From: Pseudomonas sp. DC1.2
Lineage (GTDB): Bacteria > Pseudomonadota > Gammaproteobacteria > Pseudomonadales > Pseudomonadaceae
Length of the DNA: 64,000 bases
Reading direction: 5' to 3'
Assembly (NCBI RefSeq): GCF_034351645.1
Contig: NZ_CP133782.1
Span: 4,469,001-4,533,000 of the forward strand
Within the stretch, counting starts at the first letter, position 1. Each line of letters begins with the position of its first letter. Below are positions 1-64,000 of this stretch, one piece after another. The notes below the pieces were generated by a model that saw only the letters and a list, made by a program, of their open reading frames with translations, was not told the DNA's origin and ran no database searches. Position numbers and translations under genes: made by a program.

Positions 1-1
1 T

Positions 2-103
2 TCCTGGCCTTCCATCAGCGCTCGACGTTATGAAACCCCCGCCGACTTGAGCACCGCGCTCAGGCGCACAGGCATGACCCTCGTCCGCTTGCCACACGCA
101 TAA
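2..103 (+). CDS. 3' end of an unidentified CDS (partial)
   Basis: The second forward frame is open from the window edge to a TAA at 101-103 and encodes about 33 residues ending in RTGMTLVRLPHA. A strong hairpin follows five bases after the stop, which supports a genuine gene end here. The fragment is too short to name and I do not recognise the family. It converges with guaA on the opposite strand. Confidence 0.5.
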   Translation, partial: SWPSISARRYETPADLSTALRRTGMTLVRLPHA

Positions 104-108
104 AACGC

Positions 109-145
109 AACAGCCCGCGTGAATGGACATTCACGCGGGCTGTTT
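109..145. terminator. Bidirectional hairpin terminator
   Basis: A perfect 17-base inverted repeat (109-125 against 128-144) begins AACAGCCCGCG and ends GCTGTT. It is flanked by A-rich and T-rich ends, so it can serve both the truncated forward gene and the minus-strand guaA. Confidence 0.85.
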
Positions 146-185
146 GATTGCGGCCTGGCATCAGACCATCAAGGCATGCGCGGGA

Positions 186-1763
186 TTATTCCCACTCAAT
201 GGTCGCTGGCGGCTTGCTCGACACGTCGTAAGTGACGCGGGAGATGCCTTCGATTTCATTGATGATGCGGCCGCTGACGGTTTCCAGCAGCTCGTAAGGC
301 AGGTGAGCCCAACGCGCTGTCATGAAGTCGATGGTTTCGACCGCACGCAGGGCCACAACCCACGCGTAACGACGACCATCACCGACAACGCCAACCGATT
401 TAACAGGCTGGAACACCACGAACGCCTGGCTGACTTTGTGATACCAGTCAGCCTTGCGCAGTTCTTCGATGAAAATGTGGTCAGCGCGACGCAACAAGTC
501 TGCGTATTCCTTCTTCACTTCTCCGAGGATCCGCACGCCCAGGCCTGGGCCCGGGAACGGGTGACGGTAGACCATGTCGTAAGGCAGGCCGAGTTCCAGG
601 CCCAGACGACGGACTTCGTCCTTGAACAGCTCGCGCAGCGGCTCAACCAGCTTGAGGTTCATTTCATCCGGCAAGCCACCCACGTTGTGGTGCGACTTGA
701 TCACGTGAGCCTTGCCACTTTTGGCGCCAGCCGACTCGATTACGTCGGGGTAGATGGTCCCTTGGGCCAGGTACTTGATGTTGTCGAGCTTGCAGGATTC
801 GGCATCGAAGACGTCGATGAAGGTGCGACCAATGATCTTGCGCTTCTTCTCAGGGTCCGACTCGCCGGCCAGGTTGTTGAGGAACTGGTCCGCGGCGTTG
901 GCACGAATGACTTTGACGCCCATGTTCTCGGCAAACATGGCCATCACTTGCTCGCCTTCGTGCAGACGCAGCAAGCCGTTGTCGACGAAGACGCAGGTCA
1001 GTTGGTCGCCAATGGCTTTGTGCAACAACGCGGCAACCACCGAAGAGTCCACACCGCCGGACAGACCCAGCAACACGTTGTCGGTGCCGACCTGAGCGCG
1101 GATGTTGGCGATGGCGTCTTCAGCGATTTTCGACGGCGTCCACAGTGCTTCGCAGCCGCAAATGTCGAGGATGAAGCGCGACAGAATGCGCCCGCCCTGC
1201 TTGGTGTGGGTCACTTCAGGGTGGAACTGCACGCCGTAGTAACCACGGGCATCGTTGAACATGCCAGCAATCGGGCAGCTCGGGGTGCTGGCCAGGACAT
1301 GGAAGTCTTCTGGCATTTTGGTGACCTTGTCACCGTGGCTCATCCACACGTCGAGGCCGAACAGGCCGTCAGCGTCGATGTGGTCTTCGATGCCGTCAAG
1401 CAGGCGGCTCTTACCGACCACATCGACACGGGCATAACCGAACTCACGCAACTCGGAACCTTCGACCTTGCCACCCAGCTGTTCAGCCATGGTCTGCATG
1501 CCGTAGCAGATACCGAAAACTGGGACGCCCAGCTCGAACACGGCTTGCGGGGCGCGCGGGCTGTTGGCCACGTGTACGGACTCGGGGCCGCCGGCAAGGA
1601 TGATCCCTTTCGGCGCGAATTCGCGAATCGCTTCGTCGTCCATGTCGAACGGATGCAGTTCGCAATACACGCCGATTTCACGCACACGGCGAGCAATCAG
1701 CTGGGTGTACTGGGAACCGAAGTCGAGGATCAGGATGCGGTGAGCGTGAATGTCGAGGGCCAT
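186..1763 (-). CDS. guaA: GMP synthase (glutamine-hydrolysing)
   Basis: Converts XMP to GMP using ATP and glutamine, the last step of guanine nucleotide synthesis, in the cytoplasm. The 525-residue length is standard. The N-terminal class I glutamine amidotransferase domain has the nucleophile Cys86 in GICYGMQ and the His181/Glu183 pair in FHPEV. The ATP-pyrophosphatase P-loop SGGVDSS lies at about 235-241, and the C-terminal dimerisation domain ends in KPPATIEWE. It lies downstream of guaB in the same direction with a 96-base gap holding a hairpin, so the two probably form one transcription unit with partial termination between them. Confidence 0.98.
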
Positions 1764-1811
1764 GAGTCAGTCTCGTCTATGCAATTCGAATAAATAGAAT
1801 CAGAAACAACT

Positions 1812-1834
1812 CGGGGCTGAATAGCACAGCCCCG
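1812..1834 (-). terminator. Hairpin between guaB and guaA
   Basis: An 8-bp inverted repeat, CGGGGCTG against CAGCCCCG with a 7-base loop, lies in the guaB-guaA gap. On the minus strand it is followed by AGTTGTTTC, a weak U-tract. It could be a partial terminator or an mRNA-processing or stability hairpin that sets the guaA to guaB ratio. Confidence 0.5.
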
Positions 1835-1859
1835 GTTACTTAACATATTGCTTGAAGCC

Positions 1860-3407
<1,548 letters not shown>

Positions 3408-3446
3408 CTATTATTGGCATTACTGACATACGGGATTTGTCAGGGC

Positions 3447-3995
3447 CTACAGCTCGACTTTCACCCAACTGACAGGCTGATCAAGCCAATCGGCAAATTC
3501 ATCGATGAAGCGCTGCTTGAACCCGGCCTCGGCCCAGTTATTGAAGATGAAGCCAAGGTTGGAAAAGCCGCATTCCTGCAAAAACAGAAACCCATTGATG
3601 TCATCTTCATGCCCGCATTCGGGGCAGATGAAATTATCGGTGCGCCCCGGCATCCAGTCTTCCAGGCTGTCGAACAGCGCTTCGCCGACTTCCTTGCGGC
3701 ACTCGGCGCAGCCCGCCTCTTCAAGAAAGCCCTTGGCCGGCGTATAGATACAGCGCTTGGTGATGATCTCGAGGCCATTGACCGGCTCACCGAACGGCAG
3801 CGCTTCCGGGTGCAGGACCACCGCCCGGGCGCCATCGGCCAGTGCATGACCCATACGGTTACCGGTGCGCCCGCACGTGGTGAGTTCTTCTTTGACAATA
3901 TTCTTGCGTACCAGCCATCGCACAACCGCCCGGGCCCGGGGTTCGTGTACCGGCAGGGTAGAAATTTTCGGGACGATGATACTTTGCGAATTCAT
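3447..3995 (-). CDS. Conserved protein with zinc-ribbon-like cysteine pairs, function unknown
   Basis: A 182-residue protein starting at MNSQSIIVPK; an upstream in-frame ATG would add 28 residues of unlikely sequence. It has two CxxC pairs, GCAECRKEV and ICPECGHED, spaced about 30 residues apart, which could bind one zinc. A short Cys-containing segment TTCGRTGNRMGH lies nearer the N-terminus. There is no signal peptide or membrane segment. I recall such proteins in pseudomonads carrying an automatic label of sugar ABC transporter ATPase, but I see no Walker motifs and no transporter partner, so that label is not supported. It is a single gene between guaB (opposite the promoter) and a permease, both on the same strand. 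Confidence 0.75.
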   Translation of the reverse strand: MNSQSIIVPKISTLPVHEPRARAVVRWLVRKNIVKEELTTCGRTGNRMGHALADGARAVVLHPEALPFGEPVNGLEIITKRCIYTPAKGFLEEAGCAECRKEVGEALFDSLEDWMPGRTDNFICPECGHEDDINGFLFLQECGFSNLGFIFNNWAEAGFKQRFIDEFADWLDQPVSWVKVEL

Positions 3996-4071
3996 GGTGC
4001 AAGCCTGTAAATACTGAATGATCACCCTTGTGGGAGCTGCGGCTGGCAGCTTAATCCCTGACACTCTCAGG

Positions 4072-4839
4072 TCAAGCACTCAAATACCGCCCGATCAGGG
4101 CAATCCCGCTGACCAGTACCAGCCAGGTCACCAGCCGCACAAAAGCTTCGCGGGACAATCTTGAGGTCAACCGCCGGCCGACCCACAGCCCCAGCGCCAT
4201 GGCCGGCATCAAACACAGCGCCAGCACCCACAAGGTTAGCTCGGCATAGACCCCGGCGATGGCAAACAGACTTAAACGCACCACGGTGCTGCAACTGATC
4301 AGCGCACTTTGGGTCGCCCGGGCCGCGTCCTTGGGTAATCGACTGTTCAAATAAATGGCGTATAAAAAACCACCACTGCCAAACAACGCCCCAAACATCC
4401 CACCCACGATCCCCATCGGCACCGCCCAGCCAGCGGCCATCTGCGTCGAACGGGTTTTGCCCCACAAGCTGTACAGCGCATAACCACTAATAAACAGCCC
4501 CATCAACAGCAGCAATAAATCGGACTTGAGGTTCAGCAGAAAAATTACACCCAGCGTGCATCCGATGGCCATGCAGGGCAGCAATCGCCGCAATTCGGGT
4601 TTGACCACATCCCGTCGCGAGGGCAGCAGATTGCCAAACGCCGCCACGAAATCCAGCAGCACCAACAGCGGCACGATTTTCGACAACGGCATGAACAGGA
4701 TCAATATCGGCCCCGCCACCAGCGCCGTGCCAAACCCGGCAATGCCGAACACGATATACGCCAGGACGATACCCAGCCCTATCACCAGCCAATCCACAGC
4801 ACCGAACGGCCATTGGCTCAACAACTCAAACACATTCAT
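4072..4839 (-). CDS. TauE/SafE family membrane permease
   Basis: A 255-residue inner-membrane protein of the sulfite exporter TauE/SafE family, whose members move sulfonates, sulfite or other organic anions. The start is placed at MNVFELLSQWPFG; the preceding in-frame residues are not membrane-like. About eight hydrophobic segments are visible. Two internal halves show the family glycine-rich pattern (FGIAGFGTALVAGP near the N-terminus and GGMFGALFGSGG in the middle). No sulfur-metabolism gene is adjacent, so the substrate cannot be inferred. Confidence 0.85.
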   Translation of the reverse strand: MNVFELLSQWPFGAVDWLVIGLGIVLAYIVFGIAGFGTALVAGPILILFMPLSKIVPLLVLLDFVAAFGNLLPSRRDVVKPELRRLLPCMAIGCTLGVIFLLNLKSDLLLLLMGLFISGYALYSLWGKTRSTQMAAGWAVPMGIVGGMFGALFGSGGFLYAIYLNSRLPKDAARATQSALISCSTVVRLSLFAIAGVYAELTLWVLALCLMPAMALGLWVGRRLTSRLSREAFVRLVTWLVLVSGIALIGRYLSA

Positions 4840-4966
4840 GGGTACATCGTCCTTGAACACTGAAGCTGGATTTACACCGGCGGGAGATTCTAAATTGCAC
4901 GCTCGCCCCACAGGATTTTCGCTGGCTCATGGAGATTGATCACAGAATGCCTTTAAACTGCGCCCC

Positions 4967-6346
4967 ATGATTAAAGATCCTTTTGCAAGACTCGGCCTGG
5001 ACCGGGAAGTGCTGACTGTCAGCCAGCTCAACGGCCGCGCGCGGGTGTTGCTCGAAGACGTGTTCAGTAATATCTGGGTCGAAGGAGAAATCTCCAACCT
5101 CGCCCGCCCGGCGTCGGGGCACGTGTACTTCACCCTCAAGGACAGTGGCGCACAGGTCCGTTGCGCACTGTTTCGACAGAATGCCGCGCGGGTGCGACAG
5201 GCGCTGAAAGATGGGCTGGCGGTCAGGGTACGCGGCAAGGTTTCGCTGTTCGAGGGCCGTGGCGACTACCAGTTGATCCTCGACACCGTAGAGCCGGCTG
5301 GTGAGGGTGCGTTGCGGCTGGCCTTCGATGCGTTGAAGGAAAAGCTCAGCGCCGAAGGCTTGTTCAGTGCCGAACGCAAAGTTGCGCTGCCGGCCCACCC
5401 ACAACGCATCGGCATCATCAGCTCCCCCACCGGTGCGGTGATTCGCGACATCATCAGCGTGTTCCGCCGCCGCGCCCCCCAAGTCCAACTGACACTGATC
5501 CCCACCGCGGTGCAAGGTCGCGAAGCCACCGCACAGATCGTCCGTGCGCTAAAGCTGGCGGATGCCCGCGGCTTCGACGCGTTGATCCTGGCCCGTGGCG
5601 GCGGTTCGCTGGAAGACCTCTGGTGTTTCAACGAAGAAGCGGTGGCCCGTGCCGTGGACGCCTGCGTGACGCCAATTGTCAGCGCCATTGGCCACGAAAC
5701 CGATGTCTCGATCAGTGACTTCGTGGCCGACGTTCGCGCACCGACGCCGTCTGCGGCAGCCGAGCTGCTAGCGCCGGATTCCAGTGATCTGGTGCGTCGA
5801 GTCGAAAGCCTGCATCGCCGTCTAGTGATGCGTATCCGTGATCGTTTAATGCGAGATCGCCTGCGCCTGGAAGGCATGTCCCGTCGCCTGCGCCATCCCG
5901 GCGAGCGCCTTCGTCAACAAGCGCAGCGCCTGGACGATCTGGACATGCGCATACGCCGCGCGTTTGAACGCAGCCTCAATACCCGCCGCGAACGCTTGAT
6001 CCGTCTGGAGACTCGCCTTGCCGGGCAACATCCGGGACGGCAACTGGCGATGCTCCGGCAACGCCTCGACAGCCTCGCCGCACGCCTGCCGCGGGCCATG
6101 CGCGAAAGCCTCAAAGGTCGCCGCCAGCAACTGCAAAGTCAGGTGCAAACGCTGCATGTCGTCAGCCCGCTGGCAACGTTGGGCCGTGGCTACAGCATTC
6201 TGCTGGACGAGCGTGGCAACGCGATCCGCAACGCCGAGCAGACCCATACCGGCCAGCGCCTGAAAGCCAAGCTCGGCGAAGGCGAATTGCACGTGCGAGT
6301 CGAAGACAATCACCTGACGCCTGTCACCCTCTCTCTACTGGACTGA
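4967..6346 (+). CDS. xseA: Exodeoxyribonuclease VII large subunit
   Basis: The catalytic subunit of exonuclease VII, which degrades single-stranded DNA from both ends together with the small subunit XseB (not in this window). The 459-residue length fits. The N-terminal OB-fold for ssDNA binding is about residues 8-105 (VWVEGEISNLARP). The central nuclease core contains IGIISSPTGAVIRDI, ARGGGSLEDLWCFN and GHETDVSISDFVAD. The C-terminal half is a long coiled coil rich in Arg, Leu and Gln that binds XseB, and it ends with the LGRGYSIL motif. The M23 peptidase gene begins three bases after the stop. Confidence 0.97.
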   Translation: MIKDPFARLGLDREVLTVSQLNGRARVLLEDVFSNIWVEGEISNLARPASGHVYFTLKDSGAQVRCALFRQNAARVRQALKDGLAVRVRGKVSLFEGRGDYQLILDTVEPAGEGALRLAFDALKEKLSAEGLFSAERKVALPAHPQRIGIISSPTGAVIRDIISVFRRRAPQVQLTLIPTAVQGREATAQIVRALKLADARGFDALILARGGGSLEDLWCFNEEAVARAVDACVTPIVSAIGHETDVSISDFVADVRAPTPSAAAELLAPDSSDLVRRVESLHRRLVMRIRDRLMRDRLRLEGMSRRLRHPGERLRQQAQRLDDLDMRIRRAFERSLNTRRERLIRLETRLAGQHPGRQLAMLRQRLDSLAARLPRAMRESLKGRRQQLQSQVQTLHVVSPLATLGRGYSILLDERGNAIRNAEQTHTGQRLKAKLGEGELHVRVEDNHLTPVTLSLLD

Positions 6347-6349
6347 TTC

Positions 6350-7171
6350 ATGCCGCGTTTTTTAGCTCCCTTGCTTCTGCTGTGCCTGGCCTTCAATGCC
6401 CACGCTGACAGCTACATCACTCGCCTGCTGAACAAACCAGTGCCGGGCGGTGTGGCAGTAGTGGACTTGGGTTCCGCTACCCAGGCGCCGAAAGCCACGT
6501 ATCAGGACAAACCGGTACTGGTGGTCAAAGAGCAGAACAATTGGCTGGCGATTGTCGGCGTACCCTTGACGGTCAAACCGGGCACTCAGCAAGTCAGCAG
6601 CAGCGGCCGTCTTCTGACGTTCACTGTCGGCAACAAAAAATACCCAGAACAGCACATCACCTTGAAAAACACGCGCCAGGTCAACCCGAATCCGGCGGAC
6701 CTCAAGCGTATCGACGGCGAACTGGCCGAACAGATTCAGGCTTACCGCAGTTTCAGTCCAAATACTCCGAGCAATCTGCTGCTGGATAAACCGGTCAACG
6801 GGCCGCTGTCGAGTAAATTCGGCGTGCGCCGATTTTTTAATGGCGAAGAGCGCAATCCTCACGCGGGCCTGGACTTTGCCGTACCGGCCGGCACACCGAT
6901 CAAGACGCCAGCAGTGGGCAAGGTGATCCTGATCGGCAATTATTTCTTCAACGGCAACACGGTGTTTGTCGACCATGGACAGGGCTTCATCAGCATGTTC
7001 TGTCACCTGTCGAAAATCGATGTGAAGGTCGGGCAACAACTGGCGCGTGGCGCAGTGGTCGGTAAAGTGGGCTCGACCGGACGCGCGACCGGGCCCCATA
7101 TGCACTGGAACGTTAGCCTGAATGATGCGCGGGTTGATCCGGCGATTTTTATTGGGGCGTTTCAGCCGTAA
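6350..7171 (+). CDS. Exported M23 (LytM) family peptidase
   Basis: A 273-residue periplasmic protein with a signal peptide ending near AFNAHADS. The C-terminal LytM domain (about residues 145-265) keeps the zinc ligands: His and Asp in NPHAGLDFAVPAGTPI, and the HxH of GPHMHW. It is therefore likely an active peptidoglycan endopeptidase rather than an inactive EnvC/NlpD-type activator. The N-terminal half is a beta-rich domain as in other pseudomonad members. It starts three bases after xseA and is probably co-transcribed with it. Confidence 0.9.
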   Translation: MPRFLAPLLLLCLAFNAHADSYITRLLNKPVPGGVAVVDLGSATQAPKATYQDKPVLVVKEQNNWLAIVGVPLTVKPGTQQVSSSGRLLTFTVGNKKYPEQHITLKNTRQVNPNPADLKRIDGELAEQIQAYRSFSPNTPSNLLLDKPVNGPLSSKFGVRRFFNGEERNPHAGLDFAVPAGTPIKTPAVGKVILIGNYFFNGNTVFVDHGQGFISMFCHLSKIDVKVGQQLARGAVVGKVGSTGRATGPHMHWNVSLNDARVDPAIFIGAFQP

Positions 7172-7184
7172 ACCGTCGTTGAGC

Positions 7185-7290
7185 CGACTCGCCTCTTCGC
7201 GCACAAGCCCGCCCCCACGTTGAAGGCCGGATGGACACAAAATCTGTGTTCACACCCAACCTCCGGCACCGCGGGCTTGCCCGCGACGAC
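7185..7290. repeat. REP-type palindromic pair (REPIN-like)
   Basis: Two short elements in opposite orientation lie downstream of the peptidase gene. The first reads CGCCTCTTCGCGCACAAGCC, close to the pseudomonad REP pattern with a variant stem. The second, about 7265-7290, contains the palindrome CGCGGGCTTGCCCGCG. Together they can form a larger cruciform or mRNA hairpin and may act as a 3' stabiliser. The family assignment rests on remembered REP consensus. Confidence 0.6.
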
Positions 7291-7483
7291 GATGTAACAG
7301 GCAATGAAAAGAATCCGTTGCTGGCACACCCTCAATTGCGCCCAGCTCTAACCTCGCGCAAACATCAAAACAATCGTCGTCCTTCACAGCAATAAAATCT
7401 CGATAGATTCGCCTTTTCGAGGATTCCTCTCAAAGATTTTCGACCGCTTGCCATCCTTCACCCTCGCGGTTAGGGTTGAGGGC

Positions 7484-7561
7484 ATGAAAACCTCTCACAC
7501 CCTCATTCAGCTTCGCCAGCACCTCAGCCTGTGCCTCGTCAGTGCGCGACTGCCAGGCTGA
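7484..7561 (+). CDS. Putative leucine-rich leader peptide of leuA
   Basis: A 25-codon ORF starts MKTSHTLIQLRQHL and stops with TGA at 7559-7561. Six of 25 residues are leucine (codons CTC, CTT, CTC, CTG, CTC, CTG), five of them within a 12-codon stretch. TTGAGGGC directly before the ATG gives a Shine-Dalgarno match. It ends about 90 bases before leuA and is followed by a GC-rich segment ending in a T6 run. This is the arrangement of a ribosome-mediated attenuator responding to charged tRNA-Leu. Function is inferred. Confidence 0.55.
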   Translation: MKTSHTLIQLRQHLSLCLVSARLPG

Positions 7562-7564
7562 ATC

Positions 7565-7626
7565 GCGGTGCCTCGTCTGACACGTTTCCTCACGCACTTT
7601 TGATCCACCGGCAGGCCGCCTTTTTT
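7565..7626 (+). promoter_or_regulatory. Attenuator-like segment before leuA
   Basis: GCGGTGCC at about 7565-7572 can pair with GGC and CCGC of GGCAGGCCGCC (7610-7620), followed at once by TTTTTT (7621-7626). This resembles an intrinsic terminator ending 25 bases before the leuA ATG. The stem has an internal loop, so its strength is uncertain. Confidence 0.4.
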
Positions 7627-7651
7627 CGGCCCACACACTAAGGATTTTCCG

Positions 7652-9331
7652 ATGAGCATGCTCAAAGACCCGTCTTCGAAGTACCGTGCATTCCCAACCA
7701 TCGACATCCCGGACCGCACTTGGCCGTCGAAGACTATTACTGCCGCGCCGATCTGGTGCAGCTCGGACCTGCGTGACGGTAACCAGTCGCTGATCGAGCC
7801 GATGGACGCGGTCAAGAAGCTGCGCTTCTGGAAAACGCTGGTGTCGGTAGGCGTGAAAGAAATCGAAGCCTCGTTCCCGGCGGCGTCGCAAACTGACTTC
7901 GACTTCGTGCGCACGCTGATCGAAGACGGCCACATCCCGGACGACACCACGATTCAGGTGCTGACCCAAGGCCGTGAAGATTTGATCGAGCGCACGTTTG
8001 AATCGCTGCGCGGCGCGAAAAAAGCCATCGTTCACCTGTACAACGCGACGTCCCCTTCTTTCCGCCGCATTGTCTTTAACCAGGACAAGGACGGGATTAA
8101 GGCCATCGCCGTGAACGCCGCCAAGCTGTTCGTCAAATACGCCGCCCTGCAGCCGGACACCCAGTGGACCTTCGAATACTCGCCGGAAACCTTCAGCGCC
8201 ACTGAACTGGAGTTCGCCAAGGAAGTGTGCGATGCGGTGATCGACGTCTGGAACCCGACGCCTGAGCACAAGGTGATCCTCAACCTGCCTGCCACCGTTG
8301 AATGCGCTACACCGAACATCTACGCCGACCAGATCGAATGGTTCGGCCGCCACATCAACCGTCGTGACAGCGTGATCATCAGCCTGCACACCCACAACGA
8401 CCGTGGCACCGGCGTGGCCGCCACTGAATTGGGCCTGATGGCCGGCGCAGACCGTGTCGAAGGCTGCCTGTTCGGCAACGGCGAGCGCACCGGCAACGTC
8501 GATCTTGTGACCGTGGCGTTGAACCTCTACACCCAGGGCATTCACCCTGAACTGGACTTCTCCGACATCGACGGCGTGCGCAAAGTTGTCGAAGAGTGCA
8601 ACCAGATTCCGGTACACCCGCGCCACCCTTACGTGGGCGACCTGGTACACACCGCATTCTCCGGCTCGCACCAGGACGCTATCCGCAAAGGCTTCGCCCA
8701 GCAGAAGCCTGACACGCTGTGGGAAGTCCCTTACTTGCCGATCGACCCGGCCGACATCGGCCGCAGCTACGAGGCGGTAATTCGCGTCAATAGCCAGTCG
8801 GGCAAGGGCGGTATCGCCTACCTGCTGGAGCAGGAATACGGCATCAGCTTGCCGCGTCGCATGCAGATCGAATTCAGCCAGGTCGTGCAACGCGAAACCG
8901 ATCGCCTGGGTCTGGAAATGACGGCCCAGCAAATCCACGCGCTGCTTCACAGCGAATACTTGCAGGCCAACACCCCCTACGCGCTGGTCAGCCATCGCTT
9001 GCAAGAAGAAAACGGCAATAGTGCCGTGGAAGTGGAAGTCTCGGGCAAAGGCCAGGGCGAAACCAACCTGCACTGGCGCGGCAAGGGCAACGGTGCTCTG
9101 GAAGCGCTGGTGGCCGGCCTGCCGATTCCGGTAGAAATCATGGACTACAACGAACACGCCATCGGCGCGGGCACCAACGCCAAGGCAGCGGCCTACATTG
9201 AACTGCGCGTTGACGGCCAGCGTGCGGTGCATGGCGTGGGTATCGATGAAAACATCACCACCGCCAGCTTCAAGGCACTGTTCAGCGCACTGAACCGCTC
9301 GCTGAGCCAGCCGGAAGCAAAAGCGGCGTAA
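7652..9331 (+). CDS. leuA: 2-isopropylmalate synthase
   Basis: Condenses acetyl-CoA with 2-ketoisovalerate, the first committed step of leucine synthesis. At 559 residues it is the longer LeuA type found in pseudomonads and actinobacteria. The TIM barrel has [13 protein letters not shown] near residue 40 (catalytic Arg/Asp and metal site), the metal-binding HTHNDRGTG near 248, and [11 protein letters not shown] shortly after. The C-terminal LeuA dimer domain (from about 435), which binds leucine for feedback inhibition, is complete. The start [11 protein letters not shown] follows the AAGGATTTTCCG ribosome site. The upstream leader suggests additional control by leucine supply. Confidence 0.97.
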
Positions 9332-9348
9332 TCGATTGCCGCGACGCA

Positions 9349-9383
9349 AAAGGCCCCACGGTGCGAACCTTGGGGCCTTTCTT
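9349..9383. terminator. Bidirectional terminator after leuA
   Basis: A 10-bp stem, AAAGGCCCCA (9349-9358) with TGGGGCCTTT (9371-9380), followed by CTTC and preceded by AAA. It serves leuA and the convergent amidase gene. Confidence 0.85.
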
Positions 9384-9414
9384 CATTCCTAGGCTCAGCG
9401 TGGACGCTGATCGG

Positions 9415-10206
9415 TTACGTGAGCTCAAAGGTGTCGGCATCCAGATTCGCCGGAAACCGTGTGCGATAAGCCGCCAGTTCCGCCGCTTCCAACACCACCT
9501 CAAATACCCCATCTGCCTCGCCGGCACTGAGCAACGTCTCGCCCTGAAAATCCAGCACCTGACTGTCACCGGTGTAGGAAAAGCCCTTACCGTCAGTGCC
9601 GATTCGGTTTACCGCTGCGACATAACACAGATTTTCAATCGCCCTGGCCGGCAACAACCGGTTCCAGTGCTGGCGCCGCGCACCCGGCCAGTTGGCGGTG
9701 TACAGCAACAGGTCCGTGTCCTGAGCATCACGACTCCAGACCGGGAACCGTAAGTCGTAGCAAATCAGTGGCCGCACGCGCCAGCCCTTGAGTTCGAACT
9801 GCACCTGGCGCTCGCCAGGGGTGTAGTGGTTATGCTCCCCCGCCATGCGAAACAGGTGGCGCTTGTCGTAATGCAGCACCTCCCCGTCCGGTCGCGCCCA
9901 AAGCAGTCGATTGCGATGACTGCCATCGGCGGCCTGGACGATCACACTGCCGGTGATCACAGCATCCAGCCTCGCGGCCTGAACTTTCAGCCACTTAGTA
10001 GTAGGGCCATTTTCCGATTCGGCGAGGGTCTCCGACTGCATGGAAAACCCGGTGGTGAACATCTCTGGCAGGATGATCAGGTCCGCGCCGCGGGCTTGTT
10101 CCAGCAACTGCTCGAAGTGCTCTAGATTGGCCTGGCGGTCGTGCCAGGCCAGCGTGGTCTGGATCAGCGCAATGTTCAGGTTAGGCAGCGCACTCAGATC
10201 ACGCAT
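9415..10206 (-). CDS. Nitrilase-family omega-amidase
   Basis: A 263-residue member of the carbon-nitrogen hydrolase superfamily. The catalytic triad is visible: Glu in LPEMFTTGF, Lys in HYDKRHLFRM and Cys in RPLICYDLRFP. Length and motifs fit the YafV/Nit2 type, which hydrolyses alpha-ketoglutaramate or alpha-ketosuccinamate to the 2-oxoacid. The start overlaps the 3' end of the upstream aminotransferase gene by 13 bases, implying translational coupling. The pairing fits the transaminase/omega-amidase route, in which the amidase removes the ketoamide made when glutamine donates its amino group. It is cytoplasmic. Confidence 0.88.
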   Translation of the reverse strand: MRDLSALPNLNIALIQTTLAWHDRQANLEHFEQLLEQARGADLIILPEMFTTGFSMQSETLAESENGPTTKWLKVQAARLDAVITGSVIVQAADGSHRNRLLWARPDGEVLHYDKRHLFRMAGEHNHYTPGERQVQFELKGWRVRPLICYDLRFPVWSRDAQDTDLLLYTANWPGARRQHWNRLLPARAIENLCYVAAVNRIGTDGKGFSYTGDSQVLDFQGETLLSAGEADGVFEVVLEAAELAAYRTRFPANLDADTFELT

Positions 10207-11342
10207 AGTTTTTCCGCAGCTTCACGCAGGGTCTCCTCACGTTTGGCAAAACATAGCCGTACCAGACGCTGGCCTTCGGGGGGTTGTTGGTAGAACACCG
10301 ACACCGGGATGCTCGCGACGCCGTGTTCGCGGGTCATCCACAGGGACATTTCGACATCATTGAGGTCCGGGCGAATCTGTGAGTAATCGACCAGCTGGAA
10401 ATAGGTGCCCCTCACCCGAGTAAAACTGAAGCGCGAAGGTGCCAGCAAATCGCAGAACAGGTCGCGCTTGGCCTGATAGAAATCCGGCAGTTCTTCAACG
10501 TGCTCCGGGTGCTCGGCCATGTAGTCAGCCAAGGCATATTGCAGCGGCGTCACACCGCAAAAACTGACGTACTGATGCACTTTGCGCAGCTCCGCCGTGA
10601 GGGCCGGTGGTGCAACAACATAGCCGGTTTTCCAGCCTGTGACGTGATAAGTCTTGCCGAATGAACTGACCACGAACGCGCGTTTATACAGTTCTTCGTG
10701 GGCCAACACACTGACGTGGGGCACGCCGTCGAACACCAGGTGTTCATAGACCTCGTCGCTGATCAGATAAATGTCACGGTCGCGGATCAACGTTGCCAAC
10801 TGGTCCAGCTCAGCACGGCTGATCAACGCACCACTGGGGTTATGCGGCGTATTGAGAATGATCATCCGCGTGCGCGGGCTCAGCACCTCAGCGAGCTTCT
10901 GGAAGTCGATGGCGAAGTCGTTGAGACCCAGTTGAACGTGCATGCAACGGCCACCGGCCAGTTCGACCGCTGGCTCATAGCTGTCGTAGCACGGGTCGAA
11001 CACAATCACTTCATCGCCGCTGTGGATAACCGCCTGAATCGCACAGAAGATCGCCTGAGTGGCGCCGGGGGTCACCGTCACTTCATGGTCGGCATCGACA
11101 TGAGCGCCATAGCTGCGGGCAATCTTCGCCGCAATCTGCTGACGCAAGGCCGGCAAGCCGGTCATCGGAGAATATTGGTTGTGGCCATTGGCAATATGGC
11201 GACCGACTGCATCCCGCAGGGCCTGCGGGCCATCAAAATCGGGAAAACCCTGGGACAGGTTGATCGCGCCGGTTTGCGCAGCGAGCTGAGACATCTGGGT
11301 GAAGATAGTGACGCCGACATTCGGCAACTTACTGGTGATCAT
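10194..11342 (-). CDS. PLP-dependent aminotransferase (methionine/glutamine type, YbdL-like)
   Basis: A 382-residue fold type I class I/II aminotransferase. The PLP lysine is in SSFGKTYHVTGWK, the substrate/PLP contact NTPHNPSGA lies earlier, and the N-terminal INLSQGFPDF is typical. The sequence resembles YbdL-type methionine-oxo-acid transaminases, which recycle 4-methylthio-2-oxobutanoate and accept glutamine. The overlapping omega-amidase supports glutamine as donor. Substrate preference is inferred. Confidence 0.88.
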   Translation of the reverse strand: MITSKLPNVGVTIFTQMSQLAAQTGAINLSQGFPDFDGPQALRDAVGRHIANGHNQYSPMTGLPALRQQIAAKIARSYGAHVDADHEVTVTPGATQAIFCAIQAVIHSGDEVIVFDPCYDSYEPAVELAGGRCMHVQLGLNDFAIDFQKLAEVLSPRTRMIILNTPHNPSGALISRAELDQLATLIRDRDIYLISDEVYEHLVFDGVPHVSVLAHEELYKRAFVVSSFGKTYHVTGWKTGYVVAPPALTAELRKVHQYVSFCGVTPLQYALADYMAEHPEHVEELPDFYQAKRDLFCDLLAPSRFSFTRVRGTYFQLVDYSQIRPDLNDVEMSLWMTREHGVASIPVSVFYQQPPEGQRLVRLCFAKREETLREAAEKLCVI

Positions 11343-11417
11343 CGGTGATTCCCTGCTCTGCCCCCGGCTCTAACGGCGGCGCGGGAAGGCCCGAGGATAG
11401 CCCAAACGGCGCCCATA

Positions 11418-11446
11418 AAAAAAGGGCGCCTTAAGCGCCCTTTCTT
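11418..11446. terminator. Terminator between der and the aminotransferase gene
   Basis: A 9-bp stem AAAGGGCGC/GCGCCCTTT with loop CTTAA, flanked by A7 on one side and TTTCTT on the other. On the minus strand it ends the der transcript. Confidence 0.85.
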
Positions 11447-11481
11447 GAACCCGATCCTGTGGGAATCAGGCCAGCCATGGG

Positions 11482-12951
11482 TCAGCGTTTATCTTTACGC
11501 TTCTTCTCGGCTTTCTTGTGGTGAGTCATCATCCGCCGCTTCTTGTTGACCTGACGGTCGGTGAGCGAGTTCTTTTTGCTTTCGTATGGGTTCTCGCCGC
11601 CCTTGAACTCGATGCGGATCGGCGTACCGACCAGCTTCAAGACACGACGGTAAGTGTTTTCCAGGTAGCGGACGTAAGACTTCGGTACCTTCTCGATCTG
11701 GTTACCGTGGATCACGATGATCGGCGGGTTGGCACCACCCAAGTGGGCATAACGCAGCTTGATCCGGCGGTTGTTGACCATCGGCGGCGCATGCTCGCCA
11801 ACCGCATCTTCCAGAATCTGGGTCAGGCGGTTAGTCGGCCAGCGGGTGACCGCGGACTTGAACGAGTTCTGTACCGACGCGTAGAGGTTGCCCACGCCAG
11901 TGCCATGCAGGGCCGAGATGAAGTGGATGTCGGCGAAGTCGACAAAGAACAGTCGACGTTGCAGCTCGACTTTCACGAAGTCGCGCTCACTCGGCGTCAT
12001 GCCGTCCCACTTGTTGATCGCAATCACCAACGCACGACCCGCCTCAATGGCAAAGCCCAGCAAGTTGAGGTCGTGATCCACCACGCCTTCGCGGGCATCC
12101 ATCACAAAGATCACCACGTTGGCGTCTTTGATCGCTTGCAGGGTTTTGACCACGGAGAATTTTTCGACTTCTTCGTGGATCTTGCCGCGCTTGCGCACAC
12201 CGGCGGTGTCGATCAGCGTGTACTTCTCGTCGTTACGAGTGAACGGGATGTAGATGCTGTCGCGGGTGGTGCCTGGCTCGTCATAAACGATAACCCGGTC
12301 TTCACCGAGCATGCGATTGACCAGCGTCGACTTGCCCACGTTCGGACGGCCGATGATGGCGATCTTGATCCCGTCTTTTTCACTTGGACCAGGAATGCGC
12401 TTGGCTTCCTCGCCTTCGGCAACGATCTCTTCTTCGCCGTCTTCCGGCTCTTCGTCGTCTTTCGGGAAATCGCTCAGGGCGATTTCCAGCATCTGGGTGA
12501 TGCCACGACCATGGGCACCGGCGACCGGAATCGCGTGCCCCATGCCCAACGGAGCGAACTCAGCGCGGGCCATTTCAGGGTCGATGTTGTCGACCTTGTT
12601 GGCAACCACGTAAGAACGCTTGTTACGTTTGCGCAAATGCTCGGCGATCATCTGGTCGGCGGCGGTAAAACCGGCCTTGGCATCTACCAGGAACAGAACG
12701 ACATCGGCTTCTTCAATGGCCAGCAGCGACTGCTCGGCCATTTTTTCGTCCATACCGTGCTCGTCACCGGAGATACCGCCGGTGTCGACCAGAATGTAGG
12801 AACGCCCTTGCCACTTGGCCTCACCGTATTGGCGATCACGGGTCAGACCGGACAAGTCGCCGACAATAGCGTCGCGAGTCCTGGTCAGGCGGTTGAACAA
12901 GGTGGACTTGCCGACGTTCGGTCGGCCCACCAGGGCGATTACGGGAACCAT
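11482..12951 (-). CDS. der: Ribosome-assembly GTPase Der (EngA)
   Basis: An essential GTPase with two tandem G domains that matures the 50S subunit. Both domains carry GRPNVGKST (near residue 8 and again near 200), with DTGG/DTAG switch motifs and NKVD/NKWD specificity motifs. An acidic linker rich in Glu/Asp separates them. The C-terminal KH-like domain ends in a Lys/Arg-rich tail ([11 protein letters not shown]). I use the start [11 protein letters not shown] (489 residues); four codons upstream another ATG is possible. It lies downstream of bamB. Confidence 0.97.
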
Positions 12952-12986
12952 GCGGCTCTCCACTTCGTTATTTCAGAAAATACAAA

Positions 12987-13007
12987 AGCCGCTGCGAGGC
13001 AGCGGCT
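12987..13007 (-). terminator. Hairpin between bamB and der
   Basis: A perfect 9-bp stem AGCCGCTGC/GCAGCGGCT with loop of three. On the minus strand it is followed by TTTTGTATTTT, so it can terminate part of the bamB transcripts before der. Confidence 0.65.
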
Positions 13008-13086
13008 GGTGCTCGGGGCAGCGCTGGAAAGCGCTACGAGCCTTGCAGAGCAAGGCCGCTTGGGGGGTAAACCCCAAGCATAGTCG

Positions 13087-14238
13087 TTACTTGATGGTCA
13101 GGGCTTCCAGTTTGCCGCTGTTACCAAACACATAAATCATGTCACCCACCACCAGCGGACGGGCACGAAGGCCGTCGCTGTCGATGCGCTCGCGGCCGAC
13201 GAAGCGACCGTCCACCTGGCTCATCAGGTGCAGGTAGCCTTCCATATCGCCGACTGCAACGTAGCTGGAGAACACTTCCGGCGCCGACAACTGACGACGA
13301 GCCAACGATTCGTTGTTCCACAACGCAGTGGTCGAACGCTCGTCAACCGCTTCAACGGTGCCAGACGACAGGCTTATGTAAACGCTGCCGAAACCCTGGG
13401 CCAGACCCGCGTAGCTCGAAGCATCACGCTGCCAGAGCTGGCGACCGCTTTCCAGGTCCAGTGCCGAAACACGACCCTGGTAGCTGGCCACATACAGCGT
13501 ACCGCCAGACAACAGCAAACCGCCGTCGATGTCGACCACACGCTCCAGTTCAGAACGACCTTGTGGAATCGCAATCCGTTGTTCCCATACCGGCACGCCG
13601 TTGGAAATATCGAGAGCGACCACTTTACCTGTCGACAAACCTGCCACCGCGAGGCGGTTGGTCACAACCGGAGCACTGGTGCCACGCAACGTCAGGACCG
13701 CAGGCGTGCTGTCATACAACCAGCGCTGGTTGCCGGTGGAGGCATCCAGACCGATAAGGCGGTCATCCTGAGTCTGAACCACCACAACGTCGCCGTTGTT
13801 GGCGGGCGGCGCGAGGACTTCACTGGACACGCGAGCGCGCCATTTCTCTTCGCCACTGCTGGCGTCCAGGGCAACGATTTCACCCTTGAGCGTACCGATC
13901 ATGACCAGACCGTAACCGACGCCAACGGCGCCAGACACAGGCAGGTCGAGATCTTTCTTCCATTTGACGTCGCCAGTCATGCGATCCATCGAGACCACGA
14001 CACCGGTTACGTCAGCGGCATAAATGGTATCGCCATCGATCGCAGGAACCAGCATGTTATAGGTTTCGCCCTGACCGTCACCGATCGAACGACTCCACTG
14101 CTTGTGCAGGACTACTTCTTCCTTGAAGTCGACCAGTTCGGCCGGCGGCAATTCTTTTTTGCTGTTGCTGCTGCAACCCGCGGCCAACAAGGCCAGGGCC
14201 AGCAATGCTGCATGTTTCCAACGAATCACGTCACGCAT
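13087..14238 (-). CDS. bamB: Outer-membrane assembly lipoprotein BamB
   Basis: A component of the BAM complex that inserts beta-barrel proteins into the outer membrane. The start is MRDVIRWKHAALL (383 residues), overlapping the stop of the upstream TPR gene by 8 bases. The signal peptide ends in the lipobox LAAGC. The mature part is an eight-bladed beta-propeller of PQQ-like repeats, seen as recurring segments such as YAADVTGVVVSMDRMTGD, EIVALDASSGEEKW and RLIGLDASTGNQRW. Gene order with der and the YfgM-like gene is as in many gammaproteobacteria. Confidence 0.96.
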   Translation of the reverse strand: MRDVIRWKHAALLALALLAAGCSSNSKKELPPAELVDFKEEVVLHKQWSRSIGDGQGETYNMLVPAIDGDTIYAADVTGVVVSMDRMTGDVKWKKDLDLPVSGAVGVGYGLVMIGTLKGEIVALDASSGEEKWRARVSSEVLAPPANNGDVVVVQTQDDRLIGLDASTGNQRWLYDSTPAVLTLRGTSAPVVTNRLAVAGLSTGKVVALDISNGVPVWEQRIAIPQGRSELERVVDIDGGLLLSGGTLYVASYQGRVSALDLESGRQLWQRDASSYAGLAQGFGSVYISLSSGTVEAVDERSTTALWNNESLARRQLSAPEVFSSYVAVGDMEGYLHLMSQVDGRFVGRERIDSDGLRARPLVVGDMIYVFGNSGKLEALTIK

Positions 14239-14872
14239 CCCCTTTGGCCAGGTCGTCCAGCTTGATTTGTAGGCCGCCGACTGCCGCTTCGTCAGACAGG
14301 GCTGCCTTGGCTTTTTGATAAGCCTTGTTCGCTTCGTCGGTACGACCCAACTGCACCAGCAAGTCGCCTTTAAGCTCTTCGCGAGTGGCCAGGAACGCCG
14401 TGTCGGCATCACCTTCCAGCAATTTCAAGGCTTCATCGGCCTTGTTCTGCGCGGCCAATACCTGCGCCAGCCGCTGACGGGCAATCTCGCCCAGCGTCGG
14501 GTTAGCCGGTTTGTCGGTAATGGCTTTCAATTGAGTGGCTGCGTCGTCGAGCTTGCCGCTGTCGACAGCGACTTTCGCCACGAACAAACCACCGTATTGC
14601 GCGTAGTCGCTGCCACCGAACTCACTGTTGAGCTTGCCAGCCAGGTCCGAAACACGTGCCGCGTCGGGCTTGCCATCAGGCGTCAGCGTGGTTTCCAGCA
14701 GTTGCTGATAGAGAATCGAGGCGCCCTGCGACTGATTGCTCTGATACTTGTGAAAGGCCTGCCAGCCGAACACGATGACTAGCGCCAACAGGCCGCCAGT
14801 GACCAGGGGCTTGCCGTTACGTGTCCACCAGTCTTTCAAATCCGCCATCTGTTCGTCTTCGGTACTCGACAC
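14231..14872 (-). CDS. TPR protein, YfgM-like Sec translocon ancillary subunit
   Basis: A 213-residue protein with a short cytoplasmic N-terminus, one membrane anchor (LVTGGLLALVIVFGWQAF) and a periplasmic region of TPR-like helices (DEALKLLEGDADTAFLATRE). This matches YfgM, which associates with SecYEG and PpiD and helps periplasmic chaperoning. It is sandwiched between hisS and bamB with an 8-base overlap into bamB, consistent with a shared transcript. Confidence 0.88.
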   Translation of the reverse strand: MSSTEDEQMADLKDWWTRNGKPLVTGGLLALVIVFGWQAFHKYQSNQSQGASILYQQLLETTLTPDGKPDAARVSDLAGKLNSEFGGSDYAQYGGLFVAKVAVDSGKLDDAATQLKAITDKPANPTLGEIARQRLAQVLAAQNKADEALKLLEGDADTAFLATREELKGDLLVQLGRTDEANKAYQKAKAALSDEAAVGGLQIKLDDLAKGDA

Positions 14873-14912
14873 CCCAATACTCCTTAATCGCTAAATCGGC
14901 TGTTTGACAGCT

Positions 14913-16202
14913 TCAACCCTGCACGACGCAGGTGGCCAGGTGTGCTGCGAGCGCATCCCAGGCAATACTTTGTTGTTCGCCCTGGCCACGCAGGGGTTTG
15001 AAACCTACCACTTGCTGGGCCATTTCGTCGTCACCGAGGATCAGCGCATACAACGCACCGCTCTTGTCGGCCTTCTTGAATTGGCTTTTGAAGCTGCCAG
15101 CGCCGGCATTGACTTGCAAGCGCAGGTTGGGCAACTGATCACGAACACGTTCGCTCAACACCAGACCTGCCAGTTCGGCAGCCTCACCGAAGGCGCAGAG
15201 ATAGACATCGACCTGACGCGAAATTTCGTGCGGGATCTGCTCCAGGGTTTCGAGCAACAACACCAGACGCTCGATGCCCATTGCAAAACCAACGCCTGGG
15301 GTCGGCTTGCCGCCCATTTGCTCCACCAGGCCGTCGTAACGACCACCGGCACACACAGTGCCCTGGGCGCCCAACTTATCAGTGACCCATTCGAAAACGG
15401 TCTTGCTGTAGTAATCCAGCCCGCGCACCAGCTTCGGGTTGATCACGTAAGGAATGCCGGCCGCATCGAGGCGAGCCTTGAGGCCCTCAAAATGCTCGCG
15501 GGACTCTTCGTCCAGATAGTCGGCCATCTTGGGCGCGTCAACCAATACGGCTTGGGTGTCGGCGTTCTTGGTGTCGAGAACCCGTAAAGGGTTGGTTTTC
15601 AGACGGCGCTGGCTGTCTTCATCCAGTTTGTCCAGGTGGGCCGAAAGGAACTCGACCAGCGCTTCACGGTAACGACCGCGAGACTCGCTGGTGCCCAGGC
15701 TATTGAGTTCCAGTTTGACCGCATCACGAATGCCCAACTCGCCCCACAGGCGCCAGGTCAGCACGATCAGCTCGGCGTCGATGTCCGGACCGTCTAGGTT
15801 GAACACCTCGCAACCAATCTGATGAAACTGGCGATAACGACCTTTTTGCGGACGTTCGTGGCGGAACATCGGGCCGATGTACCAGAGTTTCTGCACTTGG
15901 CCACCGCCAGTGATGCCGTGTTCGAGCACCGCACGCACGCAGGCCGCCGTGCCTTCAGGGCGCAACGTCAGGGAATCGCCGTTGCGGTCGTCGAAGGTGT
16001 ACATCTCTTTTTCGACGATATCGGTCACTTCACCGATGGAGCGTTTGAACAGCTCGGTGAACTCGACGATCGGCATGCGGATCTGCTTATAACCATAGTT
16101 ATCCAGCAGACGCGAGACAGTGCCCTCGAAATGACGCCAAAGGGGCGTCTGCTCGGGCAGGATGTCGTTCATGCCACGAATGGCTTGCAGAGACTTGCTC
16201 AC
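14913..16202 (-). CDS. hisS: Histidyl-tRNA synthetase
   Basis: Charges tRNA-His. The 429-residue length is usual. Class II motif 2 ([17 protein letters not shown]) lies near residue 113, the histidine-binding loops [15 protein letters not shown] and [10 protein letters not shown] follow, and motif 3 is GFAMGIERL. The C-terminal anticodon-binding domain begins about residue 330. It follows ispG on the minus strand with a 37-base gap. Confidence 0.98.
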
Positions 16203-16239
16203 AATAAATCCTTAAATTCGTTCGGCTCGTTAGTCAGGC

Positions 16240-17349
16240 TCAGCCACGCGCAATAACGGCTGCGTCGGCTTCGACCTTTTCGGCCGCTTTCTGGCGGATC
16301 AAGCGTTCAAGCTCATCCACCAGATTTTCATTCGTCAATTTCTGCGACGGTTTGCCATCGATGTAAATCAGGTTTGGCGTGCCGCCGGTCAAGCCGACAT
16401 GGGCTTCCTTGGCTTCGCCGGGTCCATTGACCACGCAACCGATGACTGCGACATCCAGCGGCACCAGCAAATCTTCGAGCCGCACTTCCAGCTCGTTCAT
16501 GGTTTTGACCACATCGAAGTTCTGTCGCGAGCAGCTCGGACAGGCGATGAAATTGATACCCCGTGATCGCAAGTGCAAGGATTTGAGAATGTCATAACCG
16601 ACTTTCACTTCCTCGACCGGGTCAGCCGCCAACGAGATGCGAATAGTATCGCCAATCCCTTCGGCGAGCAGCATACCGAGGCCTACCGCGGATTTCACCG
16701 TGCCAGAACGTAAACCACCGGCTTCGGTGATACCCAAGTGCAACGGCTGGACGATTTCCTTGGCCAGCAAGCGGTAAGCGGCGACGGCCATGAACACGTC
16801 GGAAGCCTTCACACTGACTTTGAAGTCGTGAAAATTCAGCCGTTCGAGGTGTTCAACGTGTCGCAGGGCAGACTCGACCAAGGCGGCGGGAGTCGGCTCA
16901 CCGTATTTTTTTTGCAGGTCTTTTTCAAGAGAACCGGCGTTAACACCGATCCGGATCGGAATCCCGCGGTCACGTGCTGCATCGACGACTGCGCGCACGC
17001 GATCTTCACGACCGATGTTACCCGGGTTGATCCGCAGACAGTCAACGCCCAGTTCGGCGACGCGCAACGCGATCTTGTAGTCGAAATGGATGTCGGCAAC
17101 CAACGGCACCTTGACCAGCTTTTTGATCTTGCCGAACGCTTCGGCAGCGTCCATGTCCGGAACGGAGATACGCACGATATCGACGCCAGCAGCTTCCAGA
17201 CGATTGATCTGGGCCACAGTGGCAGCAACGTCATTGGTGTCGCTGTTGGTCATGCTCTGCACCGCGATAGGTGCATCGCCGCCCACGGGCACATTACCCA
17301 CCCAGATCTTGCGAGATTCGCGACGTTTGATTGGAGATTCGCCGTGCAT
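16240..17349 (-). CDS. ispG: 4-hydroxy-3-methylbut-2-enyl diphosphate synthase
   Basis: The [4Fe-4S] enzyme of the MEP pathway that reduces MEcPP to HMBPP for isoprenoid synthesis. At 369 residues it is the two-domain bacterial form. The TIM-barrel domain starts with [14 protein letters not shown]. The C-terminal domain has cluster cysteines in [10 protein letters not shown] and [10 protein letters not shown], plus the iron-sulfur ligand Glu in the latter. It lies four bases after rodZ on the same strand. Confidence 0.97.
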
Positions 17350-17352
17350 GAC

Positions 17353-18348
17353 TTATTGACCCAACTTCAGGCGAGCAGTCTCGCCACTGGTGAACGGAGC
17401 GACATCAACCACCTGCCCGTTGTAACTGACCTGCGCGCCACGGGCAAAGCCCAGACGCACCGCGAAGGGCGGTTTGCCACTGACGGAAACATTTTCGCCT
17501 TTACGCTTGAGGCCACTCAACAACACCTTGCCGCCGCCGTCGGTCACTTGTGCCCAGCAATCGGCAGTGAATTGCAGTTGAACCTGACCTTCGCCCGCCA
17601 CTGGAGCAGCGGCCGTCACGGCAGGAACCACCGGCGCAGCCACACCAAGCGCCGGCGCGACTGGCGCCGTGACCACAGGCGCCGCATTGTGAACCGGTGC
17701 CACCGGCGTTGCTGCCGGTGCGACAGCCGTTGGCGTTGGCACAACGGCCGCCGCTGGGGCATCAGTCGATGGTTGCGCTGGGGGCAATGCAAGAGCGGTT
17801 TCACCCTCAGCCTGACCTTGCGCGACAGCCTGGTCTTCCGGCTCGTCCAGCGGATGGATCTGAGTGGTGCCGTCGGCGCCCTCCACTTCAACATGCTCGG
17901 GGGCCAGACTCATCAGGTCCTTGGTACGCAGCGACGTTTGATCCTGCCACCAGACGAAACCACCACCAATTACTGCGATCAGTAATAGCAGGCTGACAAT
18001 ACGCAAAATGGTGTGAGAAACACGAACCGGCTCTTCAATACGACCCAGGCTATGAACATTGCTGCCCTGGGAATCGGTGCCGGTGGACTGGTCGAACTGC
18101 TGGACCAGCGTGGTCTGGTCCATGCCAAGCAATTTGGCGTAAGCACGAATATAACCGCGAGCAAAGGTATGCCCAGGCAGCTTGTCGAAAGCGCCGGCTT
18201 CCAGATTGCCCAGGGCATTAACGGTGAGGTTGAGCTTGAGGGCCACTTCGGCCAGCGACCAACCATTGCTTTCGCGAGCCTGGCGCAAGGTATCGCCGGG
18301 GTTAACGCGAGTCGCTGCTACAACTTCGGGATGCGCCGCTTTCATCAT
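17353..18348 (-). CDS. rodZ: Cell-shape protein RodZ
   Basis: A bitopic inner-membrane protein linking MreB to the elongation machinery. At 331 residues the order is: N-terminal helix-turn-helix (about 15-85, with SLAEVALKLNLTVNALGNLE), a basic stretch, one membrane helix (ILRIVSLLLLIAVIGGGFVW), a low-complexity Ala/Pro/Val/Thr linker of about 90 residues, and the C-terminal DUF4115-type beta domain (LQFTADCWAQVTDGGG). The first ATG overlaps the pilW stop as ATGA; a second ATG follows immediately. The GC-rich linker is a likely site of length variation between strains. Confidence 0.92.
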   Translation of the reverse strand: MMKAAHPEVVAATRVNPGDTLRQARESNGWSLAEVALKLNLTVNALGNLEAGAFDKLPGHTFARGYIRAYAKLLGMDQTTLVQQFDQSTGTDSQGSNVHSLGRIEEPVRVSHTILRIVSLLLLIAVIGGGFVWWQDQTSLRTKDLMSLAPEHVEVEGADGTTQIHPLDEPEDQAVAQGQAEGETALALPPAQPSTDAPAAAVVPTPTAVAPAATPVAPVHNAAPVVTAPVAPALGVAAPVVPAVTAAAPVAGEGQVQLQFTADCWAQVTDGGGKVLLSGLKRKGENVSVSGKPPFAVRLGFARGAQVSYNGQVVDVAPFTSGETARLKLGQ

Positions 18349-19103
18349 TGCTCCGACAGGTATTGCTGATATTCCGGCGTACCGGGATAGAGTCGTTTTA
18401 ATTGCAGGCCAAAACTGGCGGCCTTGTCGCGATCTTCAAACACTTTTGCCAGCCGAACGCCGAGCAATAGACTACGTGCATTTTGTTCAGCGAGCAGGCT
18501 AAAACGGTCGTAATAGTCACGTGCGGGCACATAATGCCTGTCTTCGTAAGACAACTCAGCCATTTCAAGCAATGCACGAGGTTGTTGGCGGTTTAAACGC
18601 AAGGCTTTTTCCAGCTGCTGCTGGGCCAATTCTCGCTGACCAAGCTTTGAAGCCGTCATGCCCAAGCTCTCGAACACTCGCGAACGCTCAGGATACAGGG
18701 TATCGGCGGCAGCCTGTTCAAAGCGTTCGTAGGCTTCCTTGTAACGCTTCTCTTCGAAAAGAAAACTGCCGTAATTGTTCAGGATACGCGCATCGGCGGG
18801 ACGGGAAGACAACGCCTTACGGAAGTGCTGATCGGCCAGTTCCGGCTCCATCTCGGCCTGAAACACCAGGCCTAGCGCCGCGTTGGCGTCCGCGTCGGAA
18901 TCATCCAGATCCAGCGCCTTTTTCAACGGCACCTTTGCCCGCTCGGTCATCCCTTGCTGCAAGTAGCCAAGCCCCAATTGCACGTAAGCGGCACGTGCTT
19001 CATCGCGGCCCTTGCTGGTCTTCATCGGGTTGAAATCGCCCGACAGGACGCAACCAGCACAAAGGCTGGCGATCAGCACAAGCAGCGCAAAGCGCAGGGA
19101 CAT
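18345..19103 (-). CDS. pilW: Type IV pilus biogenesis/stability lipoprotein PilW (PilF)
   Basis: The outer-membrane pilotin that lets the secretin PilQ multimerise; called PilF in P. aeruginosa. The 252-residue precursor has a lipobox (LCAGC) near residue 18. The rest is a superhelix of about six TPR motifs, for example YVQLGLGYLQQGMTERAKVP and DANAALGLVFQAEMEPELAD. It lies between rlmN and rodZ. Other pilus genes are not in the window. Confidence 0.92.
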   Translation of the reverse strand: MSLRFALLVLIASLCAGCVLSGDFNPMKTSKGRDEARAAYVQLGLGYLQQGMTERAKVPLKKALDLDDSDADANAALGLVFQAEMEPELADQHFRKALSSRPADARILNNYGSFLFEEKRYKEAYERFEQAAADTLYPERSRVFESLGMTASKLGQRELAQQQLEKALRLNRQQPRALLEMAELSYEDRHYVPARDYYDRFSLLAEQNARSLLLGVRLAKVFEDRDKAASFGLQLKRLYPGTPEYQQYLSEQ

Positions 19104-19115
19104 AGAGATCCTCTC

Positions 19116-20264
19116 TTAATTATTGTTCGCGGCGCTTTGTGGTACATCGTTCTCGGCGCTCAACTCGCGCACGGCGATATAACGTTCGCTGCGACGGGTG
19201 CGATCCAGCACCTGTCCTACCAATTGGCCACACGCGGCATCAATGTCTTCACCACGCGTGGTGCGCACGGTGACATTGAAGCCGGCATGGTGAAGCTGAT
19301 CCTGAAAACGACGAATAGCATTGTTGCTCGGACGCTCGTAACCGGAATGCGGGAACGGGTTGAACGGAATCAGGTTGATCTTGCACGGGATGTTCTTGAG
19401 CAACTCGATCATCTCAACCGCATGTTCAACCTTGTCATTGATGTCTTTGAGCAAGGTGTACTCGATGGTCAGCACGCGTTTTTCGCCCAGGGACGACATG
19501 TAGCGCTGACACGACTCGAGGAGCATCTTAAGCGGGTATTTCTTGTTGATAGGCACCAATTGGTTACGCAATGCGTCATTTGGTGCGTGCAGCGACAACG
19601 CCAGCGAAACGTCGATGTGCTTGGACAGCTCATCGATCATCGGCACCACGCCCGAAGTGGACAGGGTCACGCGGCGCTTGGAGATCCCGTAGCCCAGGTC
19701 ATCCATCATCAGGTGCATGGCGGCGACGACGTTGTCGAAGTTCAGCAGCGGCTCACCCATGCCCATCATCACCACATTGGTGATGGCACGGTCGGCGGTT
19801 GCCGGGATGCTGCCGAACGATTTATTGGCAATCCAAACCTGGCCGATCACTTCGGCGGCGGTAAGGTTGCTGTTGAAACCTTGCTTGCCAGTGGAGCAGA
19901 AACTGCAATCCAGGGCACAGCCTGCCTGGGACGAAACGCACAAAGTGCCGCGCTTGCCCTGGGGAATGTAAACGGTCTCGACGCAGCTGCCGGACGCCAC
20001 ACGCACCACCCACTTACGGGTGCCGTCGGTGGAAATGTCCTCGCTGACGACTTCAGGACCGCGAACCTCAGCAATCACCTTGAGCTTGTCGCGCAAGGCT
20101 TTGCTGACGTTCGTCATGGCGTCGAAATCATCGACGCCAAGGTGGTGAATCCATTTCATTACCTGACCGGCACGGAAACGCTTCTCCCCGATTGAGTCGA
20201 AGAATTTTTCCATTTCCAACTGAGTCAGACCCAGCAGGTTAATTTTTGCAGTCGATGTAGTCAT
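19116..20264 (-). CDS. rlmN: Dual-specificity 23S rRNA/tRNA adenine-C2 methyltransferase
   Basis: A radical-SAM enzyme that methylates A2503 of 23S rRNA and A37 of some tRNAs. The radical-SAM cluster motif is [11 protein letters not shown], the SAM-binding [10 protein letters not shown] follows, and a C-terminal Cys in [14 protein letters not shown] acts as the methyl-transfer cysteine. The start [12 protein letters not shown] gives 382 residues, the usual length; an ATG six codons upstream is possible. The gene follows ndk. Confidence 0.96.
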
Positions 20265-20292
20265 GGATTCACCTTCACTCATAAGCCAATGC

Positions 20293-20718
20293 TTAGCGAG
20301 TGGTTACTTCAGTAGCGGCGAAGAAGTACGAGATTTCGCGAGCAGCAGCGGCTTCGGAGTCCGAACCGTGTACAGCGTTGGCATCGATGGAATCAGCGAA
20401 ATCAGCACGGATAGTGCCGGCAGCGGCTTCTTTAGGGTTGGTAGCGCCCATCAGCTCACGGTTCAGAGCGATAGCGTTTTCGCCTTCCAGAACCTGAACA
20501 ACAACCGGGCCGGAGATCATGAAAGCAACCAGGTCGCCAAAGAAACCGCGAGCGCTGTGCTCAGCGTAGAAGCCTTCAGCTTCGGCTTTGGACAGTTGCT
20601 TCAGTTTCGAAGCTACAACGCGCAGGCCAGCTTTTTCAAAACGAGTGGTGATCTCGCCGATAACGTTTTTTGCAACAGCGTCAGGCTTGATGATGGAGAA
20701 AGTACGTTGAACAGCCAT
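20293..20718 (-). CDS. ndk: Nucleoside diphosphate kinase
   Basis: Balances NTP pools by phosphate transfer through a histidine. The 141-residue length fits. [11 protein letters not shown] opens the protein and the phosphorylated His is in [17 protein letters not shown] box upstream lies inside a hairpin that also ends the isc cluster. Confidence 0.97.
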
Positions 20719-20754
20719 GGTGTAACTCCAGAAACGGTAATTTGTGAAAAATTA

Positions 20755-20777
20755 AACCCGCGAATTATACGCGGGTT
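20755..20777 (-). terminator. Hairpin between iscX and ndk, enclosing a TATAAT box
   Basis: AAACCCGCG pairs with CGCGGGTT around a 7-base loop. Read on the minus strand, the stem is followed by TTTAATTTTTC and so resembles the terminator of the isc cluster. The bases from the loop read TATAAT on the minus strand and would be the -10 of ndk, with only a weak -35. Confidence 0.6.
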
Positions 20778-20807
20778 CTTGGGTATTGCCTAACCTGCAG
20801 CGTGGGC

Positions 20808-21008
20808 TCAGTCGAGCTCTTCGATCCAGAGCGCCTGAATGGCCTCCAGAACTTTTTCGCCACTGCGATCCGGCGCGTCATCGAACTCGGGCAATTCCAT
20901 CACCCATTTCCGCAGATCGACGAAGTTAAGCGATCTTGGATCGACATCCGGCTTGCTTTCAGCTAACTGGATAGCGATTTCCTGCACATCAACCCACTTC
21001 AGACTCAT
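20808..21008 (-). CDS. iscX: Fe-S cluster assembly adaptor IscX
   Basis: A 66-residue acidic protein of the IscX/YfhJ family that binds IscS and iron and tunes cluster assembly. The family pattern WVDVQEIAIQLAE, DPRSLNFVDLRKWVMELPEF and EAIQALWIEE is present. It is the last gene of the isc cluster, 14 bases after fdx. Confidence 0.95.
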   Translation of the reverse strand: MSLKWVDVQEIAIQLAESKPDVDPRSLNFVDLRKWVMELPEFDDAPDRSGEKVLEAIQALWIEELD

Positions 21009-21022
21009 TTCAATTCCTTGAA

Positions 21023-21364
21023 TCAGTGCGGCGCTTCAGCCGCATGATTGAGCGAGTATTTCGGGATTTCGACAGTCAGGTCTTCAGTACCGACAATCGC
21101 CTGACAGCCTAGACGAGATTGCGGCTCCAGACCCCAGGCCCGATCAAGAAAGTCTTCTTCCAGCTCATCTGCGTCTTCGAGCGAGCTGAAGCCTTCGCGA
21201 ATGATGCAGTGACATGTGGTGCAGGCGCAAACACCGCCACAGGCGCTTTCCATCTCGATGTGGTTGTCATGGGCCACTTCGAGAATTGACTTACCGGTTT
21301 CAGCCTCGACAACCATCCCGTCCGGGCAATGCTCGGCGTGAGGCAGAAAAATGATCTGCGGCAT
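21023..21364 (-). CDS. fdx: Isc-type 2Fe-2S ferredoxin
   Basis: A 113-residue electron donor for cluster assembly and sulfur reduction. The cluster cysteines are in ACGGVCACTTCHC, with the fourth in SRLGCQAIVG. The acidic stretch EDADELEEDFLDRAWGLE is typical of the adrenodoxin-like Isc ferredoxins. It lies three bases downstream of hscA. Confidence 0.96.
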   Translation of the reverse strand: MPQIIFLPHAEHCPDGMVVEAETGKSILEVAHDNHIEMESACGGVCACTTCHCIIREGFSSLEDADELEEDFLDRAWGLEPQSRLGCQAIVGTEDLTVEIPKYSLNHAAEAPH

Positions 21365-21367
21365 CAG

Positions 21368-23230
21368 TTATTCCTCGATTTCATTCAGGTTGCGCCCCGC
21401 CAGCGCGGCCTTCACCGTCGAATCCAGGCGGCGGGCAGCAAAGGCATCGGTCACTTGCGACAGACGCTTGGTCTGCTGCTCGATGGCATAACCATCGGTG
21501 CCTTTCATCAATTCGGTCAATTCCTGCATTTGCAACTCGATAACCATACGCTCCTCGGCATCGAGCAAACGCTCACCATCAACATCAAGAGCCCCTTGCA
21601 CAGCCTCGATCAGGCGCTGGGCATCCACTTGTTGCTCACGCAGCACACGGGCAACTTTGTCGTCGTTGGCGTGCTGGAATGAATCCTTGAGCATCTTGGC
21701 GATTTCGCCATCGGTCAGACCGTAGGACGGCTTGACCTGGATGCTGGCTTCCACGCCCGAACCCAGCTCACGCGCCGCGACGCTGAGCAGGCCATCGGCA
21801 TCGACCTGAAAGGTTACGCGAATCTTCGCCGCACCAGCCACCATCGCCGGAATGCCGCGCAATTCGAACCTTGCCAGAGAACGGCAGTCGCTGATCAGTT
21901 CGCGCTCGCCCTGCAAGACATGGATCGCCATGGCCGACTGGCCATCTTTGTACGTGGTGAAGTCCTGAGCGCGAGCGACGGGGATGGTGGTGTTGCGTGG
22001 AATCACCTTCTCCATCAGGCCGCCCATGGTTTCCAGCCCCAAGGACAACGGAATCACGTCAAGCAGCAGCAACTCGCCGCCATCGCGCTTGTTGCCAGCC
22101 AACGTATCGGCCTGGATCGCGGCACCAATGGCCACCACTTGATCCGGATCAATTTCGGTCAGCGGCTGGCGACCAAACGCTTCAGCGACAGCATCGCGCA
22201 CACGCGGCACGCGGGTCGAACCACCGACCATGACCACAGCATGCACTTCTTCCAGCTCGATGCCGGAATCACGCACGGCGCGACGGCAAGCTTTGAGGCT
22301 GCGAGCAACCATCGGCTCGATCAGCGCATCAAAGGCTTCGCGGGTGAACTGAGCTTTCCAGTCGCCGTAAGCGACTTCAACCGTCGTAACATTCGTCAGC
22401 GCTTCTTTGGCCGCGCACGCGGTTTGCAGCAGATTGCGTTGCGCGCCCGGGTCGAGGTCAGCGGACAAACCGGCGCCCTCAATAATCCACCCAGCAATCG
22501 CGTGATCGAAGTCATCGCCGCCCAGCGCGCTATCGCCGCCGGTAGCCAGCACCTCGAACACACCACCGGTGAGACGCAAAATCGAAATATCGAACGTACC
22601 GCCACCCAGGTCGTAAATAGCCACCAGACCTTCAGCGTGCTGATCCAGACCATAAGCCACGGCGGCAGCGGTCGGCTCATTGAGCAGACGCAGCACGTTA
22701 AGACCCGCCAATTTAGCCGCGTCTTTGGTGGCTTGACGCTGAGCGTCGTCGAAATAGGCTGGAACGGTAATCACTGCCCCGACCAGCTCGCCGCCCAATG
22801 TTGCCTCGGCGCGCTGGCGCAATACCTTGAGGATTTCCGCGGAGACTTCAACCGGACTTTTAGGACCCTGCACGGTGTCGATGAACGGCATGTGCGACTC
22901 GCCACCGACGAAGCGGTATGGCAATTGATCGCCCAACTGCTTGACGTCGGACAGACCACGCCCCATCAAGCGTTTGACCGACAGCACGGTATTCAAGGGA
23001 TCGCTAGCGGCAGCCAGCTTCGCCGACTCGCCGACTTCTACGCGGTCGGCGTGATAGCGCACGGCAGACGGCAGAATGACCCGCCCGTCAGCGTCTGCCA
23101 AAGGCTCGGAAAGACCACTGCGCAACGCAGCGACTAGCGAATTGGTAGTGCCCAAGTCGATCCCCACAGCCAGACGACGCTGGTGCGGTTGAGGACTTTG
23201 GCCGGGTTCGGCGATCTGCAGTAGGGCCAT
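21368..23230 (-). CDS. hscA: Hsp70-type chaperone HscA for Fe-S transfer
   Basis: An ATP-dependent chaperone that, with HscB, releases clusters from IscU. The 620-residue length is usual for HscA. Nucleotide-binding motifs are [13 protein letters not shown] near residue 20, [15 protein letters not shown] near 200 and [13 protein letters not shown] near 330. The C-terminal substrate-binding domain (from about 390) is complete. It sits between hscB and fdx. Confidence 0.97.
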
Positions 23231-23281
23231 CGTGATCAGGACTTATCTGTATATCAGGCGTGCGACCGGAGCGGCACTGGG

Positions 23282-23803
23282 TTAATCGTCGAGGCGCTCT
23301 TCTAACTGGCGCACTTCGTAGGTGAGCTTGTCGAGGAACTGCATGCGCCGCATCAGGCGTTCAGCCTGTTCACGTTGCGCTGCATCATCCCAACAGGCTG
23401 CGAAGCTTTCGTTCAGTTCATCCTGAGCGGCTTTCAAGCGACGCTTGAACACGGCAACACCGGCCAGGTCGGCGCTGTCTTGCAGATCTTCAAGCTCTTC
23501 ACGCAATTCCATCTGCTGCAGAAGAAACGCCGGATCATGCACCGTGACCTCCAGCGGCAGCTCGCGACCACCCATGGCGAGCAGGTAACGCGCGCGCTTT
23601 GGGGGATTTTTGAGCGTCTGGTAGGCCTCGTTGAGGCTCGCGGATTGCTCTAGCGCCAGCCGCTGCTCGCGCTCGGAAGCGTCTGCAAAGCGGTCAGGAT
23701 GAACACCACGCGCCAACTCACGATAGCGCGTGGCCAACTGTTCGAGATCCAGGCGGAAGCTCGGCTGCAGTTCAAATAAAGCGAAATGACAAGGAGTACC
23801 CAC
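23282..23803 (-). CDS. hscB: J-domain co-chaperone HscB
   Basis: Delivers IscU to HscA and stimulates its ATPase. I choose the GTG at 23803 ([15 protein letters not shown]), giving 173 residues, the usual length. An upstream ATG would add 13 residues that overlap iscA and do not look like the family. The J domain has the HPD motif in [10 protein letters not shown] and the C-terminal helical bundle binds IscU. Confidence 0.93.
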
Positions 23804-23811
23804 GAGCAGCC

Positions 23812-24135
23812 TCAGATGTTGAAGCTTTCGCCGCAGCCACATTCACCGCGCACGTTGGGATTGTTGAACTTGAAACCTTCGTTCAACCCTTCCTTGACGA
23901 AATCGAGTTCGGTGCCGTCCAGGTAAGAAAGGCTTTTAGGGTCGATAATCACTTTCTCGCCATGACTTTCGAACACCTGATCCTCTGCAACCACCTCGTC
24001 GACGAACTCCAGCACGTAGGCAAGGCCGGAACAGCCCGTGGTGCGAACACCCAGACGAATCCCTTCACCTTTGCCGCGCCCGTTGAGGGAGCGCCGCACG
24101 TGTTGAGCAGCCGCTTCTGTCATGCTGATAGCCAT
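23812..24135 (-). CDS. iscA: A-type Fe-S carrier IscA
   Basis: A carrier/iron-binding protein of the isc system. The start [12 protein letters not shown] gives the standard 107 residues. Three conserved cysteines are present: TTGCSGLAY and the C-terminal GECGCGESF. It lies eight bases before the hscB GTG. Confidence 0.96.
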
Positions 24136-24169
24136 CGTTGACTCCTTACTCGTCGCCAAATCTTGAAAT

Positions 24170-24556
24170 TCAGATCAAGCCTTTCTTCTGCTTGTAATCG
24201 CGAACGGCCGCTTTGATAGCGTCTTCAGCAAGTACGGAGCAGTGAATTTTTACCGGCGGCAAGGCCAGTTCTTCGGCTAGCTGAGTGTTTTTGATGGTCT
24301 CTGCTTCATCCAGAGTCTTGCCTTTCATCCACTCGGTCGCCAGGGAGCTGGAGGCGATAGCCGAACCGCAACCATAAGTCTTGAACTTGGCATCTTCGAT
24401 GATGCCTTGGTCGTTGACCTTGATCTGCAAACGCATGACGTCGCCGCACGCCGGCGCGCCAACCATGCCAGTGCCGACATCAGGATCTTCCGCGTCCATC
24501 TTGCCGACGTTACGCGGGTTCTCGTAGTGGTCGATGACCTTTTCGCTGTAAGCCAT
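24170..24556 (-). CDS. iscU: Fe-S cluster scaffold IscU
   Basis: The scaffold on which IscS sulfur and iron are assembled. It has 128 residues with the three ligand cysteines in [19 protein letters not shown] and [10 protein letters not shown]. The HscA-recognition motif LPPVK precedes the last cysteine. Confidence 0.98.
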
Positions 24557-24641
24557 GATTCTTAATCCTCACTCATCAGAGAGTCGCTCTTGAAGCCCTG
24601 CCAACCCAAGGTTTACAGGGCCTGTTTGCGGCGACTTGAAA

Positions 24642-25856
24642 TCAGTGTGCCGCCCACTCGATTTTCGAAATGTCGACACCGTCTTTGTACATGTCCCACA
24701 GCGGCGACAGAGTGCGCAGCTTGGTAACGGCCTCACAGACTTTCTGCGCGGCGTAGTCGATTTCTTCTTCGGTAGTGAATCGACCGAAAGTAAAGCGAAT
24801 CGAGCTATGTGCCAGCTCGTCATTGCGGCCAAGGGCGCGCAATACGTAAGAAGGCTCAAGCGATGCCGAGGTACAGGCCGAACCGGACGAAACCGCCAGA
24901 TCCTTGAGCGCCATGATCAGCGATTCGCCTTCGACATAGTTGAAGCTCAGGTTCAGGTTGTGCGGTACGCGGGCGGTCATGCTGCCGTTGATGTACAGCT
25001 CTTCCAACCCTTCGACCTGTTTGAAGAAACGATCGCTCAACGCCTTGATCCGCACGTTCTCGGCAGCCATGTCTTCTTTGGCTACACGGAAGGCTTCGCC
25101 CATGCCGACAATCTGGTGGGTCGCCAGGGTGCCGGAACGCATGCCACGCTCATGGCCGCCGCCGTGCATGGCTGCTTCAATGCGAACACGCGGCTTGCGG
25201 CTGACGTACAGCGCACCGATACCTTTAGGACCATAGGTTTTATGTGCAGAGAACGACATCAGGTCGACTTTCAGCTTCGACAGGTCGATATCGACCTTGC
25301 CGGTAGACTGAGCAGCATCGACGTGGAACAGGATGCCCTTGGAGCGGGTCATCTCGCCGATGGCCGCGATGTCGTTGATGGTGCCGATTTCGTTGTTTAC
25401 GTGCATCACTGACACCAGGATGGTGTCATCGCGCAGCGCAGCTTCAATCATCTCAGGCGTGACCAGACCATCAGTGCGAGGCTCGAGGTAAGTTACCTCG
25501 AAACCTTCACGCTCCAGTTGGCGCATGGTGTCAAGGACAGCCTTGTGCTCAATTTTGGTGGTGATCAGGTGCTTGCCCTTGGTGGCATAGAAATGCGCCG
25601 CACCCTTGATTGCCAGGTTGTTAGACTCTGTGGCACCCGAGGTCCAGACAATTTCACGCGGGTCGGCGCTGACCAGATCAGCGACCTGACGACGAGCGTT
25701 TTCGACAGACTCTTCAGCCTTCCAGCCAAATACGTGGGAGCGGGACGCCGGGTTACCGAAGTTTCCGTCAACCAGCAGGCATTCACTCATCTTTTGCGCG
25801 ACACGCGGATCAACCGGGGTAGTCGCAGAGTAATCAAGGTAAATCGGCAATTTCAT
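24642..25856 (-). CDS. iscS: Cysteine desulfurase IscS
   Basis: The PLP enzyme that takes sulfur from cysteine for Fe-S clusters and tRNA thiolation. The 404-residue length is canonical. The PLP lysine lies in [12 protein letters not shown] (about residue 206) and the persulfide cysteine in [13 protein letters not shown] (about 328). The C-terminus ([10 protein letters not shown]) is the IscU-docking tail. Confidence 0.98.
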
Positions 25857-25906
25857 GGACTCTCTCCTAAATCAGGCTGGCTGGCGTGCCGCTAGCTCTT
25901 TGGCTG

Positions 25907-26398
25907 TCATTCGACGGCGGACGCTTCAATCTTGTCCAGGCGTGGCGCCTTGCCATTGCAACGGCGCTGATCCTGACGCTGGGCTACTTCTTGCACCTCA
26001 CGGCGAGTCACAAGGTCAGCCAAGCTGATACCACTCAAAAATTCGTGAATCTGCAGACTCAGGTCGCACCACAAGTGGTGGGTCAGACAGGTGTCGCCAG
26101 AATGGCAATCGCCCTGGCCCTGGCACTTGGTGGCATCGACCGATTCGTTGACTGCGTCGATGACCTGGGCGACCTGGATACCCTGCATTTCGCGCGATAG
26201 CTGGTAGCCGCCGCCCGGCCCTCGAACGCTGGACACCAGATTGCTACGACGCAATTTGGCAAAGAGCTGTTCGAGATAGGAAAGGGAAATGCCTTGGCGC
26301 TCGGAGATATCGGCCAGGGACACCGGCCCGTGCTGCGCGTGCAACGCCAGATCAAGCATGGCGGTCACGGCGTATCGGCCTTTAGTAGTCAGTCGCAT
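25907..26398 (-). CDS. iscR: Fe-S sensing transcription regulator IscR
   Basis: An Rrf2-family repressor that binds a 2Fe-2S cluster and represses isc when clusters are plentiful. The start [15 protein letters not shown] gives 163 residues. The winged helix has [19 protein letters not shown] and the cluster cysteines are in [19 protein letters not shown], with the neighbouring histidine. It heads the isc cluster; two IscR-like boxes overlap its promoter, indicating autoregulation. Confidence 0.97.
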
Positions 26399-26430
26399 GG
26401 ACAATTACCACGAAGTTCGGAATGGGGGCG

Positions 26431-26459
26431 AGTATGCTATTCCCGAGTATTTAAGTCAA
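26431..26459 (-). promoter_or_regulatory. Sigma70 promoter of the isc cluster
   Basis: On the minus strand TTGACT (26454-26459) and CATACT (26431-26436) are separated by 17 bases, about 35-60 bases upstream of the iscR ATG. Confidence 0.65.
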
Positions 26460-26463
26460 CTAT
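26439..26463 (-). promoter_or_regulatory. IscR type 1 box, promoter-proximal
   Basis: The minus strand starts ATAGTTGACT and continues TAAATACTCGGGAAT. By hand it agrees with about 22 of 25 positions of the E. coli type 1 consensus as I remember it. It overlaps the -35 element, so binding of holo-IscR would block RNA polymerase. Confidence 0.65.
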
Positions 26464-26488
26464 AAGACCTAGTAACTTAGTCAGGTTT
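26464..26488 (-). promoter_or_regulatory. Second IscR type 1-like box
   Basis: Directly adjoining the first box, the minus strand reads AAACCTGACTAAGTTACTAG then GTCTT, matching about 18 of 25 consensus positions. The tandem arrangement resembles the multiple sites at E. coli iscR. Confidence 0.5.
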
Positions 26489-26566
26489 ACCGACAAAACA
26501 GCGCGCGCATCATAGCAAAGGCTGGCAGCGTATCACCAGCGCAGGCGCGTTATCGTTCTTCGCGGT

Positions 26567-27343
26567 TTAGCCAGCCTTGGTTTCGTCTTTGCCTTTTACG
26601 CAGGCGAAGTCTTCTTCACGCAGCTGAGGCAGATCCTTGGCGCAGTAATTACTGCCCAAATCCTTCAACGCACCGCACATACCCTCAAGACGGCCATCGA
26701 CCGCCTGCAGATGGTCGAGCAACTGACCAATGGCACGCGCTACCGGGTCAGGCATGTCTTCTCCGACACCATAGGCGTCAAAGCCGATTTTCTCAGCCAT
26801 CGCCTTGCGCTTGGCATCCTGCTCGTCATTGGACTTGACGATAATTCGCCCTGGGATCCCAACCACCGTTGCTCCCGGCGGCACAGCCTTGGTCACCACC
26901 GCATTGGAGCCGACCTTGGCCCCAGCCCCCACAGTAAACGGACCCAGTACCTTCGCACCGGCGCCGACCACGACGCCGTCTTCCAGCGTGGGGTGACGCT
27001 TGCCCTTGTTCCAACTTGTGCCGCCAAGCGTCACGCCCTGATACAGCGTAACGTCGTTGCCGATCTCGGCAGTCTCACCGATGACGATACCCATTCCATG
27101 ATCGATAAAGAACCGACGACCAACCTTGGCCCCGGGATGAATCTCGATCCCGGTCAACCAACGACCAAAATTCGACACCACTCGCGCCAGCCACTTCCAG
27201 CCCATACCCCAAAGGGCCGAAGACAGACGATGAATCCAGATGGCATGCATGCCCGGATAGCACGTCAGCACCTCGAAAGCGTTACGTGCTGCCGGATCAC
27301 GGTGAAAAACGCTCTGGATATCTTCACGCAAACGCTCGAACAT
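26567..27343 (-). CDS. cysE: Serine O-acetyltransferase
   Basis: Acetylates serine for cysteine synthesis. The 258-residue protein has an N-terminal helical domain and a left-handed parallel beta-helix of hexapeptide repeats. The active-site region [20 protein letters not shown] and [15 protein letters not shown] are visible. Its position directly downstream of trmJ and before iscR is common in gammaproteobacteria and fits the cysteine demand of IscS. Confidence 0.95.
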
Positions 27344-27345
27344 TT

Positions 27346-28116
27346 TTAATCCTTCCGCCTTAGAAGCTCGCCACGGGCCGCTTTCTGGGTTTCCGTGAGA
27401 ATGCCACGCAATATATTCATTTCCGCCCGACTGACCGAACTACGTCCGTACAGCCGGCGCAGGCGCGCCATCAAGTGCCGTGGTTTTTCAGGATCGAGAA
27501 ACTCGATGGCCACCAGGGTCTGCTCAAGGTGCTCATAGAATCGCTCCAGCTCATCCATGGTCGCCAGCTCACCACTTTTGGTGGACGCCACCTCATCCTT
27601 CTCGACCTTGCTCGGCTGACCGGCAGCGGAGAGCCAGGACATACGCACTTCATAGCTCAACACTTGCACCGCAGCCCCCAGATTCAGCGAACTGAACTCA
27701 GGGTCGGACGGTATGTGTACGTGATAATGACATCGCTGCAACTCATCATTCGTCAGGCCGGAATCCTCACGACCGAAGACCAGCGCGATTTCGGCGCCCT
27801 GCCCTGCCTCCTCGACCACTTTCACGCCGCATTCGCGGGGATCTAGTAACGGCCAGGGAATGCGCCGGTCACGAGCACTGGTGCCGAGCACCAGATTGCA
27901 GCCGACCAAGGCATCTTCCAGGGTGGCAACGACCTGAGCATTCTCCAGAATATCTCCGGCGCCGGAAGCACGAGCATCGGCCTCATGGTGCGGGAACAAC
28001 CGCGGCTCGACCAGCACCAAACGCGACAGGCCCATGTTCTTCATAGCACGCGCAGCCCCGCCGATATTGCCGGGGTGGCTGGTATTGACCAGGACGACAC
28101 GAATGTTTTGCAGCAA
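27346..28116 (-). CDS. trmJ: tRNA (cytidine/uridine-32-2'-O)-methyltransferase TrmJ
   Basis: A SPOUT-family enzyme that methylates the ribose at position 32 of several tRNAs. The 256-residue protein begins [19 protein letters not shown], a family signature. The knot motifs [16 protein letters not shown] and [15 protein letters not shown] are present. A C-terminal helical extension aids dimerisation. cysE starts two bases after its stop. Confidence 0.95.
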
Positions 28117-28197
28117 GGGAGGCGCTCTCGAACACGGGAAAGGGGAGCAAATCTTACAGAACCGCCTACCGTTAAGCTATGAAAGCGAACGCCGACC

Positions 28198-28225
28198 TTC
28201 ACCTGTAGAAACTTTCTGATAGAAT
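28198..28225 (+). promoter_or_regulatory. Possible promoter of suhB
   Basis: TTCACC (28198-28203) and TAGAAT (28220-28225) are spaced by 16 bases, with the suhB ATG 37 bases further. Both elements differ from consensus. Confidence 0.4.
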
Positions 28226-28261
28226 GCTCGGCTTTCTTTAACAACCTTAGGTGACACATCC

Positions 28262-29077
28262 ATGCAGCCCATGCTGAATATCGCGCTGCGCGCCGCCCGC
28301 AGCGCCAGTGAATTGATCTTCCGCTCCATCGAGCGCCTGGATACCATCAAGGTCGACGAAAAAGACGCCAAGGATTATGTATCCGAGGTGGATCGCGCCG
28401 CCGAACAGAAAATCATCGACGCGCTGCGCAAGGCCTACCCTACCCACGGCATTCTCGGCGAAGAAACGGGCATGCACCCAGGAAGCGGCGAAGGCGAAGA
28501 ATACCTGTGGATCATCGATCCGCTGGACGGCACCACCAACTTCCTGCGCGGCATTCCTCACTTCGCTGTCAGCATCGCCTGCAAATACCGCGGCCGACTG
28601 GAACACGCTGTTGTTCTGGACCCGGTTCGCCAGGAAGAATTCACCGCCAGCCGTGGTCGCGGTGCTCAACTGAACGGTCGTCGCCTGCGCGTGAGTGGTC
28701 GTACCAGCCTTGATGGCGCCCTGCTGGGCACAGGCTTCCCGTTCCGTGACGACCAGATGGACAACCTTGAGAACTACCTGGGCATGTTCCGCGCCCTGGT
28801 GGGCCAGACCGCCGGCATCCGCCGCGCAGGTTCGGCAAGCCTGGACCTGGCCTATGTGGCAGCCGGCCGTTTCGACGCGTTCTGGGAGTCGGGCCTGTCC
28901 GAATGGGACATGGCAGCAGGCGCCCTTCTGATCCAGGAAGCCGGCGGCTTGGTGAGTGACTTCACTGGCGGTCACGACTTCCTTGAAAAAGGCCACGTCG
29001 TTGCCGGTAACACCAAGTGCTTCAAAGCAGTCTTGACGGCTATCCAGCCACACCTGCCGGCTTCGCTGAAACGCTAA
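28262..29077 (+). CDS. suhB: Inositol-1-monophosphatase family protein SuhB
   Basis: A 271-residue Mg-dependent phosphatase of the IMPase family; in E. coli SuhB also takes part in rRNA antitermination, and in P. aeruginosa it affects virulence gene expression. Metal-site motifs are complete: GEETG near residue 67, WIIDPLDGTTNFLRG near 83 and WDMAAGALLIQEAGG near 216. It is divergent from trmJ and followed by a strong terminator. Confidence 0.95.
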   Translation: MQPMLNIALRAARSASELIFRSIERLDTIKVDEKDAKDYVSEVDRAAEQKIIDALRKAYPTHGILGEETGMHPGSGEGEEYLWIIDPLDGTTNFLRGIPHFAVSIACKYRGRLEHAVVLDPVRQEEFTASRGRGAQLNGRRLRVSGRTSLDGALLGTGFPFRDDQMDNLENYLGMFRALVGQTAGIRRAGSASLDLAYVAAGRFDAFWESGLSEWDMAAGALLIQEAGGLVSDFTGGHDFLEKGHVVAGNTKCFKAVLTAIQPHLPASLKR

Positions 29078-29090
29078 GCATCCGACCATG

Positions 29091-29119
29091 AAAAAAGCAC
29101 CTCTCGAGGTGCTTTTTTT
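29091..29119 (+). terminator. Terminator of suhB
   Basis: Stem GCACCTC/GAGGTGC flanked by A6 and T7. Confidence 0.88.
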
Positions 29120-29146
29120 ACGCTTGAGATTCGAACTCGCGAGTAC

Positions 29147-29177
29147 AAAAAAAGCACCTTTTCAGGTGCTTCTTTTT
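29147..29177 (-). terminator. Terminator of the glycine-zipper gene
   Basis: Stem AAGCACCT/AGGTGCTT flanked by A7 and CTTTTT. Read on the minus strand it ends in T7. It nearly repeats the stem of the suhB terminator 45 bases away. Confidence 0.85.
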
Positions 29178-29197
29178 GAATGACAACAATCAGCGCT

Positions 29198-29746
29198 TCA
29201 CTGACCCGGCTGATTTTGCCCCAGGATCAACTGACCCTGCTTGTCGACCGGAATCTGGTTACCTGGATCGCGATCCATCCGGACCTTGCCTTCCTTACCA
29301 CCCAGCGAGTAGCGAACGTCGTAACCTACTACTTTGTCGCTGATGTCATTTACGGTGTTACAGCGAGTTTGAGTCGTGGTGTAGGTATCACGGTTCTGCA
29401 TACCTTCCTGAACCTTGTTACCGGCATAACCACCACCAACAGCGCCCGCAACGGTGGCAATCTTCTTGCCATTACCGCCACCGACCATGTTACCCAGCAG
29501 ACCGCCACCCACGGCACCGATCACCGTACCGAGAATCTGGTGCTCATCTTTAACCGGCGCTTGCCGGGTGACCGCAACATCCTTGCAGACTTCACGCGGC
29601 GTCTTGATCTGTGTCTTCACCGGCTCGACGGCCAGCACTTGCGCATACTCAGGGCCGCTTTTAACCAGGCTGTAGGTGGCAACAGCACCCCCGGCAGTGA
29701 CACCGACAGCACCCAATACCGCACCAACCAGTAACGACTTGTTCAC
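29198..29746 (-). CDS. Glycine-zipper 2TM-domain envelope protein
   Basis: A 182-residue protein with an N-terminal hydrophobic segment (LLVGAVLGAVGVTAGGAVAT) that is a signal or anchor. Residues about 80-125 form a glycine zipper (GTVIGAVGGGLLGNMVGGG and GAVGGGYAGNKVQ), as in Rickettsia 17-kDa antigen and SlyB-like proteins. A conserved C-terminal part has CNTVNDISDKVVGYDVRY. The likely role is envelope stability or stress, inferred from the family. It is a single gene with its own terminator. Confidence 0.85.
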   Translation of the reverse strand: MNKSLLVGAVLGAVGVTAGGAVATYSLVKSGPEYAQVLAVEPVKTQIKTPREVCKDVAVTRQAPVKDEHQILGTVIGAVGGGLLGNMVGGGNGKKIATVAGAVGGGYAGNKVQEGMQNRDTYTTTQTRCNTVNDISDKVVGYDVRYSLGGKEGKVRMDRDPGNQIPVDKQGQLILGQNQPGQ

Positions 29747-29806
29747 TTGAACCTCCTGACCATCACATGCGAGTCATTGCCCGCGCTTCTCCCAGCCTTG
29801 GAGCAC

Positions 29807-29842
29807 AAAAAAAGGCGCGAGTTCAACTCGCGCCTTTTTTGG
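29807..29842 (-). terminator. Terminator of the secDF operon
   Basis: GGCGCGAG/CTCGCGCC with loop TTCAA, flanked by A7 and T6. It lies just downstream of the secF stop on the minus strand. Confidence 0.88.
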
Positions 29843-29866
29843 CTGACAACTGGAAAACGCTGGCCG

Positions 29867-30781
29867 TTATGGACGGTCGTCGATTTCCTTCTCGGAAGCC
29901 GCAGGAGGAATCAGATCCTCACTGCTCAAGTTCAGCCAGATCAGCACCACGTTAGCGATGTAGATTGACGAGTAAGTACCGGCCAGCACACCAACAAACA
30001 GCGCGATCGAAAAACCAAACAGGTTGTCACCACCAAAAAACAGCAGTGCCGCGATCGCCAGCAAGGTGGAGATCGAAGTCGCCATGGTCCGCAGCAAGGT
30101 TTGAGTGGTCGAGATGTTGATGTTCTCGATCAGGCTCGCCTTGCGCAACACACGGAAGTTCTCACGAACCCGATCAAATACCACGATGGTGTCATTGAGC
30201 GAGTAACCAATGATCGCCAGCACCGCCGCCAGCACCGTCAGGTCGAAGGTGATCTGGAAGAACGACAGGATACCCACGGTCACGATCACGTCGTGGATCA
30301 GCGAGACAATGGCGCCAACCGCGAACTTCCACTGAAAGCGGAAAGCCAGGTAGATCAGAATACCGCCCAGCGCCATCAGCATGCCGAGGCCGCCTTGGTC
30401 GCGCAGTTCTTCACCCACCTGCGGCCCGACGAACTCAACACGCTTGACCACCGCCGGGTTGTCACCGCCGACCTTTTTCAAGGCGTCAGCAACCTGGTGA
30501 CCCAGTTGCGGGTCTTCGCCAGGCATGCGCACCAGCAGATCAGTGGTTGCACCAAAGCTCTGCACGATCGCGTCGTGGTAACCCGCCTCAGTGAGCTGGG
30601 TACGCACCTTGGTGACATCGGCCGGACGCTCGTAGGTCAGCTCGATGAGCGTACCGCCTGTGAAGTCCAGACCATAGTTCAGGCCCTTATGGAACCAGCT
30701 GAACAACGCAAGAGCCGTAAGGAGCAATGTGACGCCGAACGCAACGTTGCGAACGCCCATGAAGTTGATTGTACGTAACAT
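29867..30781 (-). CDS. secF: Protein translocase subunit SecF
   Basis: Works with SecD to pull proteins across the inner membrane using the proton gradient. The 304-residue protein has six membrane segments. After the first come FTGGTLIELTYERPADV and a small periplasmic domain. The SecDF-family region GYSLNDTIVVFDRVREN is in the later membrane block. It starts nine bases after the secD stop. Confidence 0.97.
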   Translation of the reverse strand: MLRTINFMGVRNVAFGVTLLLTALALFSWFHKGLNYGLDFTGGTLIELTYERPADVTKVRTQLTEAGYHDAIVQSFGATTDLLVRMPGEDPQLGHQVADALKKVGGDNPAVVKRVEFVGPQVGEELRDQGGLGMLMALGGILIYLAFRFQWKFAVGAIVSLIHDVIVTVGILSFFQITFDLTVLAAVLAIIGYSLNDTIVVFDRVRENFRVLRKASLIENINISTTQTLLRTMATSISTLLAIAALLFFGGDNLFGFSIALFVGVLAGTYSSIYIANVVLIWLNLSSEDLIPPAASEKEIDDRP

Positions 30782-30790
30782 GGCAGCCCC

Positions 30791-32659
30791 TTAAATCCAC
30801 AACTTCTTGAAGTCCCGACCGCCGAAGATCAGGTTGACCATCGCGCGGGTCACCATGATGGCCGTGAACATCGAGGTCAGAACCCCGAGGGACATGGTCA
30901 CAGCAAAACCTTTGACCGGGCCGGTGCCCATCGCAAAGAGAATTCCGCCGACCAACAGTGTGGTCAGGTTGGCATCGAGAATCGCGGTAAACGCCCGGCC
31001 GAAGCCTTCGCTGATCGCCCGCTGCACGGTCATGCCTGCTGCAATCTCTTCACGAATTCGCGAGAAGATCAGTACGTTGGCGTCGACCGCCATCCCCATG
31101 GTCAACACGATACCGGCAATACCCGGCAACGTCAGGGTTGCCCCCAGCAGCGACATCAGCGCCAGCAACAGCACCATGTTCACGCCCAGAGCAACGGTGG
31201 CGATGATGCCAAAGAAGCGGTAGATGGCGATGATGAACAGCGAGACGAACAACATGCCCCACAGCGATGCATCGACACCCTTGGTGATGTTGTCGGCACC
31301 CAGGCTCGGACCAATGGTGCGCTCTTCAGCGAAGTACATCGGTGCAGCCAGACCACCGGCACGCAGCAACAGCGCCAGCTCGGACGACTCGCCCTGACCG
31401 TTGAGGCCGGTAATACGGAACTGAGCACCCAGCGGCGACTGGATAGTCGCCAGGCTGATGATTTTCTTCTCTTCTTTGAACGTTTGAACCGCGACGTCTT
31501 TCTCGACGCCATTGACCATTTGCTTGACGTAAGTGGTGACAGGACGCTGCTCGATGAAGATCACCGCCATGCTGCGACCAACGTTGCTGCGAGTCGCACG
31601 ACTCATCAGCTCGCCACCATGACCATCCAGACGGATGTTCACTTCTGGCGTGCCGTGCTCGCCGAAGCCAGCCTTGGCATCGGTAACCTGGTCACCCGTG
31701 ATGATCAGGCCGCGCTCGATCTGAGCGGGCGGACGCTTGCCTTCACGGAACTCAAAGGTCTCGGAAGTGGCTTTGGAAGCACCTGGGTCGGCCGCCAGAC
31801 GGAACTCAAGATTGGCCGTCTTGCCGAGGATACGCTTGGCTTCTGCGGTGTCCTGAACGCCCGGCAGCTCAACCACGATACGGTTGGCACCCTGACGCTG
31901 AACAATCGGCTCGGCAACACCCAGCTCGTTGACGCGGTTACGGACCGTGGTCAAGTTCTGCTTGATGGAATATTCACGGATTTCCGCCAGCTTCGCCGGG
32001 GTCATCGCCAGACGCAGCACCGCCTGACCATTAAGGTCGGCCGGAACAATGTCGAAATCGTTGAAGCTCTTACGGATCAGTGCACGGGCCTGTTCACGGG
32101 TCGCTTCATCACTGAAGCCTAACTGAATGGCACCGTTGAGTTGCGGCAGGCTGCGATAACGCAGACGTTCTTTGCGCAACAGGCTCTTAACGTCGCCTTC
32201 GTAAACTTTCAGGCGCGCATCAAGGGCTTTATCCATGTCCACTTCCAGCAGGAAATGCACACCACCGGACAAGTCCAGACCCAGCTTCATTGGATGTGCG
32301 CCAAGGGCACGCAGCCATTGCGGAGTCGTTTGCGCCAGGTTCAGTGCAACGACGTAGTCATCACCCAAAGCCTTGCGCACGACGTCTTTGGCCGGCAACT
32401 GATCTTCAGCTTTGGTCAGACGAATCAAACCGCCCTTGCCGTTCGCTGCCAGCGTGGCCGCCTTGACGTTGATCCCGGATTCCTTGAGCGCTGCGCTCAC
32501 ACGATCCAGATCAGCCTGATTGACTTGCAATGCAGTGCTTGCACCGCTGACCTGAATGGCCGGGTCATCAGGATAAAGATTGGGAGCGGAATAAATCAGA
32601 CCGACCGCCAGCACTGCCAGGATCAGAATGTATTTCCACAGAGGGTATTTGTTCAGCAT
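30791..32659 (-). CDS. secD: Protein translocase subunit SecD
   Basis: The larger partner of SecF, 622 residues from MLNKYPLWKYILI; a GTG one codon upstream is the only alternative. After the first membrane helix comes a large periplasmic region with LGLDLSGGVHFLLEVD and RIVVELPGVQDTAEAKRILG. The C-terminal five helices contain GMAVDANVLIFSRIREE, the proton-path region. Order yajC-secD-secF is the standard one. Confidence 0.97.
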   Translation of the reverse strand: MLNKYPLWKYILILAVLAVGLIYSAPNLYPDDPAIQVSGASTALQVNQADLDRVSAALKESGINVKAATLAANGKGGLIRLTKAEDQLPAKDVVRKALGDDYVVALNLAQTTPQWLRALGAHPMKLGLDLSGGVHFLLEVDMDKALDARLKVYEGDVKSLLRKERLRYRSLPQLNGAIQLGFSDEATREQARALIRKSFNDFDIVPADLNGQAVLRLAMTPAKLAEIREYSIKQNLTTVRNRVNELGVAEPIVQRQGANRIVVELPGVQDTAEAKRILGKTANLEFRLAADPGASKATSETFEFREGKRPPAQIERGLIITGDQVTDAKAGFGEHGTPEVNIRLDGHGGELMSRATRSNVGRSMAVIFIEQRPVTTYVKQMVNGVEKDVAVQTFKEEKKIISLATIQSPLGAQFRITGLNGQGESSELALLLRAGGLAAPMYFAEERTIGPSLGADNITKGVDASLWGMLFVSLFIIAIYRFFGIIATVALGVNMVLLLALMSLLGATLTLPGIAGIVLTMGMAVDANVLIFSRIREEIAAGMTVQRAISEGFGRAFTAILDANLTTLLVGGILFAMGTGPVKGFAVTMSLGVLTSMFTAIMVTRAMVNLIFGGRDFKKLWI

Positions 32660-32722
32660 CACGCCGCCCGCTTATGACGCGGGGCGCCTTGCGCGCCCCG
32701 TCGATTGAGTAAAAGTTGGAAC

Positions 32723-33058
32723 TTAGATCGCTTTGAGCGTGCCTTTTGGCAGCGTGGCGGCGATGGCGCCTTTTTGGAACTTCATTTCCACGGTGTCGGA
32801 AACTTCCAGAACCACGAAATCATCGGCTACTTTGGTGATTTTGCCGGCGATACCACCAGTAGTCACAACTTCGTCGCCTTTTTGCAGGCTGCCCAGCAGG
32901 TTTTTCTGCTCTTTGGCGCGCTTGGCCTGTGGACGCCAGATCATCAGGTAGAAAATGACCAGGAAGCCGACCAGGAAAATCCACTCAAAGCCGCCACCCA
33001 TTGGGCCTGCAGCAGGTGCAGCAGCGTCAGCCATGGCATTAGAGATAAAAAAGCTCAT
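32723..33058 (-). CDS. yajC: Sec translocon accessory subunit YajC
   Basis: A 111-residue single-pass protein that associates with SecDF-YidC. The membrane helix is WIFLVGFLVIFYLMIW, followed by the family motif RPQAKRAKEQKNLLGSLQKG and a soluble beta domain. It lies between tgt and secD. Confidence 0.96.
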   Translation of the reverse strand: MSFFISNAMADAAAPAAGPMGGGFEWIFLVGFLVIFYLMIWRPQAKRAKEQKNLLGSLQKGDEVVTTGGIAGKITKVADDFVVLEVSDTVEMKFQKGAIAATLPKGTLKAI

Positions 33059-33101
33059 TTAGCACTCCAGTTGCAAATATTGAATCTAGGGGTCAGAAAA
33101 C

Positions 33102-35272
<2,171 letters not shown>

Positions 35273-35338
35273 GATGGAGTTCGTCTAGCAGGGGCCGGAA
35301 GTCTAGCGGAAATAGTGAAAATAGACCACGAAACGTGA

Positions 35339-35367
35339 TTGACCAACGGTAATCTCATCTCTATACT
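35339..35367 (+). promoter_or_regulatory. Promoter of tRNA-Leu
   Basis: TTGACC (35339-35344) and TATACT (35362-35367) are spaced by exactly 17 bases, ending 13 bases before the mature tRNA 5' end. The GC-rich bases after the -10 resemble a stringent discriminator. Confidence 0.8.
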
Positions 35368-35380
35368 TCGCCGCCATTGA

Positions 35381-35465
35381 GCCCTGATGGCGGAATTGGT
35401 AGACGCGGCGGATTCAAAATCCGTTTTCGAAAGGAGTGGGAGTTCGAGTCTCCCTCGGGGCACCA
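35381..35465 (+). tRNA. tRNA-Leu (anticodon CAA)
   Basis: An 85-base class II tRNA. The acceptor GCCCTGA pairs with TCGGGGC (one G-T wobble), followed by A and the encoded CCA. The anticodon loop TTCAAAA gives CAA, decoding UUG. The D arm TGGCGGAATTGGTAGACGCG, a short variable arm stem and T arm GAGTTCGAGTCTC are recognisable. Confidence 0.96.
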
Positions 35466-35473
35466 AAATTAAG

Positions 35474-35503
35474 AAAGGCCTTGCTTTGCAAGGCCTTTTT
35501 TTC
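35474..35503 (+). terminator. Terminator of tRNA-Leu
   Basis: A 10-bp stem AAAGGCCTTG/CAAGGCCTTT with loop CTTTG, followed by a T-run. Confidence 0.88.
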
Positions 35504-35557
35504 GTCTGTAGAAAAGTAGCCATGACCGACCGATAAGACATCACAAGGATCCGCACT

Positions 35558-35887
35558 ATGGAATCGCAGCTGGAAACAGTCGCCCTTTTCGCCCTCAAGC
35601 TGGTCTACGAGACGGAAGGTCAAAGTCCGGTTTTGCGTGACGATCTGATCATGAGCGACTACCAAAAAGACGTGTTTGGCTTGCTGATTCGCAGAGGTGA
35701 TGTTGCGACTATTCAGCGTAAGGTGGATGAATGCCTGAGTTTGGCGCTGACCGCTTTAGGCGGTGTTGAGACACCACTGGGCCGCGAGCTGCATAAGTTG
35801 TCCGCCAACGTTGCCGCGGCTCAGACCCTGGAGCAACTGGCCCAACCACTCATCGCGCTCAAGGACTACCTGAAAGACGTCCAATGA
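35558..35887 (+). CDS. Small conserved protein, function unknown
   Basis: A 109-residue soluble, mostly helical protein starting MESQLETVALFALKLV. It has no signal peptide, membrane helix or cysteine. ACAAGGATCCGCACT precedes the ATG, giving a plausible ribosome site. I do not recognise a named domain. It lies alone between tRNA-Leu and a degraded MlaA-like sequence. Confidence 0.7.
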   Translation: MESQLETVALFALKLVYETEGQSPVLRDDLIMSDYQKDVFGLLIRRGDVATIQRKVDECLSLALTALGGVETPLGRELHKLSANVAAAQTLEQLAQPLIALKDYLKDVQ

Positions 35888-35943
35888 GCGCCGCTGAAAT
35901 TGACGGTCTGCGCTCATAGATAGATAAGGGGCCAGCGTCGACC

Positions 35944-36163
35944 AAGCCCGCAGAACAGCTATCTCTAACTGCGGACTTTTTCCAGCAGGGTGTGCATAAC
36001 TGCGTCGCGGACTTTGGCGAACCCAAGGTGTTCATCAACGATCTGTTGCACGCACCACCCACTGCGCTCCGTCAACACCTTGGAGCGCTTTGCACTCAAC
36101 ACCACGGTCGGCGTGGTGGGTTTGATCGACGTCTCCAGCATGGCCAGCATCGCGCGTCATGAC
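35944..36163 (+). pseudogene. Remnant of an MlaA/VacJ-family gene, frameshifted
   Basis: Two forward frames together recreate the central part of MlaA (VacJ), the outer-membrane lipoprotein that removes misplaced phospholipids. Frame one (35971-36081) reads FFQQGVHNCVADFGEPKVFI then NDLLHAPP. A one-base shift at about 36078-36081 continues as LERFALNTTVGVVGLIDVSS then MASIARHD. This matches the MlaA pattern of GVxN, EPxVxxNxxLQ, RFxxNTTxG and GxIDVAxMA. The first frame meets a TAG at 35917-35919 and has no start or signal peptide, and similarity ends after RHD. About 65 of the usual 230-250 residues remain. Confidence 0.6.
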
Positions 36164-36451
36164 GCCGAGAGAAAGCAAGGCAAACCACAGAAAACCACCC
36201 AGCAATGCAAAGGAGAACCGGCCGCTGGGTTCTGAAATCGATAGCTTGGTGTCGCCGCAAGGTGTGAAGCGACAGGGGCTGAACGCTTTGCGGTGTCGGG
36301 ACATAAAACGGCGCTCGTTGAACAACAATCGCCAATGGGTACTCACATTTTGAGTTTTTCCCGCGCTTGAATATCCTTACACGCTGCGGCGTAACTTCGA
36401 CATCGACTGCGCTATCATCGCCGGCCTCTGCGCCAAGAACTTTGAATCCGC
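36164..36451. other. Short gap with no assigned gene
   Basis: Between the MlaA remnant and the phosphatase gene. The minus strand has an ORF whose part at about 36180-36300 would encode MSRHRKAFSPCRFTPCGDT and a hydrophobic stretch GRFSFALLGGFLWFALLSLG. It then runs into the MlaA remnant in an unlikely frame. It may be a second gene fragment or chance. Confidence 0.3.
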
Positions 36452-38374
36452 ATGCCTGCTGCCCTGCCATTGCCCGACGACTGCACCCCGCTGCCAGCGG
36501 TCCTTGTAGGGCCGCTGTTACGGCGGCTTGAACCGAAGCGCCTGGTGATGTGGCTGGTAGGGTCGAGGGCGCTGTCGCTGACGTTACGTCTGCAAGGTGT
36601 GGGCGACATCGCGCTGAATGCCGAGCACTGCACGGTGATTGCGGTCGGCCGGCACGCCTTTGTGCATTTGATCGACGTGCCGCTGTTGGACGCGCTGCCC
36701 TGCGACACGCTGATCGAGTACGACCTGTTGCTTGATAACGTGGAGTCTGGCATCGCCGATTGGGCGCCCCATATGCTCTACGGCAACGCCCACGCGCCGA
36801 ACTTTGTACTGCGTGAACAGATCGATCAACTGCTGCACGGTTCCTGCCGTAAGCCCCACCATCCGGCGGCCGATGGTTTGCTCTGTGTTGATCGCTTGCT
36901 CGCTGAAGAGTCCGACGCGCAACAGCGACCGGCACTGTTAATGATGAGCGGCGATCAGGTGTACGCCGACGACGTGGCGGGGCCAATGCTGCGGGCCATA
37001 CATGCCTTGATCAAACGCCTGGGGTTGTTCGACGAACACCTCAACGGCGCGGTGGTCAGCGACAGCGCAACACTCTACGACCACCCGGCCAGTTACTACC
37101 ACCGTGCAGATTTGCTACCGGAGCTTGAGAGCAACGAAACACTGCGCGAGCGATTTTTCGGCGGTGTGCGTAAGCCTATTTTCACCAGCAGCAGTGCCGA
37201 CAACCATCTGGTAACGTTCGCCGAAGTCATGGCCATGTACCTGCTGGTCTGGTCGCCGACCCCCTGGACGCTGATTGCGCCTCAACCACCGGCGCTGAAG
37301 CCAACTGAACTTGCGCGCTACACCCTTGAACAGACCCGTATCGATGACTTCAAAAGCGGTCTGGGTGGCAGTGCACGGGCCATGGCGCATCTGCCGTGCC
37401 TGATGATTTTCGACGACCACGACATTACCGATGACTGGAACCTTAGCGCGCAGTGGGAGGAAACGGCCTACGGTCACCCGCTCTCCAAGCGCATCATCGG
37501 TAACGCGCTGCTTGCCTACCTGCTCTGCCAAGGCTGGGGAAATAACCCGGACGCGTTCAGTGGATTGCTGGAAAAAATCCGTGTTTTGAGCAACACCGGG
37601 CCAGACCACTGCCTCGACAGTGCCGTCCAGGACGATGTGATCGACACCCTGCTGAGTTTTCAGAACTGGCACTACGTGCTGCCGACCTCGCCTGCCCTGG
37701 TGGTGCTCGACACCCGCACCCGACGCTGGCGCAGCGAGATGAACCTAAAACAACCGTCCGGCCTGATGGACTGGGAGGCCCTTAGCGAACTGCAACAGCA
37801 ACTTCTGGATCACCCGTCGGCGATCATCGTATCGCCGGCACCGATCTTCGGCGTCAAACTGATCGAAGCGGTACAAAAAGTATTCAGTTGGTGCGGTTAT
37901 CCACTGCTGGTAGACGCTGAAAACTGGATGGCCCATCGCGGGGCGGCCCAGGTAATCCTGAACATTTTCCGACACTCGCGCACACCCGGTAACTACGTGG
38001 TGCTGTCAGGCGACGTGCATTATTCCTTCGTTTACGAAGTGCTGATCCGACATCGCAAGGCCGACCCGCACATTTGGCAGATCACCAGCAGCGGTATCAA
38101 AAACGAATTCCCGCGCGCCTTGCTTGCAGGGTTCGACCGCCTCAACCGCTGGCTTTATTCGCCGCGCTCGCCGCTCAACTGGCTGACCAAGAGGCGGCGG
38201 ATGCGTATTGTTCCGTATACCCCCGAACATGCCCAGGCAGGTGAGCGGCTGTGGAACTCGGCGGGCATCGGACACGTCTTTTTCAATGACCAGGGCCAGC
38301 CGCAGGAAATCTATCAGCACAACGCCAACGGCTCGCCGAAAACGCGCATGGTTGCACCGCAACATGATGACTGA
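36452..38374 (+). CDS. PhoD-like metallophosphatase family protein
   Basis: A 640-residue protein with the metal-binding signatures of alkaline phosphatase D-like enzymes: LMMSGDQVYADDVAG, CLMIFDDHDITDDWNLS and VVLSGDVHYSFVYEV. It has no visible Tat or Sec signal, unlike secreted PhoD, so a cytoplasmic location is likely. The N-terminal 130 residues form a separate beta-rich domain. There is no clear Shine-Dalgarno before the ATG. The substrate is unknown. Confidence 0.8.
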   Translation: MPAALPLPDDCTPLPAVLVGPLLRRLEPKRLVMWLVGSRALSLTLRLQGVGDIALNAEHCTVIAVGRHAFVHLIDVPLLDALPCDTLIEYDLLLDNVESGIADWAPHMLYGNAHAPNFVLREQIDQLLHGSCRKPHHPAADGLLCVDRLLAEESDAQQRPALLMMSGDQVYADDVAGPMLRAIHALIKRLGLFDEHLNGAVVSDSATLYDHPASYYHRADLLPELESNETLRERFFGGVRKPIFTSSSADNHLVTFAEVMAMYLLVWSPTPWTLIAPQPPALKPTELARYTLEQTRIDDFKSGLGGSARAMAHLPCLMIFDDHDITDDWNLSAQWEETAYGHPLSKRIIGNALLAYLLCQGWGNNPDAFSGLLEKIRVLSNTGPDHCLDSAVQDDVIDTLLSFQNWHYVLPTSPALVVLDTRTRRWRSEMNLKQPSGLMDWEALSELQQQLLDHPSAIIVSPAPIFGVKLIEAVQKVFSWCGYPLLVDAENWMAHRGAAQVILNIFRHSRTPGNYVVLSGDVHYSFVYEVLIRHRKADPHIWQITSSGIKNEFPRALLAGFDRLNRWLYSPRSPLNWLTKRRRMRIVPYTPEHAQAGERLWNSAGIGHVFFNDQGQPQEIYQHNANGSPKTRMVAPQHDD

Positions 38375-38435
38375 CGCTCAGCCGGTGTGCTGCTAATCCT
38401 GGCCCACGTCAACGACCCGCTTAGCAAGGATGTGT

Positions 38436-38867
38436 ATGTTTGTACGGAGCACGTTGGTTCCTGAGTTGATGGTTACCGATATTCTGAAAAGTCTGCATTT
38501 CTGGACGGCACTGATCGGTTTCAACATCGCTTACGAGCGCCCTGAAGAGGGATTTGCCTACCTTGATCAAAACGGCGCTCAACTCATGCTTGAGCAATAC
38601 AACTCGAACATAGGCCAATGGCTGACGGCTAAGCTGGAGGCACCGTTTGGCCGAGGTATCAACTTTCAGATCACAGTCGATTCAGTCGAACCAATCCTCC
38701 ATCGGCTGGCCGAAGCTGAATGGCCGCTGTATCGCTCCAGTGCTGATGCCTGGTATCGCGCGGGCGCGGTGGAGGTCGGGCAGCGTGAGTTTTTGGTGAA
38801 AGACCCGGACGGTTATCTGGTTCGGTTGGTGGAAAGCCTGGGGGAACGACCTTGTTTGAGCACATAG
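38436..38867 (+). CDS. VOC-family (glyoxalase/bleomycin-resistance fold) protein
   Basis: A 143-residue protein from MFVRSTLVPELMV. This ATG has AAGGA six bases upstream, while the ATG two codons earlier abuts it. Two beta-alpha-beta-beta-beta modules are visible: PELMVTDILKSLHFWTALIG and the C-terminal FLVKDPDGYLVRLVESLG. This is the arrangement of bleomycin-binding proteins, but drug binding is not established. Its end overlaps the DedA gene by 16 bases. Confidence 0.82.
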   Translation: MFVRSTLVPELMVTDILKSLHFWTALIGFNIAYERPEEGFAYLDQNGAQLMLEQYNSNIGQWLTAKLEAPFGRGINFQITVDSVEPILHRLAEAEWPLYRSSADAWYRAGAVEVGQREFLVKDPDGYLVRLVESLGERPCLST

Positions 38868-39436
38868 ACTTCAATTATTTACTCGCAACCTACGGCTATT
38901 GGGCGGTGTTCTTTGGCTGCCTGTTGGAAGGCGAAACCATCCTCATACTGGCGGGCATGGCGGCGCACCAACACCTGCTGCACCTGTGGACGGTGATTGC
39001 CTGGGCCAGCCTGGGTGGAATGCTGGGGGATCAGTTGTTGTTCTGGGTCGGACGTTACTTCGGCGCACGGCTGTTACCGCGCTTACAACGCAAACAAGCG
39101 GCCATCGACCGCGTGACCGGACTAATCCAGCGCTACCCGTCAATCTCGGTCTTTGCCGTGCGCTTTCTGTACGGCATGCGCCTGGTGGGGCCGGTGGTAA
39201 TCGGCGCCAGCGGCCTGTCGCCGCTACGGTTCAGTCTATTGAACGCGCTGGGGGCGGTGGTCTGGGCCACGATATTCGCCAGCGCCGGTTACTGGGCCGG
39301 GCTTGCGCTGGAGGGCTTGTTGGGAAATCTCAAACCTTACCGATTGCCGATTGCCCTCGGGGTTTTGGTGCTCGGCGCGATGATTGCGCTGATTCGGCAC
39401 TGGCGGGCGAAAAAGAAAGCGCGTCATGCTGAGTAA
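38852..39436 (+). CDS. DedA-family membrane protein
   Basis: A 194-residue inner-membrane protein starting at TTG (FEHIDFNYLLATYGYW), preceded by GGGGGA. Family features are present: FFGCLLEGETILILAG, GGMLGDQLLFWVGRYFGARL and RFLYGMRLVGPVVIGASG, with the conserved Glu and the amphipathic Gly/Arg segments. DedA proteins are undecaprenyl- or phospholipid-flipping scramblases needed for envelope homeostasis. The initiation inside the VOC gene suggests coupling. Confidence 0.85.
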   Translation: MFEHIDFNYLLATYGYWAVFFGCLLEGETILILAGMAAHQHLLHLWTVIAWASLGGMLGDQLLFWVGRYFGARLLPRLQRKQAAIDRVTGLIQRYPSISVFAVRFLYGMRLVGPVVIGASGLSPLRFSLLNALGAVVWATIFASAGYWAGLALEGLLGNLKPYRLPIALGVLVLGAMIALIRHWRAKKKARHAE

Positions 39437-39504
39437 GTGGCTCAGCGACGATGTGCGCAGGCATCACTGCTGAGCCCCTTCACGCTGATGCCGATCGGCC
39501 TCTG

Positions 39505-40680
39505 TCAGACCGTGCTCAACGACCGGCAAATGCCTCTGACAATCATCTCCACCTCCCGCTCATCAATCGTCAGCGGCGGCAGCAGACGAATGGTTTTGCC
39601 ACGTGTGACGTTGATGAGCAAGCCGTGATCCCGCGCGGTGATGAGGGTCAAGTCGCGGATCGGCTGCTTGAGTTCGATACCGATCATCAAACCCTGTCCA
39701 CGAATCGCCAGCACGTTCGGATGACCGGCCAGTTCGATGCACAACCTGGCGAGCAACAGCGCCCCCTGGACACTGGCGTTTTTCAGCAGGCCTTGTTCCT
39801 CAATGATCTCCAGCACCGTGCAACCGACCCGACAGGCCAATGGATTACCACCAAACGTGCTGCCATGGCTGCCGGGGGTAAACAGCTCGCTGGCTTTGCC
39901 CCTGGCCAGACAGGCGCCAATGGGGATGCCGTTGCCAAGACCTTTGGCCAAGGTCATGACGTCTGGAACGATGCCTTCGTGCTGAAAGGCAAACCATTGA
40001 CCGGTACGGCCGATGCCGGTCTGAATTTCGTCGAGCATCAACAGCCAAGCGTGCCGGTTGCAGAGCTCGCGCAGTGCTCTTAGGTAACCGGGTGGTGCCA
40101 GTTGCACACCGCTTTCACCCTGAATCGGCTCCATCAGAATCGCCACAATCCTCTGGCCGTGGGCTTGCCGGACCTTGTCCAGCGCCGCGAGATCGCCAAA
40201 CGGTACTTTGACGACCCCCCCCGGCAGCTCACTGAACCCCAGACGGACCGCAGGGCCATCACTGGCCGACAAGGTTCCCAGCGTGCGACCGTGAAAGGCG
40301 TTTTCCATCACCACCACCAGCGGCTGCTCAATGCCTTTGTGCCAGCCGTAAAGCCGCGCCAGTTTCAAGGCTGTCTCGTTGGCTTCAGCACCAGAGTTGT
40401 TGAAAAACGCACGATCCATGCCCGACAGTTGCGTCAACTTCTGCGCAAGCTGCTGTTGCCAGTCGATGCTGTAGAGGTTGGACGTGTGCAGTAACAGCGC
40501 CGCCTGCTCGCTGATGGCGGCGACAATTTTGGGGTGAGAGTGGCCGACGTTGGTCACGGCCACACCGGCCACGGCATCCAGGTACTCGCGACCCGCCTGG
40601 TCCCAAAGGCGAGTGCCCAGGCCTTTCTTGAAACTCAACGCCAAGGGTTGGTAAGTGCTCATCAGGCAGGCGGCGGTCAT
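39505..40680 (-). CDS. Aspartate aminotransferase family (ArgD-like) PLP enzyme
   Basis: A 391-residue class III aminotransferase starting at [13 protein letters not shown]. This start has GGAG ten bases upstream; the ATGs before and after it lack one. The PLP lysine is in [12 protein letters not shown], preceded by [13 protein letters not shown]. Similarity is to acetylornithine/succinylornithine transaminases. A dedicated argD is expected elsewhere, so this is probably a paralogue of uncertain substrate. It is divergent from a LysR gene that may regulate it. Confidence 0.85.
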
Positions 40681-40782
40681 GACATCAAGCTCCATCAATA
40701 GTCAGTGTTTTTGCAGTATGGTTAGCCACCTGAACTGGATAAACAGCGCAACACTTCAATCATTTAAAAGCAGAGCTTGATA

Positions 40783-41697
40783 ATGGACTTGTTCCAGGCA
40801 ATGACTGTGTACGTCAGAGTGGTGGAAGCCGGCAGCATGACCGCCGCCGCGCTGCAATGCGAAATGTCCACCACCATGGTGGGCAATCACCTGCGGGCCT
40901 TGGAGCAACGCCTCGGGGTACGGCTGCTCAACCGCACCACCCGGCGTCAGCGATTGACCGAATTCGGCACCGCCTACTACCAGCGATGCCTTGAAGTGCT
41001 GGGGTTGGTGGCCGATTCCGAACGTCTGGCCGAACAGGCGCTGGACGAGCCCAGCGGCACGTTGCGCATCACCGCACCCTTGACCTTTGGCACTGAGCGC
41101 CTAGCACCGGCGCTGAGCGAATTTGCCTTGTGCTGTGCGCAGGTCAAGCTGGATGTGGTGCTCACAAACCGGCGTCCGGATCTGATGGAATACGGCTTCG
41201 ACGTCGCGTTTCGCCTCGGCAATCTGGAAGAGTCCAACCTGATTGCCCGCCCACTCATCGACTACACGCTGACGATGTGTGCGTCGAAGGAATACCTCGC
41301 ACGCCGAGGAACACCGGACAACCCCCATGACCTTCAACAGCACGACTGCCTGGCCTTTGCCTATCCTGAGGGTGATGACTGGCATTCGGTAGGCAAAAAT
41401 TGGCGTCTGCGCGGGCCCGAAGGCGAGGTCACTGTCGCAGTGAGCGGTCCGATGCTGATCAACAGTTCGGCGGGTTTGCATCAAGCGGCGCGAACCGGAA
41501 TGGGCATCGTCATGGTGCCCGACGCGCTGGTGGAGCAAGACCTCAAGGACGGAAAACTGGTGGCATTGATGCAGGATTACCAACTGCCGAGCCGACCAAT
41601 GAACCTGGTGTACGCCCAGGATCGCTATCGTTTGCCGAAGTTGCGCAGCTTCGTCGACTTCGCCCTGCAGAGGTGGGGCAAGCACTCGTTGGGGTAA
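40783..41697 (+). CDS. LysR-family transcription regulator
   Basis: A 304-residue regulator starting MDLFQAMTVYVRVVEAG. The helix-turn-helix is SMTAAALQCEMSTTMVGNHL, followed by the effector domain (LRITAPLTFGTERLAP onward) of the CrgA/AaeR-like class. It is divergent from the ArgD-like gene with about 100 bases between, the usual arrangement for control of the neighbour. Confidence 0.88.
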   Translation: MDLFQAMTVYVRVVEAGSMTAAALQCEMSTTMVGNHLRALEQRLGVRLLNRTTRRQRLTEFGTAYYQRCLEVLGLVADSERLAEQALDEPSGTLRITAPLTFGTERLAPALSEFALCCAQVKLDVVLTNRRPDLMEYGFDVAFRLGNLEESNLIARPLIDYTLTMCASKEYLARRGTPDNPHDLQQHDCLAFAYPEGDDWHSVGKNWRLRGPEGEVTVAVSGPMLINSSAGLHQAARTGMGIVMVPDALVEQDLKDGKLVALMQDYQLPSRPMNLVYAQDRYRLPKLRSFVDFALQRWGKHSLG

Positions 41698-41812
41698 AAC
41701 GTCTTCGACTAATCTCCTCCACCGGCGTGCGACATCGATACCCGCTTGGCAGGGACACTGCGACGTATTCGATAGACCATCCACTCACTGACCAAACCGC
41801 CAAGGAAAGCCA

Positions 41813-42307
41813 ATGCAGCCAATCCCCCTGTATCGCCAGGCAACAACAAACGACCTTCTCGCCGTTTGCGAACTGGGCCAGCAGCTCAACAGTCTTCACC
41901 ATCAAGAGCGGCCGGACATCTATGCGCCGGCCACCGAAGATTTCGCGCGAGACAGCATGCACTGGCAGCCGTGCATCAACGGTGAGCGCCAAGTCACGTT
42001 TATCGCTGAACAAGCTGGCAGAGCGGTCGGGTTCGTCACCGTGCAAGTCACACAGATCAACAGCCCCCTGATGCAACCCCAGCGCGTCGGCCGAGTCGGG
42101 TCGGTGTGCGTTAACGACAGCGCTCGCGGCCAAGGTATTGGCCGGGCATTGATGTCACTTGCTCAAACCTGGGCCATCGAACAAGGCGCCACGGATCTGC
42201 GACTGACGGTGTGGGCATTCAACGCCACGGCGCTTAGGTTGTACGAAGAATTGGGCTATGAAATGCGCGCCCTCGAAATGGGCAAACGCCTGGATCAGTT
42301 GCCCTGA
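41813..42307 (+). CDS. GNAT-family N-acetyltransferase
   Basis: A 164-residue acetyltransferase. The acetyl-CoA loop is VNDSARGQGIGRALM (R/Q-x-x-G-x-G/A) and the C-terminal LYEELGYEMRALEMGK is typical. AAGGAAAGCC precedes the ATG. The substrate is unknown. Confidence 0.85.
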   Translation: MQPIPLYRQATTNDLLAVCELGQQLNSLHHQERPDIYAPATEDFARDSMHWQPCINGERQVTFIAEQAGRAVGFVTVQVTQINSPLMQPQRVGRVGSVCVNDSARGQGIGRALMSLAQTWAIEQGATDLRLTVWAFNATALRLYEELGYEMRALEMGKRLDQLP

Positions 42308-42322
42308 TCGCAGTGCTCGCAG

Positions 42323-43030
42323 TCAAGACCCGACCTTCACGAGTACGGCTTTTTCCTGATACCGCTCCGGGTACAACTGCTTCAACTGCGCGACCTTCGG
42401 CATATCGTTGACCACGATATAGGGATACGTCGGATGTTCGGTCAGGAAGTTCTGGTGATAGTCCTCGGCCGGGTAGAAACCGTTGTAGGTTTCCAGTGTG
42501 GTCACGATGGGTTTATTGAACGAATGAGCGGCATCAAGCTGGCCGATGTAGGCCTGGGCGATACGCTGTTGTTCAGCGTTTTGCGCAAAGATCGCCGACC
42601 GATACTGGGTGCCACTGTCCGGGCCCTGGCGGTTGAGTTCCGTCGGGTTGTGGGCCACCGAGAAGTAGATTTGCAGCAAGGTGCCATAACTGACCTGACT
42701 GGGGTCAAACGTGACTTCGACCGACTCCGCATGCCCGGTATTGCCGTCGCTGACGCGCTCATACTGAGCCGTATTGGCCGCACCGCCGGCGTAGCCGGAG
42801 ACGGCATTCTTTACGCCTTTGACATGCTGAAACACTCCTTGCACCCCCCAGAAACAACCTCCGGCAAACACTGCGGTTTCAGTTTTGGCCTGGGTAGTTT
42901 CGTCGAGGACCGGTGGGGAGATGACCACCGCATCCTGCGCCGCGCCGAAAGAAAATGCCGAGCATGGGCCTACAATGCTGGCCGCGACCACGCCGAACAC
43001 AGTACGGCGCCAGGTGAACAGAGTTTTCAT
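42323..43030 (-). CDS. msrA: Exported peptide-methionine (S)-sulfoxide reductase
   Basis: A 235-residue MsrA with an N-terminal export signal (TWRRTVFGVVAASIVGPCSA), so it repairs methionine sulfoxide outside the cytoplasm. The catalytic motif AVFAGGCFWGVQGVF lies near residue 57. GYAGG, GHAESVEV and GTQYRSAIF are conserved substrate-site parts. C-terminal recycling cysteines are not seen; the only Cys after the catalytic one appears absent, so reduction must differ from the three-Cys MsrA. It lies 31 bases after msrB. Confidence 0.9.
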   Translation of the reverse strand: MKTLFTWRRTVFGVVAASIVGPCSAFSFGAAQDAVVISPPVLDETTQAKTETAVFAGGCFWGVQGVFQHVKGVKNAVSGYAGGAANTAQYERVSDGNTGHAESVEVTFDPSQVSYGTLLQIYFSVAHNPTELNRQGPDSGTQYRSAIFAQNAEQQRIAQAYIGQLDAAHSFNKPIVTTLETYNGFYPAEDYHQNFLTEHPTYPYIVVNDMPKVAQLKQLYPERYQEKAVLVKVGS

Positions 43031-43061
43031 GGTACTGACTCCCAGGAAGGTAAAAGGCGAC

Positions 43062-43580
43062 TCACGCCGCGCGTAGCTCGAAAGTTAGTGCAAGACCATT
43101 CATGCAATAACGCAGGCCTGTCGGTTTAGGCCCGTCATCGAAGACATGCCCCAAATGACCACCGCAACGCCGACAGTGGACTTCGTTGCGCAGAACGCCA
43201 AAAGAATGGTCTTCGCGGGTCGCCACAGCTTTGTCCAACGGCGCCCAGAAACTCGGCCAGCCGGTTCGGCTGTCGAACTTGGTCTCGGAGGAAAACACCG
43301 GCAACGCACACCCGGCGCAAGCAAACGTACCCGCACGATGCTCATCATTCAGTGGACTGGTGTAGGCCCGTTCGGTGCCCTCCTCCCGCAGGATCGCGTA
43401 TTGCTCCGCGCTGAGCAGGGAGCGCCATTCGCTGTCGCTGTGAGTCACTTCAAAACCCTGCGCCGCGTCGGCAGAACTGACCAGGCCAGAACGGGCGGCA
43501 AATTTTGGCAACACACCCAGCACCAGGGCTGTAGCCCCCAGCCCACCGCTTGCTAAAAGAAATTGTCGTCTTGAAAACAT
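43062..43580 (-). CDS. msrB: Exported peptide-methionine (R)-sulfoxide reductase
   Basis: An MsrB with a twin-arginine signal (FSRRQFLLASGG), about 172 codons from the chosen ATG. The zinc pairs CAGC and CRRCGG, the motif TGWPSFW, and the catalytic Cys in RYCMNGLAL are present. Export by Tat would deliver a folded, zinc-loaded enzyme. It forms an operon with msrA and is divergent from a two-component system. Confidence 0.9.
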   Translation of the reverse strand: MFSRRQFLLASGGLGATALVLGVLPKFAARSGLVSSADAAQGFEVTHSDSEWRSLLSAEQYAILREEGTERAYTSPLNDEHRAGTFACAGCALPVFSSETKFDSRTGWPSFWAPLDKAVATREDHSFGVLRNEVHCRRCGGHLGHVFDDGPKPTGLRYCMNGLALTFELRAA

Positions 43581-43733
43581 GACCGTCTCCAAAAATCCAG
43601 GGTGCCTGATAAGGAACACAGCCTAGGCTTGAGTTGATCGCCAAATCCTCACGGGAAGTTAAACAATTCGTGATAACTCAGGCTGAGGAAAACCCGCACA
43701 ATGCGCCCATTACGCTGCAAAGGATTGAGCTTC

Positions 43734-44450
43734 ATGGAACAGACCAAACGCGTCCTGGTGGTCGAGGACGACCTGCATATCGCAGACCTTATCTGCCTGC
43801 ATCTACGCGATGAGCAGTTCGAAGTAGTGCATTGCGCTGACGGGGACGAAGGCATGCGCCTGCTGCAGTTGGGAAGCTGGGACGCACTGATCCTCGACCT
43901 GATGCTCCCCGGCGTGGACGGCCTCGAAATCTGTCGCCGTGCCAGGGCCATGGCCCGCTACACCCCCATCATCATCACCAGCGCACGATCCAGCGAACTG
44001 CATCGTATTCTTGGGCTGGAGCTGGGCGCCGACGATTACCTGGCCAAACCCTTCTCGATGCTTGAGCTGGTAGCTCGGGTCAAGGCCCTGCTAAGAAGGG
44101 TCGACGCCATGGCCCGCAACCTGAAAATGGACGCCGGCGGCCTGACCCTCGACGGCTTGTCCATCGACCCGATCACCCGCGATGTGTCACTCGACAGCCG
44201 CCGTCTGGACCTCACACCCCGAGAATTCGACCTGCTGTATTTCTTCGCCCGCCAACCGGGCAAGGTGTTTTCGCGCATGGATCTGCTCAATGCGGTATGG
44301 GGCTACAGCCACGAAGGTTACGAGCACACGGTCAACACCCACATCAACCGTCTGCGGGCCAAGATCGAGACTGATCCCGCGCAACCGTTGCGCATCCTCA
44401 CCGTATGGGGCCGAGGCTACAAATTCGCCGCCAGAGAGGAGCAATCATGA
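43734..44450 (+). CDS. OmpR-family response regulator
   Basis: A 238-residue regulator starting MEQTKRVLVVEDD; an upstream in-frame ATG would add 11 residues. The receiver has the phosphoacceptor Asp in ALILDLMLPGVDG and the Lys in DDYLAKPFS. The winged-helix output domain has LTPREFDLLYFFARQPGKVF and the recognition segment EHTVNTHINRLRAKIE. It overlaps the kinase gene as ATGA. Divergence from msrB suggests it controls msrBA. Confidence 0.92.
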   Translation: MEQTKRVLVVEDDLHIADLICLHLRDEQFEVVHCADGDEGMRLLQLGSWDALILDLMLPGVDGLEICRRARAMARYTPIIITSARSSELHRILGLELGADDYLAKPFSMLELVARVKALLRRVDAMARNLKMDAGGLTLDGLSIDPITRDVSLDSRRLDLTPREFDLLYFFARQPGKVFSRMDLLNAVWGYSHEGYEHTVNTHINRLRAKIETDPAQPLRILTVWGRGYKFAAREEQS

Positions 44451-45964
44451 GATTGACCCTGACTCAGCGCCTGTCCCTGGTGTTCGCCGTTCTGCTGATG
44501 GTGTGCTGCGGCACCTCGGCATGGATGCAGGTGCGCGCCAATCAGATGCATGAACTGGAAGTGGTGCAAGGACTGTCCCGTGACCTCGCCCAGCACATCG
44601 CCCATGACACCGTGCTGATGGACAGTAATGGTCTGATGCCGCACGCAGTACGCGACCTGTTCAGCCAACTGATGCTGGTCAACCCCAGCGTCGAGGTGTA
44701 CCTGCTGGACACCGAAGGGCGGATCGTTGGGAGCGCTGCGCCCGAGGGCCGGATCCACCGACAACGGGTCGATCTGCTACCCATCCAACGGCTGCTAAAT
44801 GGGGATGCGCTGCCGATTCTCGGTGACGACCCGCGCAGCGCCGATGGGCGCAAGGTCTTCAGCGCCGCACCGTTACAGGTCAACGGCAAACCGGCGGGCT
44901 ATCTTTACGTGGTGCTGCTTAGCGAAGAACACGACCGCTTCGCCGAACGAGGCGCCACCAGTGCGGCGCTCAATACCGCATTGTTGTCCATCGGACTGGT
45001 CGCACTGCTGTGCCTGATTGCCGGCCTCACTGCCTTTGCCCTGATCACCCGGCCGTTACGGCGCTTGACCGAAACCGTCAGACAGTTCGATATCGACGGC
45101 GTACCGATGGCGCCGTCCGAGACAACACCACTGGCACAGTCCGCCAGTCACGACGAAATTGCGATACTCGACAGCGCCTTTCGGCAAATGCAAACCCGCC
45201 TTAGCGAACAATGGCGCTCGCTGACCCGCCAGGACCAGGAGCGCCGCGAACTGGTGGCGAACATCTCCCATGACCTGCGCACGCCGCTGGCCTCGTTGCA
45301 CGGTTACCTGGAAACTCTGTCGCTCAAGGACGCCACATTGTCAGCCGCCGACCGGCGCCGCTACCTGGGCATCGCCCTGGATCAAAGCCGCAAGGTCGGC
45401 GGCCTGGCGCAATCGCTGCTTGAACTGGTACGACTGGAACACGGTTTCGTGCAACCGGTGCTGGAGCGCTTTTCACTGACCGATTTGGTACAGGACATCT
45501 TCCAGAAGTTCGAACTCACCGCTGAAGCGCGTCAGGTCGAACTCAAGGCCACCTTCGCCCCGAACGTTGCCGGCGCCTGCGCCGACCTGGGGTTGATAGA
45601 GCGGGTGCTGACCAACCTGTTCGACAATGCCGTGCGCCATACACCTCAAGGGGGAGAAGTCGAAGTGAGCCTGCGCCCCCAAGGCTTGTTCGTCGAGGTC
45701 ATCGTCAGTGACACTGGGCCCGGTATCGCACCCGAGCTGCGCGAGGGCCTATTTCTGCGCCCATTTAATATTGGGGGCGCGCGACGCGATGGAGGGTTGG
45801 GGCTAAGGATCGTGCACCGGATCCTGCAACTGCATGGTCGTGAGATTCAGTTGATCGAGATTCCAGGGCGTGGTGCAAGCTTTCGCTTCTCGTTGCCATT
45901 GGATGAGCAAACGGCTGAGCAAGGGGTGGTTCGCTCGATGAATTTGAATTCGCCGGGGAAATAG
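44447..45964 (+). CDS. Membrane sensor histidine kinase
   Basis: A 505-residue EnvZ-type kinase starting MRLTLTQRLSLVFAV. Order: membrane helix one (to about 25), a periplasmic sensor of about 140 residues (VYLLDTEGRIVGSAAPEGRI, PAS-like), helix two (LLSIGLVALLCLIAGLTAF), HAMP, HisKA with the phosphorylated His in VANISHDLRTPLASLHG, and HATPase with NLFDNAVRHTPQGG and DTGPGIAPEL. Genetic context suggests an envelope redox or methionine-oxidation signal; that is inference. Confidence 0.92.
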   Translation: MRLTLTQRLSLVFAVLLMVCCGTSAWMQVRANQMHELEVVQGLSRDLAQHIAHDTVLMDSNGLMPHAVRDLFSQLMLVNPSVEVYLLDTEGRIVGSAAPEGRIHRQRVDLLPIQRLLNGDALPILGDDPRSADGRKVFSAAPLQVNGKPAGYLYVVLLSEEHDRFAERGATSAALNTALLSIGLVALLCLIAGLTAFALITRPLRRLTETVRQFDIDGVPMAPSETTPLAQSASHDEIAILDSAFRQMQTRLSEQWRSLTRQDQERRELVANISHDLRTPLASLHGYLETLSLKDATLSAADRRRYLGIALDQSRKVGGLAQSLLELVRLEHGFVQPVLERFSLTDLVQDIFQKFELTAEARQVELKATFAPNVAGACADLGLIERVLTNLFDNAVRHTPQGGEVEVSLRPQGLFVEVIVSDTGPGIAPELREGLFLRPFNIGGARRDGGLGLRIVHRILQLHGREIQLIEIPGRGASFRFSLPLDEQTAEQGVVRSMNLNSPGK

Positions 45965-46254
45965 TCGAGTGCTTGGCACAGAACTTCTTCTATCAGGCCG
46001 CCGTGCCGCGAGAACTATCGGCGACACGGCAGGGAGTGTTGCTCAAGGCGTGTGCCTGAGGCTTTGCCACCGGGTCGTTCTGTGGGCGAACGACCCTACT
46101 GTACCGAGTGTTTCGATCATTAATGTTGCGAAAGTCTTTGGCCCGCTTGCCCGTTGGGTCGTGACAACGCCGCCTCCGTCCAATAGATTAGTCGCCCTGA
46201 CAAGGCCCTGTGCTTTCTCGCCTCAACTCAAGTTAAAGAAGTAGTGAAATTTCA
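45965..46254. other. Gene-free gap with a hairpin
   Basis: No convincing gene. A perfect 8-bp inverted repeat GGGTCGTT/AACGACCC (46072-46096, loop of nine) lacks a T-run, so it is not a standard terminator. The rest could hold the promoter of the following gene. Confidence 0.4.
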
Positions 46255-46959
46255 ATGTCTGATTCCAACACCGCTGAATCCGTAGTCACCTTGTCGTCCA
46301 AAGCGGAATACGAAAACTCCATCAATCTTTCACAGCATGTGCCCCAGGCCAAGACCATCAGTGAGATGGTGCTGGATGCTTTTCAATCTACCCGGGAAAG
46401 CGACCAAATCCGCGGATTACGCACCGCGATTCGGCAGGCTCACGATAGCTTCGACGACGATAAAGCCTACGAACTCATGGGCGAACTCAAGCAACTCAAG
46501 GATGCCGAAGCCGCGGATATTGCCGCGCTGGAAGACCTGAGCAGCAAGTTCCCGATCAGCCGGATTCTGTCGAGTTTCAAAGACGACCCAGCGTTTCAAG
46601 AGATTGTTTATGGTCTGGCACTGAAAGTCCTGAACCAGACGCACCAAGCCATCAGCAACCCTGGCAGCGGCAAAAACAAAACCGCACGCGCCAAGAAAGA
46701 AGTCGAAGTGTTCACCATCAGCAAGGATGGCGTGAGCGTCACGTTGCCGCTACGAACGCCGCGTTCGCGACTGAACGTTGACCGCCAAGCCCTGGAATTC
46801 CTTGGGTTCAACTTCGTCGGAGAAGGTGAAGAGGCTGAGCTGGAAAACGACATGTTCCTGGACAATTCCGGGACCGAGCAAGCGGTCAACCGCAAGAACA
46901 TCATCACCGCCTTGCAGCAACAAACCGCGTTTGATGGCTACAGCATCACTGCGCAGTAA
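46255..46959 (+). CDS. Unrecognised 234-residue protein
   Basis: A soluble acidic protein starting MSDSNTAESVV. There is no signal peptide or membrane segment, and no cysteine. The first 150 residues are helical with acidic/basic heptads (IRQAHDSFDDDKAYELMGEL). A basic patch SGKNKTARAKKEVEVF follows, then a beta-like C-terminal region (ISKDGVSVTLPLRTPRSRLN). I do not recognise the family. It is a single gene followed by its own terminator, facing the cyo operon. Confidence 0.7.
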   Translation: MSDSNTAESVVTLSSKAEYENSINLSQHVPQAKTISEMVLDAFQSTRESDQIRGLRTAIRQAHDSFDDDKAYELMGELKQLKDAEAADIAALEDLSSKFPISRILSSFKDDPAFQEIVYGLALKVLNQTHQAISNPGSGKNKTARAKKEVEVFTISKDGVSVTLPLRTPRSRLNVDRQALEFLGFNFVGEGEEAELENDMFLDNSGTEQAVNRKNIITALQQQTAFDGYSITAQ

Positions 46960-46996
46960 CACGAGTCATCTCGGCGCACTTGGCGCCTGACTAAAG

Positions 46997-47032
46997 AGCC
47001 CCCGGACTGAAACTGAGACGGGGGCTTTTTTG
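46997..47032 (+). terminator. Terminator of the 234-residue protein gene
   Basis: AGCCCCCG/CGGGGGCT stem with a 14-base loop, followed by T6. Confidence 0.85.
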
Positions 47033-47124
47033 CATCGACTGTTTTTTGCTGTCTTATCGTCAACGCAGGGTCATCAGCCGGAGAAACAAAAGTAGGGCAC
47101 CACGCGCGGCAGAGAACGCCCAAT

Positions 47125-47161
47125 AAAAAACCCCGCGTTTCTCTCGAAGGCGGGGTTTTTT
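47125..47161 (-). terminator. Terminator of the cyo operon
   Basis: AACCCCGC/GCGGGGTT stem, A6 on one side and T6 on the other. It lies just downstream of cyoE on the minus strand. Confidence 0.85.
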
Positions 47162-47177
47162 CTACAGCATCCAGACT

Positions 47178-48065
47178 TTAAGGCGCGTAGGTCAGCAACA
47201 ATTCACTCGGCACTTTGAAGTCCAGGGACATCATCACGCTCAACGCGGTAATGGTGAAGATCGAGAACACGAACAGCTTGCGTGCCCAGACCGTATCATC
47301 CACTGCCTTGTAGCCGGTCCACGCCATGTACAACCAGTACATGCCCATGGCCGCGGCGACGGCGAGGTAGCTCATGCCGGCGTAGCCGCTGAAGGTCAGC
47401 ATCAAGGTTGCGATCAGGAACGCCAGGATGTAGAGCAAAATGTGCTTCTTGGCCACTTGAATCCCACGCTTCACAGGCAGCACCGGAATCGATGCGGCCA
47501 AGTAATCATTGAAGCGAAAAATCGCGATGGCATAAGAATGCGGCATCTGCCACAAGCTGAACATCACCAGCAACGTCAGCGCAGCCATGTCGAAGCTGTT
47601 CGTCACAGCAACATAGCCAATCACCGGCGGCATAGCCCCCGACAGACTGCCCACCAGCGTGCCGTGAACCGACTTGCGCTTGAGGTACAGGCTGTAGAAG
47701 CCGACGTAGATGACAAAACCGATGACCGCGAACAGCGCGGCCAAAGGGTTGGCCACTTTATACAACAGCGCAACGCCGGCAACACCCAGGACGGTCGCAT
47801 AAATCAGCGCCAGCTTCAGGGAGATCAAACCCTGGACCAGCACGCGGTTTTTGGTGCGTTCCATCTTCAGGTCGATGTCACGGTCAATGCAGTTGTTGAA
47901 CACGCAACCGGAAGCCACCACCAGGGACGTGCCAATCATTGCAGCCAGGAAGATGGCCAGATCGACATGCCCTTTGGAGGCCAGGAAGAACCCGCCAGCC
48001 ACAGAAAGCACGTTACCGAAAATGATCCCCGGTTTGGTGATTTGGATAAAGTGCTTGAGCGACAT
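47178..48065 (-). CDS. cyoE: Protoheme IX farnesyltransferase (heme O synthase)
   Basis: Adds a farnesyl group to heme B to make heme O for the CyoB binuclear centre. The 295 residues form about nine membrane helices. The prenyl-diphosphate motif [18 protein letters not shown] and the second acidic motif equivalent [19 protein letters not shown] are visible. It is the last gene of cyoABCDE. Confidence 0.95.
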
Positions 48066-48075
48066 CGGGTCTACC

Positions 48076-48411
48076 TCACTTCGCCATCATGACGGTGTGG
48101 ATGCTGAACATGATCCACAACGACAGACCAACCAGCAGGACAATGACCAACGCGGCGAAGATAAACGCCACCACGTTGTTGCGCTGCGCAGCCGAGCGGT
48201 CCAGGTGCAGGAAGTACACCAGGTGAACCAGCACCTGAATCACCGCAAAGGCCAGCACGATCCAAAGCGTCATGGCTTTCGGCAGCGATGGGTACATCAC
48301 CAGGCCGAACGGAATGACTGTCAGGATGACCGACAGAATGAAGCCGATTGCATAGGATTTAACGCTGCCGTGGCCGGCGTCGTGGCCGTCATGGGAGTGT
48401 GCATTAGCCAT
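48076..48411 (-). CDS. cyoD: Cytochrome o ubiquinol oxidase subunit IV
   Basis: A small 111-residue subunit with three membrane helices, starting [15 protein letters not shown]. An upstream in-frame ATG is inside cyoC. The start overlaps the cyoC stop as TAATG. The histidine-rich N-terminus is typical. Confidence 0.95.
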
Positions 48412-49037
48412 TACAGAGTCCCCATCAGGTAAACAACGGTGAATACGCAGATCCACACTACGTCCAGGAAGTGCCAGAACAGACTCAGGCAGCTCAGACG
48501 CGTCTTGTTGGTCGACGTCAGGCCGTGCTTCTGGACCTGATACATCATGATCGCCATCCAGATCAGACCGCTGGTCACGTGCAGACCGTGGGTGCCGACC
48601 AGGGTGAAGAACCCGGACAGGAAGCCGCTGCGGCTAGGGCCGTAGCCTTCGGAGATCAGCTTGTGGAACTCGTTGATCTCCATGCCGATGAAGCCCAGGC
48701 CGAAGAGAAAGGTGATGGCCAACCAGCCCAACACCGCCTTCTTATTGCCCTTGAACAACGCCAGCATGGCGAAGCCGTAGGTGATCGAGCTGAGCAACAG
48801 GCAGGCGGTTTCGCCAAGCACGTAGGGCAGTTCGAAGATGTCGTGGCCCGAAGGGCCACCCGCTACGTTATTAACCAGTACCGCGTACACCGCGAAGATC
48901 GACGCAAACAAAATGCAGTCGGTCATCAGGTAGAGCCAGAAACCGAATACGGTCATCTCGCCCGAGTCGTGGTGATGGTCATCGTGCCCATGGTCATCGA
49001 CATGGGCGTGTCCAGCAGTGGTCACTAAGTTCGACAT
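48411..49037 (-). CDS. cyoC: Cytochrome o ubiquinol oxidase subunit III
   Basis: 208 residues, five membrane helices of the COX3 family, with the [19 protein letters not shown] segment and [16 protein letters not shown] at the C-terminal end. The N-terminus is rich in His and Asp. cyoB ends three bases upstream. Confidence 0.96.
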
Positions 49038-49040
49038 GGT

Positions 49041-51071
49041 TTAAGCCTGTTCCAACGAGGTTTCAACACGGGTAGCGTTGGCCGGAATCGCTTTGGCCTC
49101 TACCAGACGCTTGTGCTGCTCGGCTTCGATGCGCTCGATCGTTTCAACCGGGACCATATAGCCCTGGTCATCACGAGCAGCGTGAATCACGAAGTACACA
49201 ATGGTGCCGACCAAACCGAAGATAGCCAGCCACCAGATGTGCCAGATCATTGCGAAACCGAACACGGTCAACAGAGCACCCATGACCACACCGGTCGCCG
49301 TGTTGTTTGGCATGTGGATCGGCTCGTAACGAGTCGGAGTCTGGTACGCGGTACCGTTTTCCTTGTCCTCGGTGAACGGGTCGATACCTTCGGCTTTCGG
49401 CAGAACGGCAAAGTTGTAGAACGGTGGTGGCGACGAGGTCGACCATTCCAGCGTGTGGGCATTCCACGGGTCGCCGGCTTCGCACATGTTCTCTGGCAGC
49501 TTGCGATCACGAATACTGACGTACAGCTGGATCAACTGGCAGGCAATACCGATGGCGATCAGGATCGCACCGACCATCGCAACGTACAGGTAAGGCACCC
49601 ACTCAGGGTTGGTGGTGCTGTTCAGACGACGGGTCATGCCCATGAAGCCCAGTGCATAGAGCGGCATGAACGCGACGAAGAAGCCGGTGATCCAGAACCA
49701 GAACGCTGCCTTGCCCCAACCTTCGTGCAGCTTGAAGCCGAACGCTTTAGGGAAGTAGAAGCTGAAACCGGCGATGTAACCGAACACGGCGCCGCCGATG
49801 ATCACGTTGTGGAAGTGAGCGATCACGAACAGGCTGTTGTGCAAGACGAAGTCCGCACCCGGAATGGCCAGCAGTACACCGGTCATGCCGCCGATAGCGA
49901 AGGTCACCATAAAGCCCAGGGTCCACAGAACCTGACTGGTGATACGCAAACGCCCGCGGTAAATGGTGAACAGCCAGTTGAATAGCTTCACCCCCGTCGG
50001 AATCGAGATCAGCATCGTCGCCAGCCCAAAGAAGGCGTTGACGTTGGCACCCGAACCCATGGTGAAGAAGTGGTGCAGCCAAACCATGAAGCCCAGGATC
50101 GAGATCGCGCCACTGGCGTAGATCATCGAGTGGTGGCCGAACAGACGCTTGCCGGAGAAGGTCGAGATGACTTCGGAGAAAATCCCGAACGCCGGCAAAA
50201 TCAGGATGTAAACCTCGGGGTGACCCCACGCCCAGAACAGGTTGACGTACATCATTGGATTACCACCAAGTTCATTGGTGAAAATGTGGAAATCCATGTA
50301 GCGGTCAAGGGTCAGCAGAGCGAGGGTAGCGGTCAGAATCGGGAACGAAGCCACGATCAACACGTTGGCCCAGGTGCAGGTCCAGGTGAAGATCGGCATG
50401 TCCATCATCTTCATGCCAGGGGTACGCATTTTCAGCACGGTGGCCAGGAAGTTGACCCCGGTTAGCGTCGTACCCAGTCCGGACAACTGCAGTGCCCAGA
50501 TGTAGTAGTCCACACCCACGCCCGGGCTATAGCCCAGTTCCGACAGCGGTGGATAAGCAACCCAACCGGTACGGGCGAATTCGCCGACGCCCAGGGACAG
50601 GTTGACCAGCACAACGCCGGACACCAGCAGCCAGAAGCTCAGGGAGTTCAGGAATGGATAAGCCACGTCACGCGCGCCGATCTGCAACGGCACGACAAGG
50701 TTCATCAGGCCGGTGAAGAATGGCATCGCCATGAAGATGATCATGATCACACCGTGAGCGGTGAAGATCTGGTCATAGTGCTCAGGCGGCAGGTAGCCAG
50801 GTGAACCCTCGGTGGCCATGGCCAACTGGGAACGCATCATGATGGCGTCGGCAAAACCACGCAGCAGCATGACCATGGCAACGATGATGTACATCACACC
50901 GATTTTCTTGTGGTCGACCGACGTCAGCCACTCGGTCCACAAGTAGGTCCACTTCTTGAAGTAGGTGATTGCAGCAAACACCGCCAGACCACCGAGCGCG
51001 ATCATGGCAATGGTCACCATGACAATCGGCTCGTGGAACGGAATCGCTTCCAGACTTAATTTACCAAACAT
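49041..51071 (-). CDS. cyoB: Cytochrome o ubiquinol oxidase subunit I
   Basis: The catalytic subunit with low-spin heme b, heme o and CuB; it reduces oxygen and pumps protons. The 676-residue length is usual. The CuB site is in [17 protein letters not shown] with LHHFFTMG. Heme ligands are in HGVIMIIF and [13 protein letters not shown]. About 15 membrane segments are visible. It lies three bases after cyoA. Confidence 0.98.
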
Positions 51072-51074
51072 CGT

Positions 51075-52022
51075 TTACTCCTCTGCCCCGGCAGCTGAAT
51101 GCGAACTCTTGTCCATCCCTTCCATAGCGGCCACTTCTTTCTCTTCCTTCCCTTCGTGCAATTTCATCGGACCTGGTTTCATGCCTTCGTACTTGTCGAC
51201 GATGGTCTGAAACAGGTTGGGTGTCACCGAGGAAAAGAGCTCAACCGGGTTGTTTTGGCTTGGCTTGGAAAGGGCTGCGTATTCAGCGCTTTCTAGCTGT
51301 TTAGGTGCCTTTTTGACATCACTGACCCAGGCATCGAAATCTTCCTGAGAGGTGGCGATAGCTTTGAACTTCATGCCGGTGAAACCCGCGCCGCTGTAGT
51401 TGGCGGAGATACCGTCCATCTCAGCATTCTGGTTGGCAATCAGGTGCAGCTTGGTCTGCATGCCCGCCATTGCGTAAATCTGGCCACCCAGACCCGGGAT
51501 GAAGAACGAGTTCATCACGGTGTCGGAAGTCACTTTGAAGTTGACCGGTGTGTGAGCCGGGAACACGATTTTGTTAACCGTGGCGATACCCTGTTCCGGG
51601 TAGATGAACAGCCACTTCCAGTCCATCGCGACCACTTCAATGGTGATCGGCTTGACGTCGGATTCCAGCGGACGGTAAGGGTCCAGCGCGTGGGTCGACT
51701 TATAGGTCACGTAACCCAGGGCAATGATGATCAGGACCGGGACAGCCCACACCGCGATTTCAATCTTGGTGGAGTGCGACCACTTGGGCGCGTAGACAGC
51801 GTCCTTGTTGGAAGCGCGATATTTCCAGGCGAACAAGAACGTCATGACGATGACCGGCACAACGACCAACAGCATCAGCAGCGTTGCGGTGATGATCAGG
51901 TTTCGCTCGTCGAGGCCAACCTGGCCCTTGGGATCGAGCAGGGTCATGTTGCAGCCTGACAGCAACAGCGTGCCGAGCAGCGGCAATAAGCCTAGTAGTC
52001 TGGGGTACCTGTTTTTACTCAT
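51075..52022 (-). CDS. cyoA: Cytochrome o ubiquinol oxidase subunit II
   Basis: The ubiquinol-interacting lipoprotein subunit, 315 residues from [11 protein letters not shown], with AGAGGTCGTGAG before the ATG. The lipobox LLSGC is near residue 24 and two membrane helices follow. A cupredoxin domain lacks the CuA ligands, as expected for quinol oxidases ([18 protein letters not shown]). The COX-Aro C-terminal region is present. It is the first gene of the operon. Confidence 0.96.
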
Positions 52023-52766
52023 CTCACGACCTCTAAAGCAGCTTGCGCAATGCAGTTGGGTTTTGATCGCCAACACTTCACCCTGCCAAGGGTTGGCATT
52101 TTCTTGGATTGAATAAGGGCCGCCCGTCGCGCGTCAGACGCTGTTCGACAAATCCTGGGCCAGCGGTGAGTTCTTATTCGAATTCATGGTCAAAGGCCTT
52201 GTTACAGACCAATTCCATTTGGTGCGGATAGTCGGAAGGCACCAACACCTGGGGAGCCATAAGAAGCCGTTAAGCGCCTCGACTCCCTATTTGCTCTGGG
52301 GTGAGCAGTGCTGGGAATTCAGTGACGCCGATTGTAGATACGTAGCGCTTTATAAACCATGTCTTATCCCGAAATAATTTCTATCCAATCCGGCAACAAT
52401 CAATCACAAATTCCGCAAAAGTTGCACATCATATCGAAATTAGTTCTCAACAAAAATACCAAAACCTATAGCTTTACCACCCACAGTTCAGACAGCCTTC
52501 AGCGCCCAGCACTGTCGGTAGACCCTGCCAAAGCCCCCATATGACAGGGCTGGTGTCGATTCAGCAGACCTTGTTAAAACTGCCTGTTGCGTCGCGTTCC
52601 GGTTTCAGAGGGCGGCCGCTCAGAGTGGCCCATTTCGTTGCGTAGCTATGCACTTAAATCCGACTTTTTGAAGCGTTGCGGCACCCAAGCTGTGACAACA
52701 TGTCGCACATGCGCGACACCCTTCATTGTCCCGCATCACACTCTTTTTACCTGAGCCCTGAAATGT
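52023..52766. other. Long gene-free region upstream of cyoA
   Basis: About 740 bases with no convincing gene in either strand. The part around 52350-52500 is clearly more AT-rich than its surroundings. It presumably holds the cyo promoter and long 5' leader. I could not assign a -35/-10 pair or ANR box with confidence. Confidence 0.6.
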
Positions 52767-52808
52767 AAAACGCCCCGGCCCTCTCAAAGAGGAACGGAGC
52801 GTTGTTTT
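52767..52808 (-). terminator. Terminator of dsbB
   Basis: An imperfect stem AACGCCCCGG.CCCTC with GAGGAACGGAGCGTT around AAA, with TTTTT or TTTAC at the two ends. On the minus strand it directly follows dsbB. Confidence 0.75.
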
Positions 52809-52834
52809 TGTCTGCCGCGCAGGGCCGAAAGACC

Positions 52835-53344
52835 TCAGCTCAGCGCTTTACGGTTACGCGATACAAGCAATGGCACCAGCACCACGATCAGAACAAAGGC
52901 CACCAAAGCCCACTGCGCCAGAGACAGCCCGAGGATCGGCGGGTAAGGCGTGTCGCAGAAGCCGTCAACCTGGAAGCCCAGCGGAAAAATCTTCGCCAGC
53001 GGCAGGCCATCGACAATCGGTTGCAGCACATCGATACCGCAGCTGACTGCCGGGTAAAACTGGGTGTAGACGTGATGCCCGGCGGCGGCAACGCCCGCCA
53101 GCGCGCAGATGACCACGAGGGTTTCAAACACCGTAATGCTGCGAGGGGTACGCATCGCTGCGCCCATAAACGCAAACAGTGCGATCAGCAGCAACGCATA
53201 ACGTTGCAGGATACACAGCGGGCATGGTGCCTCACCCAGCACGACTTGCATGTACAGCGCACCACCGATCAGTGCCAGACAAATAATGCCCAGCAACACC
53301 AGATAACGTCGCTCACGTCCCAACCGCATTGTTTCCTCGCTCAT
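52835..53344 (-). CDS. dsbB: Disulfide bond formation protein DsbB
   Basis: An inner-membrane quinone reductase that reoxidises DsbA. It has four membrane helices, the CPLC pair in GEAPCPLCILQRY, and the second periplasmic pair in VSCGIDV and DGFCDTPYP. I use MSEETMRLG (169 residues) with AAGGG upstream. MRLGRERRYL five codons later also has a good site (GAGGAAACA). Confidence 0.92.
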   Translation of the reverse strand: MSEETMRLGRERRYLVLLGIICLALIGGALYMQVVLGEAPCPLCILQRYALLLIALFAFMGAAMRTPRSITVFETLVVICALAGVAAAGHHVYTQFYPAVSCGIDVLQPIVDGLPLAKIFPLGFQVDGFCDTPYPPILGLSLAQWALVAFVLIVVLVPLLVSRNRKALS

Positions 53345-53543
53345 TGCGTTTCCCTTCAAGGTATCGACTGCCCGCCAGTCTACACGCCAGCGAAAAGCTT
53401 TGAGAGCCTGACGCGTGTCAGCGGAATTTGAGGGGAATAAACGATAAACCGGTTAAGCGCGGATTAATTTTTGAGTGTTTTTTCGACATTCAAAACCACG
53501 GGCGACCATCCAGCGGTAGCGGACTCCCGAGTCCGCGCACCGT

Positions 53544-54725
53544 TTACTCCAGCGCCGAGGCCGGCCCGAAGAACTCATAACGGCTTTGCTGCGGCGGCAC
53601 ACCCAACGCCCCGAGGTGACGCTTGATCGCCGCCATGAAGCCCTTGGGGCCCAGGAAGTAGGCATCCAGATCCCGCTCCGGCGGCAACCACTCGCCCAAT
53701 TGCTCTTGGCTTAACAGCCCGAGCTTGTGCGCTGCGGGGCTAACGCCATCATCTTCGGCATAGCAATAAAAACGTTTGAGCTGCGGGTAACGCTCCGCCA
53801 TCCCGTCGATCCAGTCCCGAAAAGCATGCACGCTGCCATTGCGCGCGCAGTGGATAAAGTGAATCGGACGCTGAGTCGCCACCGCCGCTTCGAGCATCGC
53901 CAACATCGGGGTGATGCCGACACCACCACTGATTAGCACCAGCGGTTTGTCACTGGCTGCCAACGTGAACTCACCCGAAGGCGGGAATAACTGGAGGCTC
54001 GCGCCGACAGGCAGAGAATCATGTAAGTAGTTGGACGCACGGCCACCGCTTTCGCGCTTGACGCTGATGCGGTACCGCCCCTTGTCCGACAGGGAGGACA
54101 GCGAGTAGTTACGCCGAATCTCCTCGCCATCGAGGACCAGTTTCATGCCGATGTACTGGCCCGGCTCGGCCGCGAGAAGCGGGCCGTTGTCGGCGGGCTC
54201 GAGGTAAAACGAAACGATCTCCGCACTCTCTTCAACCCTGTCCACGACAGTGAACTCCCGCGCACCGCGCCAGCCGCCCGGCGCCTGGTGTTTTTGGTCG
54301 TAGAGACGGGCTTCGGCACCGATCAGGATATCTGCCAATTGGTTATAGGCCGCGCCCCAGGCCGCGATGACGTCAGGGGTCGCCACCTCCTCGCCCAAGA
54401 CCTCGGCAATGGCGCGCAACAAACAGGTACCGACAATCGGGTAGTGTTCCGGCAGGATTTGCAGGGCTACATGCTTATTGACGATGTTGGCCACCAAATC
54501 GCCCAGCGAGTCGAGTTGGTCGATGTGCCGCGCATACATCAATACGCCATTGGCCAGGGCACGGGGCTGGTCACCGCTGGCCTGGTGGGCCGGATTGAAC
54601 AGCGGCCGCACTTCAGGGTATTCCGACAGCATCATGCGATAGAAGTACGTGATTAACGCTTCACCGCCGCTCTCCAGCAGCGGTACGGTGGATTTAACAA
54701 TGGCACGGTCTTGAAGGCTAAGCAT
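53544..54725 (-). CDS. hmp: Flavohemoglobin (nitric oxide dioxygenase)
   Basis: Detoxifies NO to nitrate using O2 and NADPH, 393 residues from MLSLQDRAIVKST; TTAGGAGTCACC before this ATG supports it. The globin domain (1-140) has the heme-proximal His in VNKHVALQILPEHY region and distal Tyr/Gln in LITYFYRMM. The FAD domain has RNYSLSS and the NAD domain has ISGGVGITPMLAML. It is divergent from norR; a sigma54-type promoter and NorR-type boxes lie between. Confidence 0.95.
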   Translation of the reverse strand: MLSLQDRAIVKSTVPLLESGGEALITYFYRMMLSEYPEVRPLFNPAHQASGDQPRALANGVLMYARHIDQLDSLGDLVANIVNKHVALQILPEHYPIVGTCLLRAIAEVLGEEVATPDVIAAWGAAYNQLADILIGAEARLYDQKHQAPGGWRGAREFTVVDRVEESAEIVSFYLEPADNGPLLAAEPGQYIGMKLVLDGEEIRRNYSLSSLSDKGRYRISVKRESGGRASNYLHDSLPVGASLQLFPPSGEFTLAASDKPLVLISGGVGITPMLAMLEAAVATQRPIHFIHCARNGSVHAFRDWIDGMAERYPQLKRFYCYAEDDGVSPAAHKLGLLSQEQLGEWLPPERDLDAYFLGPKGFMAAIKRHLGALGVPPQQSRYEFFGPASALE

Positions 54726-54764
54726 AAAGGTGACTCCTAAGCTTGGTTTGACTACCTTGGGCTT

Positions 54765-54780
54765 ATCAGTTTCCGTGCCA
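54765..54780 (-). promoter_or_regulatory. Sigma54 promoter facing hmp
   Basis: The minus strand reads TGGCACGGAAACTGAT. This fits TGGCACG-N4-TTGCW with perfect -24 box and two mismatches in the -12 box. It lies 40-55 bases upstream of the hmp ATG, as expected for activation by the adjacent NorR. Confidence 0.65.
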
Positions 54781-54806
54781 AAAAATAAAACGTTAAAAAT
54801 CAATTA

Positions 54807-54858
54807 GTTAAAAATACTGTAGTCCTATCGACAACAATGACTTTATAGTCTTGCCGAC
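54807..54858. promoter_or_regulatory. Three GT-N7-AC sites for NorR
   Basis: GTTAAAAATAC (54807-54817), GTCCTATCGAC (54822-54832) and GTCTTGCCGAC (54848-54858) each match the GT-N7-AC core recorded for NorR binding. They lie 27-93 bases upstream of the putative hmp sigma54 promoter and just before norR, an enhancer position. Confidence 0.6.
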
Positions 54859-54872
54859 TACATGGAGTCACT

Positions 54873-56423
54873 ATGACTGCAAAACCCTTGCTGACAGCGC
54901 TTCTGCCTCTGGTCAGTGACCTGTCGCGCGAACTGCCCGAAGGTGAGCGCTACCGACGCCTGCTCCACGCGATGCGCACCCTGCTCCCCTGCGATGCCGC
55001 CGCCCTGCTGCGCCTGGACGGCGAGTGGTTGGTGCCACTGGCCGTGGACGGCTTGAGCACCGACACCCTCGGCCGACGCTTCAAAGTCAGCGAACATCCA
55101 CGTTTCGAAGCGTTGCTGTCCAGCCCCGGACCCAAACGCTTCGCCGCCGACAGTGAGTTGCCAGACCCCTATGATGGCTTGGTCGAAGGGCGCGCCGAAC
55201 ATCTGGAAGTCCATGACTGCATAGGCTGCCCACTGTTTATCGACGAACGTCCGTGGGGCCTGTTGACACTCGATGCGTTGGACCCGGAGCGCTTCGAACC
55301 AATCGAGCTGGAGGCCTTGCAAGCCTTCGCCAGCCTCGCTGCCGCCACCGTCAACGCCGCCGAGCGCATCGAACGGCTGGCCAATCGCGCCGAAGACGAA
55401 CATCAACGCGCCGAGGTCTACCGTCAGGCCAGTGGCCAGCAACGCCACGAGATGATCGGCCAGAGCAAAGCCCACAAACGCCTGGTGGAGGAAATCAACT
55501 TGGTGGGCGGCAGCGATTTGACCGTGCTGATCACCGGCGAAACCGGCGTCGGCAAGGAACTGGTGGCCCAAGCGATCCACGCAGCGTCGCCCAGGGCTGA
55601 CAAACCGGTCATCAGCCTCAACTGCGCCGCCCTTCCCGACGCCCTGGTGGAAAGCGAGTTGTTTGGCCATGTGCGCGGCGCGTTTACAGGGGCGACGAGC
55701 GACCGCCGGGGCAAATTCGAACTGGCCAACGGGGGCACGTTGTTTCTCGATGAAGTCGGTGAACTGTCACTGAAGGTGCAGGCCAAGTTGCTGCGCGTAC
55801 TGCAAAGCGGTCAGCTGCAACGATTGGGTTCAGATAAAGAGCATCACGTGGACGTGAGGCTGATCGCCGCAACCAACCGCGACCTCGCCGAAGAAGTGCG
55901 TAGCGGTCGCTACCGTGCCGACTTCTACCACCGCCTGAGCGTTTACCCACTGCGGGTGCCGGCGCTGCGCGATCGCGGGCGGGATGTGCTGCTGATCAGC
56001 GGTTACTTCCTGGAACAGAACCGCTCGCGCCTGGGCCTCAACAGTCTGCGACTGAACAGCGACGCCCAGGCTGCATTGCTCGCGTATGACTGGCCAGGGA
56101 ACGTAAGGGAGCTGGAACACTTGATAGGTCGCAGCGCCTTAAAGGCATTGGGCAACTGCAAACCACGGCCGAAAATGCTTGGTTTGAGTGCGGCGGATCT
56201 GGATTTACCTCAAGAGCGCGCTGAACACCCCGCTGAGCAGCCCACCGTCAACCCTGTCGCGTTACTGGCGGGTGACTTGCGGGCCGCGACCGAGGATTAT
56301 CAGCGTCAACTGATCAGCGCCTGCCTGGAGCGCCACCACAATAATTGGGCCAGCGCGGCGCGTGAGCTAGGCTTGGATCGGGCGAATCTCGGGCGGATGG
56401 CCAAGCGTTTGGGGATGAAGTGA
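54873..56423 (+). CDS. norR: NO-responsive sigma54 activator NorR
   Basis: A 516-residue enhancer-binding protein. The N-terminal GAF domain (about 20-170) senses NO through a non-heme iron. The AAA+ domain (about 190-425) has Walker A GETGVGKE, the sigma54-contact loop GAFTGA and Walker [13 protein letters not shown]. The C-terminal Fis-type helix-turn-helix is [20 protein letters not shown]. It is divergent from hmp, its likely target. Confidence 0.95.
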
Positions 56424-56568
56424 CGGCCCCAACGCGAGCCTGCTCAGGATGACGTCCTACCGTTCACCCGAATTTCTAAAGCCTGCCCCCAAGAAGTCGA
56501 TAACCCGGCATCGATAGATTTTGGCGATGTTATTCCTCGCCCATCACCTTTTTCCATAGAAGGTTTTT

Positions 56569-57471
56569 ATGTCTTCCAACAAAGCCCGCGCAGATTCACT
56601 GTCGCTTCTGCTGTTTACCTTGCGCAGCGGCAAGCTGATGGCGATCAACCTGCTCAAAGTCAGTGAAATCATTCCCTGCCCGCCGCTGACCAAGCTGCCC
56701 GAGTCACACCCGCACGTCAAAGGCATCGCCACGTTGCGCGGCACCTCATTGTCGGTCATCGACTTGAGCCGCGCGATCGGCGAACGACCACTGGAAGACC
56801 CCAACGGCGGCTGCCTGATCGTCACCGACGTCAGCCGCTCCAAGCAGGGCCTGCACGTGCAGGCGGTGAGCAAGATCATTCACTGCCTGACCACCGACAT
56901 CCGTCCGCCGCCCTTCGGCTCCGGCGGCGTGCGCTCATACATCACAGGCGTGACCTCGGTGGACGGGGCCTTGGTGCAAGTACTGGATATCGAAAAGGTC
57001 ATCCACGGCATCGCACCGGCGCAGATCGTCATGGCGCCGACCGAACTGAGCATGGAAGACGCTGAAGTGCTGGGCAATGCGCGAATCCTGGTGGTCGATG
57101 ACAGCCAAACCGCGCTCCAGCAATCCGTACACACCTTGCGCAACCTCGGCTTGCAGTGCCACACCGCTCGCAGCGCCAAGGAAGCCATCGACTGCTTGCT
57201 GGACCTGCAAGGCACTGTGCAGCAAATCAACCTGATCGTCTCAGACATCGAAATGTCGGAAATGGACGGCTACGCCTTCACTCGCACGCTGCGCGAAACG
57301 CCTGACTTTGCCCACCTTTACGTGTTGTTGCACACGTCTCTGGACAGCGCCATGAACAGCGAAAAGGCACGTCTGGCCGGGGCCAACGCCGTCCTGACCA
57401 AGTTCTCGTCGCCGGAACTGACCAAGTGTCTGATCGAAGCCGCCAAGGCAGTTGCCGAGCAAGGACACTGA
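56569..57471 (+). CDS. Chemotaxis coupling protein CheV
   Basis: A 300-residue CheW-receiver fusion that couples receptors to CheA and may act as a phosphate sink. The CheW domain is residues about 12-155 (LLFTLRSGKLMAINLLKVSE, IATLRGTSLSVIDLSRAIG). The receiver (about 170-300) has VVDDSQTALQQS, the phosphorylated Asp in LIVSDIEMSEMDG and the Lys in LTKFSSPEL. No other chemotaxis gene is in the window. A GNAT gene follows immediately. Confidence 0.93.
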   Translation: MSSNKARADSLSLLLFTLRSGKLMAINLLKVSEIIPCPPLTKLPESHPHVKGIATLRGTSLSVIDLSRAIGERPLEDPNGGCLIVTDVSRSKQGLHVQAVSKIIHCLTTDIRPPPFGSGGVRSYITGVTSVDGALVQVLDIEKVIHGIAPAQIVMAPTELSMEDAEVLGNARILVVDDSQTALQQSVHTLRNLGLQCHTARSAKEAIDCLLDLQGTVQQINLIVSDIEMSEMDGYAFTRTLRETPDFAHLYVLLHTSLDSAMNSEKARLAGANAVLTKFSSPELTKCLIEAAKAVAEQGH

Positions 57472-57472
57472 G

Positions 57473-57955
57473 TTGGCCGAGGATTTCTGCTTTCTGATGC
57501 GGCGCAACCTCGTCGACGCACTGCCGGCTGTCACGTGGCCGAGCGGGATAGCGTTAACCACGTATCGCCCCGAACTCGCCGACGCCGTGCATCGGTTGAT
57601 GACCCAGGGCTACCAAGAAGGTGGCGGTCGCGTACCGACGCTGGACGTCTGGCAACGGCGTTTTGAAACCGACCCCGAATACGACCCGGACCTGTGCTTC
57701 ATCGCCCAGGACGCCGAAGGCATTGCCGGGGTGTGTCAGTGCTGGACCAGCGCCTACATCAAAAACCTGGTGGTGCATCCTCGGGCGCAGCGCATAGGGC
57801 TGGGCCGCGCATTGCTGCTGCAGGCGTTCAAGGTATTTGAACAACGCCGGGAAGGCTGGGTGGACTTGAAAGTGCTGGAGCACAACCAACGGGCACAACG
57901 CCTGTATGAAAATGTCGGAATGCGCGTGGTTCGCCGGGAACCCGTACCGGCCTGA
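57473..57955 (+). CDS. GNAT-family N-acetyltransferase coupled to cheV
   Basis: A 160-residue acetyltransferase. I place the start at TTG 57473, one base after the cheV stop, with AAGGA seven bases upstream; an ATG eight codons on is the alternative. The acetyl-CoA loop is VHPRAQRIGLGRALLLQ and the C-terminus has LKVLEHNQRAQRLYENVGM. The substrate is unknown. Confidence 0.8.
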   Translation: MAEDFCFLMRRNLVDALPAVTWPSGIALTTYRPELADAVHRLMTQGYQEGGGRVPTLDVWQRRFETDPEYDPDLCFIAQDAEGIAGVCQCWTSAYIKNLVVHPRAQRIGLGRALLLQAFKVFEQRREGWVDLKVLEHNQRAQRLYENVGMRVVRREPVPA

Positions 57956-58050
57956 GACCGCCATCGTCGTATGGCGGCCCGGAGCAAGCGAGCGCTCACC
58001 CTCAGGCATACTCCAACCTTGACCCTCACCCACCCAAGGATGCCTACCCC

Positions 58051-58377
58051 ATGAAAGCCATCACCCTGACCGTCCTCTGCCTCAGCGCCCTCGCCCCTCA
58101 AGCCCAAGCGTCCAGCCCAGAAGCGTGGGCCGCCTACGACAGCACTGTACTCGCCAGTTGCACCCAGGCCAGCGCCCTGAAAAACGCCCAGCCAGTCGGC
58201 AGTGCGGCGCAATTCGACGACCAGATCGGCTATACCGCCCTCCTACTTCAAGGCCAATACCCGCAAAAACATCTGAAGGGCCAGCAAGGCACCGAACTGT
58301 GCCTCTACAACAAAAAGACCAAAACCGCCTATGTGACTGAATGGGACAGCGTCCGCCCGACAGCAACGTCGCAATGA
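58051..58377 (+). CDS. Small exported protein, function unknown
   Basis: 108 residues with a clear signal peptide (MKAITLTVLCLSALAPQAQA), leaving about 88 mature residues. Two cysteines remain in the mature part (ASCTQAS and ELCLYNKK), which could form a disulfide. I recognise no domain. Confidence 0.72.
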   Translation: MKAITLTVLCLSALAPQAQASSPEAWAAYDSTVLASCTQASALKNAQPVGSAAQFDDQIGYTALLLQGQYPQKHLKGQQGTELCLYNKKTKTAYVTEWDSVRPTATSQ

Positions 58378-58460
58378 CTGGCGCATAACTTGCTTCATCC
58401 CACCTCTACGCGGTGGCTTTCTGTCGCCGTTTAACGACCTGACATGCGACTGATCGATCA

Positions 58461-59210
58461 ATGAACACGACATTTTCCTGCGTAGGTTGTGGCAAATGCT
58501 GCACAGACCACCATGTGCCCCTGACCCTGAGCGAAGCCAGGATGTGGGCGGCGGATGGTGGTCAGGTGATCGTGCTGGTCGAGGGATTCCTGGGCAACGG
58601 CCTGGGCCTGCCGATGCAACAGCGCGAGCACGCCGAACGCCGCTCGGTGAGGGTCAACAGCGGCGCGGCCGACGCCTACGTAGCGATCACATTCGCCGCG
58701 TACAACGTCGGCCCCTGCCGGAATCTTGACGACGACAACCTTTGCCGCATCTACGATCGCCGGCCGCTGGTGTGCCGCATCTACCCTATGGAAATCAATC
58801 CACACATTCCCTTGAATCCGCAGGTGAAGGAGTGTCCACCCGAGTCGTGGGAAAAGGGGCCTGACTTGATTATCGGTGGCCAGTTGGTGGATCAGGCACT
58901 GGCGGAATTGATTCAACGCTCGCGTCAGGCCGATCGCGATGACGTGCAAGTCAAGGACGTCATTTGTTCGCAACTGGGGATTCGGACCACAGCGCTCAAG
59001 GGGGATGGATTTACCGCTTACCTGCCGGACATGGCCGCCTTCGCAGCGGTCGTCGATAACGTCATGGCACAACCATCGTCAGCGGCTACCAGTGAATGGT
59101 TGTTCCATGTCTCGGGCGAAGATATTGCCGGGCAAGTGCTGGCAGGCGGGGCTCAGGTGGCGACGGATGCCCCGCTGAATTATGCGTTTATTTCTTTGCG
59201 GGCGGCTTGA
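58461..59210 (+). CDS. YkgJ-type cysteine-cluster protein
   Basis: 249 residues. The zinc/iron cysteine cluster of the YkgJ family is visible: CVGCGKCCTDHHVPLT at the N-terminus, then GPCRNLDDDNLCRIYDRRP and PLVCRIYPMEI. The usual small domain is followed by about 130 residues specific to longer members. Function of the family is not settled; some members are tied to Fe-S or protein modification. Confidence 0.85.
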   Translation: MNTTFSCVGCGKCCTDHHVPLTLSEARMWAADGGQVIVLVEGFLGNGLGLPMQQREHAERRSVRVNSGAADAYVAITFAAYNVGPCRNLDDDNLCRIYDRRPLVCRIYPMEINPHIPLNPQVKECPPESWEKGPDLIIGGQLVDQALAELIQRSRQADRDDVQVKDVICSQLGIRTTALKGDGFTAYLPDMAAFAAVVDNVMAQPSSAATSEWLFHVSGEDIAGQVLAGGAQVATDAPLNYAFISLRAA

Positions 59211-59329
59211 TCATCCACGATGCGCGCGCAGAGCGTCCGCGCTGAACCTCCAGAAACAAAGACCTCGGTATTTAGTCCTCACCCTGCCGCGAACACACCT
59301 CGGGCAGGTGAGGATCAGCCGTAAACCTG

Positions 59330-60472
59330 TCAGCGAGCGGTAACCGCCAGGCATTCAACTTCGACTCGTGCATTCAATACTAGCTTGCTGGCGGCAAACG
59401 TCGTGCGCGCCGGCAAACGATCCGCCGGGAAAGAGCGCTTGTAGACCTCATTCATCGCACCGAAATCCTTGATATCAGCGAGGATGACCGTGCATTTGGC
59501 CACGTGATCCAGGGACGAACCGCCGCTTATCAATGCCGCGCGCAAGTTATGCATGGTCTGGGTCATCTGCGGGACAATACCGCCCTTGACCAATTTGCCA
59601 TCAGTGCCGAGACCCACTACGCCTGACAGATAAACAGTCTCCCCAACCTGAACGGCATCAGAAAATGGCAGGCCTTCGTCGTTGGGAAAATAGCGTGGAA
59701 CATCAGCGACGGCTGGCGGCAGGTAGCGCTGGGTAATCGTTTGGTACTGGCCGTTTTGCTTGAGACGCTCAAGTGCAGCGTTCAGGTTATCGCGTAACAC
59801 GGTGTCGGTTTTACGCAGCGCCATCGCAACGCCACTCCCCAGCATCGGATCGTTGAGGGCCGGCCCGGCAAACGAAAAATCGCGTCCATAGGGATGGTTG
59901 AGCAGCGCATGGGTAATTTCAATGGTGTCTTGCAGGGTGGCATCGATTTCACCCGCCGCCAGGCTGGCAATCAGTTGATCGTTGAAATTGAAACTGCGCA
60001 CCACCACACCTTCCGGAGCCCAGCGCGCCTTGGCGAACGCTTCACGACTGGTGCCCGCGAGTACGCCAACCCGCTTGCCCTTAAGCGACAAAGCGGTCGG
60101 TTGCAAACCCGCATCCTCGCGCGCCACCAAGCGGCTGCTAAGCGGATAAAGGTTCTCGGTGAAATCGATACGCTCGCGACGTGCCGGCGTCGGAGTCATC
60201 GGCATGATCGCATCGAATCGCCCGGCTTCAAGGGCTTCGATATTGGTCGCGTAGTCTTGGTCAACCCAGACACACCGTGCGTTGAGCTCGGCACACAACG
60301 CATTGCCCAACTCGATGTTCAGCCCCACCAGTTCACCCTTGTCGTCACGGCTCTCGAACGGCGGGACCAGAGCTTCGACGCCAAAACGGATCTGCGGGTC
60401 GACGGCTGACGACACGCAACCTGTGGTCAGTGACATCAGAAAAAACAGTGCGGGGATTTTTACCAGGGGCAT
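59330..60472 (-). CDS. Fusion: ABC-type solute-binding lipoprotein with C-terminal RidA domain
   Basis: 380 residues from MPLVKIPALFFLMSL. A signal with Cys19 in SLTTGC, an imperfect lipobox, suggests anchoring outside the cytoplasm. Residues 26-252 are a family 3 amino-acid-binding protein: IRFGVEALVPPFESRD, LVGLNIELGNAL and MTPTPARRERIDFTENL. Residues 259-378 are a full RidA/YjgF domain (YLSGVVGLGTDGKLVKGG, PARTTFAASKL), with Arg369 in NARVEVE at the position of the imine-binding Arg of active RidA. No permease or ATPase is adjacent. A 42-residue upstream extension is possible but unlikely. The reading frame is continuous across the junction. Confidence 0.85.
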   Translation of the reverse strand: MPLVKIPALFFLMSLTTGCVSSAVDPQIRFGVEALVPPFESRDDKGELVGLNIELGNALCAELNARCVWVDQDYATNIEALEAGRFDAIMPMTPTPARRERIDFTENLYPLSSRLVAREDAGLQPTALSLKGKRVGVLAGTSREAFAKARWAPEGVVVRSFNFNDQLIASLAAGEIDATLQDTIEITHALLNHPYGRDFSFAGPALNDPMLGSGVAMALRKTDTVLRDNLNAALERLKQNGQYQTITQRYLPPAVADVPRYFPNDEGLPFSDAVQVGETVYLSGVVGLGTDGKLVKGGIVPQMTQTMHNLRAALISGGSSLDHVAKCTVILADIKDFGAMNEVYKRSFPADRLPARTTFAASKLVLNARVEVECLAVTAR

Positions 60473-60610
60473 TTCGATGGCCTTCTTCAAGAGTTCACGA
60501 GCATGAATCTTCGACGAAGGACCACCGACTTTCCCATAGGACGATTCGCGCATCCTTGTGGGAACTGTCTCTTTAAGGGGGGGGCAATGACCAGCCAATC
60601 AAACTGACTG

Positions 60611-60868
60611 TCAGCGTTTACCCATCGAACGACGAGTACCCGGTGGTGCGACGCCAGGCGTCTTGGTGTGACCGTTCTTGGCGCCGTTCTTGTACCACGG
60701 CTGACTCGCACTCTTGGCCGCAGCCAAATCGCCCGGTTTGAACGGAAACTTGAACGCTGGGATGTCGGCTTTGGTTTCGCTGTCTGCGCTGGAGTCGACG
60801 CTGTCTGGCAGGTCTGCCTGGTCGTCGCGCAAAGCGTCGGCGACCGGCGGTTGTGTCGGGGAAGTCAT
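60611..60868 (-). CDS. Small conserved protein, function unknown
   Basis: 85 residues, charge-polarised. The N-terminal half is acidic (DDQADLPDSVDSSADSETKA) and the C-terminal half basic and aromatic (PWYKNGAKNGHTKTPG, TRRSMGKR). It is probably largely disordered; I recognise no domain. The codon pattern suits a real gene. Confidence 0.55.
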   Translation of the reverse strand: MTSPTQPPVADALRDDQADLPDSVDSSADSETKADIPAFKFPFKPGDLAAAKSASQPWYKNGAKNGHTKTPGVAPPGTRRSMGKR

Positions 60869-61006
60869 GAAAGCTCCGGGTGATGCACAAAGAGTCGGGC
60901 CCGATCAGCGAGCCGCGAAAGGCGGCAGTATACCTGCCCGGCCGACACACGCACGCGCACCTTCGTCGGCCGTGAAAGAATTTCCAACGACGGCCGTTGC
61001 TTGCCC

Positions 61007-61333
61007 TTACCGGTAGGTAACGGTGATGATCCCCGATTCAGGCCCAGAAACGCTGCCATTGCTGGACGCCTTCAAGGGTTCAAACGCTGTCGAAAAAGGA
61101 ATCGTGCCATGACCACAAGCGTTACGGTACGTGTCGACATCCAGGCTCAACCCAGGCTGCACTTGTACACGCTGGGACTGGGTAAAGCTTTGCGCCCCAG
61201 CACGCCCCACCTGGCAGCCCGAATCGACGATTTGCCCGACAAAATCAATCTGCCCCGAAGACACCTGTGGCGCGGCAGAGACGCCCAGCGGCATCAGCAA
61301 CAGCACACTTGAAACGACGACTTTAAGATTCAT
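61007..61333 (-). CDS. Short fimbrial-type exported protein
   Basis: 108 residues from MNLKVVVSSVLLL; signal cleavage is near GVSAAPQV. The mature part starts like type 1 pilins (GQIDFVGQIVDSGCQV), has a second Cys in NACGHG and ends GIITVTYR, like a pilin last strand. It is much shorter than the usual 150-170 mature residues. No usher or chaperone is adjacent. Confidence 0.6.
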   Translation of the reverse strand: MNLKVVVSSVLLLMPLGVSAAPQVSSGQIDFVGQIVDSGCQVGRAGAQSFTQSQRVQVQPGLSLDVDTYRNACGHGTIPFSTAFEPLKASSNGSVSGPESGIITVTYR

Positions 61334-61654
61334 TTCAAAGACACTCCCGGCATAACAACCCAGGATTCGCCTGAGCCACGAGCGGGACGCGTTACGACTG
61401 AACCCCACAACTTCTGTATCCGCCCGCCGGAACAGATCTTTAACAGCTTAGCGGGAAAAAGCGCCTGACCAGAGCAACGGATATCCCCCGCCCCCCCAAA
61501 ACCAGGTCGGCCCAGAGGCCGCCAAGACCAAAACCAAAAGCCCAAACTGACAGCGCCGTCAGCTAGCCGTCACCGTCCTGACCGTGTAGCAAGACTATAA
61601 GAAAGGTATATAGCCGATACCACTCCCAACCACCCAGCCCGGCGTCCCACCCGC
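61334..61654. other. Gap before the RND efflux operon
   Basis: About 320 bases without a convincing gene. It contains runs of C and A-rich repeats around 61490-61550 and an AT-rich patch GACTATAAGAAAGGTATATAG near 61593 that may hold the promoter. No regulator gene is adjacent. Confidence 0.5.
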
Positions 61655-62815
61655 ATGCGAACTCATAAAAAAAATGCCTTGATCGCCGCCGCCCTGATTA
61701 TTCTGGCCGCGCTGAGCCTGTGGTACGCCACCAAACCCGCCACCACCAAACTTGCCACCCCCACCGCCATCCCCGTGCGCGTGGTCAGCGTCACCCAAAA
61801 AGACGTGCCACGCTACGTCAGCGGTATCGGCTCGGTGATCTCCCTGCACAGCGTCGTGGTGCGTGCGCAGATCGACGGCATCCTCACCAAAATACTGGTC
61901 AAGGAAGGGCAACTCGTCAAAACCGGCGACCTGCTCGCCACCATCGACGATCGCTCGATTCGCGCCAACCTCGATCAGGCCCGTGCCCAGCTGGGCCAAA
62001 GCCAGGCACAACTGCAAGTCGCGGAGGTCAACCTCAAGCGCTACAAGTTATTGAGTGTCGATGACGGCGTGTCCAAGCAGACTTACGACCAGCAACAAGC
62101 GCTGGTCAACCAGCTCAAGGCCACCGCACAGGGAAATCAGGCCGCCATCGACTCTGCCCTGGTGCAACTTTCATACACGCAGATCCACTCTCCGGTTACC
62201 GGTCGCGTCGGCATTCGCACGGTGGATGAGGGCAACTTCCTGCGCATGACGGACACGCAAGGCCTGTTCACGGTGACCCAGATTGATCCGATTGCCGTGG
62301 CATTCGCCTTGCCGCAGCAAATGCTCCCGACCCTGCAAGGCCTGATAAATGATCCCCAACACGCCCAGGTCAAGGCCTACATCGGCGCCGACACCGAGGG
62401 CGAAACCGGCAACCTGCTCGGCGAAGGCCATCTGACACTGATCGATAACCAGATCAGCGCCAACACCGGGACCATTCGCGCCAAGGCTGAATTCAATAAC
62501 TCCGGACAGAAGCTCTGGCCCGGCCTGCTGGTCACGGTAAAAATTCAGACAGCGCTGGATAAGGATGCACTGGTAGTGCCGCCTACTGTCGTACAACGCG
62601 GCCTCGACCAACATTTCGTGTATCGGGTCAACGGTGACAAAGTCGAAACCGTGTCCGTGCAAATGGTCTATCAAGGCAGCAGTCAGGACATTATCAAAGG
62701 CGTTAACCCCGGCGACGTGCTCGTCAGCGACGGTCAGTCGCGACTCAAGCCCGGTTCAACCGTGCAGGTGCTGACGGATCCGCCGCCGGTGGTGCAATCG
62801 GAGTCGCCGCAATGA
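61655..62815 (+). CDS. RND efflux periplasmic adaptor subunit
   Basis: A 386-residue membrane-fusion protein of the MdtA/MuxA type. The N-terminal anchor is NALIAAALIILAALSLWY. The lipoyl halves (VRAQIDGILTKILVKEGQLV and SPVTGRVGIRTVDEGNFL) flank a helical hairpin, and the beta-barrel and membrane-proximal domains follow. There is no clear Shine-Dalgarno before the ATG. It overlaps the pump gene as ATGA. Confidence 0.9.
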   Translation: MRTHKKNALIAAALIILAALSLWYATKPATTKLATPTAIPVRVVSVTQKDVPRYVSGIGSVISLHSVVVRAQIDGILTKILVKEGQLVKTGDLLATIDDRSIRANLDQARAQLGQSQAQLQVAEVNLKRYKLLSVDDGVSKQTYDQQQALVNQLKATAQGNQAAIDSALVQLSYTQIHSPVTGRVGIRTVDEGNFLRMTDTQGLFTVTQIDPIAVAFALPQQMLPTLQGLINDPQHAQVKAYIGADTEGETGNLLGEGHLTLIDNQISANTGTIRAKAEFNNSGQKLWPGLLVTVKIQTALDKDALVVPPTVVQRGLDQHFVYRVNGDKVETVSVQMVYQGSSQDIIKGVNPGDVLVSDGQSRLKPGSTVQVLTDPPPVVQSESPQ

Positions 62816-64000
62816 AGGGCCACGGCTCCGTCTCCGCATGGTGCATCGACCACCCGGTGGCGACAATTCTGCTGACGTTTGCGCTGGTGTTGCTAGGGGT
62901 GATTGCCTTCCCGCGCCTGCCGATTGCGCCCTTACCGGAAGCGGAATTCCCGACCATTCAGGTGTCCGCGCAATTACCCGGCGCCAGCCCCGACACCATG
63001 GCCTCGTCGGTGGCCACGCCGCTGGAAGTGCAATTCAGTGCCATCCCCGGCATGACCCAAATGACCTCGAGCAGTGCCTTGGGCTCCAGCCTGCTGACCC
63101 TGCAATTCACTCTCGACAAAAGCATCGACACCGCGGCCCAGGAAGTGCAGGCCGCGATCAATACCGCCGCCGGCAAATTACCCAAGGACATGCCGACGCT
63201 ACCGACTTGGAAGAAGGTCAACCCGGCCGACAGCCCGGTGCTGATCCTCAGCGTCAGCTCGACCCAGATGCCCGGCACTGAACTCAGTGACTTGGTGGAA
63301 ACCCTGCTTTCGCGCCAGATCAGTCAAATCGACGGCGTAGGCCAAATCAACATCACCGGCCAGCAACGTCCGGCGATCCGGGTGCAGGTGTCGGCTGACA
63401 AACTCGCGGCCATCGGCCTGACGCTGGCGGACATTCGTCTGGCGATCCAGCAGACCAGCCTCAACCTGGCCAAAGGCGCGCTGTACGGTGAGTCGAGTAT
63501 TTCGACCCTGTCCACCAACGACCAGTTGTTTCACCCCGAGGAATACAGTCAGCTGATTGTTTCCTACAAGGACGGGGCACCGGTCCACCTCAAGGATGTG
63601 GCCAACGTTGTCAACGGTTCGGAAGATGCCTACGTTCAGGCCTGGGCCGGCGATCAACCCGGTGTGAACCTGGTGATCTCCCGGCAACCCGGCGCGAACA
63701 TCGTCGAGACCGTAGACCGTATTCAGGCCGCCCTGCCGCGACTGGAAGCCATGTTGCCGGCCTCGGTGCAGGTCAAGGTGTTGATCGACCGCACCCAGAC
63801 CATCCGTGCCTCGCTGCATGAAGTGGAAATAACCTTGCTCATCGCGATCATGCTAGTGGTGGCGGTGATGGCGCTGTTCTTGCGCCAGTTATCGGCAACG
63901 ATGATTGTGTCCGCGGTACTCGGCGTTTCGCTGGTCGCCAGTTTCGCCCTGATGTACATCATGGGGTTCAGCCTGAACAACCTGACCCTGGTAGCGATCG
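62812..64000 (+). CDS. RND efflux permease, N-terminal part (runs off the window)
   Basis: 396 codons are visible. The start MKGHGSVSAWCIDHPVATIL overlaps the adaptor stop. TM1, the porter-domain segment LPEAEFPTIQVSAQLPGASP and DTMASSVATPLE, and the start of the TM2-4 block (LLIAIMLVVAVMALFLR) are typical of the HAE-1/MdtB-like class. A partner permease and outer-membrane factor may follow beyond the window. Confidence 0.92.
   Translation, partial: MKGHGSVSAWCIDHPVATILLTFALVLLGVIAFPRLPIAPLPEAEFPTIQVSAQLPGASPDTMASSVATPLEVQFSAIPGMTQMTSSSALGSSLLTLQFTLDKSIDTAAQEVQAAINTAAGKLPKDMPTLPTWKKVNPADSPVLILSVSSTQMPGTELSDLVETLLSRQISQIDGVGQINITGQQRPAIRVQVSADKLAAIGLTLADIRLAIQQTSLNLAKGALYGESSISTLSTNDQLFHPEEYSQLIVSYKDGAPVHLKDVANVVNGSEDAYVQAWAGDQPGVNLVISRQPGANIVETVDRIQAALPRLEAMLPASVQVKVLIDRTQTIRASLHEVEITLLIAIMLVVAVMALFLRQLSATMIVSAVLGVSLVASFALMYIMGFSLNNLTLVAI

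Follow-up and report, generated by a model that had tools for sequence, protein, structure and literature searches.

The window analyzed here, a 64,000-nucleotide stretch of the Pseudomonas sp. DC1.2 genome (contig NZ_CP133782.1, positions 4,469,001 to 4,533,000), carries a gene in which an SBP_bac_3-type binding protein and a RidA domain are encoded as one chain. Positions 59330-60472 of the minus strand form a single uninterrupted reading frame of 380 codons plus a stop, and the ATG at 60472 from which it starts has, by eye, a good ribosome-binding site 5' of it. This bears out the original prediction of one continuous ORF; a frameshift or missing stop at about residue 253-259, which had been named as a possible flaw, did not occur in the window frame. 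The gene, its parts, and its neighbors are as follows.

59330..60472, minus strand: coding sequence of the SBP_bac_3-RidA fusion, 380 amino acids plus stop
60481..60487, minus strand: putative ribosome-binding site AAGAAGG, 8 bases 5' of the ATG, assigned by eye
60419..60472, minus strand: predicted lipoprotein-type signal peptide, residues 1-18 (PROSITE-style lipobox plus hydrophobic core)
60416..60418, minus strand: Cys19, the +1 residue predicted from the sequence to be lipidated
59720..60391, minus strand: SBP_bac_3 domain, residues 28-251 (Pfam; nearest solved sequences HisJ and LAO)
59669..59719, minus strand: interdomain linker, residues 252-268, of lower model confidence
59342..59668, minus strand: RidA (Ribonuc_L-PSP) domain, residues 269-377 (Pfam)
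59405..59407, minus strand: Arg356, aligned with Arg105 of Escherichia coli RidA (ligand carboxylate)
59360..59362, minus strand: Glu371, aligned with Glu120 of E. coli RidA
60611..60868, minus strand: conserved small protein of 85 amino acids, encoded upstream of the fusion gene; no Pfam match
58461..59210, plus strand: CxxCxxCC-domain protein (Pfam), convergent neighbor and one edge of a conserved slot
61655..62815, plus strand: HlyD-family adaptor of an RND efflux operon (Pfam), the other edge of the slot

We ran Pfam on nine proteins encoded between window positions 56569 and 63999 (the fusion, a CheV-like protein, a GNAT protein, a 108-aa protein, the CxxCxxCC protein, the 85-aa protein, a 133-aa protein, HlyD, and the RND pump). 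As predicted, neither an ABC permease nor an amino-acid oxidase was among them, and no ATPase or imine-forming enzyme was found in this set either. A promoter and terminator scan gave no signal exceeding shuffles, and positions 57000-63500 of the window had no high-identity match in any plasmid record. The 85-aa protein has 17 rows in its cluster; the 133-aa protein (61007-61408, minus strand), which lies between the fusion and the RND operon, appears export-like by eye and has no Pfam match. Farther off, what we take by eye to be a flavohaemoglobin gene (53544-54803, minus strand) is divergent from a NorR-like sigma-54 regulator (54873-56423, plus strand).

The distribution of the fusion was followed in two surveys, which overlap in several strains, so their counts are not additive. 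Full-length fusions were present in 23 of 199 genomes of the genus, the window's own included, with 44 of the 199 matching at 1e-60; at that same threshold, a separate SBP relative accompanied the fusion in 7 of the 23. A class sample of 369 genomes returned the window's own genome as its sole match at 1e-75, and a phylum sample of 398 genomes returned 11 matches at 1e-75, three of them full-length fusions, all from the same genus. In the second, named-locus survey, 84,980 species genomes were scanned with two SBP peptide patterns and the best 80 of 110 relatives were fetched; because the scan relied on these two peptides alone, diverged fusions would be missed. The best 80 comprised 45 full-length fusions, 34 relatives without RidA, and one locus (L088) with most of RidA lost. 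Genes were called with a codon-usage script that in places chose antisense frames (clusters c15, c39, c20, and c41), and the L087 fusion was taken from the matching locus of the genus-genome survey. Fusion-bearing Pseudomonas included P. mandelii, P. frederiksbergensis, P. koreensis, P. poae, P. trivialis, P. viridiflava, P. gingeri, P. brenneri, P. gessardii, and others. Outside Pseudomonas, there was one fusion in Herbaspirillum (L086) and one in Nitratireductor (L094); by eye, their neighbors are unlike the genes of the Pseudomonas slot, so contamination is not obvious. Domain order was identical and the frame single throughout the 46 fusions, which are those of the 45 loci and the window's own. 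The concern that homologues might always be encoded as two genes is thus answered for the fusions, and the genome survey proposed with the original prediction gave a divided picture: the architecture recurs, and 34 of the 80 loci carry a RidA-less relative.

Both domains that had been predicted are well above their Pfam cut-offs in the one chain: SBP_bac_3 over residues 28-251 (E 3.8e-30, 104.8 bits against a cut-off of 26.4, profile positions 1-130 of 132) and Ribonuc_L-PSP over residues 269-377 (E 1.7e-26, 93 bits against 27.3, profile positions 10-120 of 121). The nearest solved sequence to the binding domain is HisJ (E 1.1e-55), and the predicted model has the two-lobed LAO/HisJ fold (LAO structure 6ft2, TM 0.90 by target length, rmsd 1.6 Å), with 38-40% identity to the LAO/HisJ structural matches. 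Confidence is low in the linker region (pLDDT block means of 60 and 65 over residues 251-270), and the placement of one domain relative to the other is uncertain in this model (pTM 0.61). Chains of cyclohexadienyl dehydratase (CDT), an SBP-fold enzyme, and of CDT ancestors (5tuj, 5t0w, 5jos, and 6wup) also match the binding domain, at E 6e-19 to 8e-13; this similarity is far weaker than that to HisJ, and a CDT-like enzyme in this domain is not supported.

Equivalents of HisJ Arg77 and of Asp161, the latter a contact of the ligand's amino group, are retained in the window protein, and its cysteine pair C60/C67 aligns with a Cys pair in the HisJ sequence. Elsewhere in the site, Ser72 is replaced by Thr, Tyr14 by Val, and Gln122 by Arg, while at Ser69/Ser70 one residue is deleted and the other is Pro; titles of LAO mutant structures indicate that these positions have been probed as site residues. 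We counted these positions over 88 family rows (45 fusions and 43 others, with the L087 fusion and L100 left aside): the Arg77 equivalent is retained, Gln122 is Arg, and one of Ser69/Ser70 is missing with the other Pro or Gly, each in 88 of 88. The Asp161 position is more variable. Of the 45 fusions, 32 have Asp, 6 have Asn, and 7 have Gly; of the 43 non-fusion rows, 42 have Gly, and the lone row with Asp is, judged over its whole sequence, L088, the truncated fusion. By alignment, the window protein appears to keep the amino and carboxyl anchors and to have a side-chain pocket unlike those of the Lys/Arg/His binders. With Ser69/Ser70 lost and Tyr14 replaced by Val, amino-acid binding is not assured.

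Such a domain could belong to an ordinary transport binding protein serving a HisJ/LAO-type permease encoded elsewhere, with RidA clearing imine damage products before uptake. The closeness to HisJ and the Arg77 and Asp161 equivalents of the window protein speak for this, as do three fusion loci of the P. gingeri group (L081, L082, and L084) with a gene row, named by eye as SBP, permease, permease, and ATPase, at a distance of about 3 kb, and operons of Azospirillum in which RidA, SBP, and RidA are adjacent separate genes together with two DAO-family oxidoreductases. Against it, no permease adjoins the fusion in the window and none was recognized in the slot among the neighborhoods listed, Ser69/Ser70 are lost in every row counted, part of the family has Gly or Asn in place of Asp161, the Rid encoded 3' of the SBP in Azospirillum lacks a signal and by eye looks like another type of Rid, and a covalently attached RidA trimer might hinder docking to a permease. 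We consider this explanation improbable. As a separate observation, at the P. gingeri-group loci L048 and L050, an amino-acid ABC row joined by genes for an Lrp-type regulator and an amidinotransferase/CtlX-like protein (all named by eye) lies about 3 kb from the fusion and could hint at a link to citrulline or arginine.

The RidA domain has the expected fold in the predicted model (structural match 5hp7, TM 0.93) and is nearer by sequence to the UK114/AtRidA type (1.8e-21) than to PA5083 (1.1e-6), which is described as Rid2 class (PMC5619798). Its score against NCBIfam TIGR00004 is 87.4 bits, under the cut-off of 106.25. Arg105 of RidA is reported to bind the ligand carboxylate, and changing it nearly abolishes activity (PMC4433059); an equivalent residue has been taken as a predictor of deaminase activity (PMC5619798). 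The residue first put forward as the imine-binding arginine, Arg369, has to be replaced, as it aligns with Lys118 of E. coli RidA; the true Arg105 equivalent is R356, in the motif LPAR, and that of Glu120 is E371. The Arg105 equivalent is present in 46 of 46 fusions. Tyr17 of E. coli RidA is Phe in the window fusion; of 23 stand-alone Rid sequences set beside it, 10 have Phe as well. A periplasmic disulfide between C327 and C374 was considered, both positions being Cys in 46 of 46 fusions; we dropped the idea, since 9 of the 23 stand-alone Rids have both cysteines too and the pair therefore does not point to the periplasm. Among 299 genomes of the phylum, identity to the nearest stand-alone RidAs is 42-50%, and no SBP pairing was seen by eye beside them at the 10 places viewed (one of which, L174, had no gene calls).

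The fusions fall into two types. In type I (39 fusions, the window's included), Ser30, Gly31, Arg105, and Glu120 are all retained in 39 of 39, and Asn88 in 36 of 39. In type II (the seven fusions L089-L093, L095, and L096), Arg105 and Ser30 are retained, and in all seven Glu120 is Ala, Gly31 is Thr, Asp, Ser, or Asn, and position 107 is Val. In Arabidopsis RidA, K136 and E182 form a salt bridge of the trimer (PMC4960622); mapped by hand from the alignment, they correspond to K326/E373 of the window protein, where the pair is kept. At these positions, type I has K in 33, R in 4, and Q in 2, with E in 36, D in 2, and Q in 1, and type II has K in 7, with E in 6 and G in 1. Judged by these residues, type II RidA looks still capable of forming the trimer and of binding a carboxylate, with catalysis probably lost.

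Some RidA/YabJ proteins are activated as chaperones through chlorination, and the periplasm is an oxidant-exposed compartment. RidA might accordingly act here as a chlorination-activated chaperone of envelope stress, with the binding domain merely anchoring or placing it. Among the structure matches listed is PDB 8yrc, a chlorinated YabJ, and RidA is counted 13 times in a review of hypochlorite responses (PMC7464077). A chaperone would have no need of the imine-site conservation seen in 39 of 39 type I fusions, no oxidant-response gene was noticed among the neighbors of the fusion, and we hold this explanation to be very improbable.

We then consider where the protein resides. The N terminus of the window fusion reads MPLVKIPALFFLMSLTTG, directly followed by C19, and fits a PROSITE-style lipobox pattern. 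N-termini were rebuilt for all 46 fusions (two of which start with TTG), and every one has an export-type hydrophobic N terminus, taken as a best 10-residue mean hydropathy of at least 2.0. By the simple pattern, a lipobox is present in 27 of the 46 and absent from 19. An export-type start therefore appears common to all fusions, and a lipid anchor to be a trait of some clades, among them that of the window, whose fusion is probably anchored by lipid on Cys19. Both the lipoprotein-like signal and the site outside the inner membrane that had been predicted hold up at the level of sequence.

The family gene lies between the RND efflux operon (HlyD, RND) and the CxxCxxCC-GNAT-CheV group in 65 of 81 loci (the 80 plus the window). 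What fills this slot varies: the fusion alone, the SBP alone, the SBP plus the fusion, or either one followed by a gene of about 524 codons for a PAS-MCP (PAS_3 plus MCPsignal). The PAS-MCP gene is found in 18 of the 81 loci and in 17 of these starts 96-117 bp downstream of the family gene on the same strand, the gap being 1159 bp at L072. It accompanies 12 of 42 RidA-less genes and 2 of the 38 fetched type I loci (L071 and L072), and 4 of the 7 type II fusions lie just upstream of it; at L077, where a type I fusion is 3' of an SBP-MCP pair, the MCP was tallied with the SBP. By eye, the PAS-MCP resembles Aer, and its periplasmic loop is very short. No MCP gene is present at the window locus. 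At the 18 loci, and at L045 with its PAS-MCP gene at 8259-9833, a CheV-like gene shares the slot with the PAS-MCP gene, and the set could represent an SBP-linked chemotaxis unit. No metabolic partner gene common to the fusion neighborhoods was recognized among those listed, part of L100-L118 being outside the list.

These arrangements bear on the main rival to an enzymatic role, in which RidA would be the trimer scaffold and secondary pocket of an orphan periplasmic receptor that would signal the presence of an imino or amino-acid-like ligand to a partner in the membrane, be it a chemoreceptor or a kinase or permease encoded elsewhere, with catalysis incidental or lost. It is consistent with the chemoreceptor gene close behind the family gene and with type II, which loses Glu120 and Gly31 and keeps Arg105 and most of the trimer pair. 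Precedents can be found in two papers: binding proteins of P. aeruginosa that activate sensors, there kinases, are often encoded beside them (PMC11113362), and PaCDT, an SBP-fold enzyme, became trimeric in evolution, with effects on its open and closed states (PMC7683729), an example of how an SBP-fold protein can be tuned by trimerizing. Set against this are the lack of an MCP at the window locus, its rarity at type I loci, the full retention of the type I catalytic residues, and the short periplasmic loop of the MCP, which makes direct contact hard to picture. For the family as a whole, we regard such a receptor as a serious but unlikely explanation; it fits better, and is likelier, for the degenerate type II lineage.

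Both domains are under purifying selection. In the window clade, dN/dS is 0.123 for the SBP and 0.129 for RidA; the values are 0.108 and 0.210 in type II and 0.152 and 0.243 in the type I poae/syringae group. After removal of pairs whose dS was 0 or at least 1.5, the window clade contributed 135 SBP and 117 RidA pairs out of 190, the poae/syringae group 36 out of 55 for each domain, the gingeri group all 3 for each domain, and type II 20 SBP and 18 RidA pairs out of 21. RidA is thus constrained as strongly as the SBP in the window clade and more weakly in the two other groups. These values are only partly in line with a noncatalytic RidA in type II, since those of the type I poae/syringae group are similar.

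We examined the direction of evolution with a tree made by a quick method (SH-aLRT support), comprising 44 fusions (L112, with a cut N terminus, was removed by the length filter, and L100 was left out) and 43 SBP rows thinned to 22, L088 being retained. The family forms one clade against eight outside SBPs (support 100). In the best tree, fusions are basal and the RidA-less SBPs form one nested clade (21 rows, support 99) beside the seven type II fusions, the joint clade of 28 rows having support of 100. The few characters that polarize the direction of evolution gave 4 for, 0 against, and 1 other, and AU tests did not reject the alternatives that RidA-less SBPs came first (p 0.36) or that all fusions form one clade (p 0.35). 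We favor an ancestral fusion whose RidA would later have been weakened and lost; the AU tests are also compatible with a later single gain. L088, with an in-frame loss of residues ~266-345, and L100, a type I-like SBP without RidA, would be further losses if the fusion came first. No RidA remnant was found downstream of the other 33 RidA-less loci, in a search that took in L100, L088, and L101-L134 and left aside nine extra SBP genes accompanying fusions.

The rarity of the fusion in the genus, and the loss of RidA at L088 and L100, could also mean that it is a recent accident or an assembly error without function. Against this stand the identical architecture in many independent assemblies and three bacterial families, the dN/dS of ~0.13 in both domains of the window clade, and the conserved active site, and we find this possibility hardly credible.

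The reading we put forward, tentatively and at somewhat less than an even chance, is that the protein is an exported, probably trimeric deaminase of imines and enamines that carries its own amino-acid-type binding domain, by which the substrate or a precursor is captured. The family-3 amino-acid-type binding domain, fused to a complete RidA, would be exported to the periplasm. There, the RidA domain would trimerize, placing three binding domains round a single RidA barrel whose three active sites, formed between subunits, would hydrolyze small amino-acid imines or enamines to 2-oxo acids and ammonia. The binding domain would capture an amino-acid-like substrate or precursor and hold it near these sites. 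What the data show is the fusion and its conservation, the export-type signals, the complete RidA site, and the purifying selection; that ligand passes in this direction and that imines arise in the periplasm we infer, together with the trimer, the ligand, and the catalysis. Several results count against this reading: the TIGR00004 score below cut-off; the altered Ser69/Ser70 and Tyr14 positions of the binding site; the uncertain placement of the two domains in the model; the Tyr17-to-Phe replacement, softened by Phe in the stand-alone Rids; the lack of an imine-forming enzyme or common metabolic partner gene among the neighbors; the RidA dN/dS above that of the SBP in the poae/syringae group; and the 34 of 80 loci without RidA, from which it follows that RidA is dispensable in relatives.

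Of the two roles suggested by the original prediction, ligand capture plus imine handling agrees with the window type, whose Arg77 and Asp161 equivalents appear to be kept and whose Arg105, Glu120, Ser30, and Gly31 are invariant in type I. An inactivated RidA serving as a ligand sensor does not describe the window protein but would suit type II. A bolder and rather doubtful extension is that reactive imino acids, for example 2-aminoacrylate-type enamines, are real substrates in the envelope or outside the cell, the protein being a binder that resets itself by destroying the ligand it has sensed, and that type II is its dead, Arg105-keeping pseudoenzyme, found in part beside a chemoreceptor gene.

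Compared with known systems, the binding domain is like HisJ/LAO (ArgT) in fold, in the Arg77 and Asp161 equivalents, and in the C60/C67 pair; it differs in the loss of Ser69/Ser70 with its one-residue deletion, in Val for Tyr14 and Arg for Gln122, in its C-terminal RidA, and in a gene with no adjoining permease. With RidA proteins (UK114, AtRidA, and E. coli RidA/TdcF), the fusion shares the complete domain, its fold, Arg105, Glu120, Ser30, Gly31, and the trimer salt-bridge residues, and differs by its export-type signal, its N-terminal binding protein, and the sub-cut-off TIGR00004 score. Exported chorismate mutase-cyclohexadienyl dehydratase fusions are likewise rare fusions of an SBP fold with an enzyme, for which the authors discuss a possible signaling role (PMC10520331); there, the SBP-fold domain is the enzyme itself, whereas in the Pseudomonas fusion the partner is RidA. 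A cyclohexadienyl dehydratase/chorismate mutase fusion is also listed in PMC4921024. Tandem Rid proteins (3x-RidA; PMC4433059) also contain fused RidA domains, but joined RidA to RidA. That survey aimed in addition to detect Rid fusions with other families; the part of it available to us makes no mention of an SBP fusion, and its main text has no hits for periplasm, transport, or signal peptide. Among the open-access literature matches listed, no description of an SBP_bac_3-RidA fusion was found.

A tblastn search of plasmid records gave 11 in which a single location aligned over at least 80% of the query; two of these records were viewed. These Azospirillum plasmids (L145, 4580-10173; L146, 4524-10126) carry an operon-like row ending in RidA, SBP_bac_3, and RidA as separate genes, preceded, by Pfam in L145 only, by a DAO oxidoreductase, a (2Fe-2S) protein, a Pyr_redox/Fer2_BFD protein, and a second DAO oxidoreductase; in L146, annotation names are missing at one further point of the row. 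The row looks like an imine-forming amine/opine-type degradation set. We rejected these operons as the unfused ancestor, given an identity of 27-28% and a Rid that by eye belongs to another type, and treat them as an analogy only.

To our knowledge, RidA research so far has concerned imines that are made and cleared inside cells. The protein described here joins two known families in an unexpected compartment and is a genuine, conserved, and selected fusion, which suggests that imine chemistry, or the sensing of it, may also take place in the cell envelope of some Pseudomonas. A conserved exported RidA with a binding protein would mean either that reactive imines matter outside the inner membrane or that the RidA pocket can be reused as part of a receptor. 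Because the family includes intact, probably dead, and RidA-less relatives, largely in one genomic slot, it offers a compact system for asking how a receptor-fused enzyme domain is kept, disabled, and dropped.
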